A DNA stretch of 64,000 bases from Bacteroidota bacterium (lineage in GTDB: Bacteria > Bacteroidota > Bacteroidia > Flavobacteriales > Schleiferiaceae), in assembly GCA_024742495.1 (NCBI GenBank), contig JANSYJ010000007.1:62001-126000 (forward strand), in the 5' to 3' direction. This document shows, in pieces, positions 1 through 64,000 of this stretch. Positions within the stretch are counted from its first letter, which is position 1. Every line of letters starts with the position of its first letter. The notes below the pieces were generated by a model. The model ran no database searches. It was not told the DNA's origin and saw nothing but the letters and a program-made list of their open reading frames with translations. The translations under genes and the position numbers were made by a program.

Positions 1-788
1 CGCCTATATCGCGATACTTCACCCCTAGGGTGCATTCGGTGAATTTGGAGGCCATACTCAAGAGGCCAACCACCACCAACCAAAAGGTAGCACCGGGTCC
101 ACCAACAGAAATAGCAACCGCTACCCCGGCAATATTCCCAAGACCTACTGTGGCGCTAACTGCTGTTGCTAAAGCTTGAAAGTGGGTTACCTCTCCTGGG
201 GCATCATCCTCATCATATTTTCCACGAATTAGTTTTATAGAATGTCTCCAACCCCAGAAGTTTACAAATCCCATGCGAATGGTAAAGAAGATGGCGCCGA
301 AGATTAACCAGATAACTATAAAAGGAATACTGTTGGTGCGAATATCACCATTGGCATGACGAGCCAACTCGCCGTTTTCCAATACCACACGATTGTCGTA
401 TAAGCCTAAAGCATAAAAGGGATCCCAAAAGATAACCGTTGCAATGCCATCTACCACCGGCTTCATGGTGCCGTTTAGTTTTTCCGCGATGGAGTTTCCT
501 TGAATTTTAAATTCCTGAATAATGCTATCGCCCTTAGCATCGTAAACCATCACATCATAGCTAATACCCTCAACTAATTCGTTGGCGGTTCGGGATAAGG
601 TATCTGTTCCTTGATCGCTCCATTTGTAAAAATAAGGCGGGGTTCCTCCTTTGACTTTTATTGAGGCTCGTCCATCATTAATCTCATTAGAGGGATTGGT
701 GATTTGAAAATCTTCAATCTGTAAGGCCGATTGGGCAATGCCTGATAAGGTAAAAAGGCTAAGTAGTAGAACTAATCCTAAACGCATG
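1..788 (-). CDS. Alanine/sodium symporter family protein (AGCS) with secreted N-terminal extension, 3' part cut off by the window
   Basis: Reading the minus strand from the ATG at 788 gives about 262 codons without a stop. Residues 1-19 are a signal peptide ending near GIAQS. Residues 20 to about 150 form a soluble extension of SprB/immunoglobulin-like character ([14 protein letters not shown]), which is typical of Bacteroidota surface repeats. A membrane segment ([20 protein letters not shown]) and the start of the AGCS transporter core follow, with the family hallmark [20 protein letters not shown] and then [21 protein letters not shown]. Family members move alanine or glycine into the cell with Na+. 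The C-terminal membrane helices lie outside the window. The family call is secure from the motif; substrate and the role of the extension are inference. Confidence 0.88.
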
Positions 789-860
789 TATTTGCTGTTT
801 TTTTCGATTCACAAGTATCGCAAAAAAAAGGCAGTCTTTAAAATTAGATAATGGCTTCTG

Positions 861-882
861 AATCGTTTGTCAATCGTTTGTT
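861..882. repeat. Tandem 11-bp direct repeat in divergent promoter region
   Basis: Two near-identical 11-mers, AATCGTTTGTC and AATCGTTTGTT, lie back to back between the divergently transcribed symporter and HhH genes. Each contains TTTG, the core of the Bacteroidota -33 element, so this may be a promoter or operator region for the gene starting at 922. No function can be assigned from the sequence alone. Confidence 0.45.
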
Positions 883-921
883 TTTTTAATCCCAGTCAAG
901 AGCGCTCGCTTCTTTGCAATT

Positions 922-1989
922 ATGCTTTTACCAAGTACTAGTCGTAGTCTCTTTATTTTATTTATTCTCGCCATATTACTTCAAGTAGTTGACATCTATT
1001 ATTGGGATATCTTCCCAAGAAATAAAGGCTACACTGAGGCGGAAATAGAAAGTGCCAAGCAAAAATGGCAGGAGGATAGCATTAAAGCGGAGCTAGACTT
1101 TCTGGCGGCAATCCGAGGTTTTGATCCCAATGAGGTGGACTCCATTTTTTTAAGCAGCTTAGGCTTGAGTCCGGCTTTGCGGAATAGCTGGTTGCGCTTT
1201 TTAAAGGCTGGTGGTCGATTTAAAAGAAAGATAGACTTACTGAAACTGTACCAGCTAGACGCCGCCTTGTATCTAAAGCTCGAACCACATTTGATAATTC
1301 CAAGCAAACCCGATTATCGAAATAACTATGCTGATAATGCCTCCGAGGAGCGAAGGTTACAATTGAGGAAATTTGATCCGAATAAAGAAAAGCAGGAGGA
1401 ATTAGTTGCAATGGGTTTGCCGAGATCTGCAGTAAGGGGAATTATCTCTTTTAGGGAGAAGTACCGACCTTTTAAACAAGCAGAAGATTTATTTCAGGTA
1501 TTTGGCATCGACAGTAGCTTGGCCCTAAAAATGCTCCCTTATGTGCTTTTAGAGATGCCGGAAGAAGCAGAGCTCGGTGTCTTGGATATTAATAGTGCAG
1601 ACTCTATTAATCTTTGCCAGCTTCCAAATATTGGTCCTTTTACAGCATCTAAAATACTTAAATGGCGAAATCGTTTGGGAGGTTTTCATCGGATGAGTCA
1701 GCTAGTAGAGCATCATATTTTTGACTCAATTGAATTAAAGGAGCTTCAAAATTATATTGAGATTGGAAAACATAATGTTTGGTTAAACCTTAATGAAAGT
1801 AGTTTAGATGAATTACAATCGCATCCTTACATAAATTACTACTTAGCCCGCAATATTGTTGCCTTTCGTGAGCAGGTAGGGCAGTATAAAAGAGTGACCG
1901 AACTCATGAACATTGAATTGGTGGATGATGTATTATTCAGTAAACTTGCACCTTATTTGAAAGTATCAAAAGTAGATACCCTACAATAA
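922..1989 (+). CDS. Helix-hairpin-helix (ComEA-like) membrane-anchored protein
   Basis: This 355-residue protein has one N-terminal membrane segment (residues about 9-26, LFILFILAILLQVVDIYYW) followed by a soluble region. Three ComEA-type helix-hairpin-helix units can be seen near residues 160-210, 220-270 (LDINSADSINLCQLPNIGPF) and 285-345. The middle unit best keeps the LPNIGPxTAxKIxxWR hairpin that binds DNA backbone in ComEA and related proteins. Its orthologues in Bacteroidota are generally annotated only as HhH-domain proteins. The membrane anchor would place the DNA-binding part either in the cytoplasm or the periplasm; a ComEA-like role in DNA uptake is possible but not shown. The ATG at 922 is the only reasonable start. 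Confidence 0.8.
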   Translation: MLLPSTSRSLFILFILAILLQVVDIYYWDIFPRNKGYTEAEIESAKQKWQEDSIKAELDFLAAIRGFDPNEVDSIFLSSLGLSPALRNSWLRFLKAGGRFKRKIDLLKLYQLDAALYLKLEPHLIIPSKPDYRNNYADNASEERRLQLRKFDPNKEKQEELVAMGLPRSAVRGIISFREKYRPFKQAEDLFQVFGIDSSLALKMLPYVLLEMPEEAELGVLDINSADSINLCQLPNIGPFTASKILKWRNRLGGFHRMSQLVEHHIFDSIELKELQNYIEIGKHNVWLNLNESSLDELQSHPYINYYLARNIVAFREQVGQYKRVTELMNIELVDDVLFSKLAPYLKVSKVDTLQ

Positions 1990-2010
1990 ACCTCTCTAAT
2001 TAATAGTATC

Positions 2011-3171
2011 ATGGATACAGCTACTGCCGGGATGAATTTTGCATCCACCGAAACGCAGAAAATGATCGCAGAATCTGTTAGAGATTTTGCTGAACAGAAT
2101 ATCAGACCGCGCATCATGGAGTGGGATGAAAATCAGGAATTTCCAATTGAAATTTTTCGCCAGATGGGCGAGATGGGATTAATGGGAATTTTGGTGCCCG
2201 AGGAATATGGTGGTTCGGGACTGAGCTATTTCGAGTATGTAGCGGCCATTCGCGAGCTCTCTAAAATTGATCCATCGATTGGATTGAGCATGGCGGCGCA
2301 CAATTCACTTTGCACCAATCATATTTTAACCTTCGGTAACGAGGAGCAAAAAAAGAAGTATTTACCAAAATTGGCCACTGGTCAGCATATTGGAGCCTGG
2401 GGATTAACCGAGGCAGGTACTGGTAGTGATGCTGGTGGTATGGATACTGTTGCTGTGCGCGATGGGGATGAGTGGGTGATTAATGGAGCGAAAAACTGGA
2501 TTACTCATGGGATTAGCGGTGAAGTAGCAGTAGTAATTGTACGTACAGGTGAAAAGAGAGATTCTCACGGTATGTCTGCTTTTGTAGTGGAAAGAGGAAC
2601 CCCCGGTTTCCGCGGTGGTCGAAAGGAAAATAAGCTTGGCATGCGCGCCTCTGAAACGGCAGAAATGATTTTTGAAGACTGTCGTATCCCTCATACTAAT
2701 ATGTTAGGGAAAGAGGGTGATGGATTTATCCAAGCCATGAAGATATTAGATGGTGGTCGTATTTCAATAGCGGCATTATCCTTAGGGATAGGATTCGGTG
2801 CGATGGAAGCAGCCGTTCAGTATTCTAAGGAGCGGGAGCAATTCGGAAAGCCGATTAGTAAATTCCAAGGTGTAAGCTTTAAGCTTGCCGATATGGCCAC
2901 TCAAATGGAGGCCGCTGAACTTTTAACCTGGCAAGCCTGTGATCTAAAAGAAAAGGGGCAAAAGGTAACCATGGCTGGAGCAAAGGCGAAAATGTATAGC
3001 TCCGAAGTAGCGGTAGATGTTTGTAATGAAGCGGTTCAAATATTTGGTGGTTATGGTTTTACTAAAGACTTTCCAGTAGAAAAGTTTTACCGTGATGTGA
3101 AGCTTTGTACCATTGGCGAAGGAACCACTGAAATCCAGAAACTTGTTATTTCACGTGAATTAATGAAATAA
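2011..3171 (+). CDS. Acyl-CoA dehydrogenase (short-chain/butyryl type)
   Basis: This is a full-length 386-residue FAD-dependent acyl-CoA dehydrogenase, the first oxidative step of beta-oxidation or branched-chain amino acid breakdown, passing electrons to electron-transfer flavoprotein. Visible signatures are the FAD/substrate region [16 protein letters not shown] (about residues 130-145), the KNWITHG segment, and the C-terminal IGEGTTEIQ in which Glu370 is in the position of the catalytic base of short- and medium-chain members. Length matches the family. The start could be the ATG at 2011 or at 2032 (MNFASTE); the family N-terminus does not decide between them. It follows the HhH gene by 21 nt and may be co-transcribed. 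Chain-length preference is not readable here. Confidence 0.93.
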
Positions 3172-3195
3172 TCCTTTTCTGATTGATTATTTATA

Positions 3196-3203
3196 TATAT
3201 TTG
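3196..3203 (+). promoter_or_regulatory. -7 promoter box for rpsU
   Basis: TATATTTG matches the Bacteroidota TAnnTTTG -7 consensus and lies 24 nt before the rpsU ATG. No clear TTG was seen at the expected -33 spacing. Confidence 0.6.
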
Positions 3204-3227
3204 CAGCCCTAAAATTAAAAGCGAAGA

Positions 3228-3419
3228 ATGTTAGTTATTTCTGTAAAAGAAGGAGAGTCTATCGACCGCGCACTGAAGCGTTATAAGCGCAAGTACGACC
3301 GCACCGGTGTTATGAAACAAATCCGTGCTCGTAAGCAGTTTATCAAGCCATCTGTTGCTCGTCGCAAAGAGATTATTAAAGCTTCTTACATTCAGCAGAT
3401 TCGTCAAGAAGAGGAATAG
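3228..3419 (+). CDS. rpsU: 30S ribosomal protein bS21
   Basis: The 63-residue basic protein MLVISVKEGESIDRALKRYK is a standard bS21. It sits at the 30S platform near the 3' end of 16S rRNA. In Bacteroidota, published structural work shows bS21 with bS18 and bS6 covering the anti-Shine-Dalgarno sequence, which explains why genes in this phylum rarely use SD sites. The leader here (TAAAATTAAAAGCGAAGA before the ATG) has no GGAGG-like element, so an SD-based autoregulation reported for some flavobacterial rpsU genes is not evident. The gene has its own promoter and an apparent terminator. Confidence 0.97.
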   Translation: MLVISVKEGESIDRALKRYKRKYDRTGVMKQIRARKQFIKPSVARRKEIIKASYIQQIRQEEE

Positions 3420-3445
3420 ACCCTCTTTTACGATCTTAATATTTC

Positions 3446-3484
3446 AGCAAGGGTTTGTATATCTTTACATTCCCTTGCTTTTTT
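3446..3484 (+). terminator. Intrinsic terminator of rpsU, abutting the next start codon
   Basis: Arms AGCAAGGG (3446-3453) and CCCTTGCT (3472-3479) are perfect complements, separated by an 18-nt loop and followed by a run of T up to 3484. The xerC-like ATG begins at the next base. The loop holds TATCTTTA (3460-3467), a one-mismatch -7 box, which could drive the downstream gene. Confidence 0.75.
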
Positions 3485-4393
3485 ATGTCCGATACCCAAG
3501 CCTTTTACGACTACCTCAATTTCCAGAAGAACTTTTCTGAGCATACCATTCTGGCTTATAGTAATGATCTAAATGCTTTTCAGGAATTTATTAAGGAGGA
3601 ATTCGATTTAGAGGATTTCACCGAAGTGCATCATAGCATGGTTCGTTCTTGGATTGTTCAACTGGTGGAACAGGATATGGCACGTACTAGTATCAAGCGC
3701 AAGCTTAGTGCCCTGCGTTCTTTTTATAAGTTTTTACTGAGAGAGGGGAAGGTTAAACGCAATGTAGCCTCGGCAGTAAATGTTCCTAAGCCGCCGCGTA
3801 AATTAATGCGGGTGGTTCCAGAGGACGATATGTTGGCGTTGCTAAGTTTGGAGATAGACCAAGATGATTATTGGTTATACACCCAGTCTTTAATACTGGA
3901 TCTCTTTTACCAATGTGGACTTCGTTTAAGTGAATTGATTAATCTTAGGGTGGAGGATTTGCGACTGAGTTCCGCCTATATAAAAGTAAGGGGCAAGGGG
4001 AAGAAGGAGCGCGAAATTCCGATTGCTGAGGAATTGAAGGAGCGACTACATTTTTATTTAAACCATCATCGCAATGCCTCCGCGGACTCCGAGCCGATTC
4101 CTGAATTGTTTCGAACGATCAAAGGGAAAAAGCTCTATCCTAAGCTTGTCTACAACAGCGTAAATTCCTATCTTAGTATGGTCAGTGGGGTAGAGCAGAA
4201 GAGCCCGCATACACTGCGTCATTCTTTTGCCAGTCACTTGCTAAACAGAGGAGCAGATTTAAATTCAGTTAAGGAATTATTAGGGCATTCATCACTTGCC
4301 GCTACTCAGGTTTATACGCATAACTCCATTGATCGTCTTAAGACATTGTATAACCAGGCTCACCCACGAGCCACTAAATCAGATGATCTATGA
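3485..4393 (+). CDS. xerC: Tyrosine recombinase XerC/XerD family
   Basis: This 302-residue site-specific recombinase resolves chromosome dimers at dif with its Xer partner. The N-terminal SAM-like core-binding domain (about residues 1-90) is followed by the catalytic domain with all expected residues: the Arg of CGLRLSELINLR, the Lys in the KVRGKGKKEREIP hairpin, HTLRHSFASHLL (His-x-x-Arg), LGHSS and the nucleophile in TQVYTHN. The family-consistent start is the ATG at 3485 (MSDTQAFYDYLNF); a TTG 30 nt upstream falls inside the rpsU terminator loop and is unlikely. The stop overlaps hpf by 4 nt, so the two are translationally coupled. XerC versus XerD cannot be separated with certainty by eye. 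Confidence 0.9.
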   Translation: MSDTQAFYDYLNFQKNFSEHTILAYSNDLNAFQEFIKEEFDLEDFTEVHHSMVRSWIVQLVEQDMARTSIKRKLSALRSFYKFLLREGKVKRNVASAVNVPKPPRKLMRVVPEDDMLALLSLEIDQDDYWLYTQSLILDLFYQCGLRLSELINLRVEDLRLSSAYIKVRGKGKKEREIPIAEELKERLHFYLNHHRNASADSEPIPELFRTIKGKKLYPKLVYNSVNSYLSMVSGVEQKSPHTLRHSFASHLLNRGADLNSVKELLGHSSLAATQVYTHNSIDRLKTLYNQAHPRATKSDDL

Positions 4394-4695
4394 AAGCTAC
4401 CTTTCAATCCGTAAATTTTAACGCAGATGTTAAATTGATCGATTTCGTTCAAGGTAAATTGGACAAGCTTCAATTGTTTAATGACCGTATAATTAATGGG
4501 GAGGTTTTTTTAAAGGTTGAGAATACTTCTTCCAAGGAAAATAAGATTGTGGAGATCAAATTGCATATTCCCGGTCATGAATTGGTAGTTAAAAAACAAA
4601 ATAAGTCCTTTGAAGCAGCCGCGGATATGGCAACAGAAGCCTTACGCAGACAGCTTATCAAGCATAAAGATAAGCCTCGTATGGTGGCCTCATAA
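4390..4695 (+). CDS. hpf: Ribosome hibernation-promoting factor, short form (HPF/RaiA family)
   Basis: The 101-residue protein is the short HPF/YfiA type: a single beta-alpha-beta-beta-beta-alpha domain with MKATFQSVNFNADVKLIDFV at the start and the basic C-terminal helix AADMATEALRRQLIKHKDK. It binds the decoding site of idle ribosomes in stationary phase or stress. Its ATG overlaps the xerC-like stop in an ATGA arrangement. It lacks the long C-terminal dimerisation domain of long HPF. The downstream 40 nt carry no obvious terminator before the tRNA promoter. Confidence 0.92.
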   Translation: MKATFQSVNFNADVKLIDFVQGKLDKLQLFNDRIINGEVFLKVENTSSKENKIVEIKLHIPGHELVVKKQNKSFEAAADMATEALRRQLIKHKDKPRMVAS

Positions 4696-4713
4696 AAATT
4701 TCTTCATTGCCCA

Positions 4714-4743
4714 TTGCGGCAAACAAAAATCCTATTACATTTG
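4714..4743 (+). promoter_or_regulatory. Promoter of the tRNA-tuf transcription unit
   Basis: TTG at 4714-4716 and TACATTTG at 4736-4743 are separated by 19 nt, a perfect match to the Bacteroidota -33/-7 promoter model. It lies about 50 nt before the first tRNA. Confidence 0.8.
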
Positions 4744-4744
4744 C

Positions 4745-4765
4745 AGTCCGTTTTCAGAGCGGACT
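4745..4765 (+). other. Hairpin at the very start of the tRNA leader
   Basis: AGTCCG (4745-4750) and CGGACT (4760-4765) can pair across a 9-nt loop, placed just after the predicted transcription start. It is followed by a short T-rich stretch. It may protect the 5' end or be part of leader processing; no evidence separates these. Confidence 0.45.
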
Positions 4766-4791
4766 GTTCTTTTATAGATATAGTACTAAAA

Positions 4792-4865
4792 GCCTGTGTA
4801 GCTCAGTTGGCCAGAGCAGCTGATTTGTAATCAGCTGGTCGGGGGTTCGAATCCCTCCACAGGCT
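4792..4865 (+). tRNA. tRNA-Thr (anticodon UGU)
   Basis: The acceptor GCCTGTG (4792-4798) pairs with CACAGGC (4858-4864). The anticodon arm CTGAT-TTTGTAA-ATCAG reads TGT. T-loop GGTTCGAATC is canonical. CCA is not encoded. Confidence 0.97.
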
Positions 4866-4916
4866 CATTTTTTTTAATGCTTTTAGCTTTAAAAGGTTCT
4901 TTAAATTATTGTTTTT

Positions 4917-4999
4917 GGGGAGATACTCAAGCGGCCAACGAGGACAGACTGTAAATCTGTTGGTATACACCTTCGCAGGTTCGAATCCTGCTCTCCCCA
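4917..4999 (+). tRNA. tRNA-Tyr (anticodon GUA)
   Basis: The acceptor GGGGAGA pairs with TCTCCCC (4992-4998). The anticodon arm ACAGA-CTGTAAA-TCTGT reads GTA. The 83-nt length reflects the long variable arm expected for bacterial tRNA-Tyr. CCA is not encoded. Confidence 0.97.
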
Positions 5000-5022
5000 C
5001 TATATTAACCGATTAGGTTTAG

Positions 5023-5096
5023 GCGGGAGTAGCTCAGCTGGCTAGAGCATCAGCCTTCCAAGCTGAGGGTCGCGGGTTCGAATCCCGTTTCCCGCT
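5023..5096 (+). tRNA. tRNA-Gly (anticodon UCC)
   Basis: The acceptor GCGGGAG pairs with TTCCCGC (5089-5095) with one terminal G-T. The anticodon arm TCAGC-CTTCCAA-GCTGA reads TCC. CCA is not encoded. Confidence 0.97.
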
Positions 5097-5098
5097 CT

Positions 5099-5146
5099 AA
5101 AACGATAGGTTTCAATGGTAACTTATGCCTTGGAACCTATCGTTTT
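5099..5146. repeat. Perfect 13-bp inverted repeat between tRNA-Gly and tRNA-Thr
   Basis: AAAACGATAGGTT (5099-5111) and AACCTATCGTTTT (5134-5146) are exact complements around a 22-nt loop. The stem begins 3 nt after tRNA-Gly. It ends in TTTTG, so it may act as a weak terminator or as an RNase III/processing site that separates the tRNAs. It does not look like a separate gene. Confidence 0.7.
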
Positions 5147-5167
5147 GTGGATTGAAAAATCCGCGTT

Positions 5168-5239
5168 GCCGATGTAGCTCAGGGGTAGAGCGTTTCCTTG
5201 GTAAGGAAGAGGTCAGGGGTTCAATTCCCCTCATTGGCT
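5168..5239 (+). tRNA. tRNA-Thr (anticodon GGU)
   Basis: The acceptor GCCGATG pairs with CATTGGC (5232-5238) with one G-T. The anticodon arm TTTCC-TTGGTAA-GGAAG reads GGT. It directly precedes tuf, as in many Bacteroidota. CCA is not encoded. Confidence 0.97.
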
Positions 5240-5301
5240 CTAAGTGAAAGACCACAGTGGTCTCGCTTTTATTTAACAGTTTTAATTTTAAGACACAAAC
5301 C

Positions 5302-6489
5302 ATGGCAAAGGAAACTTTTGTTCGGAACAAACCGCACTTGAACATCGGTACTATCGGACACGTTGACCACGGTAAGACCACTTTGACTGCAGCCATTACC
5401 AATGTATTGGCTAATGCTGGTTTTTCCGAAAAACGTGATTTCGACTCTATCGATAACGCTCCTGAAGAAAAAGAGCGTGGTATTACAATTAACTCTGCTC
5501 ACGTAGAGTATGAAACTGCAAACCGTCACTATGCACACGTAGACTGTCCGGGTCACGCCGACTACGTAAAGAACATGGTAACTGGTGCTGCACAAATGGA
5601 TGGAGCTATCTTAGTAGTTGCTGCTACTGATGGTCCTATGCCGCAAACTCGTGAGCACATCCTTCTTGGTCGTCAGGTAGGTATTCCACGTATCGTTGTT
5701 TTCTTAAACAAGGTGGATATGGTAGACGATGAGGAGCTATTAGAATTAGTAGAAATGGAAGTTCGTGAACTTCTTTCTTTCTACGAGTATGACGGTGACG
5801 AGACTCCAGTAATTTCAGGTTCAGCACTTGGTGCATTGAACAATGAAGACAAGTGGGTAGAGACTGTAATGTCTTTAATGAATGCTTGTGATGAGTGGAT
5901 TCAGGAGCCAGAGCGCGATAACGAGAAGCCATTCTTGATGCCTATCGAAGACGTATTCTCTATTACTGGTCGTGGTACTGTTGCTACCGGTCGTATTGAA
6001 ACTGGTGTTGCTAACACTGGTGATCCTGTAGATATCATTGGTTACGGTGACGAGAAATTATCTTCTACCATTACTGGTGTTGAGATGTTCCGTAAGATCC
6101 TTGATCGTGGTGAAGCAGGTGATAACGTAGGTATCTTACTACGTGGTATTGAAAAGAGCATGATCCGTCGTGGTATGGTAATCTGTAAGCCAGGATCTAT
6201 TACTCCACACGTAAAATTCAAGGCTGAGGTGTATATCCTTAAGAAAGAAGAAGGTGGTCGTCACACTCCTTTCCACAACAACTACCGTCCACAGTTTTAC
6301 TTACGTACAACCGACGTAACTGGAGAGATCCAATTACCAGAAGGTACTGAGATGGTAATGCCTGGTGATAACTTAACGATTCACGTAGAGTTGATCGCTC
6401 CTGTAGCTATCAACAAAGGTTTACGTTTCGCTATCCGTGAAGGTGGCCGTACTGTAGGTGCTGGTCAGGTTACTGAAATTATCGAGTAA
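5302..6489 (+). CDS. tuf: Translation elongation factor Tu
   Basis: The 395-residue EF-Tu delivers aminoacyl-tRNA to the ribosome. GTPase motifs are all present: GHVDHGKT at residues 19-26, [25 protein letters not shown] and SGSALGAL. Domains 2 and 3 follow ([14 protein letters not shown], then the C-terminal [26 protein letters not shown]). The start is the ATG at 5302 ([12 protein letters not shown]), which matches the family; an in-frame GTG at 5257 would add an unsupported extension into the tRNA leader. The leader contains the near-perfect palindrome AGACCACAGTGGTCT just after tRNA-Thr. Expression is probably from the upstream tRNA promoter, with a terminator after the gene. Confidence 0.99.
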
Positions 6490-6521
6490 TATTCTCGATT
6501 AGAAAATAGATTTTTTGAGTA

Positions 6522-6550
6522 AAAGGTGTCCGCCCTAGGCGGATACCTTT
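6522..6550 (+). terminator. Terminator after tuf
   Basis: AAAGGTGTCCGCC and GGCGGATACCTTT form a 13-pair stem (one G-T) with a CTA loop, followed by CTC. The T-run is part of the stem, so termination strength is uncertain; it could also be a processing hairpin before tRNA-Trp. Confidence 0.65.
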
Positions 6551-6560
6551 CTCACTAAAT

Positions 6561-6633
6561 ACGGGTGTAGCTCAGCTGGCAGAGCAGTGGTCTCCAAAAC
6601 CAAAGGTCGTGAGTTCGATTCTTACCACCCGTG
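6561..6633 (+). tRNA. tRNA-Trp (anticodon CCA)
   Basis: The acceptor ACGGGTG pairs with CACCCGT (6626-6632), discriminator G. The anticodon loop CTCCAAA reads CCA. Position between tuf and secE is the usual one in Bacteroidota. The 3' CCA is not encoded. Confidence 0.97.
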
Positions 6634-6647
6634 CAAAGACTTTAAGA

Positions 6648-6839
6648 ATGAGTAAAGTAAAAGCTTACTTCCAAGAATCCTATGAGGAACTGGTGAATAA
6701 AACAAGTTGGCCCACTTGGTCCGATTTGCAGAAGACTTCCATTTTGGTGGCAGTATCATCGGTAATCATTTCTTTAATCATTGCAGGAATGGATAAAGGG
6801 ATAAGCGCGATTTTGAAAACTATTTACAACGCATTCTAA
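6648..6839 (+). CDS. secE: Preprotein translocase subunit SecE
   Basis: This short 63-residue SecE has the single-membrane-span form found in most bacteria. The amphipathic segment YFQESYEELVNKTSWPTW (with the conserved TSWPTW) lies on the cytoplasmic face, and one membrane helix follows (ILVAVSSVIISLIIAGMDKG). With SecY and SecG it forms the secretion channel. The ATG at 6648 is chosen because the longer in-frame reading runs into tRNA-Trp. nusG follows 9 nt later. Confidence 0.97.
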   Translation: MSKVKAYFQESYEELVNKTSWPTWSDLQKTSILVAVSSVIISLIIAGMDKGISAILKTIYNAF

Positions 6840-6848
6840 GAATCGTCC

Positions 6849-7400
6849 ATGAGTGATAGCGGAAAAAAATGGTTTGTTGTTCGTGCTATATCAGGGCAAG
6901 AGAATAAGATTAAATCTTATATCGAGAACGAAATTGAATACAACGGTTTAAAGGATTACCTCGGTCAAATCTTGGTGCCAACCGAAAAGGTATTTCAAAT
7001 TCGAAACGGTAAAAAAATTAGTAAGGAGAGAAATTACTTTCCAGGCTATATAATGGTTGAAGCAAACCTTGGCGGTGAAATGGTACACACCATTAAAAAC
7101 GTTCAAGGGGTTATTGGTTTCTTAGGAGAAACTAAAGGCGGAGATCCGGTGCCATTGCGTCAAAGTGAGGTAAACCGTATGTTAGGTAAGGTTGATGAAC
7201 TTTCGGAAACGGAAGAGAAAATCAACATTCCTTACATCGTTGGTGAAACTGTAAAAGTGATAGATGGTCCATTCAATGGTTTCAATGGAACTATTGAGAA
7301 AGTATTTGAAGACAAGCGAAAGCTAGAGGTAATGGTGAAGATATTTGGTCGTAAGACTCCTCTGGAATTGTCTTATATGCAAGTTGAAAAAGAAAGTTAA
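6849..7400 (+). CDS. nusG: Transcription termination/antitermination factor NusG
   Basis: The 183-residue protein has an NGN domain (KKWFVVRAISGQENKIKSYI, with FPGYIMVE) and a C-terminal KOW domain (VGETVKVIDGPFNGFNGTIEKV, about residues 127-180). It binds RNA polymerase and links it to Rho or the ribosome. Length and both domains are typical. It sits between secE and rplK, as in nearly all bacteria. Confidence 0.98.
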   Translation: MSDSGKKWFVVRAISGQENKIKSYIENEIEYNGLKDYLGQILVPTEKVFQIRNGKKISKERNYFPGYIMVEANLGGEMVHTIKNVQGVIGFLGETKGGDPVPLRQSEVNRMLGKVDELSETEEKINIPYIVGETVKVIDGPFNGFNGTIEKVFEDKRKLEVMVKIFGRKTPLELSYMQVEKES

Positions 7401-7433
7401 GAGTATTGTGAGCTCATAATAGGGCTATGCCCG

Positions 7434-7459
7434 GTGGGTCGCTTCCAACCCACATTTTT
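7434..7459 (+). terminator. Candidate terminator/attenuator between nusG and rplK
   Basis: GTGGGT (7434-7439) and ACCCAC (7448-7453) pair across an 8-nt loop, followed by ATTTTT. It could partly separate secE-nusG from the L11 operon. Stem is short, so strength is unsure. Confidence 0.55.
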
Positions 7460-7483
7460 GGTTATTAAAAGATAAAAAGAACA

Positions 7484-7921
7484 ATGGCTAAAGAAGTAAG
7501 TGCACTAATTAAACTCCAGGTTCGTGGGGGTGCTGCTAACCCTTCTCCTCCTGTAGGCCCAGCGCTTGGTGCGAAGGGTGTAAACATAATGGAGTTTTGT
7601 AAGCAGTTCAATGCGCGTACACAAGACAAGCAAGGGAAGGTCCTTCCGGTAATTATTACCGTTTATTCCGATAAGTCGTTTGACTTCGTAATTAAGACAC
7701 CACCCGCCGCCGTTCAATTAATGGAGGCAGCTAAGATCAAGAAAGGATCACCACAATCCAACCTTCAAAAGGTAGGTAAAGTGAACTGGGATCAGGTACG
7801 TGCAATTGCAGAAGATAAAATGGCCGATCTGAACGCTTTCACCATCGAATCAGCGATGAGCATGGTGGCTGGAACAGCGCGCAGTATGGGTTTAACAGTA
7901 ACTGGCCCAAAGCCTTTCTAA
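7484..7921 (+). CDS. rplK: 50S ribosomal protein uL11
   Basis: A 145-residue uL11 ([20 protein letters not shown], proline-rich N-terminal domain; C-terminal RNA-binding domain with [10 protein letters not shown]). It binds the GTPase-associated region of 23S rRNA and is needed for stringent-response activation of RelA. Full length. rplA follows 13 nt later. Confidence 0.99.
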
Positions 7922-7934
7922 AGCAGTATTATTG

Positions 7935-8627
7935 ATGGCAACAGTAAGTAAAAATCGTAAGGCTGCATTGGAGAAATTCGATCGTAACAAAGTTTATTCT
8001 TTGGACGATGCCAGTGCAATCGTAAAGGAAATCTCTAACGCTAAATTCGATGCCTCAGTTGATTTGGCAGTGCGTTTAGGTGTAGATCCTCGTAAAGCGA
8101 ATCAGATGGTTCGTGGTGTTGTAACCTTACCTCATGGTACCGGTAAAGAAGTGAAAGTTTTAGCACTTGTAACTCCAGATAAGGAGGCAGAAGCAAAAGA
8201 AGCTGGAGCTGATTACGCTGGTCTTGAAGAGTATATTGACAAGATTAAAGGAGGTTGGACCGATGTGGATGTAATTGTAACCATGCCTAGTGTGATGGGG
8301 AAAATTGGTCCTTTAGGTCGTATTCTAGGTCCACGTGGATTAATGCCAAACCCTAAAACCGGAACTGTGACCATGGATGTGGCCAAAGCAGTGAAGGAAG
8401 TGAAAGGTGGTAAGATTGACTTTAAAGTGGATCGTTACGGAATCATTCATGCCGGTATTGGTAAGGCTTCCTTTGGAGCAGAACAGATTAAGGATAATGC
8501 TGAGGAGTTGTTAAGAACTCTAGTGCGCATGAAGCCTACTGCATCTAAAGGAGCTTATATGAAAAGTATTACCCTGAGTAGTACCATGAGTCCTGGAATT
8601 AGCATTGATGCTAAATCATTCTCCTAA
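7935..8627 (+). CDS. rplA: 50S ribosomal protein uL1
   Basis: A 230-residue uL1, part of the mobile L1 stalk that handles deacylated tRNA. The signature [14 protein letters not shown] is present near residue 134. In many bacteria uL1 represses its own operon by binding the leader. The ATG at 7935 is chosen over a TTG three bases earlier. Confidence 0.99.
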
Positions 8628-8643
8628 TTCAATTCGTTAGAAA

Positions 8644-9168
8644 ATGACCCGCGAAGAAAAAAATCAAGAAATAGAGAAATTAACAGAGCGCTTAGAAGGC
8701 TCTGATGTACTCTACATTACAGACATTGAAGGATTAGACTCGGTGCAAACCAGCAACCTTCGTCGTACCGCTAACAAAGCTGGTATTAGTCTAAGTGTAG
8801 TAAAGAATACCCTTCTTCGGAAAGCAATGGAACGCAGTTCTAAAAATTTCGAAGATTTGTATCCTGTGTTAAAAGGCTCTACGAGTATCATGATGGCGGA
8901 AGCAGGTAATGCTCCTGCTCGTATGATCAAGGATATTCGTAAAAAGAAACAGGAGAAGCCTGTTTTAAAAGGAGCTTATATCGAAGAAGCGATCTTCGTT
9001 GGCGACGATCAACTTGAAACTCTAAGCTCACTGAAGAGCAAGGAAGAGTTGGTGGCCGATATTATCGCATTACTGCAATCTCCTGCCAAAAATGTTATCA
9101 GCGGCCTAAACGGCGCTGGAGGCAAGTTGGCTGGTCTTTTAAAGACCTTAGAGGAGCGCGCAGCTTAA
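8644..9168 (+). CDS. rplJ: 50S ribosomal protein uL10
   Basis: A 174-residue uL10: N-terminal rRNA-binding domain (SNLRRTANKAGISLSVVKNTLLRKA) and a C-terminal helix that holds bL12 dimers. It forms the base of the stalk that recruits translation GTPases. Only 16 nt separate it from rplA, so no separate L10 leader fits here. Confidence 0.98.
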   Translation: MTREEKNQEIEKLTERLEGSDVLYITDIEGLDSVQTSNLRRTANKAGISLSVVKNTLLRKAMERSSKNFEDLYPVLKGSTSIMMAEAGNAPARMIKDIRKKKQEKPVLKGAYIEEAIFVGDDQLETLSSLKSKEELVADIIALLQSPAKNVISGLNGAGGKLAGLLKTLEERAA

Positions 9169-9233
9169 GAAGTACGCACTCAGCTTCCATATATTAAGTG
9201 TTGTAAATTAATTTTTTTTTAAAGAATCTAGAC

Positions 9234-9614
9234 ATGGCAGACATCAAAGAATTAGGTGATCAGTTAGTAAATCTTACAGTAAAAGAAGTAAGCGAATTAG
9301 CAGACTACCTTAAAGAAGAATACGGTATTGAGCCTGCAGCTGCTGCAGTAGCTGTTGCTGGTCCTGCAGCTGGTGGTGGTGACGCCGCTGGTGCTGAGGA
9401 GCAAACCGAATTCGACGTAATCTTAAAGGCCGCTGGTGGTTCTAAATTAGCCGTTGTGAAATTGGTTAAAGAACTTACTGGATTAGGACTTAAAGATGCC
9501 AAAGCTCTTGTTGACGAAGCTCCAAAACCTTTGAAAGAAGGTGTAGCTAAGGACGAGGCAGAAGCTCTTAAAGCTCAGCTTGAAGAAGCTGGTGCTGAGG
9601 TAGAAGTTAAGTAA
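9234..9614 (+). CDS. rplL: 50S ribosomal protein bL12 (L7/L12)
   Basis: A 126-residue bL12 with N-terminal dimerisation domain, an alanine/glycine hinge (about residues 36-55) and the C-terminal factor-binding domain ([27 protein letters not shown]). Full length and typical. The leader carries a run of nine T at 9213-9221. Confidence 0.99.
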
Positions 9615-9647
9615 ATACCAGCTAGCCCTGTGTGGCTAAAGTATTAA

Positions 9648-9690
9648 GGTTAAGGTCTTTGGGTTACCCCAATAGACCTTAACCCTTTTG
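9648..9690 (+). terminator. Strong hairpin (attenuator/processing site) between rplL and rpoB
   Basis: GGTTAAGGTCT (9648-9658) is exactly complementary to AGACCTTAACC (9674-9684), with a GGG/CCC inner stem, followed by CTTTTG. Position matches the well-known rplL-rpoB attenuator and RNase III site of enterobacteria, though the sequence is unrelated. A smaller TAGCC/GGCTA hairpin precedes it at about 9623-9638. Likely lowers rpoBC expression relative to ribosomal proteins. Confidence 0.7.
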
Positions 9691-9718
9691 TGTTTGTAAA
9701 TCAAATATTCTCCGCATT

Positions 9719-12700
9719 TTGAATAACCCGGTACCCGCAAAAGGAATGGAAAGAGTCAATTTTGCATCCATTAAAAATCATTTCGATTATCCTGATTTTC
9801 TGGCCATACAGATTCAGTCTTTCAAAGACTTTTTCCAGCTAGAAACTAAGGCTTCTGATCGAGAAGATGAAGGTCTTTTCCGAACCTTCTCAGAAAATTT
9901 TCCGATTACTGACTCACGTAATCAGTTTGTGTTGGAATTCATCGATTATTTCGTTGATCCACCACGTTACTCCGAAGAGGAGTGTATTGAGCGAGGACTC
10001 ACTTTTAGTGTTCCCCTCAAAGCGCGATTGAAACTCTATTGCACCGATCCGGAGCATGAAGATTTCGAAACAATTGTTCAGGATGTGTATTTGGGAACTA
10101 TCCCTTATATGACGCCAAGAGGAACTTTTGTGGTTAATGGCGCCGAGCGTGTGATTGTTTCTCAACTTCACCGTTCACCTGGTGTGTTCTTTGGACAAAG
10201 CTATCACGCCAATGGTACGAAGCTTTATTCAGCTCGTGTAATTCCTTTTAAAGGATCATGGATTGAATTTGCTACCGATATCAACTCGGTAATGTATGCC
10301 TACATTGATCGTAAGAAAAAGCTTCCACTAACCACTTTGCTACGTGCAATTGGTTACGAACGCGATAAAGATATTTTAGAAATCTTTGACCTTGCAGAAG
10401 AGGTTAAAGTAACCAAAACCGGTCTTAAGAAAACCATTGGTCGCAAATTAGCAGCAAGGGTACTTAAAACTTGGATTGAGGATTTCGTGGATGAAGATAC
10501 TGGTGAGGTTGTATCCATCGAAAGGAACGAGGTAGTACTTGATCGTGACACCGTTCTCGAGAAAGAACACCTTGAAGAGATTTTAGATGCGGATGTGCAA
10601 ACTATCCTTCTTCATAAAGAGGATATTGAAGCTTCCGAATACGCTATCATCCATAATACCCTGCAAAAAGATCCAACGAACTCTGAAAAAGAGGCCGTGG
10701 AGCACATCTATCGTCAACTGCGGAATGCGGAGCCGCCAGACGAGGAAACTGCGCGTGGTATTATCGATAAACTCTTCTTCTCTGAGCAACGCTATAGTTT
10801 AGGAGAAGTTGGTCGTTACCGAATCAATAAAAAGTTAGGTCTGGAAATCGAAAGCGATGTCCAGGTTTTAACTAAGCAAGATATTTTAAGCATCGTTAAG
10901 TATTTGATCGAGCTAATCAACTCCAAAGCGGAAATTGATGATATCGATCACTTAAGTAACCGTCGTGTGCGTACCGTAGGTGAGCAAATGTCTAACCAGT
11001 TTGGTGTAGGCCTTGCCCGTATGGCTCGTACAATTAAGGAGCGTATGAATGTTCGTGATAACGAAGTATTTACGCCTATCGATTTGATTAATGCGAAGAC
11101 CCTTTCTTCGGTTATCAATTCTTTCTTCGGAACTAACCAGCTTTCTCAGTTTATGGATCAAACCAATCCTTTAGCAGAGGTTACGCACAAGCGTCGTCTT
11201 TCAGCTTTAGGACCAGGTGGTCTATCTAGAGAACGCGCAGGTTTTGAGGTTCGTGATGTTCACTACACCCATTATGGTCGTCTTTGTCCGATTGAAACAC
11301 CGGAAGGACCAAACATTGGTTTGATTTCTTCCATGGCGGTTTATGCCAAGGTGAATAAAATGGGATTCTTAGAAACTCCTTACCGTGAAGTTGAAGAAGG
11401 TAAGATTGATTTCTCTAAAGATCCTCGCTACCTAAGTGCGGAGGAAGAAGAACAAAAGGTTATTGCACAGGCCAATGCCCCAGTAAAGGACAATGGTGAA
11501 TTTGTGAATGATCGCGTAAAGGTTCGTGATGAAGCGGATTATCCATTGGTTGAACCTGAGAAGGTGGATTATATGGACGTTGCACCTAACCAAATTGCGT
11601 CGATTTCAGCTTCTATGATTCCATTCTTGGAGCATGATGATGCGAACCGTGCTTTGATGGGATCGAATATGATGCGTCAGGCAGTTCCATTACTTCGTCC
11701 AGAAGCTCCAATCGTTGGTACCGGTCTTGAGAAGAGAGTGGCCCGCGATAGTCGTGTTTTGGTGAATGCCGAAGGCGACGGGGTAGTAGAGTATGTTGAT
11801 GCCCGTAAAATTGTAATTAAGTACGATCGTACGGATGAAGAACGCCTAGTAAGTTTTGAAGATGATTCGAAGGCTTACAATTTGGTGAAGTTCCGTAAGA
11901 CCAACCAAAGTACTTGTATCAATATTAATCCAATTGTTCGCACAGGCGAACGCGTATCTGCTGGCCAGGTTCTATGTGAAGGTTATGCTACCGAAGATGG
12001 TGAATTAGCTTTAGGACGTAACATGCAGGTGGCTTTCATGCCTTGGAAAGGATATAACTTTGAGGATGCGATTGTTATCTCGGAGCGCGTTGCTCGTGAT
12101 GATATCTTCACCTCATTACATATTGATGAATACACCCTAGATGTTCGTGATACTAAATTAGGAGCAGAAGAATTAACCTCTGACATTCCTAATGTGAGCG
12201 AAGAGGCTACTAAGGATCTTGATGAAAACGGATTAATCCGCATCGGAGCTGAAGTAAAACCTGGTGATATTCTAATTGGTAAGATTACTCCGAAAGGAGA
12301 GTCGGATCCTACCCCAGAAGAAAAACTTCTTCGTGCAATCTTCGGTGATAAAGCCGGTGATGTGAAAGATGCTTCTCTAAAAGCTTCACCATCTCTGAAT
12401 GGTGTAGTAATTAACAAGAAGCTTTTCGCCTTGGCGCGTAAAGACAAGAAAACCCGTCTTCAGGATAAGGAGGAAATCGAAAAGTTAGACCAGGACTTTA
12501 ACATGCAAGTGGAAACACTGCGTCAGAAGTTCCTCGAAAAACTTTCTATCCTCGTTGCTGGTAAAACGAGTCAGGGTGTTGAGAATGATCTTAACGAAGT
12601 TGTGATTCCTAAGGGAACTAAGTTTACACAGAAAATCTTAAACAGTATTGATGACTTCACCCGTATTACTGGTGGAACCTGGACTACTGATTCTGAAAAG

Positions 12701-13540
12701 AATGAGTTGATCGCAACTTTACTGCATAACTTTAAGATCAAGTATAACGATTACCTAGGAGCTTACAAGCGTCAGAAGTTTACCATCAGTGTTGGTGATG
12801 AACTACCTTCTGGTATTGTGAAGATGGCTAAAGTATATATCGCTAAAAAGCGTAAGCTTAAAGTTGGTGATAAGATGGCAGGTCGTCACGGTAACAAAGG
12901 TATTGTTGCTCGCATAGTTCGTCAAGAAGATATGCCATTCCTAGAGGATGGAACCCCAGTGGACATCGTATTGAATCCGCTTGGTGTACCTTCTCGTATG
13001 AACATTGGTCAGATTTACGAAACTGTTCTTGGTTGGGCTGGTAAGCGATTAGGGCGCAAATTTGCGACTCCTATTTTCGATGGCGCAAGCTTAGACGAGA
13101 TTAACCAGTACACCGATGAAGCAGGTATTCCACGCTTTGGACATACCTTCCTTTATGATGGCGGTACCGGAGAGCGTTTCCACCAGGCAGCAACCGTAGG
13201 CGTGATTTATATGATCAAATTAGGTCATATGATCGATGATAAGATGCATGCACGTTCTATTGGACCATACTCGCTTATTACACAACAGCCATTGGGTGGT
13301 AAAGCTCAGTTTGGTGGTCAGCGTTTTGGGGAAATGGAAGTTTGGGCATTGGAAGCATTTGGTGCTTCTAATATCTTACGTGAGATCCTTACCGTAAAAT
13401 CGGATGATGTAGTTGGTCGCGCTAAGACCTACGAAACCATTGTACGCGGTGACGCTATGCCAGAGCCGGGTATTCCGGAATCCTTCAATGTATTATTACA
13501 TGAATTGAACGGATTGGGTCTAAAAGTTACCCTTGACTAA
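9719..13540 (+). CDS. rpoB: DNA-directed RNA polymerase subunit beta
   Basis: The 1273-residue beta subunit is a full-length Bacteroidota-type RpoB. Signatures include the rifampicin region with [32 protein letters not shown] written here only in part: [14 protein letters not shown] then [10 protein letters not shown], the [12 protein letters not shown] segment, and the C-terminal [20 protein letters not shown]. No resistance-type change was seen in that rifampicin cluster. Start: TTG at 9719 gives 11 residues before RVNFAS, close to family N-termini; an ATG at 9746 would give MERVNFAS. I favour the TTG but am not certain. rpoC follows 27 nt later. Confidence 0.98.
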
Positions 13541-13567
13541 TTTGATTAAGAATTTAATTCCTGAAAG

Positions 13568-16500
13568 ATGTCATTGAGGAAAAACGATAAAAGCACCTTC
13601 AACTCTAACTTTAAGAGTATCACCATTAGCTTGGCTTCGCCAGAATTTCTTTTGGAGCGCTCCTTTGGTGAGGTGTTAAAACCAGAAACAATTAATTATC
13701 GTACGCACAAACCAGAGCGTGATGGTTTATTCTGTGAACGCATTTTTGGTCCTGTAAAGGATTATGAATGTGCTTGTGGAAAGTATAAGCGTATTCGCTA
13801 CAAGGGCATTGTTTGTGACCGTTGTGGTGTAGAGGTTACTGAAAAGAAAGTACGTCGTGAGCGCGTAGGCCACATTAATTTGGTGGTGCCCGTTGCACAC
13901 ATTTGGTACTTTAAATCCCTACCAAACAAAATTGGTTACCTACTCGGTCTTCCTACCAAGAAATTGGAGATGATCATTTACTATGAGCGCTACGTAGTTA
14001 TTCAAGCCGGTAATGCGACCAAGGATGATGGTACTCCAGTAAATTACATGGAGTTCTTAACCGAGGAGGAGTATCTTGATGCTTTAGAGCGTCTGCCGAT
14101 TGAGAATCAATATCTCGAAGATAGCGATCCTAATAAGTTCATCGCCAAAATGGGTGGTGAAGCCTTAATTGAGTTATTAAGTCGTTTAGATCTTGATAGC
14201 CTTTCTTATACCTTAAGAAATAAGGCCAACACCGAAACGTCACAGCAACGTAAACAAGAGGCACTTAAGCGCTTGGTTGTAGTTGAGGCTTTCCGTGATG
14301 CTAATAGCCGCATAGAGAATCGTCCGGAATGGATGATTGTAAAAGTGGTACCCGTTATTCCACCAGAATTACGCCCATTAGTACCATTGGATGGTGGTCG
14401 TTTTGCTACATCGGATCTGAATGATCTTTATCGTCGTGTAATTATTCGTAACAATCGTTTGAAGCGCTTAATGGAGATTAAAGCTCCTGAAGTGATCCTT
14501 CGTAACGAGAAGCGTATGCTTCAAGAATCAGTAGATTCTTTATTCGATAACACCCGTAAAGCTTCCGCAGTAAAAACGGATAATAACCGTGCATTAAAGT
14601 CACTTTCTGACTCCTTAAAAGGTAAGCAAGGTCGTTTCCGTCAAAACTTACTCGGTAAGCGTGTGGATTATTCAGCACGTTCGGTAATTGTTGTTGGACC
14701 TGAAATGAAACTTCATGAATGTGGTTTGCCAAAGGATATGGCAGCCGAGCTTTATAAGCCATTCATCGTACGTAAGTTGATTGAGCGCGGTATTGTAAAA
14801 ACCGTAAAGTCAGCTAAGAAAATTATCGATAAGCGTGAGCCGGTAGTTTGGGATATCCTCGAGAATGTGATGAAAGGTCATCCGGTATTATTAAACCGTG
14901 CACCAACCCTTCACCGTTTAGGAATCCAGGCTTTCCAGCCGAAAATGATTGAAGGAAAAGCCATTCAATTACACCCATTAGCATGTACCGCATTTAATGC
15001 GGATTTTGATGGTGACCAAATGGCGGTGCATTTACCACTTGGTTCTGCAGCGGTATTGGAAGCTCAAATGTTAATGCTTGCTTCTCATAATATCCTTAAC
15101 CCAGCTAATGGTTCTCCTATTACTGTACCATCTCAGGATATGGTATTGGGATTGTACTATATGACTAAAATGCGGGAAAGCCATGAAACGCTTACCGTAA
15201 AGGGTGAAGGCCTAACTTTCTATTCTGCTGAAGAAGCAGAAATTGCCTACAATGAAGGTTGTGTAGACCTCAATGCTAAGGTGAAAGTACGTGCTCGCGT
15301 TGAAGAAAATGGTGAGCTTGTAAACAAGGTTATTGAAACTTCTTTTGGTCGTATCTTATTTAATAAGGTTGTTCCTGAGAATGTAGGTTACATCAACGAT
15401 GTACTTACTAAGAAAGCCTTGCGTGGCATTATTTCGGATATCCTGAAAGCTACAGATGTTCCTACTACCGCTAATTTCCTAGATGATATTAAGTCATTAG
15501 GATTTATGACTGCCTTCCGTGGTGGTCTTTCTTTCTCCCTGGGTGATATTATTATCCCAGAGGAAAAAGATGAGTTGGTAGCGAATGCTGAAGCACAGAT
15601 TGCAGAAATCTTGGGATCTTATAACATGGGTCTTATTACCAATAACGAACGTTATAATCAGGTAATTGACGTATGGACCAATACCAATGCACGCCTAACT
15701 GAGCGCGCAATGCATCACTTGATTACCGACCGCCAAGGTTTTAACCCAATTTATATGATGCTTGATTCAGGAGCACGGGGTTCTAAAGAGCAGATTCGTC
15801 AGCTTTCAGGAATGCGTGGTCTGATGGCCAAGCCTCAAAAATCTGGATCTAGCGGTGGTGAGATTATTGAAAACCCGATTATCGCAAACTTTAAAGAAGG
15901 TTTATCGATTCTCGAATACTTTATCTCTACTCACGGTGCTCGTAAAGGTCTTGCCGATACCGCACTTAAAACTGCCGATGCAGGATACCTTACCCGTCGT
16001 TTGGTTGACGTTGCTCAGGATGTAATTATCAATGAGGACGATTGTGAAACTTTACGTGGATTAGAGGTTACGGCACTTAAGAAAAATGAGGAAGTAGTTG
16101 AGCCATTATATGATCGAATTATTGGTCGTACCTCACTTTATGATGTTGTAGATCCTAGAACCAATGAAGTTTATGTTGAATCAGGTGAATTAATTTCTGA
16201 GGCTGTTGCTGAGAAAATTGAGAATTCACCAATTCAGATGGTAGAGGTTCGCTCTTCATTAACATGTGAGAGTAAGAAAGGTATTTGTGCCCGTTGTTAC
16301 GGACGCAACCTTGCTACCGGTAAAAAGGTTCAGAAAGGTGAAGCAGTAGGTGTTATTGCAGCACAATCTATTGGTGAGCCAGGAACACAGCTTACACTTC
16401 GTACTTTCCACGTGGGAGGTACCGCAGGTAACGTTTCTGAGGAATCAAGCATCTCAGCTAAGTTTGATGGTGTGGCAGTTCTTGAAGATGTGCGTACCGT

Positions 16501-17878
16501 TAAGGGTGAGGACAATGAAGGAAATGAGGTTGATATCGTAATTGGTCGTACCGGCGAATTCCGCTTGGTTGATGCCAAAACCGGAATTAACTTAATGACC
16601 AGTAATGTTCCTTACGGTTCTTATCTGCGTAAGCATGATGGCGATAAATTAAAGAAAGGAGATGTTATTTGTCAGTGGGATCCGTTTAACGCGGTGATCA
16701 TTTCCGAAATGACAGGTAAGATCAAGTTCTCTGACATTGCTCAAGGTATTACTTACCGGGTAGAAATTGATGAGCAAACGGGCTATATGGAGAAGGTAAT
16801 CTCCGAAACTCGTAATAAGAAAATGATTCCTACCATCTCTATTTTAAATGATAAAGGTGAGGAGCTAAGACATTATACGCTTCCAGTAGGATCGCATATC
16901 ATTGTTGAGGATGGTGATTCAATTAAATCGGGTAAAACCCTAGTTAAGATTCCACGTAAATCTGCGAAAGCGGGTGATATTACTGGTGGTCTTCCAAGGG
17001 TAACCGAATTGTTCGAAGCACGTAACCCTTCTAACCCAGCGGTGGTATCTGAAATTGATGGTGTTGTTTCTTACGGGAAAATTAAGCGGGGTAATCGCGA
17101 GATTATCGTTGAGAGCCGTACCGGTGAGATTAAGAAGTACCTCATTAACTTGAGCAAGCAAATCCTCGTTCAGGAGAATGACTTTGTAAGAGCGGGTATG
17201 CCTTTATCTGAAGGTGCCATTACTCCTGCGGATATCTTGGCTATTCAAGGACCAAATCGTGTTCAAGAGTATCTTGTAAATGAAATCCAAGAGGTATATC
17301 GCTTACAAGGGGTGAAGATTAACGATAAGCATTTTGAAACCATCGTTCGTCAGATGATGCGTAAAGTGGATATTCAGGATCCAGGTGATACCTTATTCTT
17401 GGAGAAAAGCTTGGTGCATAAAAATGACTTTATCGAGCAAAACGACTGGATCTTTGATAAAAAGGTAGTGGTAGAAGCTGGTGAGTCGGATACTCTACAA
17501 GCGGGTCAAATTATTTCCGCTCGTCGTCTTCGTGATGAGAACTCCTTATTGCGTCGTGCCGACAAGCAATTGGTAGAAGCTCGTGATGCGAATCCGGCTA
17601 CTGCGAAACCAGTATTGCAAGGTATTACTCGTGCATCGCTTCAAACCAAGTCCTTTATCTCGGCCGCTTCCTTCCAGGAAACTACCAAGGTACTTAACGA
17701 AGCTGCCGTTAACGGTAAGCGCGATTACCTTGAAGGCCTGAAGGAAAATGTAATTGTAGGTCATAAGATCCCTGCAGGTACTGGTATGAAGAGTTACGAG
17801 AAGATCATCGTAGGTTCAAAAGAAGAATACGAGAAACTTAAGTCTATGCAAGATTTAAGTATCGAAGAGAAAGTATAA
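13568..17878 (+). CDS. rpoC: DNA-directed RNA polymerase subunit beta'
   Basis: The 1436-residue beta' subunit carries the N-terminal zinc ribbon ([20 protein letters not shown]), the catalytic Mg2+ loop [12 protein letters not shown] (residues 477-488, with Asp479, 481 and 483), the second zinc site with [13 protein letters not shown], and trigger-loop region [21 protein letters not shown]. Length is typical of Bacteroidota. Transcribed with rpoB and the DUF3467 gene. Confidence 0.99.
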
Positions 17879-17881
17879 GTA

Positions 17882-18229
17882 ATGAGCGAAGACGCGAAGA
17901 AAGCCTCCATGCAAGCACAAGCGCAGGAAGGACAGATTAATGTTGAGTTAAGTGAGGAAGTCGCCGAAGGTGAATACGCCAACCTGGCCATCATTAATCA
18001 CTCTCCAAGTGAGTTCGTGGTTGACTTTATTAGAGTTATGCCTGGCGTTCCTAAGGCCAAGGTGAAATCTAGAATTGTTTTAACCCCGCAACACGCAAAG
18101 CGATTACTTCGTGCTTTAGGAGATAATGTAAGCCGCTATGAAGCACAGCACGGAGAGATTCGTGACGTAGAAGCACAGCAAGGCGGTGGCTTTCCCCTAA
18201 ACTTTGGAGGACCTCAGGGTCAAGCTTAA
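17882..18229 (+). CDS. DUF3467 protein
   Basis: A 115-residue protein whose core NLAIINHSPSEFVVDFIRVMPGVPKAKVKSRIVLTPQHAKRLLRAL is, in pieces, the DUF3467 signature (HSPSEFVVDF; VMPGVPKAKVKSR; LTPQHAKRLL). In Bacteroidota it commonly sits directly after rpoC, as here with a 3-nt gap. The N-terminal 25 residues are Ala/Gln rich and the C-terminus Gly/Gln rich. Function is unknown; linkage suggests a role near transcription, but that is inference. Confidence 0.85.
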   Translation: MSEDAKKASMQAQAQEGQINVELSEEVAEGEYANLAIINHSPSEFVVDFIRVMPGVPKAKVKSRIVLTPQHAKRLLRALGDNVSRYEAQHGEIRDVEAQQGGGFPLNFGGPQGQA

Positions 18230-18250
18230 TTAGCAATAGCTTTAAATTAT

Positions 18251-18281
18251 AAACCCCGACCATTATTGGCCGGGGTTTTTT
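18251..18281. terminator. Bidirectional terminator between rpoC operon and blaR1-like gene
   Basis: AACCCCGACC and GGCCGGGGTT pair around ATTATT with a T6 run on the plus strand and an A/T-rich flank on the minus strand. Genes on the two sides converge here. Confidence 0.85.
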
Positions 18282-18305
18282 GTTTAACAGATGAAGAAGG
18301 TTCAG

Positions 18306-19613
18306 CTAAGTCAGCTTAAGCGCAATAGGTATAACCAATTGCATACGAACCGATTTACCGTCTTTAGAAGCTGCGCTCGCGAAGCTTGGAATAGTTTTGA
18401 TAAGCGCCATGGCTTGTGTTTCGGCTTGCTCCTTGGCCATTTTTAATTCTTCGGTGTATACTTCAATGCTCTTTATCACTTCCACATCACCGATAGAACC
18501 ATCAACTTCAATAACAAAGGAGATGAAAATTTTCCCTTCTAATCCATGCTCTTTCGCTAGGGAAGGATAGACGAAGTTATCGGAGATATGATTATACACC
18601 GATTGAAAAACGCAGCTTTTGCGATCTTCTGCCGAAGAGCTTTCGGCGCAAGGTTCCGCTATGGGAAAGGCATCAATTTCTTCAATACTTAGGGCTTGGG
18701 CCTTGTTTTCAACACCTACCACAACTGGTTCCTGGGATTCTGTTTTATTACAGGCAATAAGGACCATGCCCACGGTAATGGGAATAAGAAGGGCATAAAG
18801 TGCTTTGCGCCATGGGCGACTTTGGTTTGAATACATCATGGTAATTCGAGATTTAATTAAGGATGAATTAAAGAAAGGACTAGGAGCAAGAGCCTTTTCC
18901 GGAAATTGCAGGTCGGCTCCTAGGGTGCTGCGAAGCAGCGTTTGCGCATAATTTTCAATTTCTTGATGGCGGATCAAATCGGCGTCAACTTCAAATTCAT
19001 GAATTTGACGGAGCTCCTTGGAAAAGGCGTGCACGAAAGGATCAAACCACAGCAGCGTACTTAGTAATTTGTAAAATAAGCGGTCCCAAACGTGACCAAA
19101 TTGAATATGCCTTTTCTCATGTTCAATAATGAGAGGCAGGTCTTTATGTTCCTTTAATTGGGCAGGAAGGAATATGTAATTCGTAAAGCAGAAAGCTGCA
19201 TCTATATGCTTGGACCAAAATATTTTTATGGAGCCCAGTTCTTGTTCTAGTTTAGCGCTTAGGAGCAATTTCCTGAAACGCAAGAGACCAATTATAAAAT
19301 AGACAAGGGATAAAATTAAGCCCAGGGTATAAACCAAGGTCCATGAAGACGAAATGGCACGACCTTCTACGTTTTCGAACTTGAGTGATTCTCCTTCAAT
19401 TACGATTTCCGGCAATTGAAAGCTATCGAGCTTCTCATTAAGGGGAGGCAAGTCAAAACGTGGCGCAAACAGTGCAATGGCCAAAGCTATTAGCGGTAAG
19501 CTTAAAACGGCGAGCCGATTCGTTTTATGAAAGCTTAAGCGGGCATAGCTAAGTTTATAAATGGCGTAGAATAACGCACTAAATAGCAAGTAATAGAATA
19601 AACTGAGTATCAT
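18306..19613 (-). CDS. BlaR1-like M56 family metallopeptidase with TonB-like C-terminal domain
   Basis: The 435-residue membrane protein has about three N-terminal helices (residues 1-18, 32-50, 92-112), then a cytoplasmic zinc peptidase loop with HEKRH (His165-Glu166...His169), and a further membrane segment at about 268-285 (ALYALLIPITVGMVLIAC). In place of a penicillin-binding sensor, the exported C-terminus (about residues 345-435) resembles a TonB/energy-transducer C-terminal domain (GLEGKIFISFVIEVDGSIGDVEVIKS). In the BlaR1 family the peptidase triggers removal of the BlaI repressor. The gene overlaps blaI by 4 nt. The signal sensed is unknown. Confidence 0.85.
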   Translation of the reverse strand: MILSLFYYLLFSALFYAIYKLSYARLSFHKTNRLAVLSLPLIALAIALFAPRFDLPPLNEKLDSFQLPEIVIEGESLKFENVEGRAISSSWTLVYTLGLILSLVYFIIGLLRFRKLLLSAKLEQELGSIKIFWSKHIDAAFCFTNYIFLPAQLKEHKDLPLIIEHEKRHIQFGHVWDRLFYKLLSTLLWFDPFVHAFSKELRQIHEFEVDADLIRHQEIENYAQTLLRSTLGADLQFPEKALAPSPFFNSSLIKSRITMMYSNQSRPWRKALYALLIPITVGMVLIACNKTESQEPVVVGVENKAQALSIEEIDAFPIAEPCAESSSAEDRKSCVFQSVYNHISDNFVYPSLAKEHGLEGKIFISFVIEVDGSIGDVEVIKSIEVYTEELKMAKEQAETQAMALIKTIPSFASAASKDGKSVRMQLVIPIALKLT

Positions 19614-19984
19614 TTCTTCGAGCGATTTTTCTCTATTACTTTAAGAATGTCATCAAGCTCCTGAGTGTCAATCTTTTCCTTTTCAGCAAAAAAGCTCACC
19701 AGTTTACTGAGGCTTCCTCCGAAGTAAGACTTCACCACCTTGTTTACCGAAAACTCCTGATACTCCTCCTTGCTAATGAGGGGGAAATACTCATAACCTC
19801 TGCCTTTGGCACGATGATTTACAAAGCCCTTCTGCTCTAATATTCGAATGATAGTTGAAACCGTATTTGTTGCTGGCTTTGGAGCTTCCATAATGGCAAT
19901 CACCTGTTTCACTGTGGCATTTTCTAGCTGCCATAGATAATGCATCACTTCTTCTTCTGCTTTGGTTAACTCCTTTAAGTTCAT
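19610..19984 (-). CDS. BlaI/MecI/CopY family transcriptional repressor
   Basis: The 124-residue protein is a winged-helix BlaI-type repressor: LTKAEEEVMHYLW at the start, recognition helix in TNTVSTIIRILEQKGFVNH, wing GRGYEYFPLISKEEY, and a C-terminal dimerisation helix. The ATG at 19984 gives the family N-terminus; a TTG at 20011 would add nine residues and is less likely. It is translated together with the BlaR1-like gene (ATGA overlap), the classical pairing. Two AACTAA...TTAGTT palindromes lie 31-64 nt upstream and are the probable operators, implying autorepression. Confidence 0.92.
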   Translation of the reverse strand: MNLKELTKAEEEVMHYLWQLENATVKQVIAIMEAPKPATNTVSTIIRILEQKGFVNHRAKGRGYEYFPLISKEEYQEFSVNKVVKSYFGGSLSKLVSFFAEKEKIDTQELDDILKVIEKNRSKK

Positions 19985-20014
19985 TTCGACTTCTTGAAAT
20001 ATTTGAGACAAATA

Positions 20015-20048
20015 AACTAAAAAATTAGTTGAAACTAAAATTTTAGTT
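20015..20048 (-). promoter_or_regulatory. Tandem palindromic operator of the BlaI pair
   Basis: Two 16-bp palindromes, AACTAAAAAATTAGTT (20015-20030) and AACTAAAATTTTAGTT (20033-20048), share AACTAA/TTAGTT arms and are centred 18 bp apart. BlaI/MecI dimers bind dyads of this size. The position just upstream of blaI fits autorepression; the assignment is inference. Confidence 0.7.
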
Positions 20049-20152
20049 GAAAAATTATCGAATTGCCTTATTTCTTAGATTGTTTTTTTATGAGGAGGGG
20101 ACGAGCTGGGTACATTTATTATTGCTCTATCGAATGTCATCTGCCGGGAAGG

Positions 20153-20190
20153 CAAAAAAAAGCCCCCTTAGTATAAACCAAGAGGGCCTT
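20153..20190 (-). terminator. Terminator of the zinc peptidase gene
   Basis: On the minus strand an imperfect stem (AAGGCCCTCTT with AAGGGGGCT) is followed by a run of eight T. It lies 20 nt past the stop codon. Confidence 0.7.
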
Positions 20191-20209
20191 AAAAATTTGT
20201 TTCTATTTA

Positions 20210-20893
20210 TCAATCGTCACCGCTAAGGAAGGAGAGATAGTAAACCAATTGGGTAAGCGATCCGAGCGCCGCCACTAAATATGTATTGGCAGCACCATTA
20301 AGGGCATCCTTAGCCATGTCATGTTCTTGAGGCAAGGTAGTACCAGTTCGGTCTAGCCAGGCTAGAGCTCTATTACTTGCATCATATTCCACCGGTAAAG
20401 TGATTAAGCTGAAAATGGTAATTACCGCCTGAAGCAGGATAACAAGTTGATAGACTAAATCGGTACTAAAGAGCTGAAGAAAGCTTGCTCCAAGCCACGA
20501 AAGGATAAAAATGATCCCCAATGAACGAGAGCTAAAGCTCACTAAAGGGGCCATCGCTGATCTTAGATTTAACCATCGGTAAGCGGTTGAATGTTGAACC
20601 GCATGTCCTACTTCGTGGGCAGCAACCGCCGCTGCAGCAACCGAGCGCTCATGGTAAACAGCCTCGCTAAGGTTAACTGTTTTATCTCGTGGATTGTAAT
20701 GATCGGTTAGTCTACCTGGGGTAGAGATTACTTCCACATCATTGATACCGTGATCGCGTAGCATTTTTTCGGCGATCTCTTTGCCGCTAAGTCCATTCTG
20801 CAGACTTACTTCCCCGTACTTTCTAAACTTAGACTGTAATCGTTTCTGCACTATGAAACCGATTATGAAGAATGCGATTAATATGATAAACAT
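20210..20893 (-). CDS. YugP-like membrane zinc metallopeptidase
   Basis: The 227-residue protein belongs to the neutral zinc metallopeptidase (YugP) family. It has an N-terminal helix (residues 1-15), the zinc motif HEVGH (His93, Glu94, His97) in AAAVAAHEVGHAVQH, and three further hydrophobic segments (about 115-135, 145-165, 205-222). Family members are membrane proteases of poorly defined substrate. It runs with its own terminator, divergent from surE. Confidence 0.9.
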   Translation of the reverse strand: MFIILIAFFIIGFIVQKRLQSKFRKYGEVSLQNGLSGKEIAEKMLRDHGINDVEVISTPGRLTDHYNPRDKTVNLSEAVYHERSVAAAAVAAHEVGHAVQHSTAYRWLNLRSAMAPLVSFSSRSLGIIFILSWLGASFLQLFSTDLVYQLVILLQAVITIFSLITLPVEYDASNRALAWLDRTGTTLPQEHDMAKDALNGAANTYLVAALGSLTQLVYYLSFLSGDD

Positions 20894-20958
20894 TTTTTCT
20901 TTTTTAGATATGATTCAAAATTCGAAATCAATTAATGTGCCTACTCTAGGATAAGTGA

Positions 20959-20966
20959 TAGTTTTG
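20959..20966 (+). promoter_or_regulatory. -7 promoter box for surE
   Basis: TAGTTTTG matches TAnnTTTG and ends 17 nt before the surE ATG. No clear -33 TTG was found. Confidence 0.55.
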
Positions 20967-20983
20967 AAAGATAAATAGAAATA

Positions 20984-21757
20984 ATGGCAGAAAGACCCTT
21001 GATTTTGATTTGCAATGATGATGGCATAACCGCTCCAGGCATTCGCAATTTAATTGAAGTAATGAATGAGCTAGGAGAGGTAGTAGTAGTTGCACCGGAT
21101 AGCCCGCAAAGTGGAATGGGTCATGCCATTACCATTACCGGTATATTAAGATGTGATGCCGTAAGTATTGATGATGGACCACAGCTAGAGTATAAATGCA
21201 GTGGTACTCCGGTGGATTGCGTCAAGTTGGCAGTGAATGAGGTCTTAGAGCGTAAACCTGATTTAATAGTTAGCGGTATTAATCATGGCAGTAATGCCTC
21301 AATTAATGTTATTTACAGCGGCACCATGTCTGCCGCCATGGAAGGTTGTTTAGAAGGTATTCCTTCTATTGGTTTTTCTTTATGTGACTTCGCCTGGGAT
21401 GCTAATTTCAAACCTGCTCTTCCTTTCATAAAGAAAATTGCATCCAAGGTTTTGGCTGAGGGCCTTCCGCAAGATGTTGTGCTTAATGTAAATATCCCTA
21501 AGTACATAGAAGGACAAGAATACAAAGGGATTAAAATGACGAGGCAATGCCGCGGAAACTGGGAAGAGGAATTTGATGCGCGCCAAGATCCCCGAGGAAG
21601 AGGTTACTATTGGCTTACAGGAAAATTCGTGAATTACGATAGTAAAACAGATCACGATGAGCAGGCTTTAAAGGATTACTATATTTCAGTGGTGCCTACT
21701 AAAAGTGATTTAACAGCCCATCAGGAAATGGCCCAACTTCGAGCTTGGAATCTGTAA
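20984..21757 (+). CDS. surE: 5'/3'-nucleotidase SurE
   Basis: The 257-residue phosphatase removes phosphate from nucleoside monophosphates and helps survival in stationary phase. The metal site ICNDDG (Asn11-Asp12-Asp13) opens the protein; PDSPQSGMGHAIT, SGTPVDCVK and SGINHGSNA (Asn-binding metal loop) follow. Length and motifs are typical. It begins a same-strand run with a small membrane protein and lpxB. Confidence 0.97.
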   Translation: MAERPLILICNDDGITAPGIRNLIEVMNELGEVVVVAPDSPQSGMGHAITITGILRCDAVSIDDGPQLEYKCSGTPVDCVKLAVNEVLERKPDLIVSGINHGSNASINVIYSGTMSAAMEGCLEGIPSIGFSLCDFAWDANFKPALPFIKKIASKVLAEGLPQDVVLNVNIPKYIEGQEYKGIKMTRQCRGNWEEEFDARQDPRGRGYYWLTGKFVNYDSKTDHDEQALKDYYISVVPTKSDLTAHQEMAQLRAWNL

Positions 21758-21791
21758 GTACTATTTTGTATTAATCTCACGTTTTGAAGTC

Positions 21792-22079
21792 ATGAAATCC
21801 AGAGTACCATCACTTTTGGGAGCTTTGTGCGGCTTGATAATCCCCTTTCTCAGCTTAGTTATAATCAGTAAAGTTCGACCCGAACTCTTATTAATTCAAC
21901 AGTATAGTTTTGAAGAAATTCAGCATCTCAATATTCAATTAATGACGGTGGCCATGCTACCTAATGTAGCCTTGTTTTTTATGGCCATACAGTTTAATCG
22001 CGATAAGTTTAGTCAAGGCATCCTTGGGGCAAGCTTATTATTGATTGCGGCCTTATTTATTTACAGGTTCTTGTTGTAA
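21792..22079 (+). CDS. Small membrane protein of unknown function (between surE and lpxB)
   Basis: A 95-residue protein with three predicted membrane helices: LGALCGLIIPFLSLVIISKV (about 9-28), VAMLPNVALFFMAIQF (about 53-68) and GILGASLLLIAALFIYRF (about 77-93). I do not recognise a family. The surE-lpxB neighbourhood suggests a link to the cell envelope, but this is only context. Codon use resembles its neighbours. Confidence 0.75.
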   Translation: MKSRVPSLLGALCGLIIPFLSLVIISKVRPELLLIQQYSFEEIQHLNIQLMTVAMLPNVALFFMAIQFNRDKFSQGILGASLLLIAALFIYRFLL

Positions 22080-22144
22080 AGTTTTAAGATGCTCCTTATT
22101 TACAAGCGCTAAGTGACTTATTTTTAGCGACTAATTTACTCTAC

Positions 22145-23257
22145 TTGAAGTACTATATCATTGCAGGAGAAGCTAGTGGTGACTTGCATGGCAGTAATCT
22201 CATAAAAGCTCTAAAGCAAATGGATTCCCAGGCGGAGATTACAGCTTGGGGAGGAGACTTGATGGAAGCAGCGGGGGCGAAACTTGTGAAGCATTACCGC
22301 GATTTGGCCTTTATGGGTTTCATCGAGGTGCTCTTAAATCTGCGCACCATACTTTCCAATTTAAGCTTTTGTAAGAAGGATATTTTAAGATATAAACCGG
22401 ATGTGTTAGTCCTTATTGATTACCCCGGTTTTAATATGAGAATCGCGGAATTTGCTCGAAAAGAAGGAATAAAAGTAGCCTACTATATTTCGCCTCAAAT
22501 CTGGGCATGGAAGGAGAATAGGGTTCATAAGCTAAAGCGTGATGTAGGATTAATGCTCACCATTCTACCTTTCGAGAAGGATTTTTATAAGCGCTATAGT
22601 ATGGAGGTTTCATTTGTTGGCCATCCTTTATTAGATGCTATTCAGAATCGACCCACTTTTGAGCTTGCTCAGCGCAAAGCGGAAATGAATTTAGCAGAGA
22701 AGGGCAAACTCGTAGCCTTGTTACCTGGTAGTCGTAAACAGGAAATAAAAAGCATGCTTCCCACCATGATTAAAGTAGTGGAAGACCTAGGGCTGAATTG
22801 GGTATTAGCTGCCGCTCCTTCTCAAAATGTTAGTTTTTATGAGGAGGTTTCTGGTAGAAAGGATCTTCCTATTGTCGGCGGGCGGACCTATGATTTACTA
22901 GAAATTGCCGATGCAGCGCTTGTAACTTCTGGCACTGCGACTTTGGAAACGGCCCTTTTTGACGTTCCTGAGGTTGTTTGCTATAAGGGTTCACAGATAA
23001 GTTATCAAATCGCCAAACGCTTGGTTAAGGTTCCTTATATCTCCTTGGTGAACCTGGTTATGGATAAAGAAGTAGTGAAGGAATTAATTCAAGGGGACTT
23101 TAATACAGAACAGCTTTCCCTAGCGCTTAAAAATTGCTTGGAAGGCCAGGTGGCTGAAGGGTTGAAAGCGGAATATGGCTTGTTGAAAAAGAAGCTTGGA
23201 GGGGCCGGAGCCTCAGAAAGAGCGGCGAATAAGATTTATGAATATGCGCTTTCCTAG
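22145..23257 (+). CDS. lpxB: Lipid-A-disaccharide synthase
   Basis: The 370-residue glycosyltransferase (GT19) joins UDP-diacyl-glucosamine and lipid X to make the lipid A disaccharide at the inner membrane. Signatures include MKYYIIAGEASGDLHGSNL at the N-terminus, YISPQIWAWKENRVHKLK, the LLPGSRKQEI loop and the SGTATLETAL donor site near residue 262. The initiator is TTG at 22145, since the family N-terminus begins exactly there and no ATG fits. A 6-bp hairpin (CGCTAA/TTAGCG, 22107-22129) sits just upstream. The 3' end overlaps the SpoIID-domain gene by 20 nt. Confidence 0.96.
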   Translation: MKYYIIAGEASGDLHGSNLIKALKQMDSQAEITAWGGDLMEAAGAKLVKHYRDLAFMGFIEVLLNLRTILSNLSFCKKDILRYKPDVLVLIDYPGFNMRIAEFARKEGIKVAYYISPQIWAWKENRVHKLKRDVGLMLTILPFEKDFYKRYSMEVSFVGHPLLDAIQNRPTFELAQRKAEMNLAEKGKLVALLPGSRKQEIKSMLPTMIKVVEDLGLNWVLAAAPSQNVSFYEEVSGRKDLPIVGGRTYDLLEIADAALVTSGTATLETALFDVPEVVCYKGSQISYQIAKRLVKVPYISLVNLVMDKEVVKELIQGDFNTEQLSLALKNCLEGQVAEGLKAEYGLLKKKLGGAGASERAANKIYEYALS

Positions 23258-24428
23258 CTTCCTATTAGTTTTATATCTGCTTTTAACAGGATATGCTTTA
23301 GAAGCTTTGGACCTAAAAGTCCGATTGTTCTCGGATAAAAAGGTGAATCTATTAATGATTACACCCGATAGTTCTGACTTCCATCTCTTAGCCCTCGATA
23401 AGGAGGGCCAGGTATTGGACACCATTTATGATATCTATCAAAAGAATCCAGAACGAAGTTTTGTAATTAGCCGAAAAAGCAAATTACTTCAGTTGAAGGT
23501 TGGCGATCAATTATTAGGTCTTTTTGAAGGTTTGTACTTCGAAGGACTGGACACGCTTCATCAGTTTCGAATTAGCGCCAATAAGAGAAATCGAACTTAT
23601 TTTGGAGATATTCAACTAAAGCCTAATGGTTCGGGGCTTCAAATTGTAAACGAGGTAAATATTGAGCATTATGTAGCGGGGGTGGTCGAAAGCGAAGCTG
23701 GGCACGTTTCAGAATTCGAATTTTTTAAAGCTCAAGCAGTTCTTGCTCGAACATTTGCCTTACGCAATATTCGTAAACATCAATCCGAAGGCTATAATCT
23801 TAAGGATGATGTGAGTTCGCAGGTGTACTTTTCAAAGGCGCATTACACCAATAGCGATTTAATTTTAAAGGCAGTAATGGCAACACGTGATACAGTTTTG
23901 GTGGACATCAACTGCAAGCCCGTTTTGAGTGTTTTTCATGCAAATAGTGGGGGTTTTACGGTAAATTCGGAAGATGTTTGGCTTAGTTCTGTTGATCAAT
24001 TAAGAGCCAAGGAAGATAGTTTCAGTATTAATGTTGGTTCTTATCGTTGGGAAAAACGCATTGAGGCTGATAGGTTTTATTCCTACTTCGCGCGAATGTT
24101 TGGTGTTAAGAATGATGCTGACCTGCAAAAGGCATTGTTAAATTTTGAGCCTAAAAAGCGTGAATCCCATTTTTCATACCAAGGGAAAAGGTTGAAATTG
24201 ACGAAGGTCCGCCGTGATTTCAACTTGCGTTCAACCTATTTCAAAGTCGATTTGGACGGTGATTACATTGTGCTTAAGGGTTTTGGCTACGGGCATGGGG
24301 TTGGGCTATCGCAAGACGGCGCCATAGAAATGAGTAAAAGGGGATATCAGTATAAAAGCATTCTGTACCAATACTATAGCGATTTTGAGTTTGAAAGTGT
24401 GGCTAGATTAGTAGTGGAGCAATTCTAA
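23238..24428 (+). CDS. SpoIID/LytB-domain protein (exported)
   Basis: With the ATG at 23238 the protein has 396 residues, beginning with a signal peptide (MNMRFPSFLLVLYLLLTGYA). The SpoIID domain is visible from about residue 120: VNEVNIEHYVAGVVESEAG, then FFKAQAVLARTFALRN and, near the end, FGYGHGVGLSQDGAIEMSKRG. In sporulating bacteria SpoIID is a glycan-cleaving lytic transglycosylase; LytB modifies amidase activity. In this non-sporulating lineage the domain probably acts on peptidoglycan. Its start lies inside lpxB, so translation may be coupled. A second ATG at 23244 is equally possible. Confidence 0.88.
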   Translation: MNMRFPSFLLVLYLLLTGYALEALDLKVRLFSDKKVNLLMITPDSSDFHLLALDKEGQVLDTIYDIYQKNPERSFVISRKSKLLQLKVGDQLLGLFEGLYFEGLDTLHQFRISANKRNRTYFGDIQLKPNGSGLQIVNEVNIEHYVAGVVESEAGHVSEFEFFKAQAVLARTFALRNIRKHQSEGYNLKDDVSSQVYFSKAHYTNSDLILKAVMATRDTVLVDINCKPVLSVFHANSGGFTVNSEDVWLSSVDQLRAKEDSFSINVGSYRWEKRIEADRFYSYFARMFGVKNDADLQKALLNFEPKKRESHFSYQGKRLKLTKVRRDFNLRSTYFKVDLDGDYIVLKGFGYGHGVGLSQDGAIEMSKRGYQYKSILYQYYSDFEFESVARLVVEQF

Positions 24429-24555
24429 AAAATTAGACCACAATTAGGATATCTTAATTGCTGTTTGGATTGTAAAAATCTAATAAACAGTAATTTAAAT
24501 CATTGAGCTCTTGAAGGTGTTAGTCGTGAATTTTAGTTAGCTTTATTTTTTTTAT

Positions 24556-24563
24556 TACTTTTG
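24556..24563 (+). promoter_or_regulatory. -7 promoter box of the polysaccharide/XrtF cassette
   Basis: TACTTTTG matches TAnnTTTG. Transcription would begin near 24570, which makes the ATG at 24612 the more natural start of the next gene than the one at 24573. No good -33 element was found. Confidence 0.55.
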
Positions 24564-24611
24564 TTCTTTGGGATGGGGAAGGCAAACTATGAAATCAAAC
24601 GGCCTAAGACT

Positions 24612-26546
24612 ATGTTAAGGAGGTTTATTCTTCGTAATTCAGATCGCTTTCTCTCTAGATGGATTGTTCTCTTTTTTGATCTATCCATAGTTCTAGGAGC
24701 ATATCTAATTTCAGTTGTTTTAAGGTTCAATTTCGAGTATTCCACCATATCTGAGGGGATAACGATTGAAAAATTACCACTCGTTGGGATGGCTTACCTT
24801 ATTGGCTTTGCTTTCTCGAGATCTCACATTGGGGTTATCCGACATACGGGTATCAGCGATGCCTTGAATATATTTAAAGGGACTTCTATCGCCGTTGTTT
24901 TAATCGGGTCGATATCATCTGTGGTTCTTTATGGTTTTCCTGATTATCTGAAGTTTTTCTATGTACCTAATTCGATCATATTAATTCACTTTCTCTTGAG
25001 TGTTGTGGTACTTATTGGTACCAGATTCATGGTGAAATTATTATATAATAGATTTCAGAGTTCACGTGAGTTTAAAGCTACTCGGGTAATGATTTATGGG
25101 GCTGGAGCTTCAGGGATTATTACCAAGAACACCCTGCAACATGATACGAGTAGGGAGTATGAAATAGTAAATTTTGTGGATGATAATCCAAGTAAAATTG
25201 GAAAGTCCATCGAGGGAATTCCAATAATAAGTAATGACAAGGCTTTTTCAGTAGGACATTTAACAAAGCATAAACTAAGTGAGGTCATTATCTCAATTCA
25301 ATCGGCACTACCTACCATTAAACGAAATGAGATTGTTGATCAATGTCTGCAACAGAACTTACAAGTTAAGGTTGTACCGCCGGTTACCAATTGGATTCAA
25401 GGGGAGCTGAGTGCTAAACAAATTAAATCTGTTCGGATTGAGGACCTCTTGGAAAGAGAGCCCATTGTATTGGACAGTGAAAACGTAAAAAGGGAATTAT
25501 ACGGTAAAAGGGTGCTGGTTACCGGTGCTGCAGGTTCCATTGGAAGTGAAATCGTAAGACAATGCATGCATTATGGTCCAGAGAAAGTGATTTTGTTGGA
25601 TCAGGCCGAGTCGGCCTTGTATGAACTTGAATTAGAGCTTAAGAGTAAGTTTAAAAACTTTCATGATAAGGCGAATTGTGTAATTGGTGATGTTCGCGAT
25701 TATTCTAGAATGCGCCGCATTTTTGACGTATTCCGACCAGACATTGTTTTCCATGCCGCAGCCTATAAGCATGTTCCTTTAATGGAGGACAATCCCTACG
25801 AAGCGGTGGGAGTAAACGTTTTAGGAACGAAAAACATTGCAGATTTAGCAGTTGAATTCAACTCGGAAAAATTTGTAATGGTTAGTACGGATAAGGCGGT
25901 TAACCCTACCAATGTGATGGGGGCTACGAAACGTACGGCTGAGCTTTATACTCAAAGTTTAGGTCAGCAAAGAAACTGTAATACTCAGTTTATAACCACG
26001 CGTTTTGGTAATGTGTTGGGCTCTAATGGTTCGGTAATCCCGGTTTTTAGAAAGCAAATTGCAAAAGGAGGACCTATTACTGTTACCCATCGCGATATCA
26101 CTCGCTTTTTCATGACAATCCCAGAAGCTTGTAACTTGGTATTAGAAGCTGGGTCTATGGGGAAAGGCGGTGAGATTTTCGTTTTTGATATGGGTGAGTC
26201 GGTGAAGATTTATGATCTCGCTAAGAAAATGGTAAAACTTTCTGGACTTGAACTCGGCAGGGATATAGAAATCGTGGAAGTTGGTTTAAGACCAGGTGAG
26301 AAGCTTTATGAGGAATTACTGACCGGTAAGGAGAACACCTTAGCCACACATCATAAAAAAATACTCATCGCAGAAACGCAAACCTTGCAATATTCTCAAC
26401 TGTTAATGGCGCTAGACCGCTTAGAAACGGCGCACAGAAGCAATGATAATCTGGATTTAGTGGCCTCCTTAAAATCTATTGTGCCGGAGTACATCAGCAG
26501 GAACTCTATCTTCGAGAGCTTAGATTTACAGACTTCAGTTCAATGA
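24612..26546 (+). CDS. Membrane-bound UDP-sugar 4,6-dehydratase (WbpM/CapD/FlaA1 long form)
   Basis: The 644-residue protein has four N-terminal membrane helices (to about residue 145), a CoA-binding-like Rossmann domain (VMIYGAGASGIITKNTL) and the catalytic SDR domain starting at TGAAGSIGSEIVRQ (about residue 305). AAYKHVPLMEDNPYEAV and STDKAVNPTNVMGATKR follow. The Met-x-x-x-Lys in NVMGATK fits the WbpM-type Ser-Met-Lys subclass. These enzymes dehydrate UDP-GlcNAc for O-antigen or capsule sugars. It overlaps the next gene by 4 nt, opening a four-gene cassette. The start at 24573 would add 13 residues. Confidence 0.93.
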   Translation: MLRRFILRNSDRFLSRWIVLFFDLSIVLGAYLISVVLRFNFEYSTISEGITIEKLPLVGMAYLIGFAFSRSHIGVIRHTGISDALNIFKGTSIAVVLIGSISSVVLYGFPDYLKFFYVPNSIILIHFLLSVVVLIGTRFMVKLLYNRFQSSREFKATRVMIYGAGASGIITKNTLQHDTSREYEIVNFVDDNPSKIGKSIEGIPIISNDKAFSVGHLTKHKLSEVIISIQSALPTIKRNEIVDQCLQQNLQVKVVPPVTNWIQGELSAKQIKSVRIEDLLEREPIVLDSENVKRELYGKRVLVTGAAGSIGSEIVRQCMHYGPEKVILLDQAESALYELELELKSKFKNFHDKANCVIGDVRDYSRMRRIFDVFRPDIVFHAAAYKHVPLMEDNPYEAVGVNVLGTKNIADLAVEFNSEKFVMVSTDKAVNPTNVMGATKRTAELYTQSLGQQRNCNTQFITTRFGNVLGSNGSVIPVFRKQIAKGGPITVTHRDITRFFMTIPEACNLVLEAGSMGKGGEIFVFDMGESVKIYDLAKKMVKLSGLELGRDIEIVEVGLRPGEKLYEELLTGKENTLATHHKKILIAETQTLQYSQLLMALDRLETAHRSNDNLDLVASLKSIVPEYISRNSIFESLDLQTSVQ

Positions 26547-28135
26547 GCAAGACACTAAGGCTTGCCCTTTTATTCCTCGTCGGATTTAGCCTTAAAGCGC
26601 AGTACCAGTTTCGTCAGATAAACACCCTTAATAATCTAAGGGAGGATGCTCTGATTTATGAGCAAGCTTCCTTCCATACCTCTATTAGACCCTTTAATAG
26701 GCGCCTTGTAGATTCAATTTCCAGTCCGAATATAATTAGAGGATCAGGCTCCTGGTGGAATAGGAAATTATGGTATGAAAACTTAGTGCGCATTGAAACG
26801 GATGACTATGCCTTTACGGTAGATCCTGTGGTTAATTTACAATTAGGATATGAGCCCAATCAGGATTATAGGTTTATAAATACGCGAGGTTACAACGTCT
26901 CGGGGAGGATAGGGAGGAACCTTAGTTTTAGATCTATCTTTTTAGAAAACCAAGCCCGTTTTCCGGACTACATTAAACATTACAGTTCAATACGAAGAGT
27001 AATTCCGGGTCAAAGCTCCCTTACGAGAAGTTTTGGCGAGACGGCATTGGATTACACATATTTCGAAGGTGAAATTAGTTATAAACCAAATCAGTTCTTC
27101 AATTTCACTGCAGGTCAAGGTCGAAACTTTATTGGCGAAGGCCATCGATCATTACTGCTATCCGATGCAAGTTTTTCCTATCCATTTTTTAGAATTGAAA
27201 CTGATGTTTGGCGGATTAAGTACGTGAACCTGTGGGCGCAATTGTATGATCCGAGAAGGGAGGCTCAGGTGAATAAGGGTGTGCTTGCTAAAAAATACCT
27301 AAGCTCGCACTACTTAAGCATTAATCTAACGGATCGTTGGAATTTCGCAATATTTGAATCGATTGTTTATGGCGATACCAATCAGTTACAAGCTTTAGAT
27401 GTAAGCTTTTTAAACCCGGTAGTTTTTTATCGGCCTGTAGAGTTTGCAGTCGGTTCTAGAAATGGTAATGCCTTACTCGGAGCCAATAGTTCCTATAAAT
27501 TTAAAAAGGGCTTAGTAGCTTATGGTCAATTTGTATTAGATGAATTTAGAATTGCAGCTATCCTGGGCAATGAGGGCGATTGGACTAACAAGTTTGGCTG
27601 GCAAATTGGCTTTAAAGATTACAATGCTTGGGGCATTGATGGCTTGTTTCAAAGGTTGGAGTATAATGCCGTTCGACCCTATACCTATTCTCATAGAGTG
27701 GTACTAACTAATTACGCGCATTATGGCAGTCCACTGGCGCATCCTTGGGGAGCTAATTTCCATGAAATAGTATTTCAAAATATTTATCAAAGGGATCGCT
27801 GGGAATTTGATTTTCAATTCACCTTTGGCCTGGCGGGAAATGATCGCCAGGGTGAAAACTGGGGCTCTGATGTTTATCAGTCTTATGAAAGTAGAGTCCA
27901 AGATTTAGGAAATGATATCGCGCAAGGGGCCACTGGGAAATACTATTATACCCATTTAAGAGCGGCCTATGTCTTAAACCCTCCTGATGGTTTAAAATTA
28001 GAGGCTGGATTTAGATATCGTTACTTTGATAGCAATACCGACCAATCAGCAGATATTTCAATGTTGCAAACACAAAGCACTTGGTTTTTTGTAGGCTTAA
28101 GGACAGAATTATTTAATCAATATTTTGATCTATAA
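26543..28135 (+). CDS. Outer-membrane barrel protein, RemB/Wzi-like (tentative)
   Basis: The 530-residue protein has a signal peptide (MSKTLRLALLFLVGFSLKAQ) and a body rich in alternating aromatic/hydrophobic stretches, tyrosines and asparagines, ending in an aromatic strand (LRTELFNQYFDL), as in outer-membrane beta barrels. The pattern FTAGQGRNFIGEGHRSLLLSD and the exosortase/polysaccharide context suggest the capsule-assembly Wzi-like group, which in flavobacteria includes the gliding-linked protein RemB. That family call is by resemblance and not certain. It is sandwiched between the dehydratase (4-nt overlap) and xrtF (1-nt TAATG overlap), which supports a role in surface polysaccharide. 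Confidence 0.7.
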   Translation: MSKTLRLALLFLVGFSLKAQYQFRQINTLNNLREDALIYEQASFHTSIRPFNRRLVDSISSPNIIRGSGSWWNRKLWYENLVRIETDDYAFTVDPVVNLQLGYEPNQDYRFINTRGYNVSGRIGRNLSFRSIFLENQARFPDYIKHYSSIRRVIPGQSSLTRSFGETALDYTYFEGEISYKPNQFFNFTAGQGRNFIGEGHRSLLLSDASFSYPFFRIETDVWRIKYVNLWAQLYDPRREAQVNKGVLAKKYLSSHYLSINLTDRWNFAIFESIVYGDTNQLQALDVSFLNPVVFYRPVEFAVGSRNGNALLGANSSYKFKKGLVAYGQFVLDEFRIAAILGNEGDWTNKFGWQIGFKDYNAWGIDGLFQRLEYNAVRPYTYSHRVVLTNYAHYGSPLAHPWGANFHEIVFQNIYQRDRWEFDFQFTFGLAGNDRQGENWGSDVYQSYESRVQDLGNDIAQGATGKYYYTHLRAAYVLNPPDGLKLEAGFRYRYFDSNTDQSADISMLQTQSTWFFVGLRTELFNQYFDL

Positions 28136-28731
28136 TGCTCAAGGAATTTCGACCAACCATACTTTTTCTGGTTAAATTCTTGGGAATCTACCTTATTGGT
28201 AGTGCACTCTATGGTGTTTACATTGCAAACTATGATGCCAACAATGAATTGGATCCAATTACTCGCTGGGTAACCTACCAATGTGCTAATACAGCCAATG
28301 TTTTCGGTTATGAATATGCAGTTTTGGAGGATGATCACATGAACTGGAATAGTGAAGAGGAGCAAACCTTTGATAGTCTTTGGCTGAACTCTGATTACGC
28401 TATTTCTGTTGAGGAAGGATGTAATGGAATCAACATAATGATTCTTTTCATCGCCTTTGTTGTTGGCTTTGGGGGCAAGCTCCTAAACATGCTAATTTTC
28501 ATTCCTTCTGGCCTGCTCTTCATACATCTGGCAAACTTGGGACGATTGATGCTTCTTAGTTTATTAAACGTGGAGTTTGATGGCAGGGGTTTTCACTTTT
28601 TTCATAAATACGGCTTTACGGCTGTTCTCTACTTAGCCATCTTAATTCTTTGGTACTTTTGGGTAATGCGCTGGAGCGGAAAGGATAAAGTTGCGCCTAA
28701 AAAGATAAATCATGATCAAGGAGCTACTTAA
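28135..28731 (+). CDS. xrtF: Exosortase family protein XrtF
   Basis: The 198-residue multi-spanning protein has the exosortase/archaeosortase catalytic triad: Cys96 in VEEGCNGIN, Arg137 in HLANLGRLMLL and a His at 153 or 156 in GRGFHFFHKYGF. Membrane helices lie at about 8-30, 98-115, 117-135, 138-147 and 160-178. Exosortases are membrane transpeptidase-like enzymes that cleave C-terminal sorting signals of the PEP-CTERM kind and move proteins to the surface. Exosortase F is the Bacteroidota (mostly flavobacterial) form. The next gene encodes its usual partner. No clear sorting substrate was found in this window. Confidence 0.87.
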   Translation: MLKEFRPTILFLVKFLGIYLIGSALYGVYIANYDANNELDPITRWVTYQCANTANVFGYEYAVLEDDHMNWNSEEEQTFDSLWLNSDYAISVEEGCNGINIMILFIAFVVGFGGKLLNMLIFIPSGLLFIHLANLGRLMLLSLLNVEFDGRGFHFFHKYGFTAVLYLAILILWYFWVMRWSGKDKVAPKKINHDQGAT

Positions 28732-29182
28732 GGACCCCAAGCGATTAGGCTTGCTGATAGGAGGGAGTTGTGGTTTATTTCTGGTTTACTTTTTTCAACA
28801 TTATCTCGACTTTTACCATCTCTTTCAGTTTCAAGGTCCACAAAAGTTGCTTTACACCAGCGATTTCATAATCGTGGATCCCTTTGCCTTTAGCGTAAAC
28901 AAGGTATTTCGCTATTTGGTTAACGACCTTTGTGCAATGGCCCTTATTGCAGCCATTTTCCCCAATAGGAAGTATGTGCGATTTGCATTTTACGTGCTGC
29001 TCTTTGGTTTACTCGTTTTGGTGCCCATGTATATAAGCCTTTATTTAATTCAGCCTGTTGGCTTTAGCTCTCTATTAGGACATTTACATCGATTAGTAAT
29101 GAACCCCGTGCTAATGATGCTGCTTATTCCTGCTTTCTTCTATCAGCGAAAGCTGCAAAACCAAGCAGAAGCGTCAGAATAA
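28712..29182 (+). CDS. Exosortase F system-associated protein
   Basis: The 156-residue protein starts within the last 20 nt of xrtF. It has about four hydrophobic segments (RLGLLIGGSCGLFLVYFFQH, LCAMALIAAIFP, FAFYVLLFGLLVLVPMYISLYLI, VLMMLLIPAFFY) with a conserved-looking loop FVDPFAFSVNKVFRYLVND (preceded by YTSDFIIVDP). The pattern and place match the small protein that accompanies exosortase F in flavobacteria. Role unknown; it may be a subunit or substrate-handling partner. Confidence 0.8.
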   Translation: MIKELLKDPKRLGLLIGGSCGLFLVYFFQHYLDFYHLFQFQGPQKLLYTSDFIIVDPFAFSVNKVFRYLVNDLCAMALIAAIFPNRKYVRFAFYVLLFGLLVLVPMYISLYLIQPVGFSSLLGHLHRLVMNPVLMMLLIPAFFYQRKLQNQAEASE

Positions 29183-29213
29183 TTAATATTTTAAAAAATG
29201 AACATTGCAAGTC

Positions 29214-29243
29214 TTGACAGGTTTTATAATTGTAATACCTTTG
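29214..29243 (+). promoter_or_regulatory. Promoter of the YceI lipoprotein gene
   Basis: TTG (29214-29216, within TTGACA) and TACCTTTG (29236-29243) are 19 nt apart, the same spacing as the tRNA promoter. The ATG is 39 nt downstream. Confidence 0.8.
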
Positions 29244-29281
29244 TTCAGTGTTTGAACATTAATTAAAGAATAAACGCAAAA

Positions 29282-29971
29282 ATGAAAATCGCTAAACAAC
29301 TCTTATCTCTTAGTCTTGTTGCATCAATGTTTGTTGCTTGTAACAATGCCCCAGAAACCAATGTGGAGGCCGAAGAAGCCCAAGCAGTAGACGAAACTAA
29401 AACCGCTGAAGCAGCAAGCTACGCCGCTTTAACTGATGGCGACGAAATCTCTTGGAGAGGTTTTGAAACCCTTTCCGGTGATGACCATACTGGTGTAATT
29501 CAAGTGAGTGATGGAGAACTTAAAGTTGAAAATGGTGCCTTAGTAGGAGGAAAGATCGTAATTGATATGACTTCTATTAACGACCAAGATCTGGAAGGTG
29601 AGTACAAAGCTAAATTAGAAGGTCACTTAAAGAGTGCTGACTTCTTTGCAGTAGACTCATTCCCAACCGCCACTTTTGAAATCACCAATGTTGCGCCAAT
29701 TGAAGCTACCAACGACAGCATGGATGTGAACCAAAATATTACTGGTAACCTTACTCTTCGTGGTATAACTAAGAGTATCACATTTGCGGCTAAAGTAAGT
29801 GTAGATGACAACAATGTAAGCCTAATGGCAAACGACGTAAGAATTGACCGTAGCCAGTGGAACGTTCGTTTCCGTTCTACCTCATTTGCTGAATTTGCCG
29901 AGATCGCTAAGGAAAAAGTGATCGACAACACTTTAGAACTTCAAATTAATATGCAAGCTGCCAAAAGCTAG
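29282..29971 (+). CDS. YceI-family lipoprotein
   Basis: The 229-residue protein has a lipoprotein signal with lipobox FVAC (Cys20), an acidic linker (about 21-50) and a YceI lipocalin-like beta-barrel domain (SWRGFETLSGDDHTGVIQVS ... GKIVIDMTSI, NLTLRGITKSITFAAKV). Family members bind isoprenoid or fatty lipids in the periplasm or outer membrane. It is expressed from its own promoter and ends at a strong terminator, so it is an independent unit even though it follows the exosortase genes. Its C-terminus has no sorting signal, so it is not an obvious XrtF substrate. Confidence 0.93.
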   Translation: MKIAKQLLSLSLVASMFVACNNAPETNVEAEEAQAVDETKTAEAASYAALTDGDEISWRGFETLSGDDHTGVIQVSDGELKVENGALVGGKIVIDMTSINDQDLEGEYKAKLEGHLKSADFFAVDSFPTATFEITNVAPIEATNDSMDVNQNITGNLTLRGITKSITFAAKVSVDDNNVSLMANDVRIDRSQWNVRFRSTSFAEFAEIAKEKVIDNTLELQINMQAAKS

Positions 29972-29996
29972 TTTATTAAACATTTGTAATTGATTA

Positions 29997-30027
29997 GGGC
30001 CTCTGTGTAAACAGGGGCCCTTTTTTA
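29997..30027 (+). terminator. Terminator after yceI-like gene
   Basis: GGGCCTCTGT and ACAGGGGCCC (10 pairs, one wobble) around TGTA, followed by T6 and A. Confidence 0.85.
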
Positions 30028-30047
30028 TTTTCACCCCAAAAAATAAT

Positions 30048-30743
30048 ATGTCCAATGCTTACGGAAGCACTATAAAATCTTGGTCGGAAGATGACCGTCC
30101 TCGAGAGAAACTGAAAAATAAGGGTCTAGATAGTTTGAGCGATGCCGAATTACTGACCATCTTGATGGGCACTGGTAACGCCAAGGAGTCGGCGCTCGAC
30201 TTGGCCAAGCGAATATTGGCATCCGTAGATTTCAACCTCCTATCCTTCTCAAGATTAAGCTTAGAAGACCTGCAACGTTTTAAGGGCGTGGGGTTGGCGA
30301 AAGCGGTAAGAATATTAGCTGCTATTGAATTGGGGCGACGGAAAGAGCTGGGAGCAGCCCTCAAGCAAAAGAAGCTTAGCAGCAGCGCCTCGGCGGCCGC
30401 GGTTTTACGTCCATTGATTGGTGATTTAAACCATGAAGAGTTTTGGACTCTTTATTTGAACAATAGTAACCATCTGATAGCGCAAAGGCGAATAAGTAAA
30501 GGCGGACTTAGTGGAACCGTAGCCGACCCAAGAGAGGTTTTCCGCAAGGCTCTGGAGTTGAAAAGTACCGCTATAATTATTGCTCATAATCACCCCAGTG
30601 GGAGTTTAAATCCGAGTCGGGCAGATGATGCTTTAACCCGGCAAATGTATGATGCTGGCCAAACCCTTATGGTCAATGTTTTAGATCATATTATAGTTAC
30701 CGATGAATCTTATTATAGTTATAGCGACGAAGGTCGTTTATGA
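30048..30743 (+). CDS. radC: RadC family protein
   Basis: The 231-residue protein has the N-terminal UPF0758 helix-hairpin-helix region (DDRPREKLKNKGLDSLSDAE) and a JAB/MPN+ domain whose metal site is AHNHPSGSLNPSRAD (about residues 180-193), preceded by FWTLYLNNSN. Despite the name, a DNA-repair role for RadC is disputed; the JAB fold suggests a metalloprotease-like or nuclease-like activity. Intact, typical length. The next gene begins 18 nt later. Confidence 0.94.
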   Translation: MSNAYGSTIKSWSEDDRPREKLKNKGLDSLSDAELLTILMGTGNAKESALDLAKRILASVDFNLLSFSRLSLEDLQRFKGVGLAKAVRILAAIELGRRKELGAALKQKKLSSSASAAAVLRPLIGDLNHEEFWTLYLNNSNHLIAQRRISKGGLSGTVADPREVFRKALELKSTAIIIAHNHPSGSLNPSRADDALTRQMYDAGQTLMVNVLDHIIVTDESYYSYSDEGRL

Positions 30744-30761
30744 AGCGCTTATCTTTGCTTA

Positions 30762-32066
30762 ATGATCTTGTTGTACACCACCAGCATGAGTCCGAGGATA
30801 AAGTATATCACCCGGCTAATCTTTAAAGGATTACTAGGTGTGGATGTGCGTTATACCCAAGATAAACAGGAGTATCTGCAAAGCACTATTCCCAAGCTAA
30901 ATTATTCGAGAGAGTTCCTACAAAGTGGCGTTTATATTCAAGCTAGTCATCTACTTTTCGAAACGGATATTTCGGAGCAGGAATTAAAAACGGGACAATA
31001 CAAAGGTGTAGCGACCCTATTTCAATCCTCAGCTCAATCGCATTTGCCTTTTGATCCCTTTGCGGCTTCTTTTTATCTGGTTAGTCGCTATGAAGAGTAT
31101 ATGCCATTTATACCGGATCAGCATTCGCGTTATCCTCCTCAAGAATCTGTCCTTTATCATTTAGATACATTGGCCACACCAGTAGTAAATGCCTACTCGG
31201 AGTTTATTGCCGAATTACTTAAAGAGCATTACCCTAATTTAGAATTCCGCAAACCAAAGTATCGCTTCACCAACTCAATTGATATAGATAATGCCTCCGC
31301 TTTTCTGGGCAAAGGAATCTTTAGGGCGGTTGGCGGTTATGCACAGGATCTTATCTCTTTAAATTTCAGAAAGGCTTGGGCCCGAACACGCTGTATTTTC
31401 TTCGGTGAAAAGGATCCCTTTGATACCTTTGATTTTGTACTGGGCCTTCAGGAGAAATATAAGTTTCAAACCATATATTTTGCCCTTTTCGGCAGGATGG
31501 GGCAGTACGATCGAAGTCTTACACGCTATAGCGGTAGGCTGCAGCGCTATTTGAAAGGAATAGCGGATTTTTGCGAAATGGGCCTGCATCCAAGCTATAG
31601 ATCCAATGAGAATATTCACTGGCTGGAAGAAGAAATGAATGCCCTACAGCGTGTTCTAAAAAAGGATATTCGAAAAAGCCGGCAGCATTTTTTAAAATTA
31701 AGCTTTCCCATTACTTATCGAAATCTTCTTCAACTGGAAGTCAGTGATGATTATTCCATGGGCTACGCGGCGGTGCATGGTTTTAGAGCAGGCATTTGCA
31801 CTCCTTTCCGCTTTTATGATCTTGAGCAAGAGATTGAGACCCCTTTGCTAATCCATCCCTTCCCATTTATGGATGGCACTTTTATTTACTATTTAAAACA
31901 AAGCCCGGAGCAGGCTTGGCCAATTATTGAATACTATATTAAAACTTACCGAAAGTTCGGAGGTGAGTTTATACCCATTTGGCATAATCGGGTTTACAGT
32001 GAGAAGGAGCCGGAGTGGGAAGGTTGGAATAAAATCTTTGAAAAAATGATCCAGGAGGCAGTATGA
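30762..32066 (+). CDS. Polysaccharide deacetylase family protein (DUF7033 type)
   Basis: A 434-residue cytoplasmic-looking protein with a two-part layout: an N-terminal DUF7033-like region (MILLYTTSMSPRIKYITRLI at the start; PFDPFAASFYLVSRYEEYMP) and a NodB-like fold beginning at TNSIDIDNASAF, where Asp-x-Asp replaces the usual TxDxD motif form. GLHPSYRSN supplies the metal-binding His. Bacteroidota genomes often pair this protein with acyltransferases for cell-surface glycan work. The first ATG at 30762 suits the family better than 30786. It overlaps the next gene by 4 nt. Confidence 0.8.
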   Translation: MILLYTTSMSPRIKYITRLIFKGLLGVDVRYTQDKQEYLQSTIPKLNYSREFLQSGVYIQASHLLFETDISEQELKTGQYKGVATLFQSSAQSHLPFDPFAASFYLVSRYEEYMPFIPDQHSRYPPQESVLYHLDTLATPVVNAYSEFIAELLKEHYPNLEFRKPKYRFTNSIDIDNASAFLGKGIFRAVGGYAQDLISLNFRKAWARTRCIFFGEKDPFDTFDFVLGLQEKYKFQTIYFALFGRMGQYDRSLTRYSGRLQRYLKGIADFCEMGLHPSYRSNENIHWLEEEMNALQRVLKKDIRKSRQHFLKLSFPITYRNLLQLEVSDDYSMGYAAVHGFRAGICTPFRFYDLEQEIETPLLIHPFPFMDGTFIYYLKQSPEQAWPIIEYYIKTYRKFGGEFIPIWHNRVYSEKEPEWEGWNKIFEKMIQEAV

Positions 32067-32983
32067 TTCAATTTCAAAGCCAATCACAAATTGATTTACA
32101 GAAATACGACTCATGCGTCCAAAGAGATCAGTCCTCTTTGCCCTATGCGCATTCTTGGTACTTAAACACGGTTTGCGAACAATGGGATTGCTTGGTACTT
32201 GATGATTATCAAGCGGTATGGCCCTTGCCCTTTCGGAAAAAGGCAGGCCAAAAATATTACTTCCGACCCTTTGGCATTCAGCAATTAGGAATTTACAGTC
32301 GTGTGGCCTTAAATGATGAAATTATTGCCGCCTTTATTTCTGAAATGGCTAGGCAGGTTAGATTTGCTGATATCTATCTCAATGAAGGTCAGACCTTATT
32401 GTCAAGTTCCAAAACAGACTGGGTTTTACAGGAGCAGCGAAATCAAAAACTAAGTATTGGCGGTTCCTATCAGGGAATCTACGAGAAATTTAGTCAGAAC
32501 CTTAAGCGAAAACTAAAGAAAACGGCAAAAGCGAATCTCGAACTCTTTGAACATGATGGGCCTCAAGTTATACTTGATTTATTTAAGGAGCATAAAGGTC
32601 AGGAGCTTAAGCTAAACCCTGCTTTTTACCGCGACATTAAACAACTACTATTTTTATTGATGCATAAAGGACTGGCAAAGGTTTATACCGTTTACGGTGG
32701 ACCAAACCAGCTTTTGGCGGGGGCAGTCTTTATTCATTATAATAAACGCAGCATATTCCTTTTTTCTGCCAATTCTCAATTGGGAAAGGAGCTAAATGCC
32801 ATGGCCTATCTTATTAATGAGTATTTAATTTATCATTCTGGTAAATTCGATTATTTGGATTTTGAAGGTTCTAATCTTGAAGGGCTGGGGCGCTTTTACA
32901 GTTCATTCGGAGCTGATGACTATAGCTATTCAAGGCTTTATTTAAATCGGTTGCCATGGCCCCTAAATCGCTTTCGAAAATGA
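32063..32983 (+). CDS. FemAB/GNAT-like acyltransferase
   Basis: A 306-residue protein in the FemAB-like/GNAT acyltransferase group: AHSWYLNTVCEQWDCLVL and YYFRPFGIQQLGIYS in the first half, an Arg/Lys-rich KFSQNLKRKLKKTAKANLEL helix, AGAVFIHYNKRSIFLFSANS and a C-terminal FDYLDFEGSNLEGLGRFYSSFGA, which is the family's substrate-binding end. Such enzymes attach amino acids or acyl groups to cell-wall or polysaccharide precursors. It sits between the deacetylase and a nucleotidase with ATGA overlaps on both sides, so they are co-translated. Substrate not readable. Confidence 0.78.
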   Translation: MIQFQSQSQIDLQKYDSCVQRDQSSLPYAHSWYLNTVCEQWDCLVLDDYQAVWPLPFRKKAGQKYYFRPFGIQQLGIYSRVALNDEIIAAFISEMARQVRFADIYLNEGQTLLSSSKTDWVLQEQRNQKLSIGGSYQGIYEKFSQNLKRKLKKTAKANLELFEHDGPQVILDLFKEHKGQELKLNPAFYRDIKQLLFLLMHKGLAKVYTVYGGPNQLLAGAVFIHYNKRSIFLFSANSQLGKELNAMAYLINEYLIYHSGKFDYLDFEGSNLEGLGRFYSSFGADDYSYSRLYLNRLPWPLNRFRK

Positions 32984-33678
32984 AACCATATCAGCACTTA
33001 TTCTTCGACCTTGATCACACCTTATGGGATTTCGAGACTAATTCCCAAGAAGCCCTATTGGTTTTATTCCAAGAGCATGATCTGGAACAACGTTTAAAGG
33101 CGCCCGTTCAGGATTTTTTAAATGCCTATTATCGGATTAACGATGAGCTTTGGTCGGAGTATCGGCAGGGTAAAGTCACCAAGGAAAACCTACGACATCA
33201 GCGATTCCAGCGTGCCTTCCATAGTTTCGGACCGCTAGAAGAGGAAACCATTTTGAGCTTTGAAAGGCAGTACATGGAAATGGCTCCTCGTAAAACTGCG
33301 CTCATGCCTGGTACCATTGACTTACTGTCGGCCTTAAAGCCGCATTTTGAACTGCACATTATTACTAATGGATTTGAAGAGACACAAAAGGTTAAACTCA
33401 GCTGCAGTGGACTTCGGCCCTTTTTCAATTTAGTTTTGTGCAGCGATAGCCTGGGTATTAATAAACCGGAGGCAGGGATATTTATTGAGGCATTGAAGAG
33501 AACCGGTGCTAAACGCCATAACTCTTTAATGATTGGGGATAATCTACTCACCGATATTGGAGGGGCTAGAAATGTGGGAATAGACCAAGTTTATTACAAC
33601 CCCAGTGAAGAACCCTCTAAACTAAAGCCTACTTATGAAATAAAGGCTTTAAAGGAACTTATTGACCTTCTGCTTTAA
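32980..33678 (+). CDS. YjjG-family noncanonical pyrimidine nucleotidase (HAD)
   Basis: The 232-residue HAD phosphatase opens with MKPYQHLFFDLDHTLWDFE (motif I, Asp10-x-Asp12), then motif II in HIITNGFEETQ, the Lys in GINKPEAGIF and motif IV in MIGDNLLTDIGGARNVG. The ATG at 32980 overlaps the acyltransferase stop (ATGA) and gives the family N-terminus; an upstream ATG at 32956 does not. The YjjG group dephosphorylates unusual pyrimidine nucleotides. The 3' end overlaps the convergent unknown gene by 20 nt. Confidence 0.9.
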   Translation: MKPYQHLFFDLDHTLWDFETNSQEALLVLFQEHDLEQRLKAPVQDFLNAYYRINDELWSEYRQGKVTKENLRHQRFQRAFHSFGPLEEETILSFERQYMEMAPRKTALMPGTIDLLSALKPHFELHIITNGFEETQKVKLSCSGLRPFFNLVLCSDSLGINKPEAGIFIEALKRTGAKRHNSLMIGDNLLTDIGGARNVGIDQVYYNPSEEPSKLKPTYEIKALKELIDLLL

Positions 33679-34051
33679 GCATACTTTCTTTGATATGTGT
33701 GCGATTTTTATAATGGTAAACCGTGTATTGCCAAGCGCCATTTAAGGGGCTTTTTTGCACGCCCATCCTAAAGCTAATTTGATCTCCAGCTTTTACACCT
33801 GGGAAATTGGCCATCTCATCCTTAACTGGGTTTGTAGTCCAAAAGAAGGTGCAAATTAGGGTGTCTCCCTTGTTGATGTCGTACTTATTGGGTTCTACTT
33901 TATCCACTTTTAGCACCGCCCTATCCTTAGTGCCCTCCAATTTAAACATGATGGTGCCATTCACCGGGAAGGTTTGAATAGGAACAATCTGCTTCTTCTG
34001 AGCGCTGAGGCTCAGGCTTATAAAGCAAAGGAGGAGGCTTAAAAAACGCAT
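33659..34051 (-). CDS. Secreted protein of unknown function
   Basis: A 130-residue protein with a clear signal peptide (MRFLSLLLCFISLSLSAQ) and a mature part of about 112 residues rich in beta-type sequence (TIMFKLEGTKDRAVLKVDKV; GDTLICTFFWTTNPVKDEM; GAWQYTVYHYKNRTHIKES). I do not recognise a family. One Cys in the mature part, no lipobox and no T9SS sorting domain, so it is probably periplasmic. It converges with and overlaps the YjjG-like gene by 20 nt. Confidence 0.75.
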   Translation of the reverse strand: MRFLSLLLCFISLSLSAQKKQIVPIQTFPVNGTIMFKLEGTKDRAVLKVDKVEPNKYDINKGDTLICTFFWTTNPVKDEMANFPGVKAGDQISFRMGVQKSPLNGAWQYTVYHYKNRTHIKESMLKAEGQ

Positions 34052-34153
34052 TCAATACTTTTAATCAAAGGTAAGAGCTACTAGCAATTCAACAAAGCTT
34101 TATGAGTCAACGGCATGTTTTAACAAGTGTGCTGCTCCTCGGCCTTGCTTTAT

Positions 34154-34161
34154 TAAATTTG
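34154..34161 (+). promoter_or_regulatory. -7 promoter box of icmF
   Basis: TAAATTTG matches TAnnTTTG and ends 23 nt before the icmF ATG. Confidence 0.6.
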
Positions 34162-34184
34162 CAGTACTCAAAAAAAGAAGCGCC

Positions 34185-37100
34185 ATGCAACAAGTTGCAC
34201 CCTATCAACCCAAGAATAAAGTTCGAATCGTAACCGCAGCATCGCTGTTTGACGGTCATGATGCGGCCATAAATATTATGCGTCGCATTATACAGTCCAC
34301 GGGCTGTGAAGTTATTCATTTGGGCCACGACCGTTCGGTAGAAGAAGTGGTAAATACAGCCATTCAAGAAGATGCTCAAGCTATAGCCATGACATCCTAT
34401 CAAGGTGGGCATATTGAATACTTTAAGTATATGCATGACCTCCTTAAGGAGAAAGGTGCACCCCACATTAAAATCTTCGGTGGCGGCGGCGGGGTAATCT
34501 TACCTGATGAAATTGCCGAATTGCACGCTTACGGGATCGATAGGATTTACTCTCCAGATGATGGTCGTGAAATGGGCTTGCAAGGTATGATCAATGATAT
34601 GGTCGCCCAGAGCGATTATCCTACTGGACAGCAACTTAATGGCGAACTCAATCATATTAAGGAGAAATCTAAACCAGCATTAGCACGATTAATTTCTGCC
34701 GCAGAAAACTTCATGGAGGATCATCAGGATACCTTGAAAGAAGTGGATAATCTTGCCAAAACTTCCCAAACTCCAGTGCTAGGAATTACTGGTACCGGTG
34801 GGGCGGGGAAGAGTTCTTTGGTAGATGAGTTGGTGCGTCGGTTTTTAATTGACCATCCCACCAAAACCATGGCCATTGTTTCGGTTGATCCCTCTAAACG
34901 AAAAACAGGAGGGGCCTTATTGGGAGACCGTATTCGCATGAATGCCATTCGCAATGACCGGGTTTATATGCGTTCCTTAGCAACCCGCCAGAGTAATCTA
35001 GCCCTCAGCAAGCATGTTCAAGAAGCGGTAAACATATTAAAGGCGGCGGATTATGATCTTATTATTTTAGAAACATCAGGCATTGGCCAAAGTGATACCG
35101 AAATACTGGAGCATAGTGATGTATCACTTTATGTAATGACTCCAGAATATGGCGCGGCAACGCAGCTGGAGAAAATCGACATGCTCGACTTTGCTGATTT
35201 AATTGCTTTAAACAAATTCGATAAACGTGGAGCCTTAGATGCATTACGGGACGTAAAGAAGCAATACCAGCGCAATCATCATCTTTGGGATGAGAATATC
35301 GACGATATGCCGGTTTTCGGTAGTATCGCCAGTCAGTTTAACGACCCGGGTACCAATGAGCTTTATCGAGCGATTATGGACACCATTGTGAAGCGTACCG
35401 GTGCCGATCATCTTCAAAGTGAATTTAAAAGCACCGGTGAGATGAGTGAAAAAATTTACATCATCCCACCCAATCGCACCCGCTACTTATCTGAAATTTC
35501 AGAAAACAATCGCTCCTATGATCAAAAGGTAAATCAGCAATCGGATGTTGCGCAAATGCTTTATGGTTTGTATCAGGCGGTATTAAGCTTCGGTGGACCT
35601 GATTTATTGAGGGAAGAGAATCCTAAAGGAGAAGGCACCGTACAAGAATTGATTGATAAATTTCAGGAAGTTAAAAAGGACCTCAATCCGCATAATTGGG
35701 ATATCATTTTAGGATGGGAGACAAAAGTTAAGCGCTACAAGGATGAGGTGTATTCTTTTACCGTTCGCAATAAAGAAATTCGCATTCAAACCCATACCGA
35801 GTCGCTTTCTCATAATATGATCCCCAAGGTTTCATTACCGAGATATCAAGCTTGGGGGGATCTTCTAAAATGGAATTTACAAGAGAATGTTCCTGGTGAA
35901 TATCCTTATACCGCTGGTATCTATCCTTTCAAACGAACAGGAGAAGATCCAACCCGAATGTTTGCCGGTGAAGGTGGACCCGAAAGAACCAATAAGCGTT
36001 TTCATTATGTAAGTCAGGATATGCCAGCTGCTCGTTTGAGCACGGCCTTTGATTCGGTTACACTATATGGAAATGACCCCGATTATCGCCCGGATATTTA
36101 CGGGAAAATTGGTAATTCAGGGGTTAGTATTTGTAATCTTTCGGATGCTAAAAAACTGTATTCCGGCTTTAATTTGAGCGAGCCTACTACTTCTGTGAGT
36201 ATGACCATTAACGGTCCCGCTCCCATGCTGTTGGCTTTCTTTATGAATGCTGCGGTAGATCAACAATGTGAGATTTATATCCGCGAGCACGGTTTAGAGA
36301 AAGAGGTTGAGGCGAAATTTAAAGAGCTTTATGATGATCGCGGATTAGAGCGACCATTTTACTTAGGTCTGCCCGATGGCAGTGATCAAGATCGAATTGA
36401 AACCAATCCCTTGACCGGTGTTTCCGTAAGGGGCCATCTGCCCAAAGGGAATAATGGATTGGGCTTGATGCTACTTGGTCTTACCGGTGATCAGGTATTG
36501 GAAGACTCTGTTTATCAAGAGATTCGCGCTAAAACCCTTTCGGTGGTTCGCGGAACCGTACAGGCCGATATTTTGAAAGAAGATCAAGCCCAAAACACCT
36601 GTATTTTCTCAACCGAATTTGCCCTTAGGCTGATGGGGGACGTACAGGAAAGCTTTATTAATAATAAAGTACGAAACTTTTATTCCGTCTCAATTTCGGG
36701 ATATCACATCGCCGAGGCCGGCGCCAATCCAATAACCCAATTGGCTTTTACCCTTGCCAATGGCTTTACTTATGTAGAGTATTACCTCAGTAGGGGTATG
36801 GATATTAATGACTTTGGGCCAAACTTGAGCTTCTTCTTTAGTAATGGTATTGATCCCGAGTATGCCGTAATAGGGCGAGCGGCCAGAAGAATTTGGGCGA
36901 AAGCTTTGAAGGATCGTTATGGGGCAAATCCTCGTGCACAAATGCTCAAGTATCACATCCAAACCTCTGGACGTTCCTTGCATGCACAGGAAATTCAATT
37001 TAACGATATCCGCACAACCTTGCAGGCTTTATACGCCATTTACGACAATTGCAATTCTCTGCATACCAATGCCTATGATGAGGCTATTACCACTCCAACG

Positions 37101-37649
37101 GAGGAGAGTGTGAGAAGGGCCATGGCTGTTCAATTAATCATTAATAAGGAGCTTGGTTTAGCGAAGAACGAAAACCCGACACAAGGCAGTTTTATTACCG
37201 AAGAGCTTACCGACCTTGTAGAAGAAGCCGTTCTCTTGGAGTTTGATCGCATCACCGAAAGGGGAGGGGTATTAGGCGCCATGGAAACCATGTACCAGCG
37301 AGGTAAAATACAAGAGGAAAGCCTCTATTATGAAACCCTTAAACACAATGGTGAAATGCCAATTATTGGCGTGAACACATTTTTAAGCTCTGAAGGCTCA
37401 CCAACTACCACACCCGGTGAAGTAATTAGGGCAACCAAGGAGGAGAAGGAGCAGCAAATAAACAATTTGAAGGACCTTCATGCTCGAAATGCGGATAGCG
37501 CAGAGCTATGGCTAGCTAAGCTTCAGGAAACTGCGATTAACAATGAGAATATGTTTGAAGTGTTAATGGAAGCTACCAAGTACTGTAGCTTGGGTCAGAT
37601 TACCAGTGCCTTGTTTGAAGTAGGAGGGCAGTATCGACGAAATATGTAA
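34185..37649 (+). CDS. icmF: Isobutyryl-CoA mutase fused to its G-protein chaperone (IcmF)
   Basis: The 1154-residue fusion has three parts: an N-terminal B12-binding domain (residues about 10-145, with [10 protein letters not shown]; His25 is the likely cobalt ligand), a MeaB/MeaI-type G-protein domain (Walker A GTGGAGKS at 203-210; later LNKFDKRG) and a mutase substrate-binding barrel from about residue 560 ([32 protein letters not shown]). IcmF interconverts isobutyryl-CoA and n-butyryl-CoA, with the G-protein loading cobalamin; some members act on other acyl-CoAs. Domain order is the IcmF hallmark. The DxHxxG motif has Ala in the final Gly position, which I believe is usual in IcmF. It has its own promoter and terminator. 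Confidence 0.93.
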
Positions 37650-37657
37650 AAATAAAA

Positions 37658-37687
37658 AACCGCTTCCAAAAGAGGCGGTTTTTTTTG
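37658..37687. terminator. Terminator between icmF and the membrane-protein operon
   Basis: AACCGCTTC and GAGGCGGTT pair (one wobble) around CAAAA, flanked by A-rich and T8 runs, so it can serve both converging units. Confidence 0.85.
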
Positions 37688-37711
37688 CGCTATTAATTAG
37701 GTCCTGATGAT

Positions 37712-38146
37712 TTAAGAGCTTAATTGGCCAATCAGGTTTTGCGAGAAAAGATAGCCGTATAAGAGGGCGAAGAAGCCGAATAGGCCATTCATGAAATAAC
37801 CACCATACTGAAACAGTTTCTTTTTCGGTATCTCATACATGGGGTAATAGGCGAATTGCGTTATTACTTTACCTATCCAATAGGCTCCAATTAAACCGCT
37901 TAATGCCAGCGCTAAATTGGAATGCGATTGCAGGTCTTGCGGCCATAAAATGGCAATCAATCCAAAACTGAAGTTTAGCCCTACAATGTAACGACCATAG
38001 GTTTTTGCAATTTCCTGATTTAGGGGTTTTAATTGCCGCACATCCTCATACCAATTGAACACCTTATGACGGATATAGGGGTAAACAAGGGCGGTGAAAA
38101 TTTGGCCTAAACCACCGGCGATGATTAGTTCTTTTGGGATGGTCAT
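37712..38146 (-). CDS. Small four-helix membrane protein of unknown function
   Basis: A 144-residue protein with four predicted membrane helices: about 6-24 (ELIIAGGLGQIFTALVYPYI), 50-68 (RYIVGLNFSFGLIAILW), 76-100 and 112-134 (GGYFMNGLFGFFALLYGYLF). The loop between helices 1 and 2 is charged. I do not recognise a family; it is not visibly related to the two other small proteins of this operon. It overlaps the upstream gene by 4 nt (ATGA) and is the last of the unit. Confidence 0.75.
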   Translation of the reverse strand: MTIPKELIIAGGLGQIFTALVYPYIRHKVFNWYEDVRQLKPLNQEIAKTYGRYIVGLNFSFGLIAILWPQDLQSHSNLALALSGLIGAYWIGKVITQFAYYPMYEIPKKKLFQYGGYFMNGLFGFFALLYGYLFSQNLIGQLSS

Positions 38147-38565
38147 TGCTGTGCTTGATGCTTTAATTGTTGTCTCTCTCTAATCTCACGACTTAAGCGA
38201 GCAGCTTTCTTTCCGCGGAAAAAGAGGAATAGATTAAAGAATAAGGCTAGGCCAAGGTAAATGCTAAAACCACCGACTTTCTGGCTTAGGGCTTCCACCA
38301 AATCTCGACTAGAGTCGATGTAATTCATTTCAAGAATCCACAGTGCAAAGCCAATATTGAGAAGGTAAAAGCCAGTTTCGAATAAGCGGTTGGTACTCAA
38401 GGCCAGCTCTTCTCGACCATGAAAGATATCCCGCATATAAACAATACCATTTTTAAACAGCTTCCTTGCTACATAGAAGGTAAGGAATAGGGTGATTGGA
38501 ATATAGATTCCATAAGCCCAAAGGATGTAATAATCGGGGTTTTCGATAGGGACAAGCGTATTCAT
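38143..38565 (-). CDS. Small membrane protein, paralogue of the adjacent 116-residue protein
   Basis: A 140-residue protein with three hydrophobic helices (about 13-35, 64-84, 99-118) and a basic C-terminal tail (RGKKAARLSREIRERQQLK). The stretch LSTNRLFETGFYLLNIGFAL followed by YIDSSRDLVEALSQKVGG aligns directly with the next gene's INRLLLTGYYLINAGYAV and SIDSSAELISLVAHNIGF. So the two are diverged duplicates. Function unknown. It lies 2 nt after the upstream gene's stop. Confidence 0.8.
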   Translation of the reverse strand: MNTLVPIENPDYYILWAYGIYIPITLFLTFYVARKLFKNGIVYMRDIFHGREELALSTNRLFETGFYLLNIGFALWILEMNYIDSSRDLVEALSQKVGGFSIYLGLALFFNLFLFFRGKKAARLSREIRERQQLKHQAQQ

Positions 38566-38567
38566 AA

Positions 38568-38918
38568 TTAGTTGTTTTTACTAGTTAAAATTGATTTTGA
38601 TAGTTGAAATAGAATGATGATGTTTCCAAAATGAATGCTTCCCAGCAGTAAACAGAGGAAGCCGATATTATGAGCAACCAGACTTATTAATTCGGCCGAG
38701 CTATCTATTGACCGGTGCTGAACTAGATTGTAAACAGCGTAACCGGCATTGATCAAATAGTATCCCGTAAGGAGTAATCTATTGATATAGAGATCTAAAC
38801 CCTCGCTTGGGAATAAGGCTTTTAGGTAGGATGCCCCTTGATTATAAAGGCGAGCCCCGACAATGAAAATAATCCAAAGGGCTAGAATTAAATAGGAGAT
38901 GATATAGGTCCATTGCAT
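38568..38918 (-). CDS. Small membrane protein, first gene of a GbsR-linked operon
   Basis: A 116-residue protein with three hydrophobic helices (about 4-24, 49-65, 85-106). The shared core with the next gene is NRL-x(2)-TG-Y-L-N-G-A, then IDSS, then a Gly-rich last helix ending GNIIILFQL. No catalytic residues stand out. The ATG at 38918 is preceded by an 18-bp palindrome at 38944-38961, which is repeated in front of the regulator gene. A role in envelope or osmotic control is only inferred from the regulator family. Confidence 0.8.
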   Translation of the reverse strand: MQWTYIISYLILALWIIFIVGARLYNQGASYLKALFPSEGLDLYINRLLLTGYYLINAGYAVYNLVQHRSIDSSAELISLVAHNIGFLCLLLGSIHFGNIIILFQLSKSILTSKNN

Positions 38919-38943
38919 TTCGTACTTGTATTATATTTTAAAC

Positions 38944-38961
38944 TTTCAGTAAATATTGAAA
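38944..38961 (-). promoter_or_regulatory. Palindromic operator of the membrane-protein operon
   Basis: TTTCAGTAAATATTGAAA: arms TTTCA/TGAAA with an inner TA..TA dyad, 26 nt before the first ATG. The same 18-mer, with three further shared flanking bases, recurs at 39502-39519. An extra TTTCAATAT-like half-site (minus strand) lies next to it at about 38966-38974. Likely binding site of the GbsR-family protein. Confidence 0.75.
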
Positions 38962-38979
38962 CATATATTGAAAAAAATA

Positions 38980-39474
38980 TCAGCTAAACAGCTTCATTAG
39001 TCTTTTAAAGAACCAATTGCGATCGCTGCGTTCGAATTTCTCCATAACTGCAGTTAGGGTAGTAGTAAATTCCTGCATTTCGTTTAGTAGTTTGGTGAAA
39101 TGTGGATCACTCTGATCCTCTTTTGCTTTTAAATCATCAATCACTTGCAGTACAGGCGTAAGCTCTCTCTTTTTCCTTTCTGCTGCAATTTGTCTTGCAA
39201 TTTCCCAAATATCTTTGCCCGCCTCAAAGAACTCTTTGCGCTCGCCAGGTACAAAACGTTTCTTCACTAAGCCCCAGTCGATGAGGGCACGAATATTCAT
39301 ATTGGCATTACCGCGTGAAATTTGCAGGGCCTCCATAATCTCTTCCGTGCTCATAGCCTTAGAACTGCTCATCAGCAAGGCATGAATTGAGGACATGGTG
39401 CGGTTAATGCCCCAACTGCTCCCTAAACTTCCCCAAACTTGGATGAATTCTTTTTTGGCTTCCGAACTTTGCAT
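38980..39474 (-). CDS. GbsR/MarR-like transcriptional regulator
   Basis: From the ATG at 39474 the protein has 164 residues. It has the GbsR-family N-terminus FIQVWGSLGSSWGINRTMSS, a winged helix (STEEIMEALQISRGNANMNIRALIDWGLVKKRF) and a C-terminal coiled-coil-like tail. GbsR proteins repress genes for osmoprotectant uptake or synthesis in response to choline; in Bacteroidota many are of unknown effector. The TTG at 39480 is a less likely start. A -7 box ends just 4 nt upstream, so the message may be leaderless. The 18-bp palindrome at 39502 points to autoregulation. Confidence 0.87.
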   Translation of the reverse strand: MQSSEAKKEFIQVWGSLGSSWGINRTMSSIHALLMSSSKAMSTEEIMEALQISRGNANMNIRALIDWGLVKKRFVPGERKEFFEAGKDIWEIARQIAAERKKRELTPVLQVIDDLKAKEDQSDPHFTKLLNEMQEFTTTLTAVMEKFERSDRNWFFKRLMKLFS

Positions 39475-39477
39475 AGT

Positions 39478-39485
39478 CAAATGTA
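39478..39485 (-). promoter_or_regulatory. -7 promoter box of the GbsR-type gene
   Basis: TACATTTG on the minus strand matches TAnnTTTG and ends 3 nt before the ATG at 39474, leaving almost no 5' leader. The palindrome at 39502-39519 overlaps the expected -33 region. Confidence 0.6.
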
Positions 39486-39501
39486 AATATAAAATCAGAA
39501 C

Positions 39502-39519
39502 TTTCAGTAAATATTGAAA
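39502..39519 (-). promoter_or_regulatory. Palindromic operator of the GbsR-type gene
   Basis: Identical to the 38944-38961 site (TTTCAGTAAATATTGAAA). Its place over the promoter fits repression of the regulator's own gene. Confidence 0.75.
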
Positions 39520-39588
39520 GATATTTTAAAAATACTTTTATCGCTTATCAAAGTTTTGGCTTCGTGATTTATTGAGCATTTTAGCAAA

Positions 39589-41772
39589 ATGGCTGTCGAA
39601 TCTTCCACTACTGCAATTGAATTTTTAAACTATACTGCTCAGCACGTTTACTTAACGGGTAAGGCGGGAACTGGTAAAACAACCTTTTTGAGGGGCTTGG
39701 CGGAGCATTGTTCTAAGCCATTTATTGTTGTAGCTCCCACAGGGGTAGCGGCTCTAAATGCAGGAGGAGTCACCATACATTCCCAATTTTTATTTCCCTT
39801 AGGTGCCTACCTCGCGGAAGGAAGTGCGAGCCAATTTCCACACTTACAGCTTTTTGATAGCGGCTCTCTTAATAAAAGGCATCCTATTAATGCGGCACGC
39901 CGCAAGGTTTTGCAGGGAATTGAGCTTTTGGTTATTGATGAAATTAGCATGGTGAGAGCTGACATGCTAGATGCCATAGACAAGCGCCTGAGACAAGCTC
40001 GTAGAAAACAGCTTCCCTTTGGTGGGGTTCAACTTTTAATGATAGGCGATTTATATCAACTGCCGCCAATAATGCCAGAGGCCGAATGGCAGGTTTTAAA
40101 GAATCATTATCCTAGTCCTCATTTTTTTCATTCAAAATCGCTAAGTAAAGCGGGCTTTATTCAAATTGAACTGCATAAGGTATATAGACAGCAGGACGAT
40201 AATTTTGTAGCTATCCTTAATCGGATCAGGCATAACCAGGTTCTTGATTCGGATTTGGATCTCATCAATAAGCGAACTCAAGCCCGCATACCTCAAGATG
40301 CGATTCACTTAGTAACCCATCGGCAGCAAGCCCAAAACATTAATACTAAAAGATTAGAAGAACTGGATGCTAAAGAGTTTAGCTATTCAGCTTTAATTCG
40401 TGGTGACTTTCCAGAGCGAAATTTCCCTGCTGAAGAACAGTTAAAGTTAAAGCTTGGCGCTCAAGTAATGTTTATTAAGAATGATACCGAGGAAGGGGCC
40501 TATTACAATGGGAAGTTGGCGGAAATTATTGAATTGGAAAAGGATGGCATTTGGGTGAAGATGGAGGATCAAGATCGCTTCAAAGTGCCTAAAGACACCT
40601 GGAAGAATTCGAGGTATAAGTTAAATGATGATAAACAGTCTCTCGACGAAGAAGTTCTAGGAGAGTTTTCACAGTATCCGCTTCGTTTGGCATGGGCCAT
40701 CACCATTCATAAAAGTCAAGGCTTGAGCTTTGAACAGGCCATTATTGATTTGGGCCGAGCATTTGCCCCAGGTCAAGCCTATGTTGCCCTTACACGTTTA
40801 CGCAGCTTGGAAGGACTCTATCTAAAGGAGCCCTTGAGGCGCGATGCCATGATAGTTGATATAGAAGCGCAACGCTTTAGCCTAGAAAGATCTCAAGAGA
40901 ATCTTGAAGACAATTTGAAAGCCAGCAAAGAGCAATTTAAGCGTGATTACTTGTTAAATGTATTTCAGTGGCGATCTTGGCCTTATAGTTACACGGATTT
41001 TTGGCAGAGCTCTTATGAAAAGCTCAAATTAGAGAAGTACGACTTTAAAAGTCGCTTTAAGGCTATTGAATCAGGTATCATTGAAAATGAGAAACACGCT
41101 CAAAAGTTTCAGGCCCAACTTTATCACTTAATGCAGGAAGCTAAGGGTCCTGAAATTCAGGAACGCTTGGATAAGGCAAGAGCTTACTTTCTGCCGCGCA
41201 TAGAAGCGCTTCTAGTAGACTTTCAGGCCTTGAAACTGGAGTATGCACAACTCAGTCGAACCAAGCTCTTAGTAGAAGCCTTTGAGCTTCCCATTCAAGA
41301 GGGTTTTAAGATATTCTTGAATTTAAACATTCTAGAAGAAGCTTATTCATTTTTTAATGGAGAAGGCCCTTCGCCCATGGATATAGCTCAAAGGCGAAAG
41401 CCTCAACTTTGGGAGGAGATCATTTTAAAAGTTCCCAAGCCCAAGCTGAAAGCCAAGGCTAAGAGGGCTAAAAAGGGTGAAACCTATATTATCACCTATA
41501 ATTTAATAAAGGAGGCTAAGAGACCGGCAGAAATTGCCAAGGAAAGAAGCTTAAGTATTGCGACAATTTATCGTCATTGCCAGAAAGGTTTAAAGGAAGG
41601 AATCCTGAGTTTAAACGAGGTGTTGGATGCCAAGCAAATACAGGAGATGCAGACCTTATTGCAAAGTGGCAAGGCAGAAAACTCCTATCAATGGAGCCTA
41701 AAACATCCTCAATATCATCAGGATGAATGGCGTTTGGTCCTCCTAAATCAAGAGCTGGAATCAGAAGATTAA
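39589..41772 (+). CDS. PIF1-like helicase with C-terminal helix-turn-helix
   Basis: The 727-residue superfamily 1B helicase has Walker A GKAGTGKTT (about residues 24-32), APTGVAALNAGGVTIHS, the Walker B VIDEISMVRADMLDAID, LMIGDLYQLPPI and, near residue 375, the late motifs AWAITIHKSQGLSFEQA and FAPGQAYVALTRLRS. After about residue 430 there is a long helical region and a helicase-type HTH (RPAEIAKERSLSIATIYRHCQKG) near residues 640-675. Such helicases unwind DNA at forks or structured DNA; this domain layout is common in Bacteroidota, but its exact task is unknown. It runs divergently from the GbsR gene. Confidence 0.9.
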   Translation: MAVESSTTAIEFLNYTAQHVYLTGKAGTGKTTFLRGLAEHCSKPFIVVAPTGVAALNAGGVTIHSQFLFPLGAYLAEGSASQFPHLQLFDSGSLNKRHPINAARRKVLQGIELLVIDEISMVRADMLDAIDKRLRQARRKQLPFGGVQLLMIGDLYQLPPIMPEAEWQVLKNHYPSPHFFHSKSLSKAGFIQIELHKVYRQQDDNFVAILNRIRHNQVLDSDLDLINKRTQARIPQDAIHLVTHRQQAQNINTKRLEELDAKEFSYSALIRGDFPERNFPAEEQLKLKLGAQVMFIKNDTEEGAYYNGKLAEIIELEKDGIWVKMEDQDRFKVPKDTWKNSRYKLNDDKQSLDEEVLGEFSQYPLRLAWAITIHKSQGLSFEQAIIDLGRAFAPGQAYVALTRLRSLEGLYLKEPLRRDAMIVDIEAQRFSLERSQENLEDNLKASKEQFKRDYLLNVFQWRSWPYSYTDFWQSSYEKLKLEKYDFKSRFKAIESGIIENEKHAQKFQAQLYHLMQEAKGPEIQERLDKARAYFLPRIEALLVDFQALKLEYAQLSRTKLLVEAFELPIQEGFKIFLNLNILEEAYSFFNGEGPSPMDIAQRRKPQLWEEIILKVPKPKLKAKAKRAKKGETYIITYNLIKEAKRPAEIAKERSLSIATIYRHCQKGLKEGILSLNEVLDAKQIQEMQTLLQSGKAENSYQWSLKHPQYHQDEWRLVLLNQELESED

Positions 41773-41849
41773 TTATTGCTAAAAGCTGAATGGGCATTTC
41801 TTGAATTAATGCAATGCATCGGCCTCAGTTTTTATTTAAGCGCATAAAA

Positions 41850-41876
41850 AAACCCCGACCAAATTGGCCGGGGTTT
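41850..41876 (-). terminator. Terminator of the large T9SS gene
   Basis: AACCCCGACC and GGCCGGGGTT around AAATT. On the minus strand the stem is followed by T7. Its stem resembles that of the terminator at 18251. Confidence 0.8.
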
Positions 41877-41897
41877 CTAAGAATCTAATCTAGATTA

Positions 41898-44800
41898 TTA
41901 TTTCACACTCAGTCTGCGACGAGCGGTAAGTTCTCCAGAGCTAATTTCAATCATATACATTCCAGATGCAAGGTCACTTACATCCATATTGTAATTGAAT
42001 TCGCCACCTGCAGCACGTTCAGTAGTATAACGTACCTCACGACCTTGAGCATCGAGTAAGCGGATAACCGCGTCGGCGCTGCTTAGGGCACTAAAGTTAA
42101 GGTTTACACTGTAGCTAGCTGGGTTTGGATAAACATTCAAGCTGTTCGCAAGAGGGTTCTCATCGATTCCAATGTTCACATTGATATTGAAGGTCATTGT
42201 ATCACTACCACAAGCATTGCTTACGATAAGAGTTACAGTATAACCACCATTACCTAAGTAAATCATAGTGTCAATTGGGTTCGTTGAGGTAACACCGTTT
42301 CCGAAGTTCCACTCATAGGTATCAGCTCCAGTAGAAGCAGATCCATCAACATAGATTTCGTAGCCATTACCAACAATTGCACTGTCGATAGTGAAGCTAG
42401 CCACTGGAAGCGGTCCGCTTGCAGTAGAAGAATTCAATACGTTGAAAGCAGAAGTATCGCTACCACAAGTATCAGCAACATAAACGTCATAAGCAGTGCC
42501 TACAGTTAAGTTAGTGATCATGTATGGAGCAGTTACAATACCAGTCATGGTACCACTTCCTGGGGTAAATCCTGCAGGACCATACTCTAGGATGGATCCA
42601 CCGGTATTACTGTTCCAATCTACTTCGATTTCATCACAGCCTACATTGTTGGTAGCCCAGATAGAATCCGGCATTACACATGGAGCAGGAGCACCAGCAC
42701 AGTTGGTAGTAAAGCTTACTAAGGTATCACCTTGAGCAGTTAAACCACTAGCTACATAAGCGCCAGCACTTGCACCGGTAGGATCAAATACATTTAATCC
42801 AATTTCGCTTGGCCAACCTCCAGCAGCAGTAAGGCCTACTGCAGTAGTAAAGTTGTTACACAATTGAATAGAATCGGTAAAGAGGGTACCGGTGGTGAAG
42901 TTGGTACCCATGGTTCCAACGGGAATACCGTTTTGGTAAATGGTGATTTCAGCACCATTCCATCCATCACCGAAGGTGTCTAGTAAGTCAAATACATACC
43001 AACACTTATCGCTAGCCAAACAAAGATCGGTTTCTGCGGTAAGTGGACCAGTCCATACAGAAGTATCGCCAGGACCACAAATCTCACGCACATAAACGTC
43101 GTATTGAGTTGCTGGCAATAAACTGGTAATGGTAACAGGATGAGTGGTTGTAGTTTGTATAGATCCACTTCCTTGAGTGAAACCAGCTACGCCGTACTCA
43201 ACTTCCCAAGTAGTACCGGTACCGTTAGCGGTCCAATCTACAGTGATGTCGTTAAGGTTCTTAGCCGTTTGAACTAAGAAAGTAGGACGAGGACAAGATG
43301 CTCCCTGCTTAACGCTGAAATCATCAATGGCCATATCACCAGTAAAAGATGTGCCTCTATAACCTTCGAATACAAAGCTGTAGATGCCAGGAGCAAGACT
43401 TGAGATACTCACATTACGCTGTAAGAATGGGTCACTCTGTACAGGCTGCTGCTGACCAACAAGGCTATCGATAGCTGTACGCGTTCCAGTAGCGTCTTCA
43501 GCATAAAGAATAAGCTTATCCATAGTTGCACCGTGCATGTGGTACCAATACTCAACTTCAGGACCAACAACACCAGTGATGTCGATTGGAGGAGAAATTA
43601 ATTCAGAAGGTCCACCTGAAGAAGAGGTTTCTAAGTACATATATGTTCCACCTGGAGCAGTTGGAGTAGTGGCATCATTAAATGGTCCAGTACCGAAGCT
43701 ATTTTCATTGGCACCAGTTGCATCTTCAGACTCCCAACGAACAGTACCTGTTCCTTGAACGTGTGTCCAACAGTTTTCCCATCCAGAAGGAGTTCCTTGG
43801 GCAATGCCAATAGAGATACCTTCGAAGTTGGTGAAATAAGGAGCGGGGTTGCTAGTAGCACAAAGGGTGCTGAAGCAGAATGGTCCTCTCCAGAAACTAG
43901 TGTCACCTGGGCTACAGATTTCACGAACCCAAACACAGTATCCGGTTCCAGAAGTTAAACCACTTAATGAAACAGAAGAACCAGTTACGGATAACTGAGC
44001 GTTTCCTGGATCACCTAATGGATTGATACCATACTCATATTGGAAGTTAGTTCCACCACCTACGCCGGCCCAACTTACACTTGCCGTGGTAGTCGTGATG
44101 CTATTCACATCAAGGCTATCTGGACGAACACAGGTTGGAATTGCTTCGTAGTTGATATCATCTAAGAATATGGTTTGGAATGTACTATTCAGACCATGTG
44201 CAAAAGCAAAGTAGTCGTCAGTTCCATTATAACCATTAGCAGCATCTAAGTTTACGATGTACTCTAGCATGGCGCCAGATTGCATAATGATGGTATCGAG
44301 AGGATTGAAAGTAGAAGAGTCTAATGGATTACCCATAGATCCTACGATCAAAGTTCTCACGTTAAAGGTTGAGTTAGTTCTCGCAAAGAAACGCACGCGC
44401 TTATCTGAGGCAGTTAAGTCATTTGTTCTTGGAGAAACTAAAATCAACGAATTATTAGTAACACTACCATTATCCAATTCTACCACATTTGGTGCAGAAT
44501 TAGGCTGGTTGAAAGTACTACCTTGAATAGTTACACCATTAAAGGCACTAGTAGATAAGGTTGGATCTTCGTACTTGTTAAAACATCCTAGATCTAAGCC
44601 AGTGCTAAGACCATCAAAGTTCTCGAAGTAAGGAGCTGAAATAGTTAAACATTCAGTCTTGAAACAACTAGGTCCAATCCAAATACTGGTATCACCAGGG
44701 GCGCAGATTTCGCGAACCCAGAAACATTGGTTTGTACCGGCAGTTAATCCCGTAAGAGTTGTAGTATCATTGGTTGCCAATACGCGACTATTTGCAGCAG

Positions 44801-47800
44801 ATCCGAAAGGATTTGAACCAACTTCAACTTCAAATGTACCAGTACTTCCACTAAACGGAGTCCAAGTAACAACTGCATTCATGCTATCTACTTGTACTGT
44901 TGCTAAGTTGCTAACCTCAGGACAAGATGGAATGGCTTCGTAAACTACATCATCAATATATAAAGTACGGAAGTTAGCCGCTTGGCTATGGGCAAAAGCA
45001 AAGAACTGATCAGTGCCATTGTAACCATTAGCAGTAGTTAAATCAACTACGTAACGCGTAAATACAGATCCGTCAAGAACGATAGTGTCTAAAGGACTAA
45101 AAGTATTCGCATCTCCAGGGCTGCTCATCGTACCTACTACAACATCAGTTGTTGGAGTGGTAAGGAAGGAGCTCCTTGCAAAGAATACTACTCGCTTATC
45201 ACCAGCGGTCATATCTGTTGTTGGCGGTGAAACCAATAACAATGGTGCCGGAGAAGAGAATCCATTGTCCATCTCAACATAGTTAGGAGAGGAGATAGGA
45301 CCGTTAAAGGTGCTACTTTGGATTGTTACCCCTTGGAAAGTAGAAGTAGAAAGGGAAGCGTCTTCAATAGAGCTAAAACAACCTACATCTTTTGAACCTG
45401 AACTTAATGCATCCCAATTTTCAGTATAAGGTGCAGAGATTGGAGAACAAGGGGTACAGAATTGGAATGGTGCACTCCAAGAAGAAGTATCGCCAGGCTG
45501 ACAAACAGTACGTACTAAGAACTCATAACAAGTAAAAGGTGAAAGGGTATCTACCACAACACCTGAAGTAGTACTAAAGGCTTTTACACCAGCAGTAGTA
45601 GTAGTTCCTTGGTAAAACCCTGAAGGACCAAACCAATACTGGAAGTTAGCAGCACTACTTGCACCAGCCCAGTTTAAGGTAGCGGTTGTATCAAATACAT
45701 TACCCACATTTAATCCACCTGGAAGAGGACAAGCTACTGCTTCCAGCATAATGTCGTCAAGAGTGAAGCCATCACAACAAGTAGCTGAGAAAGTAGTCGA
45801 TTGACCTTCTTCTACCCAACGTAATTGAGTTGTAGCACCAACAGTTTGACCAGCAACACCTAAAGGAGCAACAATGTCCATTCCGATAATTGAATCATAA
45901 GCTCCTGAACTAGAGTTGTTCATAGAGGCAAGCTCAATCCATGGATCACTTACACTACCGCGTGCATAAACTTTGTTGTTAGGACGTGGTGTAGTGGTAT
46001 GACGCATCCAGTAAAAGCTCAACTCAATACCATTAGCGGTAGTGTAGTTGCTTAAATCTACGGTCATCACTAAGTCATTAGACTCCAAGTTTGATGCGAA
46101 GGTGGAACGACCAATATTCATAGCTTGTAGGCCATTTCTGTAGAAAGCGGTACCTGCCTGAAGGTCGAATTGACCGCTTGAACCTGGTGTCATAGTCCAA
46201 GAATAACTTGGATTACAAAGTTGGTCGGCACTAGTAAATACTGGACCAGCTGTATAATTTTCAAAACCTTCTATAATAGGTAAAACGGCTGGAGTAGTTA
46301 ATGCACAAGAAGTTGTACCTGTGGTAAATACTGGTAAACTAGCAACACCGCCAGAACAAGAATCTATTAAATAGAAGTCATAAGCAGTTTGCGCTGATAA
46401 ACCAGTAATTGTAATAGAGGAATCGGTAGTGCTCACAATAGTACCAGCACCTTGAGCGAAACCAGCTGTTCCGTACTCAATGCTGAAGTTAGTACCAGCA
46501 CCTGGGTCCCAAGATAAACCTAAAGAATCCGCAGTAGAAAAGGCTACTTGGAAGTTGGTAGAACGTGCACATAATTCTTCTTGAACAAGTACATTGTCAA
46601 TAAGGTACCACCAAGCCCAGGAGCCATTATCTTTATATACAAAGCGTACTTGAAGAGAATCATTAGCATAAGCTGTGATATCAATTTTCTGCTTATCTGG
46701 ATTACCAAAGGCACCAATTGTGGCACTTGAGTTTTGAAGGTTTACCCATGAAGTACCGTCCCAAACGTCAACAATTGCATTAGAACCTAATACTTGGTGG
46801 AACTGATCAAACTCTAGATAAAGAGTACCAGTAATACTACTTGCGTCGATATATGGACTTAATAATGTTTCGTCCATGGTAATTGCACCAGAACCAGCAT
46901 TATCACTATCCGCTTCAACCCAACCTGGAGATCCATCAAGACCAGCTGGGTTTGAGGTTGTAGTTGCAGAAGTAACATGTACCCAAGTATCGGTAGTATT
47001 ACCACCATCCTGAGCGATGAAACAACCTAAGCCAATATCAAAGTTTTCTGAGTAAGGTAAACTTTGCGTTAAGCATAAAGTACAAACGGTAAAAGGACCA
47101 GACCAAACTGAAGTACCATTACCAGAACCAGAACAATCTGTACGTAGGTAAATGTCGTAGCAAGAAGCAGAACTTAAACCAGCTACTGTACCGGTACCAG
47201 ATGTCATAGACCCAACAGTACCTGTTCCTTGAGTGTAACCTACAGGACCCCATTCGTACTGAACTGGGTTACCACCGCTACTGTAAGTGAAAGTAGCATT
47301 GGTAATACCAACTGAGCTTAAAGTAATGTTGGTTAACTGAGGACAAGCTGGAATAGCTTCATAAACGAAATCGTCAATGTAAATGTCATTGAAGGTATTT
47401 TCCATACCATGACCAAATACAATATGCTTGTCAGCACCATTATAACCACTAGATGCATTCATTGGCAAAATAACTAATTGCCATGCAGTAGAAAGGTTAG
47501 TGATGGTGTCAATCCAAGTAATGGCAGCACCAGGAGCCTGAGAGCTAACCGTTCCAATTAAAAGAGTATTGGTTGGAGATTGAGAAGCAACTTGGAACTT
47601 AATCTGACGACTGTTCGAAGTAAGGTCACTAAACTCAGGACTAATCGCAATTACGGTGTCTGTAGAAGAACCGTTGAAGCTATACATCTCCAATACATTG
47701 GTGCCGCTAAATGGCTGAGGACTGTTAAAAGCTGATAAAGTCTCAACACGCGCGTAAGCACTAGTACTAAAGTTGTTGTATTCTGTCCAACACTGTGCTG

Positions 47801-48734
47801 GTGCACCATCCGCATCTATATCGAAGTTACGGGTGTAATTGGTATTGAAAGGAATACAATTGGTTTGAAAAGTAATAGAACACAAGGTTCCACTTACGCC
47901 ATTCGCACCACAATCTGATTCTACATAAGCCTCATAAGTGGTTGATGGACTTAAGCCCGTAAGTGTTACAGTATCATTGGTAAACAGCTGCGGAGTTGCT
48001 GTTGCGGGGTTAAAACCAGGCGTACCTACGTAAACTTTGTAACCACTAGAAGCAGAAGGCACATTGTCGAATGTTAATTCTGCGGTAGTGGTAGCACTGC
48101 TTAGCCAAGTAAGGTTTAATGGAATTGGGCAAGCAAGAGCTTCATCCACCTCAATTTCATCAATAGAAATATCTCCCGTAAAAGAAGATCCTCTGTATCC
48201 TACAAATTTGATGCGCACTGTACTACCGGTGAAAGTAGAAAGGTCAAAATAGGCAGGTAACCAACAATCGGTTTCAGCAGTTTGTTGCTGACCAGCGATA
48301 GAGTCAATAAATACCCAACCATTACCCGAATCGGCATACACTTCGAGCTCTCCCATGGTAGCACCAAACATGTGGTACTTGAACCGTAGTTCTGGGTTAG
48401 TTAAGCCCGACAAGTCAATTTGCGGCATAATTAAACCAGCAGAATCTCCTAAGGCACCGCCAGAAGTTTCCAGGTAAGCATAGATACCAGTACCAGAAGC
48501 GTCATTAAGGGGACCTGTTCCGGTAGAGTTTCCAGCACCGCTGGCTTCATACTCCCATCTAGGGTTAGATGAGGAAGTTCCGATGAAGCAGTTACCATAG
48601 GTTGCTTGGTAGCCGGCAGTTTCAGCATCGAAATTCTCTGAATAGGGCGTTGTTAAAGGGCTAGCTGGGGGACACTGACCATAGGACAGATACCCAAAAC
48701 TTGCCAAAAACAAGGCAAATAGTAATCTTTTCAT
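41898..48734 (-). CDS. Giant secreted protein with repeated jelly-roll and fibronectin type III modules, PKD and T9SS sorting domain
   Basis: The 2278-residue protein starts at the ATG at 48734 (signal peptide MKRLLFALFLASFGYLSYGQ); a longer reading from 48782 has no signal-like start. Seven MAM/jelly-roll-like units (each opening with PYxENFD-like text and ending DDxxYEAIPxC) alternate with about eight fibronectin III units (EYGxxGF ... YVREICxPGDTSxW). A separate domain follows (KCWYVFDLLDTFGDGWNGAE), then a PKD domain (ASFTIDSAIVGNGYEIYVDG) and the T9SS type A C-terminal domain (LNVYPNPASYSVNLNFSALS ... GMYMIEI ... RRRLSVK). It is exported by Sec and then T9SS to the surface or medium. Adhesion or ligand binding is inferred only from the modules. 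Confidence 0.9.
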   Translation of the reverse strand: MKRLLFALFLASFGYLSYGQCPPASPLTTPYSENFDAETAGYQATYGNCFIGTSSSNPRWEYEASGAGNSTGTGPLNDASGTGIYAYLETSGGALGDSAGLIMPQIDLSGLTNPELRFKYHMFGATMGELEVYADSGNGWVFIDSIAGQQQTAETDCWLPAYFDLSTFTGSTVRIKFVGYRGSSFTGDISIDEIEVDEALACPIPLNLTWLSSATTTAELTFDNVPSASSGYKVYVGTPGFNPATATPQLFTNDTVTLTGLSPSTTYEAYVESDCGANGVSGTLCSITFQTNCIPFNTNYTRNFDIDADGAPAQCWTEYNNFSTSAYARVETLSAFNSPQPFSGTNVLEMYSFNGSSTDTVIAISPEFSDLTSNSRQIKFQVASQSPTNTLLIGTVSSQAPGAAITWIDTITNLSTAWQLVILPMNASSGYNGADKHIVFGHGMENTFNDIYIDDFVYEAIPACPQLTNITLSSVGITNATFTYSSGGNPVQYEWGPVGYTQGTGTVGSMTSGTGTVAGLSSASCYDIYLRTDCSGSGNGTSVWSGPFTVCTLCLTQSLPYSENFDIGLGCFIAQDGGNTTDTWVHVTSATTTSNPAGLDGSPGWVEADSDNAGSGAITMDETLLSPYIDASSITGTLYLEFDQFHQVLGSNAIVDVWDGTSWVNLQNSSATIGAFGNPDKQKIDITAYANDSLQVRFVYKDNGSWAWWYLIDNVLVQEELCARSTNFQVAFSTADSLGLSWDPGAGTNFSIEYGTAGFAQGAGTIVSTTDSSITITGLSAQTAYDFYLIDSCSGGVASLPVFTTGTTSCALTTPAVLPIIEGFENYTAGPVFTSADQLCNPSYSWTMTPGSSGQFDLQAGTAFYRNGLQAMNIGRSTFASNLESNDLVMTVDLSNYTTANGIELSFYWMRHTTTPRPNNKVYARGSVSDPWIELASMNNSSSGAYDSIIGMDIVAPLGVAGQTVGATTQLRWVEEGQSTTFSATCCDGFTLDDIMLEAVACPLPGGLNVGNVFDTTATLNWAGASSAANFQYWFGPSGFYQGTTTTAGVKAFSTTSGVVVDTLSPFTCYEFLVRTVCQPGDTSSWSAPFQFCTPCSPISAPYTENWDALSSGSKDVGCFSSIEDASLSTSTFQGVTIQSSTFNGPISSPNYVEMDNGFSSPAPLLLVSPPTTDMTAGDKRVVFFARSSFLTTPTTDVVVGTMSSPGDANTFSPLDTIVLDGSVFTRYVVDLTTANGYNGTDQFFAFAHSQAANFRTLYIDDVVYEAIPSCPEVSNLATVQVDSMNAVVTWTPFSGSTGTFEVEVGSNPFGSAANSRVLATNDTTTLTGLTAGTNQCFWVREICAPGDTSIWIGPSCFKTECLTISAPYFENFDGLSTGLDLGCFNKYEDPTLSTSAFNGVTIQGSTFNQPNSAPNVVELDNGSVTNNSLILVSPRTNDLTASDKRVRFFARTNSTFNVRTLIVGSMGNPLDSSTFNPLDTIIMQSGAMLEYIVNLDAANGYNGTDDYFAFAHGLNSTFQTIFLDDINYEAIPTCVRPDSLDVNSITTTTASVSWAGVGGGTNFQYEYGINPLGDPGNAQLSVTGSSVSLSGLTSGTGYCVWVREICSPGDTSFWRGPFCFSTLCATSNPAPYFTNFEGISIGIAQGTPSGWENCWTHVQGTGTVRWESEDATGANENSFGTGPFNDATTPTAPGGTYMYLETSSSGGPSELISPPIDITGVVGPEVEYWYHMHGATMDKLILYAEDATGTRTAIDSLVGQQQPVQSDPFLQRNVSISSLAPGIYSFVFEGYRGTSFTGDMAIDDFSVKQGASCPRPTFLVQTAKNLNDITVDWTANGTGTTWEVEYGVAGFTQGSGSIQTTTTHPVTITSLLPATQYDVYVREICGPGDTSVWTGPLTAETDLCLASDKCWYVFDLLDTFGDGWNGAEITIYQNGIPVGTMGTNFTTGTLFTDSIQLCNNFTTAVGLTAAGGWPSEIGLNVFDPTGASAGAYVASGLTAQGDTLVSFTTNCAGAPAPCVMPDSIWATNNVGCDEIEVDWNSNTGGSILEYGPAGFTPGSGTMTGIVTAPYMITNLTVGTAYDVYVADTCGSDTSAFNVLNSSTASGPLPVASFTIDSAIVGNGYEIYVDGSASTGADTYEWNFGNGVTSTNPIDTMIYLGNGGYTVTLIVSNACGSDTMTFNINVNIGIDENPLANSLNVYPNPASYSVNLNFSALSSADAVIRLLDAQGREVRYTTERAAGGEFNYNMDVSDLASGMYMIEISSGELTARRRLSVK

Positions 48735-48852
48735 ATAATTGAGAATAAAAATTGGACTACAATAGTAAGTCTTTTCCAGCAAAAAGGGCCGAAATGACCT
48801 GCTGAAAAAATGAACAAAAAGCTATTTGGCGTGTGTACAAATCTTGCTTCAG

Positions 48853-51606
48853 TTAATTCTGAATCAGAATCCTAAAGCTTTTTCTGAATTCACCTTCCAA
48901 GATTCCAATATAAACGCCATTTTCAAGAGATGGTGTAATATGTACATTTCCACCCGCGCTGATGGCTTGCGTATAAACCATTTGACCAAGGGTGTTGAAA
49001 AGGTATAAATGTGCGTAATCTTGAAGGATATCTGGTGCAATATCAATGGTGAAGCGACCGTCCGAAGGATTGGGGTAAACGCTTATGGTTTCATTTAGAG
49101 GACTAGGTTCTTTGCGACTTACGTCGTACTCTCTACCATAAAATAAACTTAAGCCGCCGCTTAAATTACCGGCAACGGCATCTAAATAACCGTCCCCATT
49201 TAGGTCGGTAAAGTCGGCATTGGTTCGTTCACCAACATATAAATCGCTAAGCGGCTCATAAGGGACTGGAATAAGAGCAGGAGTAAGGTTAATTTGAACA
49301 TCTGGGCGACGGCTAATACTTTGTTGATAAGGCATGGCACAGCCATCTGCGGAAAGGGTGTTAAAACCGGTAATATCTCCAAATGCATGACATGGGAAGC
49401 CTTTATCGGTCATGGCAAAAATTATATCATCAGCCGGAAAGTTTCCACTAAAACATAGTTCCACGACTATATTGGATTGGCCATCCCATAAAAATGGATA
49501 TTGGAAAGGCACGGAATTCCAGCCATTACCGAAACCAAAAATCAAATCTTCAACTGGATAAGGACTGGGGAAATTATCCTCGAAAGAGCTCAAAGAGCTT
49601 AGGCTAGTATTCTTTAATTTAACCGTAAACCCATTAGAAAGAATAGAGCCACCTTTATCAATTATATTGAAGGCTAAGCTTTCGATAAAACCGTATCTAA
49701 AACCTTTAGCCTGAAGTTCTGAAGCTAGAATTAGAAATTGATTTCGTCCGCTGCGTTTCGTTATTCCCAATAAACTTTGATTGCTACCAGAGCTTTGAAG
49801 GCTGGCGTTTCCTAGAGTGTCGGAAATGTTGGAGGGCAGATTCGCGATGGTGTCTAATTTATCATATTGCTGAACTCCATTAGAGGTGGAGCCAACAAAG
49901 AGGGTGGCCGAAGTAGAATCGCGATAAAATGAAGGAACGGCATTGCCGGATAAGCCTAAATTTGAAACGCTCACCGCCCCAAAGAATGAGGATTGTAGAC
50001 TAAAATTAGGATTGCTCGCCGAGGCATTATCGAACCAATAAATTCGTCCTTGCTCATTACCAACGAAAAGATCCAAATCGCCATCTTCATCAAGGTCGAA
50101 TAGGTATGGAGCCGCATCTGCTCCAACATCGGTATTGGTTATAATTGGAGTGTCTAATATGTAAACCGGGTTAGAACTAGTACCGGTGTTTTTAAAATAA
50201 TGAAAGAATCCGCTAATGTTTCCTACAATCATATCTTGATCGCCGTCATTGTCCAAATCGCCAAATGCTGGCACCAACTCGGTACCAAGGTTAAATTGAA
50301 GTATGTCGGCAAAGTTGGTGTCCATTAGAGTGAACTCGGGGTTTTGCGCGGTACCAGTATTTTGATAATAGTAAAATTGAGAGCTCGAAATTCCTGGGGC
50401 CTGAAAGCGATTGGCGATGCTTAAAACTAAATCCTTTAAGCTGTCTCCATTTAAATCTACGAAACGAGGAATAGAAGCGGCTCCAGGATCAATCATATCG
50501 GATTGTAGGAAATCGTCCTGACTAAATGAAAAATTCGGTAGGCTGTTGGTGCCAGTGTTTTTATAATGCCAAATACCACGATGATTAGATGACATATCAG
50601 GGCTACCGCTGCTGGCCGAACTGAAACTACTAACTATTAGGTCGTCAATTCCATCCAAATCCGTATCAGCTCGATAAGGAGCCGGGAATACAAATAGATC
50701 AATAGGTTTTGAAGGGGGGTAGGCCGTGTCCTGACTAATTAAAACCGAGGAGTCTAGGCTTCCACCATTAATAAGGGCTGAAACATTATTGTAAGACACA
50801 TTGGCAAGTAGAAGGTCGGAGATGCCATTATCATTAAGGTCCCAAGTTAACATGGCACTTCCGGCATGCATCACCTTTGCGTTTTTACGCTTATTACCAG
50901 ATTGGCACTTTTGTAGATGGACGGAACGGTAAAGACCACCTTCTTCAAATAAACCCCAACAATTTCCTGTTTGCTCGAAATTTAAGCCGCAGTTTGAAAG
51001 GTTTTCATGGAACTCAACATTCACGCCTCCATTACCAAAAGTGAGAATGTCTAAATCTCCATCACCATCAACATCTTCAATATTGGGTAGATCGGATCTT
51101 GGGATATACAATTTGGATACCCCTGAAGAGGCATAGCGTGTTTCTAGGTGCATACCATTGTTAGCAGGGCTAAAACTTATTTGGCCATTGCTACTCGTAT
51201 TTTCAAATACGCTAATAAATAAACCGTCGGAGTAGAAAAGATCGTCCTTTCCATCACAATTGAAATCTCTAAAAAGTACAAAAGCACCTTCTCCACGAGG
51301 AATTGGAAATTGGTCAATATATTCCGGACGAAACCTCAAAACAGTATCTCCATTTTGGATCTCTTGAACCATCGGAATTAGGCGTTTTCCGCTCCGATCG
51401 AAAATCAGAAGATCCTCCATTCCGTCGAAATTGAGGTCGAAATTGTTGAAGATTGGATAATTTAGACCTCCAGCCCAAGGATTTAAAATAGTATCACTGC
51501 CATGATAAACTTTCGTGTTAATTTCTTGCTCAAAAGCAAATCTTAGCTGAGCATCAGCACTTTGATTTAAGAAAATGGCGAAAATGGCGAGGAATAAAAG
51601 GCGCAT
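48853..51606 (-). CDS. Secreted FG-GAP/VCBS-repeat protein with T9SS sorting domain
   Basis: The 917-residue protein has a signal peptide (MRLLFLAIFAIFLNQSADAQ). At least nine Asp-rich calcium-binding loops of the FG-GAP/VCBS kind are visible (DLNFDGMEDLL, DFNCDGKDDLF, DVDGDGDLDIL, DLNDNGISDLL, DTDLDGIDDLI, DLNGDSLKDLV, DLDNDGDQDMI, DLDEDGDLDLF, DLNGDGYLDAV). They would fold as a beta-propeller. A further domain follows at about 590-760, and the C-terminus is a type A T9SS sorting domain (ISVYPNPSDGRFTIDI ... GVYIGIL). It is the neighbour of the giant fibronectin protein and probably also a surface or secreted cargo. Ligand unknown. Confidence 0.9.
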   Translation of the reverse strand: MRLLFLAIFAIFLNQSADAQLRFAFEQEINTKVYHGSDTILNPWAGGLNYPIFNNFDLNFDGMEDLLIFDRSGKRLIPMVQEIQNGDTVLRFRPEYIDQFPIPRGEGAFVLFRDFNCDGKDDLFYSDGLFISVFENTSSNGQISFSPANNGMHLETRYASSGVSKLYIPRSDLPNIEDVDGDGDLDILTFGNGGVNVEFHENLSNCGLNFEQTGNCWGLFEEGGLYRSVHLQKCQSGNKRKNAKVMHAGSAMLTWDLNDNGISDLLLANVSYNNVSALINGGSLDSSVLISQDTAYPPSKPIDLFVFPAPYRADTDLDGIDDLIVSSFSSASSGSPDMSSNHRGIWHYKNTGTNSLPNFSFSQDDFLQSDMIDPGAASIPRFVDLNGDSLKDLVLSIANRFQAPGISSSQFYYYQNTGTAQNPEFTLMDTNFADILQFNLGTELVPAFGDLDNDGDQDMIVGNISGFFHYFKNTGTSSNPVYILDTPIITNTDVGADAAPYLFDLDEDGDLDLFVGNEQGRIYWFDNASASNPNFSLQSSFFGAVSVSNLGLSGNAVPSFYRDSTSATLFVGSTSNGVQQYDKLDTIANLPSNISDTLGNASLQSSGSNQSLLGITKRSGRNQFLILASELQAKGFRYGFIESLAFNIIDKGGSILSNGFTVKLKNTSLSSLSSFEDNFPSPYPVEDLIFGFGNGWNSVPFQYPFLWDGQSNIVVELCFSGNFPADDIIFAMTDKGFPCHAFGDITGFNTLSADGCAMPYQQSISRRPDVQINLTPALIPVPYEPLSDLYVGERTNADFTDLNGDGYLDAVAGNLSGGLSLFYGREYDVSRKEPSPLNETISVYPNPSDGRFTIDIAPDILQDYAHLYLFNTLGQMVYTQAISAGGNVHITPSLENGVYIGILEGEFRKSFRILIQN

Positions 51607-51673
51607 TAATGTAGAGTTTTGGTAAAATTACGCATAAATCCGACCCAAGGCTTGGTTATATAGTTAAAGTTCA

Positions 51674-51704
51674 TTGTTATTTATTAGCTGAAAAACTATA
51701 TTTG
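51674..51704 (+). promoter_or_regulatory. Promoter of secDF
   Basis: TTG (51674-51676) and TATATTTG (51697-51704) are 20 nt apart. The ATG is 35 nt downstream. Confidence 0.75.
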
Positions 51705-51739
51705 CCGCCTTTATTTGAACACCCTTCTACTATTAAGTA

Positions 51740-54700
51740 ATGCAGAATAAAGGAGTTATCCGACTGTTTGCCATCGTATTTGCTTTGGCATGTATTTACC
51801 AGCTTTCATTTACCTACGTAACCCGTTCGGTTGAAAGCGATGCTGATGATTATGCCAATGGCGATCCCGAGTTAAGAGAGGATTATCTAGACTCAATGAG
51901 AATTGAGAAGGTATTTCTAGACTCTTATACTTACGGAGAGGTTAAGGAAAAGGAGATCAACCTTGGACTTGACCTACGCGGTGGTATGAATGTGATTCTT
52001 GAGGTATCCGTTAAGGACATCCTGAAAGAAATCGCTAACAATACCAATAATGTTGTTTTTAATGAGGCGCTGAAATTGGCAGACAAAAATGCTGCTAATT
52101 CTCAGGATAACTACCTCGACAATTTCTTTGCCGCCTTCAATGAGGTAAATCAGGAGCGTGCTGCCAATCTGAAATTAAGCGATCCTAGCCTTTTCGGAAC
52201 TAAGGAGATGAACGACAAGCTTGGCTTTAATGCCAGCGATGATAAAGTTATCGCTGAATTAAATGCGCAGGTAAACGCTTCGGTTGAAAACGTTTACACG
52301 GTTTTAAGAGCACGTATCGACCAGTTTGGAGTAGTACAGCCTAATATCCAGAGATTGGATGATGGCGGTCGCATCTTGGTTGAATTACCTGGTGTAAAAG
52401 ATCCAGATCGGGTTAAAAAGCTTTTACAATCTACGGCTGAACTAGAGTTCTATGAGCTTTATGAAGGTTATGAATTACTGAACTTCCTAGTTAGCGCTAA
52501 TGATCGTTTAAGAGGTTTAGTGGAAAATCCTCGCGCTGGTCAAGTTAGCCAAGATAGCGGTGTAGCTGATGTTCTAGACGAATTTCAAGCGGTGAATGAA
52601 ACTGTAGATAGCGCTGTTGCTGGTCTTGATTCAACTGCCACAGAAGGTGATTCACTTTTTGCGGATGCAAGTGCAGATAGTACCGATGCACTAAATCAGT
52701 TCAACCCTTTATTTGAAGTATTTGGAGCTAACTACGATTCGGAAACCAATCAACCTCGATTAGGTCCAATAGTTGGTTTTAGTTCCGTATCCGATACCGA
52801 CAAGGTTAATGAGTACCTTTCTAATCCTCGCATCTTGGCTTTGCTGCCAGGTAACATGAGGAATATGAAGTTTATTTGGAGTGCTAAGCCAGATGAAAAT
52901 GGATTGGTATATCTATTAGCTGCTAAAACTACTCGCGACGGTAAAGCCGCTTTAAGTGGAGATGTAGTTGTTGATGCCAAACAGGACTTCAACCAAATGA
53001 ATGATCCTATTGTAACCATGGCTATGAATGCCAATGGTTCTAGCCGTTGGGCCAAATTAACCAGAGAGGCAGTAGGTGATCCGAACAATCCTGATGATAA
53101 CCGCTCAGTAGCAGTGGTGCTTGATAACTTGGCGTATTCTTATCCTCGTGTGAACAATGAAATTAGTACTGGACGCACTGAGATCGTAGGAAGCTTTACC
53201 GTAAAGGAAGCGGAGGATTTAGCCAATATTTTAAAAGCAGGTGCTTTACCAGCTCCCGCTAGAATTATTCAAGCCGATATCGTAGGTCCAAGTTTAGGAC
53301 AAGAAGCTATTACCGCTGGTCTTTGGTCATTCGTGATTGCCCTGGGAATAGTGATGGTATATATGATATTCTATTACAGCGGTGCAGGAGCGGCTTCAGA
53401 TTTAGCGCTTATCGTTAACATGTTCTTCATCTTTGGAGTTTTGGCCTCGGTAGGAGCAGTATTAACCCTTCCTGGAATTGCAGGTATCGTACTTACAATC
53501 GGTATGGCGGTAGATGCTAACGTACTTATATACGAGCGTATTCGCGAAGAGCTTAATAATGGTAAGGGTTTACGCTTGGCCATTGAAGATGGATATAAAA
53601 ATGCTTATTCCTCTATTATTGATGCCAACGTTACTACCTTCTTAACGGGTGTTATACTTTATGCTTTTGGTACAGGTCCGATTCGCGGTTTTGCAACAAC
53701 CTTAATCATCGGTATTCTAACCTCTTTATTCTGTGCTATCTTCATTACCAGATTGGTTTTTGAAGCTCGTTTAGCAAGCAAGAAAGGAGTGGCCTTCTTT
53801 ACCAATGCTACCCGTAATGCCTTCACCAAATTCAACATCGACTTTTTAGCGAAACGTAAAATTGCTTATACCATCAGTGGTTTAATTATCCTAACCGGTA
53901 TAATCTCTTTATCTACCCGTGGTTTAAATTACGGTGTTGACTTCGTAGGGGGGCGTTCCTATCAAGTGCGTTTTGATCAGCCGGTGAATTCCGTGGATAT
54001 TCAAACAGCGCTAGGCGACTTCTTCGTAAATGAAGATGGAACCAAAGTATTCCCAGAAGTAAAAACTATTGGAGAAGAATCTCAAATTATAGTTACCACC
54101 AAGTTTAAGATTAACGAAACTGGTCCTGAAGTAGAAGAAGATATTAAGAATCGTTTATACGATGGATTGATGTCCTATTATAATGAGGCGCCTACCAAGG
54201 CTGATTTCTTCTCCGAAGCTTCCGGTGCGAGCGATATTGGAGTTGTAGCCGAACGTCAGGTAGGACCAACCATTGCCGATGATATTAAGTCATCTGCAGT
54301 ATTGGCGATCATTTTCTCCCTAGTAGTTATTTTCTTGTACATCCTTATCCGATTTAGCAAGTGGCAGTTTAGTGCTGGTGCAGTGGCAGCTGCCTTCCAC
54401 GATGTTTTAGTGGTAATGTCTCTCTTCTCTTTGCTTTATGGCATCTTGCCTTTCTCTTTAGAGATCGACCAGGCTTTCATTGCGGCAATACTAACGGTAA
54501 TCGGTTATTCCCTGAACGATACTGTGGTTGTGTTTGACCGTATTCGTGAGTATTTCCGTACCCACAATAAAAAGAAGGGGATGCATGAAATTGTTAATGA
54601 GGCCCTCAACCGTACCTTAAGTCGTACCATCAATACCTCTTTAACCACCTTCTTTGTACTCCTTATTATTTTCATCTTCGGTGGTGAAGTAATTAGAGGA

Positions 54701-54802
54701 TTTATGTTTGCCCTCTTAATTGGTGTTGTAGTGGGAACTTACTCTTCCCTGTTTATTGCAACTCCGATTATGATTGACACTATGAAAAAGGAAAAGGAAT
54801 AA
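51740..54802 (+). CDS. secDF: Protein translocase SecDF fusion
   Basis: The 1020-residue protein fuses SecD and SecF, as in many Bacteroidota, and uses the proton gradient to pull exported proteins through SecYEG. The SecD half has GLDLRGGMNVILEVSV (about residue 75), a long periplasmic P1 region with a low-complexity acidic insert (about 270-310) and its helices from about 530 (VGPSLGQEAI; GMAVDANVLIYERIREEL). The SecF half starts near residue 695 (KRKIAYTISGLI) with NYGVDFVGGRSYQVRF and later NDTVVVFDRIREYF. About 12 helices in all. It is flanked by its own promoter and terminator. Confidence 0.97.
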   Translation: MQNKGVIRLFAIVFALACIYQLSFTYVTRSVESDADDYANGDPELREDYLDSMRIEKVFLDSYTYGEVKEKEINLGLDLRGGMNVILEVSVKDILKEIANNTNNVVFNEALKLADKNAANSQDNYLDNFFAAFNEVNQERAANLKLSDPSLFGTKEMNDKLGFNASDDKVIAELNAQVNASVENVYTVLRARIDQFGVVQPNIQRLDDGGRILVELPGVKDPDRVKKLLQSTAELEFYELYEGYELLNFLVSANDRLRGLVENPRAGQVSQDSGVADVLDEFQAVNETVDSAVAGLDSTATEGDSLFADASADSTDALNQFNPLFEVFGANYDSETNQPRLGPIVGFSSVSDTDKVNEYLSNPRILALLPGNMRNMKFIWSAKPDENGLVYLLAAKTTRDGKAALSGDVVVDAKQDFNQMNDPIVTMAMNANGSSRWAKLTREAVGDPNNPDDNRSVAVVLDNLAYSYPRVNNEISTGRTEIVGSFTVKEAEDLANILKAGALPAPARIIQADIVGPSLGQEAITAGLWSFVIALGIVMVYMIFYYSGAGAASDLALIVNMFFIFGVLASVGAVLTLPGIAGIVLTIGMAVDANVLIYERIREELNNGKGLRLAIEDGYKNAYSSIIDANVTTFLTGVILYAFGTGPIRGFATTLIIGILTSLFCAIFITRLVFEARLASKKGVAFFTNATRNAFTKFNIDFLAKRKIAYTISGLIILTGIISLSTRGLNYGVDFVGGRSYQVRFDQPVNSVDIQTALGDFFVNEDGTKVFPEVKTIGEESQIIVTTKFKINETGPEVEEDIKNRLYDGLMSYYNEAPTKADFFSEASGASDIGVVAERQVGPTIADDIKSSAVLAIIFSLVVIFLYILIRFSKWQFSAGAVAAAFHDVLVVMSLFSLLYGILPFSLEIDQAFIAAILTVIGYSLNDTVVVFDRIREYFRTHNKKKGMHEIVNEALNRTLSRTINTSLTTFFVLLIIFIFGGEVIRGFMFALLIGVVVGTYSSLFIATPIMIDTMKKEKE

Positions 54803-54822
54803 TATTCCTGAAAAGCAATAAG

Positions 54823-54861
54823 AAACCCCGATGGAATTTTGAACTTCTATCGGGGTTTTTT
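54823..54861 (+). terminator. Terminator after secDF
   Basis: AACCCCGAT and ATCGGGGTT pair across a 16-nt loop, followed by T-rich sequence. Confidence 0.85.
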
Positions 54862-54876
54862 GGTTAATTTTACCCA

Positions 54877-55152
54877 ATGTCAACAGCCTTACTTTTCTTA
54901 AATATTAGCGGCGGCGAGGTTATCGTAATCTTGCTATTGGTGATTATGTTTTTCGGGGCAAATCGCATTCCAGAGATCGCCCGAGGTATAGGTAAAGGTA
55001 TCCGGGAAGTGCGCAATGCCACTGAGGATATCAAAAGTGAGATCAACAAAACTTCCGAAGGCAGTGACTTGAAGAAATTCAAGGAGAAGGTAGAAAAGGA
55101 AAAGAAACAAATCGAGGATCTTACTGGCTCTATTAAGCGCACTAAACTATAA
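54877..55152 (+). CDS. tatA: Twin-arginine translocase subunit TatA/TatE
   Basis: The 91-residue protein has an N-terminal membrane helix (GEVIVILLLVIMFFGANRIPE), the FG-x-N/RIPE hinge and an amphipathic helix (IARGIGKGIREVRNATEDIK), then a charged tail with a KKFKEKVEKEKKQ coiled stretch. It forms the protein-conducting part of the Tat system for folded proteins. tatC is not in this window. It is 3 nt upstream of the antiporter gene and probably co-transcribed with it. Confidence 0.93.
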   Translation: MSTALLFLNISGGEVIVILLLVIMFFGANRIPEIARGIGKGIREVRNATEDIKSEINKTSEGSDLKKFKEKVEKEKKQIEDLTGSIKRTKL

Positions 55153-55154
55153 GC

Positions 55155-56093
55155 ATGGACTACCTTTTGGTGATAGCAGGGGTGGTCTTGCTACTATTTG
55201 GTGGTGATTGGCTAGTAAAGGCTTCGGTGGATATAGCATTACGCGCTAAAATCTCACTCTTGGTAGTAGGCATGACGGTGGTGAGTTTCGCCACTTCAGC
55301 TCCCGAATTACTGGTGAGTTTAAAGGCAGCTATCAATGGGCATATTGATATTTCCTTTGGTAATGTTATCGGGTCCAACATTGCGAATATTGCCTTAATC
55401 TTGGGTTTAACGGCAATGGTGTTCCCCATGCAAGTTGGTCGTAGGACCATGCGTATCGACTGGGGCATTATGTTTTTTGTTACCCTATTATTATTCGTTT
55501 TTCTTTGGAATGATGTGCTTTCCTTCTGGGAATCATTAGTGCTTTTCCTCCTTCTGGTCCTTTATAATCTTTTTCAAATCCGAAGCTCTCGGAAAGAATC
55601 TAAGAAGGAGGATTATAGCGAAGAAAGACTTTTACCGATTTGGAAGATGCTTTTGTTTTTAGCCGCTGGCATTGCTGGTTTACGCTATGGGGCGGAGTTT
55701 TTGGTAAAAGGGGCGGTTCATATTGCAACCGATTGGGGTATCAGTGAAAGGGTAGTTGGTTTAACCGTGGTTTCCATCGGCACCAGCCTACCAGAACTAG
55801 CGGCCTCCTTAATTGCAAGTTTTAAAGGAGAACAGGATTTATCCTTAGGAAACTTAATCGGGTCTAATATTTTCAATATTCTGGCGGTATTGGGTATTAC
55901 CGGCCTGGTGGTAGATCTACCGGTTCAGAACGAGGCTTTAATGCGCTTCGATTTTCCATGGTTAATTGGTATCAGCTTAATTATTCTTCCTTTTATGCTT
56001 TGGATGAAGCGGGGAGTGATTTCTCGCTGGCAAGGATTTATTATGTTTTTGCTTTACACGGTGTATTTACTGGGGGTGATTGGAGTTTATTAG
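55155..56093 (+). CDS. Calcium/sodium antiporter (CaCA family)
   Basis: The 312-residue protein shows the two inverted repeats of the CaCA family: SFATSAPELLVSLKAAI with GNVIGSNIANIALILG in the first half, and SIGTSLPELAASLIASF with GNLIGSNIFNILAVLG in the second. About ten membrane helices. It resembles the YrbG group of K+-independent Ca2+/Na+ exchangers, but ion preference is not readable. It follows tatA by 2 nt. Confidence 0.93.
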   Translation: MDYLLVIAGVVLLLFGGDWLVKASVDIALRAKISLLVVGMTVVSFATSAPELLVSLKAAINGHIDISFGNVIGSNIANIALILGLTAMVFPMQVGRRTMRIDWGIMFFVTLLLFVFLWNDVLSFWESLVLFLLLVLYNLFQIRSSRKESKKEDYSEERLLPIWKMLLFLAAGIAGLRYGAEFLVKGAVHIATDWGISERVVGLTVVSIGTSLPELAASLIASFKGEQDLSLGNLIGSNIFNILAVLGITGLVVDLPVQNEALMRFDFPWLIGISLIILPFMLWMKRGVISRWQGFIMFLLYTVYLLGVIGVY

Positions 56094-56203
56094 TCACTTT
56101 TTCAGGAGTAACCCCTTTTTAAGCAGGGGGTGTTTGTAAAATACTTAGCTTTTTTTGGTTTATGTCAGATGAATGAGTTTATTTTGCTCAAAATTTTTCA
56201 CCC

Positions 56204-58390
56204 ATGCCAAAAAATCGATTTTCAGCCTTAACTGCAGCCCAAAAGAGGATGCCACAAGAGGTAGAACTTCCTTATACCAGAGTTTCCGAAATTTATGGAG
56301 AACATACTTTTAATGTTCGTTCCATGAAGGAATATATGACCCCTCAAGCTTTTAATAGTGTTCAAGATGCTATAAGCAAGGGATCAAAGATCGACCGTTC
56401 GGTGGCCGATCAAGTTGCTTCAGGTATGAAATCTTGGGCGATTAGCTTAGGTGCTACTCATTATACCCACTGGTTTCAGCCTTTAACAGGATCTACCGCG
56501 GAAAAGCATGATTCCTTTTTTGAGCCAACTGGCAATGGAGAGGCCATGGAGAAGTTTAGCGGTGGTATGCTTGTACAGCAAGAACCAGACGCATCAAGCT
56601 TCCCGAATGGAGGAATTCGCAATACCTTCGAAGCTCGTGGTTATACAGCCTGGGACCCAACTAGTCCGGCTTTTATAATGGGACATACCTTATGTATCCC
56701 TACAGTGTTTGTAGCTTATACTGGTGAGGCCTTAGATAATAAGACCCCATTATTAAGAGCATTACAGTCTATCGATCACGCTGCTACCGAAGTATGTCAT
56801 TATTTCGATCGCAATGTGCGAAAAGTAACAGCCACCTTGGGTTGGGAGCAGGAGTACTTTTTAGTAGATACCGCGCTTTACCATGCTCGTCCTGACTTAA
56901 TGCTAACCGGGCGTACCGTGCTTGGTCATGCTCCCGCTAAAGGTCAACAATTGGATGACCATTATTTCGGTTCTATTCCAGAGCGCGCCCGTATGTTTAT
57001 GCGCGAATTGGAGATGGAATCCTATAGATTGGGAATCCCCGTTAAAACCCGCCATAATGAGGTTGCTCCAAGTCAATTTGAGTTAGCGCCAGTATTTGAA
57101 GAAGCCAACGTATCCGTAGACCATAACTCACTGATTATGGATGTTATGGATAAGGTAGCCCGTCGTCATAACTTTAAGGTATTGCTTCATGAGAAGCCCT
57201 ATGCTGGAGTTAATGGAAGTGGAAAGCACAACAACTGGTCTTTAGCTACAGATACCGGGGTTAATCTTTTAGCACCAGGTAAATCACCAAAGAGCAATCT
57301 TCAGTTTTTAACCTTTTTAATTAACACCATAATGGCTGTGCATAAGCATGCAGATTTGCTGCGCGCTTCAATTGCATCCGCCGGTAATGACCACCGTCTT
57401 GGTGCCAATGAAGCACCGCCAGCTATTATTTCGGTATTCATTGGATCTCAGCTTACTGCTACCTTAGATGCCTTAGAGCAGTTAGAGAAAGGTAAACTTA
57501 GTCCAGAGCAAAAAACAGATCTCAAGCTGAATGTAGTAGGTAAGATTCCAGAAATTTTATTGGATAACACCGATCGAAATCGTACTTCTCCTTTCGCCTT
57601 TACTGGAAATAAGTTTGAATTAAGAGCAGTAGGATCAGCAGCGAACTGTGCGCAGCCAATGACCGTGATGAACTCCATTATGGCTTCTCAGCTACGCGAG
57701 TTTAAAACTACCGTAGATGCACTAATCGAAGGTGGAATGAAGAAGGATGATGCCATCTTCAACGTATTACGCGACTATATTAAGCAAAGTAGAGACATTC
57801 GTTTTGAAGGCGATGGCTATTCTGATGATTGGGCGGCCGAAGCTGAAAAACGCGGTCTTAACAATGTAAGAACAACGCCTCAAGCCCTTGATTTTTATGT
57901 AACTGATAGTGCCATTCAATTATTCATTGAGAATGAAGTGATGAATAAGGTAGAAGTTGAGGCGCGTCATGAGATTATGCTGGAAGAGTATAAAATGCGC
58001 ATTCAGATCGAAAGTCGCGTTTTAGGCGATATCGCAGGAAACCACGTTGTTCCTACCGCCATCAATTACCAGAATAAGCTCATTCAAAATGTGCGCGGTC
58101 TTAAAGAAGTTTTAGCCCCGGATGTATTCCAGAAAGTGGCAAATGATCAGCTTCAAATGATCGAAAGCATTAGCGAATATATCAGTACTATCATTGCCGA
58201 AAAAGAAGCGATGATTGCCGAGCGTAAGCGCTGTAATGCCATGGAAGATACTCGGGAACAAGCTATTGCCTATTGTGATAATGTGATTCCTTATTTCGAG
58301 AAAATCCGTTATGCATGCGATAAATTGGAGCTGTTAATTGACGATGAATTATGGCCTCTACCAAAATATCGTGAACTAATCTTTATCTAA
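56204..58390 (+). CDS. glnN: Glutamine synthetase type III
   Basis: The 728-residue enzyme is the long GSIII form (not GlnA), making glutamine from glutamate, ammonia and ATP. Visible sites are THYTHWFQPLTGSTAEKHD, GWEQEYFLVD (catalytic Glu), RHNEVAPSQFELAPVFEEAN, the NGSGKHNNWSL loop and RTSPFAFTGNKFELRAVGSAANCAQPM, the last quoted in part: RTSPFAFTGNKFELRAVGS. GSIII usually forms double-hexamer rings and is induced under nitrogen limitation in Bacteroidota. No clear promoter was identified in the 110-nt gap before it. Confidence 0.97.
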   Translation: MPKNRFSALTAAQKRMPQEVELPYTRVSEIYGEHTFNVRSMKEYMTPQAFNSVQDAISKGSKIDRSVADQVASGMKSWAISLGATHYTHWFQPLTGSTAEKHDSFFEPTGNGEAMEKFSGGMLVQQEPDASSFPNGGIRNTFEARGYTAWDPTSPAFIMGHTLCIPTVFVAYTGEALDNKTPLLRALQSIDHAATEVCHYFDRNVRKVTATLGWEQEYFLVDTALYHARPDLMLTGRTVLGHAPAKGQQLDDHYFGSIPERARMFMRELEMESYRLGIPVKTRHNEVAPSQFELAPVFEEANVSVDHNSLIMDVMDKVARRHNFKVLLHEKPYAGVNGSGKHNNWSLATDTGVNLLAPGKSPKSNLQFLTFLINTIMAVHKHADLLRASIASAGNDHRLGANEAPPAIISVFIGSQLTATLDALEQLEKGKLSPEQKTDLKLNVVGKIPEILLDNTDRNRTSPFAFTGNKFELRAVGSAANCAQPMTVMNSIMASQLREFKTTVDALIEGGMKKDDAIFNVLRDYIKQSRDIRFEGDGYSDDWAAEAEKRGLNNVRTTPQALDFYVTDSAIQLFIENEVMNKVEVEARHEIMLEEYKMRIQIESRVLGDIAGNHVVPTAINYQNKLIQNVRGLKEVLAPDVFQKVANDQLQMIESISEYISTIIAEKEAMIAERKRCNAMEDTREQAIAYCDNVIPYFEKIRYACDKLELLIDDELWPLPKYRELIFI

Positions 58391-58414
58391 GGATTAAGAG
58401 CAAATAAATAAAAT

Positions 58415-58454
58415 GCCGCCTTGGTTGTTATACTAAGGCGGCTTTCTTTTTTTT
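58415..58454 (+). terminator. Terminator after glnN
   Basis: GCCGCCTT and AAGGCGGC pair around a 12-nt loop, followed by TTTC and a T9 run. Confidence 0.85.
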
Positions 58455-58534
58455 AAAGCCCTTATAAATCCTTTAAGTCGAATGAAATATTTAACTATTT
58501 TAGCGCCTTACAGACCAAAATTACCGCGGTATTT

Positions 58535-61063
58535 ATGAGAAATCTCCAGTTAGGATTCACGATTTTTCTTCTAAGTTTTGTTTCATTCAATGCCTTAGCA
58601 CAGGATGAAGAAGGCGACCCCAAGCTCCCAAAGGAGATAGCGGAAGCATACGAAGCTTTTGATTCTGAGGAATATTACTACGCCACCCAGCTTCTTAAAG
58701 ATGCCTATGAAGAAGCCAAAGGTCGCGATCAAAAATCGGAAGTGCTTTTCAAAACGGCCGAAGCTTACCGCATGATGAATCAGTATCAGGAAGCTGAACA
58801 GTTTTACAATAAAGCGATCAAAGTTGGCTATAAAGACCCGCAAGCTCTTTTACTAAAGGGAGATATGCTAAAAGCTCAAGGGGAATTTGAAGAGGCTATT
58901 GAAGCTTATCAAGATTACAAAAAGGAAAATCCAACTGATACAGAAGGAGATATTGCCATTGAAAGTACCCGCAAAGCAATTGCCTTAAAAGACCGTCCAT
59001 CTCAATATCAGGTGGATAATATGAAGGACATTAACAGTAGGGCATTAGATTTCGCACCTTTCTTTGGAGGTGATCGACGAGAAAATGATGTTATCTACTT
59101 CGTTTCTTCTCGTGATGAGTCAGTAGGGAATGATGATGATGGCTGGACGGGTCAGTCCTTTATGGACCTTTACAAAACCCAAGCGGAACGCAAATCTCGC
59201 CGAGGAAGAAGAAGAGGTAATGACGATACTGAAGAGGTAAGCTACAGTGACCTAAAATGGGCCACGCCTACTTTAGTAGATGAAGAGGAATTTTTGAATA
59301 GCGAATTCCATGAAGGAACCGCCACTTTTGATAGCCGCAAAAAAGAATTGTATTTCACACGCTGCCGCGTTGAAGAAAACGAAAAACTGGGCTGTGGCAT
59401 CTACGTAACCGAATTCGTAGGTAAGTCTTGGAAGGAGCCCGTAAAACTCATTTTTGGGACAGATACTTTCGCCAATGTTGGCGATCCTAACTTATCATTG
59501 GATGATAAGTACATGTATTTTGTTTCTGATGATTTTAATAGTAAAGGACGTCATGATATTTTCATGAGCACCTATAACCGCCGAACCAAAACTTGGAATC
59601 AACCAAAAAATTTAGGCTCTACCGTTAATACCAAGGGCTCTGAGCGTTTCCCTATAGTTCATGGAGATGGATTTTTGTATTTCGCCTCTGATGGTCATCC
59701 AGGAATGGGAGGCCTTGATATCTTTAAGGTGAAGCTTGGCGAAGATGGAATGCCGGAGGGCGATGTTATGCACATGGAATATCCAATTAATTCCAGCAAG
59801 GATGACTTTCACCTTATTTGGGAACCCGGTTCGGATACCAAAAAAGGATTCTTATCCTCTAATCGTGAAGGATCCAATAATAATAGTGATGATATTTGGT
59901 CAGTATATCGCACGCCTTTGGTGTTTAACCTCGAAGGAGTTGTTTTAGACTCTGAAGAAAAAACCCCAATTCCTGAGGCTTCGGTTACCATGGATGGATC
60001 AGATGGTTCCTCAGTTACCGTTACTGCGGATGAAAATGGTTACTACATTTTCGATGACACTAAAGTGGCGGAGAACGTAAATTATACCTTATCCTTTTCG
60101 AAGAAAAAGTATCTGTCAGCTACCGGAGAAGTAACCACCATTGGTTTTGAAATTGATGCTTTTGAATATGTGCCTTCTGCTGGATATTTCATTAAGCGAT
60201 TAGAGCTAAACAAACAGTTGGATCCCATCAAGAAGCCAATTGTACTGCCTAATGTATTCTTTGATTTAGCCAAATGGGACTTACGTCCAGAAGCAATGTC
60301 CTCTCTGGATTCGGTATTGGTGATTTTAAATAATAACCCCAATATCACCATTGGCATGCGTTCACATACGGATTACCGTGACTCTGAAGAGAAGAACCAA
60401 GTGCTTTCTCAAAAACGTGCCGATACTTGTGTGAGTTATTTAATCTCGAAGGGTATTGATGCACGTCGCTTAACCGCTCAAGGTATGGGTGAATCGGAGC
60501 CTTTTGTAATTCCTAAAAATTACATTGGATACGGAAAAGAACATTTTACTGTTGGAACTCAATTAACCGAACGTTACATCAAGAGTCTTAGTCCGGAAAA
60601 GCAAGAAATTGCTAACCAGATTAATCGTCGTACCGACTTTAAGGTATTAACTGATGACTACGTGCCAGATGGCTTTGTTGAAGAAGACAAGTCGGTTGAT
60701 GCTCGTGACATTATTGAAGATGCCCGTAATAAGGAGGTAGCAGCCGGAGAGATTTACATTCTAAAGAAGGGTGATAATCTTGGTAAGATTGCACGTAAGT
60801 ATAAATTAAACATTCGTGACTTGAAGCAACTTAATGGAGGTATGCGCGGTGTGCGTACTTTCGAAGGTATGCAGATCAAAGTTGAAAAAGATGGAAACTA
60901 CAAAGCTTGGGACGAAAGCCACTATTTAGTGCGCCGCCGAGGAATGAGTTTAAAGGACATCGCCAAGGAACTGGATGTGGATATGGATTTACTTGAAGAG
61001 CTCAATCCCTTCCTTGAAGAAATTGATATTCAGCCTGGTCTTTGGATTCAGTATAAAAAATAG
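58535..61063 (+). CDS. PorE-like OmpA-family protein with TPR, PD40, regulatory and two LysM domains
   Basis: The 842-residue protein has a signal peptide (residues 1-23, LSFVSFNALAQ), then TPR-like repeats (about 30-150), a WD40-like PD40 propeller (about 165-460, FVSSRDESVGND; LYFASDGHPGMGGLDIFKV), a carboxypeptidase-regulatory-like domain (about 465-555, LEGVVLDSEEKTPIPEASV) and an OmpA C-terminal domain (HTDYRDSEEKNQVLSQKRAD) with the usual insertion, ending near 720. Two LysM units close it (about 742-790 and 795-842, ILKKGDNLGKIARKYKLN). TPR-PD40-CRD-OmpA order matches the T9SS component PorE; the extra LysM units are unusual. It probably ties an envelope complex to peptidoglycan. Whether it is the PorE orthologue is not certain. 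Confidence 0.82.
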   Translation: MRNLQLGFTIFLLSFVSFNALAQDEEGDPKLPKEIAEAYEAFDSEEYYYATQLLKDAYEEAKGRDQKSEVLFKTAEAYRMMNQYQEAEQFYNKAIKVGYKDPQALLLKGDMLKAQGEFEEAIEAYQDYKKENPTDTEGDIAIESTRKAIALKDRPSQYQVDNMKDINSRALDFAPFFGGDRRENDVIYFVSSRDESVGNDDDGWTGQSFMDLYKTQAERKSRRGRRRGNDDTEEVSYSDLKWATPTLVDEEEFLNSEFHEGTATFDSRKKELYFTRCRVEENEKLGCGIYVTEFVGKSWKEPVKLIFGTDTFANVGDPNLSLDDKYMYFVSDDFNSKGRHDIFMSTYNRRTKTWNQPKNLGSTVNTKGSERFPIVHGDGFLYFASDGHPGMGGLDIFKVKLGEDGMPEGDVMHMEYPINSSKDDFHLIWEPGSDTKKGFLSSNREGSNNNSDDIWSVYRTPLVFNLEGVVLDSEEKTPIPEASVTMDGSDGSSVTVTADENGYYIFDDTKVAENVNYTLSFSKKKYLSATGEVTTIGFEIDAFEYVPSAGYFIKRLELNKQLDPIKKPIVLPNVFFDLAKWDLRPEAMSSLDSVLVILNNNPNITIGMRSHTDYRDSEEKNQVLSQKRADTCVSYLISKGIDARRLTAQGMGESEPFVIPKNYIGYGKEHFTVGTQLTERYIKSLSPEKQEIANQINRRTDFKVLTDDYVPDGFVEEDKSVDARDIIEDARNKEVAAGEIYILKKGDNLGKIARKYKLNIRDLKQLNGGMRGVRTFEGMQIKVEKDGNYKAWDESHYLVRRRGMSLKDIAKELDVDMDLLEELNPFLEEIDIQPGLWIQYKK

Positions 61064-61080
61064 CAATACAACATAATTTA

Positions 61081-61119
61081 AAAGCGCCCCGAGTATTATC
61101 TCGGGGCGCTTTTTATTTT
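61081..61119 (+). terminator. Terminator after the PorE-like gene
   Basis: AAAGCGCCCCGAG and CTCGGGGCGCTTT (13 perfect pairs) around TATTAT, followed by TTATTTTT. Confidence 0.9.
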
Positions 61120-61121
61120 TG
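61114..61121 (+). promoter_or_regulatory. -7 promoter box of purM inside the terminator tail
   Basis: TATTTTTG matches TAnnTTTG and ends 4 nt before the purM ATG at 61126. It lies on the U-tract of the preceding terminator, so it may be a chance match; if real, the message is leaderless. Confidence 0.45.
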
Positions 61122-61125
61122 CAAA

Positions 61126-62310
61126 ATGGTGGACCAAACAAATAAATACAGTCAGCGAGGTGTCTCTTCCCAAAAGGAAGATGTTCATAAGGCCATTCAA
61201 GACCTTGATAAGGGATTATACCCTCAAGCCTTCTGTAAAATTATTCCCGATTACCTAAGTGCTAATGAAGATCAATGCTTGATCATGCACGCCGATGGGG
61301 CAGGGACTAAATCATCATTGGCCTATTTGTATTGGAAGGAAACAGGCGACCTTAGCGTGTGGAAGGGCATTGCCCAAGATGCACTAATTATGAACTTAGA
61401 TGATCTATTATGTGTAGGCGCTACCGAAGTTCCGATTTTAGTGTCATCAACTATTGGTCGTAATAAGAACCTCATTCCAGGAGAAGTCATTTCGGCCCTT
61501 ATTCAAGGAACACAGGAGCTTATAGAAGAACTCAACCAGCAAGGGATGAATTTGGTGCTTACCGGAGGTGAAACTGCCGATGTGGGCGACCTGGTGCGAA
61601 CAATTATTGTAGATAGCACCGTAACCGCGAGTATGAAGCGAGCGGAAGTAATTGACAATGCTAATATTGCCGAAGGTCAAGTAATTGTGGGCTTAGCTTC
61701 CTACGGACAGGCATCTTATGAGCATTCTTATAATGGTGGGATGGGAAGCAATGGCTTAACCAGTGCGCGCCATGATGTTTTTGCTCATTATTTAGCCGAA
61801 AAGTATCCAGAGTCCTTTGATCCAAGTGTCCCAAGGGATTTAGTTTATAGTGGTTCAAGCAAGCTTACCGATGCCGTGGACGGTAGTCCCATAGATGCAG
61901 GTAAATTGGTTTTATCCCCAACCCGTACTTATGCGCCTATCATCACTGAAATCCTGAAAAGCCATCGCCAGCATGTACACGGTATGGTGCATTGCAGCGG
62001 AGGGGCCCAAACCAAGGTGCTTCACTTTATCAATAAGCTGCATATTGTTAAGGATTCCATGTTCGAAACTCCGCCTTTATTTAAACATATACAGGCTTCA
62101 TCTGCAACTAGCTGGAAGGAGATGTATGAGGTGTTTAATATGGGTCATCGCATGGAGCTTTATTGTGATCCCGCTGCAGCAGAAGCCATCATTGCCATTA
62201 GTGAATACTTTAAGGTTCGCGCTCAAGTAATTGGCAGAGTGGAAGCTGCCGATGAAGCCAAAGTAACCATTCAGTCTAATCACGGTCACTTTGAGTATTT
62301 TAAGTCCTAA
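61126..62310 (+). CDS. purM: Phosphoribosylformylglycinamidine cyclo-ligase
   Basis: The 394-residue enzyme makes aminoimidazole ribotide in purine synthesis. The N-terminus NKYSQRGVSSQKEDVHKAI is a variant of the family's YxxAGVD start; ADGAGTKSSLAY, NLDDLLCVGATEVP and LTGGETADVGD (glycine-rich ATP site) are clear. It is the longer, divergent PurM type seen in Bacteroidota. The prfA gene begins 3 nt after its stop, so they are probably co-transcribed with pyrF. Confidence 0.92.
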   Translation: MVDQTNKYSQRGVSSQKEDVHKAIQDLDKGLYPQAFCKIIPDYLSANEDQCLIMHADGAGTKSSLAYLYWKETGDLSVWKGIAQDALIMNLDDLLCVGATEVPILVSSTIGRNKNLIPGEVISALIQGTQELIEELNQQGMNLVLTGGETADVGDLVRTIIVDSTVTASMKRAEVIDNANIAEGQVIVGLASYGQASYEHSYNGGMGSNGLTSARHDVFAHYLAEKYPESFDPSVPRDLVYSGSSKLTDAVDGSPIDAGKLVLSPTRTYAPIITEILKSHRQHVHGMVHCSGGAQTKVLHFINKLHIVKDSMFETPPLFKHIQASSATSWKEMYEVFNMGHRMELYCDPAAAEAIIAISEYFKVRAQVIGRVEAADEAKVTIQSNHGHFEYFKS

Positions 62311-62313
62311 ATA

Positions 62314-63387
62314 ATGCAGGAAAAGTTAGATCAAATAAAACAACGCTTCGATGAGGTGAATGACCTAATCATTCAGCCGGATATTATCTCCGATCAGAGG
62401 CGCTATGTGAAACTCAATAAGGAGTATAAGGATCTTAAAAAGATAGTTGATGCGCGTGCTCAGTATATGGAGTACAGCGAGCGTTTAAAGGAAGCCAAGG
62501 ATTTAATCATTAATAGTGATGATGATGAAATGCGCGACATGGCTAAAATGGAGTTCGACGAAGTAGAACCGGCCTTGGAAAAATTGGAAGAGGATATACG
62601 GTTTATGCTTATCCCTAAAGATCCTGAGGACGAGAAAAACGCCGTTTTGGAGATTAGAGCTGGCACTGGAGGAGATGAAGCTTCCATTTTTTCGGGGGAT
62701 TTAGCAAAGATGTATACGCGCTATTGCGAAGCTAGAGGCTGGAAAACCGAAATAGTGGACTACAGCGAAGGTACCATGGGTGGATATAAAGAAATCATCA
62801 TGGAGGTGCGCGGTGAAGATGTGTATGGCACCTTGAAATTCGAAAGTGGTGTGCATCGAGTACAACGCGTTCCGGCTACCGAAACCCAAGGACGGGTGCA
62901 TACTTCCGCCGCCACGGTAGCGGTATTGCCAGAAGCCGAAGAAGTGGATGTGGAGCTAAATCCTTCTGATGTAGAGATGCAAACTTCACGCTCAGGCGGA
63001 GCCGGGGGACAGAATGTAAATAAGGTTGAAACCAAAGTTCAATTAACGCATAAACCTACTGGAATTGTGGTGGTTTGCCAAATTGAAAGAACCCAATTGG
63101 GAAACCGGGAGCGGGCGATGCAAATGTTGCGGACCAAACTCTATGAAATGGAATTGGAGAAACACAATAGTGCCATTTCCAGTAAACGTAAAACAATGGT
63201 TTCTACAGGGGACCGTTCTGCGAAAATTCGCACCTATAATTACCCTCAAGGTCGGGTTACCGATCACCGAATAAACTTAACCGTTTACAATCTTAATGAT
63301 GTTGTAAATGGGGAAATACAGAAGTTCTTGGATGAGTTAATGCTAGCTGAGAACGCGGAACGATTAAGAGAAGGAAGCGAAGATTAG
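62314..63387 (+). CDS. prfA: Peptide chain release factor 1
   Basis: The 357-residue RF1 terminates translation at UAA and UAG. The codon-reading tripeptide PAT is in [10 protein letters not shown] (about residue 187) and the catalytic GGQ in [16 protein letters not shown] (about 228-232). The N-terminal coiled-coil is typical. Between purM and pyrF with gaps of 3 and 6 nt. Confidence 0.98.
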
Positions 63388-63393
63388 ACCAAG

Positions 63394-64000
63394 ATGAATC
63401 GTCAAGAACTTATAGCTCAAATAAAGAAGAAGAAATCGGTTCTATGTGTAGGATTAGATACCGATTTGTCGCGCATTCCAAAACACTTGTTAGCGACCGA
63501 GGATCCTATTTTTGAGTTTAACAAGGCCATTATTGATGCGACCAATAGCTATGCGGTAGCTTATAAGCCGAACTTGGCTTTTTATGAAGCGGAGGGACTG
63601 GCAGGTTGGAAGAGCTTAGAGAAAACTATTGAATATCTCAATGCCTATTATCCCGACTTGTTTAGCATTGCCGATGCTAAAAGAGGAGATATTGGAAATA
63701 CTGGTAAGCGCTATGCCCAAGCTTTCTTCAATCGCTTAAATTTCGATTCCATTACCGTTGCACCTTATATGGGGCGCGACTCAATTGAACCATTTTTGGG
63801 CTATCCCAGTAAATGGGCTATAGTACTAGCTTTAACCTCTAATCCAGGCGGTGCGGATTTCCAACTTCAAAAGTTAGCCTCCTCTAATAGCTTGTACCAG
63901 GAAGTATTAGCACAAACAAGCTCATGGGCCAGTGAGGAGGAAATGATGTACGTAGTAGGCGCTACCAAATCGGAGTTTTTAATAGAAATAAGAAAACAAA
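63394..64000 (+). CDS. pyrF: Orotidine 5'-phosphate decarboxylase (type 2), 3' end beyond window
   Basis: The ATG at 63394 opens a frame of about 202 codons that runs past the window edge. It has [14 protein letters not shown] near the start, [11 protein letters not shown], and the catalytic [15 protein letters not shown] with the Asp-x-Lys...Asp site, followed by [14 protein letters not shown]. These mark the PyrF type 2 family, which makes UMP from OMP. About two thirds to three quarters of the usual length is present; the rest is cut off. Co-transcription with purM and prfA is likely from spacing. Confidence 0.95.

Follow-up and report, generated by a model that had tools for sequence, protein, structure and literature searches.

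The genome from which the window (the whole stretch of 64,000 nucleotides analysed here) was drawn probably encodes substrates of its exosortase XrtF, in the form of small proteins of the PID-CTERM type, and we put the probability that XrtF and PID-CTERM proteins are enzyme and substrate, as judged from sequence, at roughly 0.78. The first-pass annotation of the XrtF cassette had reported no sorting substrate. This held within the window, where a PID-CTERM profile gave no match at E≤1 among ORFs of at least 35 aa and the YceI protein (29282-29971) is without a C-terminal helix and basic tail, but not for the genome, in which the genome-wide scan for sorting signals that the annotation had proposed found the PID-CTERM substrate family, with three proteins of 59-92 aa. 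The annotation had also named an already described substrate family elsewhere in the genome as counterevidence to its reading, and this is largely the case, since PID-CTERM is already known as a sorting domain from an existing NCBI model (NF046080). The XrtF-PID pairing, the link between PID genes and genes for cargo of type IX secretion (T9SS) and the assignment of a PID gene to Fjoh_0651 were absent from the literature searched; NCBI curators may already pair NF046080 with XrtF.

An intact exosortase in a four-gene cassette

Coordinates and family scores confirmed that a dehydratase, a barrel, an exosortase and its partner are encoded by four overlapping genes (Table 1), as the first-pass annotation had described. 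The genes run head to tail with junction overlaps of 4, 1 and 20 bases, and the dehydratase starts at an ATG internal to an ORF that opens at 24561. The same order of four genes recurs in loci L055, L057, L255, L257, L258 and L259, and the barrel is absent at the corresponding place in L060 and L256.

Table 1. Genes of the XrtF cassette, in positions of the window
Feature	Coordinates	Strand	Evidence
WbpM/FlaA1-like nucleotide-sugar 4,6-dehydratase	24612..26546	+	Polysacc_synt_2 406.2 bits; gene order kept in relatives
Outer-membrane barrel, RemB-like	26543..28135	+	Homologue in 12/12 genomes searched
xrtF, exosortase XrtF, 198 aa	28135..28731	+	TIGR04128 129.2 bits; catalytic Cys96, Arg137, His157
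XrtF partner, membrane protein, 156 aa	28712..29182	+	TIGR04127 46.6 bits

The exosortase scores above the curated cut-off of TIGR04128 (90 bits) and, at 101.8 bits, below that of the XrtX model NF046081 (170 bits). The annotation's claim of an intact Cys-Arg-His site was borne out, and the loss of the catalytic Cys in related genomes that it had named as counterevidence was not seen: Cys96, Asn134, Arg137, Leu141 and His157 are invariant in all 40 aligned exosortases (that of the window and 39 others, with stretch L086, which has no gene clustering with them, left out). The AlphaFold2 model of XrtF has a mean pLDDT of 94.0, and no solved relative was found for it, the best E being 0.63 in the sequence search and 0.39 in the fold search. 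The PEP-CTERM/exosortase system (EpsH/XrtA) likewise combines a Cys-Arg-His intramembrane enzyme with a C-terminal motif-helix-basic signal and links to polysaccharide genes. The alignment shows that XrtF has kept the Cys, Arg and His of that system, from which it differs in the PID motif, the near-minimal substrates and the TIGR04127 partner.

The only exosortases found in the window's genome are one XrtF and one XrtK. Since XrtK sits beside its own MSEP-CTERM protein, it is unlikely to process the PID proteins. XrtK/MSEP-CTERM (TIGR04287/TIGR04286) likewise pairs an exosortase of Bacteroidota with a dedicated C-terminal signal, but its substrate is a single large polytopic protein next to the enzyme, whereas those of XrtF would be scattered miniproteins.

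The partner exceeds the TIGR04127 cut-off of 35 bits and is present in 21 of 60 genomes of the window's order, all 21 of them XrtF-positive. Its AlphaFold2 model has a mean pLDDT of 87.7, and no solved relative was found by fold (best E 3.2). The most conserved part of the partner is its C-terminus (RR-F-x-I-Q/N-P, a helix and a basic end), in which Pro132 is invariant in 22/22 sequences and for which the model predicts a break at 131-132 and a terminal helix at 133-155. These features, the co-occurrence of the two proteins and the agreement in phenotype between partner and XrtF mutants (in the mutant descriptions of PMC10936215) would be accounted for if the partner were itself the dedicated XrtF substrate, cut at this signal. 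Nevertheless, we consider this very unlikely: the partner is a polytopic protein conserved at several further sites, any protein whose C-terminus is inside should carry a basic tail behind its last helix, xrtF and the partner gene can be far apart (genomes G312, G336 and G310), and PID proteins with a full signal are present in genomes that have the partner.

PID-CTERM proteins as probable XrtF substrates

In each of the three proteins of the window's genome, a signal peptide and a spacer of about 12-15 residues precede the motif P-I-D/S/G, a helix rich in glycine and a basic tail. Across the family the motif reads P-I-D/S/G/N and is followed by a membrane helix rich in glycine/alanine and by a basic tail, and the spacer is short (median 14 residues) and proline/glycine-rich, usually with Gln first. 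In protein 1 (C30:248231) the signal itself matches NF046080 at about 44 bits (44.0-44.3; cut-off 26), over residues 29-52 of 60, near the C-terminus. Protein 2 scores 15.0 bits, below this cut-off, and protein 3 has no NF046080 match, with a weak match to another CTERM model (14.3 bits against a cut-off of 40). Profile A1 scored the three at 64.9, 43.3 and 31.7 bits, respectively; proteins 2 and 3 qualify through A1 only, and the A1 training set contained protein 2 and not protein 3, although it did include a protein from a relative that resembles the latter.

A crude motif-helix-tail filter applied to 40 XrtF neighbourhoods had missed the PID genes because it required 60 or more residues ahead of the helix; they surfaced on reading the smaller proteins beside separately placed partner genes. 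An IPTL-like protein in locus L090 was rejected as a substrate; it adjoins another exosortase-like gene and matches other models.

The distribution of PID proteins follows that of the exosortases. A1 matches were found in 61 of 90 Bacteroidota genomes with an XrtF/XrtX-type exosortase versus 0 of 206 genomes without one (n=296, relatedness ignored), and within the window's order PID proteins occur in 18/24 exosortase-positive versus 1/36 negative genomes, again with relatedness ignored. In genome G317, where no exosortase was found, there is a PID gene with a T9SS tail before it. An A1 match was lacking in 29 of the 90 positive genomes.

These counts bear on a second reading, that PID-CTERM proteins are substrates of XrtX-type exosortases only and that XrtF acts on something else. 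NF046080 is numbered next to the XrtX model rather than that of XrtF, the enzyme found here; 13 of the 34 genomes with XrtF above cut-off are among those without an A1 match, and in family f2 only 2/6 genomes have one. However, the other 21 of the 34 do have an A1 match, and a further profile, A3, adds PID proteins in at least four genomes (G021, G057, G068 and G084). In addition, the window's genome combines its single XrtF, and an XrtK with a substrate of its own, with three PID proteins, XrtF and PID co-occur in all 7 sampled genomes of the window's family, and XrtF, partner and PID genes are neighbours in G320. A restriction to XrtX is therefore highly improbable, and pairing of PID-CTERM with XrtF is preferred.

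PID genes also adjoin exosortase genes, lying directly before the exosortase in loci L079, L080, L081 and L083 and, in L128, immediately after XrtF and its partner. This adjacency and the confinement of A1 matches to exosortase-positive genomes in the phylum sample fit an enzyme-substrate pair, and conservation is much higher in the C-terminal motif than in the spacer. PID proteins are so short that both cuts would leave little, which could instead suggest uncut two-helix membrane miniproteins that merely belong to XrtF's envelope pathway; given the evidence above, we regard this as improbable relative to cleavage by XrtF.

Coupling between PID genes and genes for T9SS cargo

The strongest link found for the PID genes is to T9SS cargo. 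A T9SS cargo gene lies directly upstream in 29 of 51 PID loci versus 15 of 672 other genes (relatedness of the loci ignored), and TIGR04183 matches 28/38 upstream neighbours of PID genes. There are also genomes in which a single cluster contains the cargo, PID, exosortase and partner genes. At the PID loci of the window's genome, the neighbour in L161 matches TIGR04183 (Por_Secre_tail) at 25.8 bits, above the cut-off of 23; that in L160 has no NCBIfam match and scores 20.9 bits (E 1.2e-5) with a local profile; and in L215 a match of 21.3 bits, below the TIGR04183 cut-off, lies downstream and not directly adjacent, with none upstream. Flavobacteriaceae differ in that their PID gene lies on its own next to riboflavin synthase, without a T9SS cargo neighbour. 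The link to surface polysaccharide suggested in the first-pass annotation is plausible from gene context, and the coupling to T9SS cargo proved stronger. In L076 and L077, XrtF, cargo and PID genes also have a member of the dehydratase cluster beside them, and the dehydratase is a possible source of a glycan acceptor. The name of NF046080 says nothing of this coupling, and many relatives of the signal escape the model, that of Flavobacterium johnsoniae included.

A proposed role for the sorted peptide

We propose that XrtF is the intramembrane cysteine protease/transpeptidase of PID-CTERM sorting, helped by the TIGR04127 partner. Its substrates would be very small proteins, encoded at other places in the genome and secreted by way of a Sec signal peptide, with the basic tail in the cytoplasm. 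Cuts by signal peptidase and, at PID, by XrtF would leave about a dozen mostly uncharged residues, the new C-terminus of which XrtF may pass to an acceptor; this could be a glycan or glycolipid from the linked sugar genes. The displayed peptide could then serve a T9SS type A surface protein, by anchoring it or in its assembly with surface polysaccharide, in the setting of adhesion and biofilm. Since, in much of the phylum, a T9SS type A gene and the PID gene form a pair in which the PID gene comes second, that surface protein is the one the peptide would most likely serve, and we suggest this partner role tentatively, at less than even odds. Somewhat more doubtful is the wider reading that two envelope sorting systems are wired gene by gene, with exosortase-made, glycan- or glycolipid-borne tags of about a dozen residues each partnering the T9SS protein encoded upstream in its anchoring or assembly, so that XrtF, PID miniprotein and cargo would be one display module on which F. 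johnsoniae biofilm depends. Through the gene coupling, two surface-display systems that are generally considered separately become linked, and the product of sorting is predicted to be a short peptide.

In T9SS type A sorting by PorU and the Wbp/Vim pathway, a sortase-like step links the C-terminus with a sugar from a Wbp-type pathway, and the authors of work on T9SS sorting themselves raise exosortases as a parallel (in the passage concerned of PMC7468200). PorU works on large cargo at the surface of the cell, whereas the step by XrtF would take place in the inner membrane and involve a separate miniprotein.

A candidate XrtF substrate in F. johnsoniae

One probable PID gene was found in F. 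johnsoniae UW101, at 710501-710767, beside riboflavin synthase as in other Flavobacteriaceae. It was matched by A3 (31.6 bits, E 1e-6), which includes Flavobacterium relatives, and not by any NCBIfam model, NF046080 included, or by A1 at E≤1. By position and size it is most likely Fjoh_0651. According to the phenotype descriptions in PMC10936215, deletions of Fjoh_0651, Fjoh_1448 and Fjoh_1449 share one phenotype row, and biofilm was much reduced and zorbs were abolished when Fjoh_0651, xrtF or the partner was deleted. These published biofilm genetics fit the XrtF-PID pairing; the row is not specific to it, since it is identical for porU, porZ and Fjoh_0334 deletions (same descriptions). The passages of PMC10936215 on XrtF leave its substrate open, for which Fjoh_0651 is now a named candidate; its deletion mutant already exists and matches in phenotype.

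The outer-membrane barrel

Neither Pfam nor NCBIfam gave a match to the barrel of the cassette at E≤0.001. Its homologue adjoins XrtF in three of the 12 genomes searched (G342, G300 and G329), and barrel and XrtF are linked in only part of the window's family. Because the barrel lies away from XrtF in the other nine genomes, a role as a component of the sorting system is unsupported. Finally, the F. johnsoniae homologue is located at 1.927 Mb, where the position of XrtF predicts RemB, which we take to be Fjoh_1657.

Exosortase cassette and its distribution

The four overlapping genes described by the first-pass annotation lie on one strand at the places it gave, with overlaps of 4, 1 and 20 bases at their junctions. 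Its naming of XrtF and of the XrtF-associated protein is borne out by scores above the model cut-offs (see the table). The exosortase site is intact, as it stated: all 40 aligned sequences, many of which score under the XrtF cut-off, have Cys96, Arg137 and His157. The cassette dehydratase is a Polysacc_synt_2 protein (Pfam). The AlphaFold2 model of XrtF is confident (mean pLDDT 94.0), and a search for solved structures resembling it found none. Close relatives retain, with exceptions, the order SpoIID, WbpM, barrel, XrtF, partner and YceI; the seven named records found carry Flavobacteriales or broader labels, including uncultured Owenweeksia and Phaeocystidibacter luteus.

The XrtF model was matched (E<=0.001) in 90 of 296 Bacteroidota genomes, with a score above cut-off in 34 of those 90. 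In a sample of 60 genomes at the level of the order, XrtF was present in 24 and the partner in 21, every one within the 24. The partner gene is apart from the XrtF match in G312, G336 and G310; it is far from xrtF in G312 (L125) and G336 (L126), and at L126 the partner gene and the start of a 645-aa ORF share 4 bases. Another genome has the partner gene in two pieces, with a stop within one (G012:C2:331553-331955).

Features of the cassette, the PID-CTERM genes and the second exosortase
Feature	Position	Model scores	ORF
WbpM-like dehydratase	window 24612-26546 (+)		
RemB-type barrel	window 26543-28135 (+)		
xrtF	window 28135-28731 (+)	TIGR04128 129.2 bits (cut-off 90)	
Partner gene	window 28712-29182 (+)	TIGR04127 46.6 bits (cut-off 35)	
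PID 1	C30:248219 (NF046080 match at C30:248231)	A1 64.9 bits; NF046080 ~44 (44.0-44.3) bits (cut-off 26)	60 residues
PID 2	C30:361323	A1 43.3 bits; NF046080 15.0 bits, under cut-off 26	59 residues
PID 3	C12:87325	A1 31.7 bits, E 6e-7; NF046080 no match	92 residues
XrtK, MSEP-CTERM pair	G000:C30, L235:7153-10486	XrtK 128.3 bits; MSEP-CTERM 809.3 bits	
F. johnsoniae PID gene	G474:710501-710767 (-)	A3 31.6 bits; A1 and NF046080 no match	88 codons

PID-CTERM proteins as proposed substrates of XrtF

Reading around distant partner genes and in genome G320 first pointed to small secreted proteins that end in a motif-helix-basic signal, one of which passes the cut-off of the NCBIfam PID_CTERM model (NF046080; 27.7 versus 26 bits); PID-CTERM is already an NCBI model. 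A profile (A1) built from 24 C-termini of such proteins, with PID 1 and PID 2 in the training set and PID 3 out of it, though a similar protein from G342 was in, matches three genes in the genome of the window (see the table); the likely start of PID 3 is later than that of its ORF. None of the three falls within the window, in agreement with the first-pass statement that no substrate is encoded there. By the general exosortase model, one other exosortase in this genome is above cut-off, XrtK. Its gene lies directly before that of an MSEP-CTERM protein, which leaves XrtF as the likely enzyme for the PID proteins.

Across the 296 genomes, PID-CTERM proteins (A1, E<=0.01) occur in 61, comprising 61 of the 90 exosortase-positive and 0 of the 206 negative genomes, and are represented in 13 of 18 exosortase-bearing families. 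They accompany 21 of the 34 XrtF matches above cut-off and 40 of the 56 weaker ones. In the order sample, 18 of 24 XrtF-positive versus 1 of 36 negative genomes have a PID protein by A3, a broader profile that includes Flavobacterium relatives (8 of 24 versus 1 of 36 by NF046080 above cut-off). Fisher p values for this co-occurrence, which ignore the kinship of the genomes, were 2e-41 and 2e-9. XrtF and PID proteins occur together in each of the seven genomes sampled from the window's family, and a PID match was obtained in 229 of 299 genomes within the genus of G206. In the PID-positive exception (G317), no exosortase was found even by the general model at E<=1; its PID-CTERM gene (L178:3709-3909) is behind a T9SS tail on a 6-kb contig whose genes look broken up.

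In the PID proteins, a stretch with a median length of 14 residues (range 10-59; 48 measurable of 50 distinct proteins among 52 hits) separates the motif from the likely signal-peptidase site. The first small residue with Gln after it served as this site; two proteins have none, and in seven the search pattern ended two residues before the end of the motif. Pro, Gly, Asn, Ser, Thr or Asp make up 68% of this stretch and Lys, Arg or His 2%; in the window's family it is near-constant in length, mostly 10-15 residues, and begins Q-P. In Bacteroidota, Gln usually follows the signal cleavage site (the Q-rule). With both ends cut, little beyond a short spacer peptide would remain.

PID-CTERM genes often follow genes for type IX secretion cargo

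We examined 51 PID loci, drawn from the window's family, selected A1 matches and XrtF neighbourhoods, and not selected by their neighbour genes. At 29 of these (one cargo being counted twice, since two PID genes come after it), the nearest same-strand upstream gene encodes a T9SS type A tail by a local profile; the corresponding count in those stretches was 15 of 672 for other genes and 0 of 90 for short genes. With NCBIfam TIGR04183 (E<=0.01), 28 of 38 upstream neighbours matched. Of these 29 pairs, 27 are spaced by less than 100 bases, and six overlap by 1-11 bases. Genomes carry from 50 to at least 150 T9SS tails (ten genomes, two of them with at least 150), so chance adjacency is expected at a few per cent. 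In the window's genome, PID 1 is 8 bases behind a 1639-aa propeller protein whose T9SS tail is recognized only by the local profile, PID 2 is 43 bases behind a 713-aa T9SS protein (25.8 bits, above cut-off), and PID 3 has a pair of large kelch proteins nearby, neither of them adjoining it, of which one carries a tail scoring just under cut-off.

Some genomes bring the parts together: the order is cargo, PID, exosortase and partner-like gene in G115 and XrtF, partner, PID and cargo in G320, and a WbpM-like gene, PID, cargo, partner and XrtF all lie within ~10 kb in G049 and G146. The arrangement is different in Flavobacteriaceae: at five loci (L167, L217-L220), the PID gene adjoins riboflavin synthase (named from sequence), and its immediate upstream neighbour is not T9SS cargo. 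Tandem cargo-PID pairs with near-identical PID proteins and cargo tails occur in L226 (G191) and L229 (G127).

A literature search found "PID-CTERM" in no paper within its reach, which excluded subscription papers and NCBI notes, and "XrtX" retrieved only papers unrelated by title. In the accessible portions of the papers found to mention both exosortases and type IX secretion, no link between PID-CTERM and T9SS cargo is made. Apparently new is a probable sorting route whose substrates are near-minimal and whose genes are coupled to those of T9SS cargo.

A probable PID-CTERM gene of Flavobacterium johnsoniae

According to PMC10936215, deletion of xrtF (Fjoh_1448) or Fjoh_1449 much reduces biofilm and abolishes zorbs, and the authors left the exosortase substrates to later work. 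Deletion of Fjoh_0651, a hypothetical protein without COG that was complemented by a 434-base fragment including the presumed promoter, gives an identical phenotype row (PMC10936215). The porU, porZ and Fjoh_0334 deletions share this row (PMC10936215), and the Fjoh_0651 phenotype is therefore consistent rather than specific. The F. johnsoniae genome (G474) has one PID gene by A3. Since the other two profiles miss it (see the table), its membership rests on A3, the riboflavin-synthase neighbourhood and a plain C-terminal signal.

The PID protein of F. johnsoniae is very probably Fjoh_0651, because the ORF count to porZ and the size within the 434-base fragment both fit. The G474 partner gene (447 bases) and porZ-like gene (2283 bases) equal the fragment lengths listed for fjoh_1449 and fjoh_0707 in PMC10936215. 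Between the PID gene and porZ are 67 crude ORFs (60 without those <60 aa; 56 on removal of four doubtful ones), and 55 (old tags) or 58 (RS tags) genes are expected if the PID gene is Fjoh_0651. No other short gene up to about five places away would fit into 434 bases together with a promoter, except the L32 ribosomal protein gene. A literature search on these tags returned no paper besides PMC10936215.

Proposed mechanism

From its family membership, XrtF would be expected to cleave its substrates at the PID motif, at the outer face of the inner membrane, and then to pass the new C-terminus of the peptide to a nucleophile. A glycan is a plausible acceptor, given the dehydratase in the operon and the sugar genes read from sequence beside XrtF elsewhere. 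As a guess, the conserved C-terminal end of the partner may help present the helix. T9SS cargo is itself joined via its C-terminus to a Wbp/Vim sugar, and the parallel with exosortases was stated by the authors of that work (PMC7468200).

In G099, a single 486-aa ORF combines an exosortase domain with an apparent glycosyltransferase (L117:9073-10533); at the related loci L123 and L124, a pair of adjoining genes takes its place. An IPTL-CTERM-like end (15.4 bits, under the cut-off of 20.5) occurs in G192 (L090:10477-11460), adjoining another exosortase-like gene.
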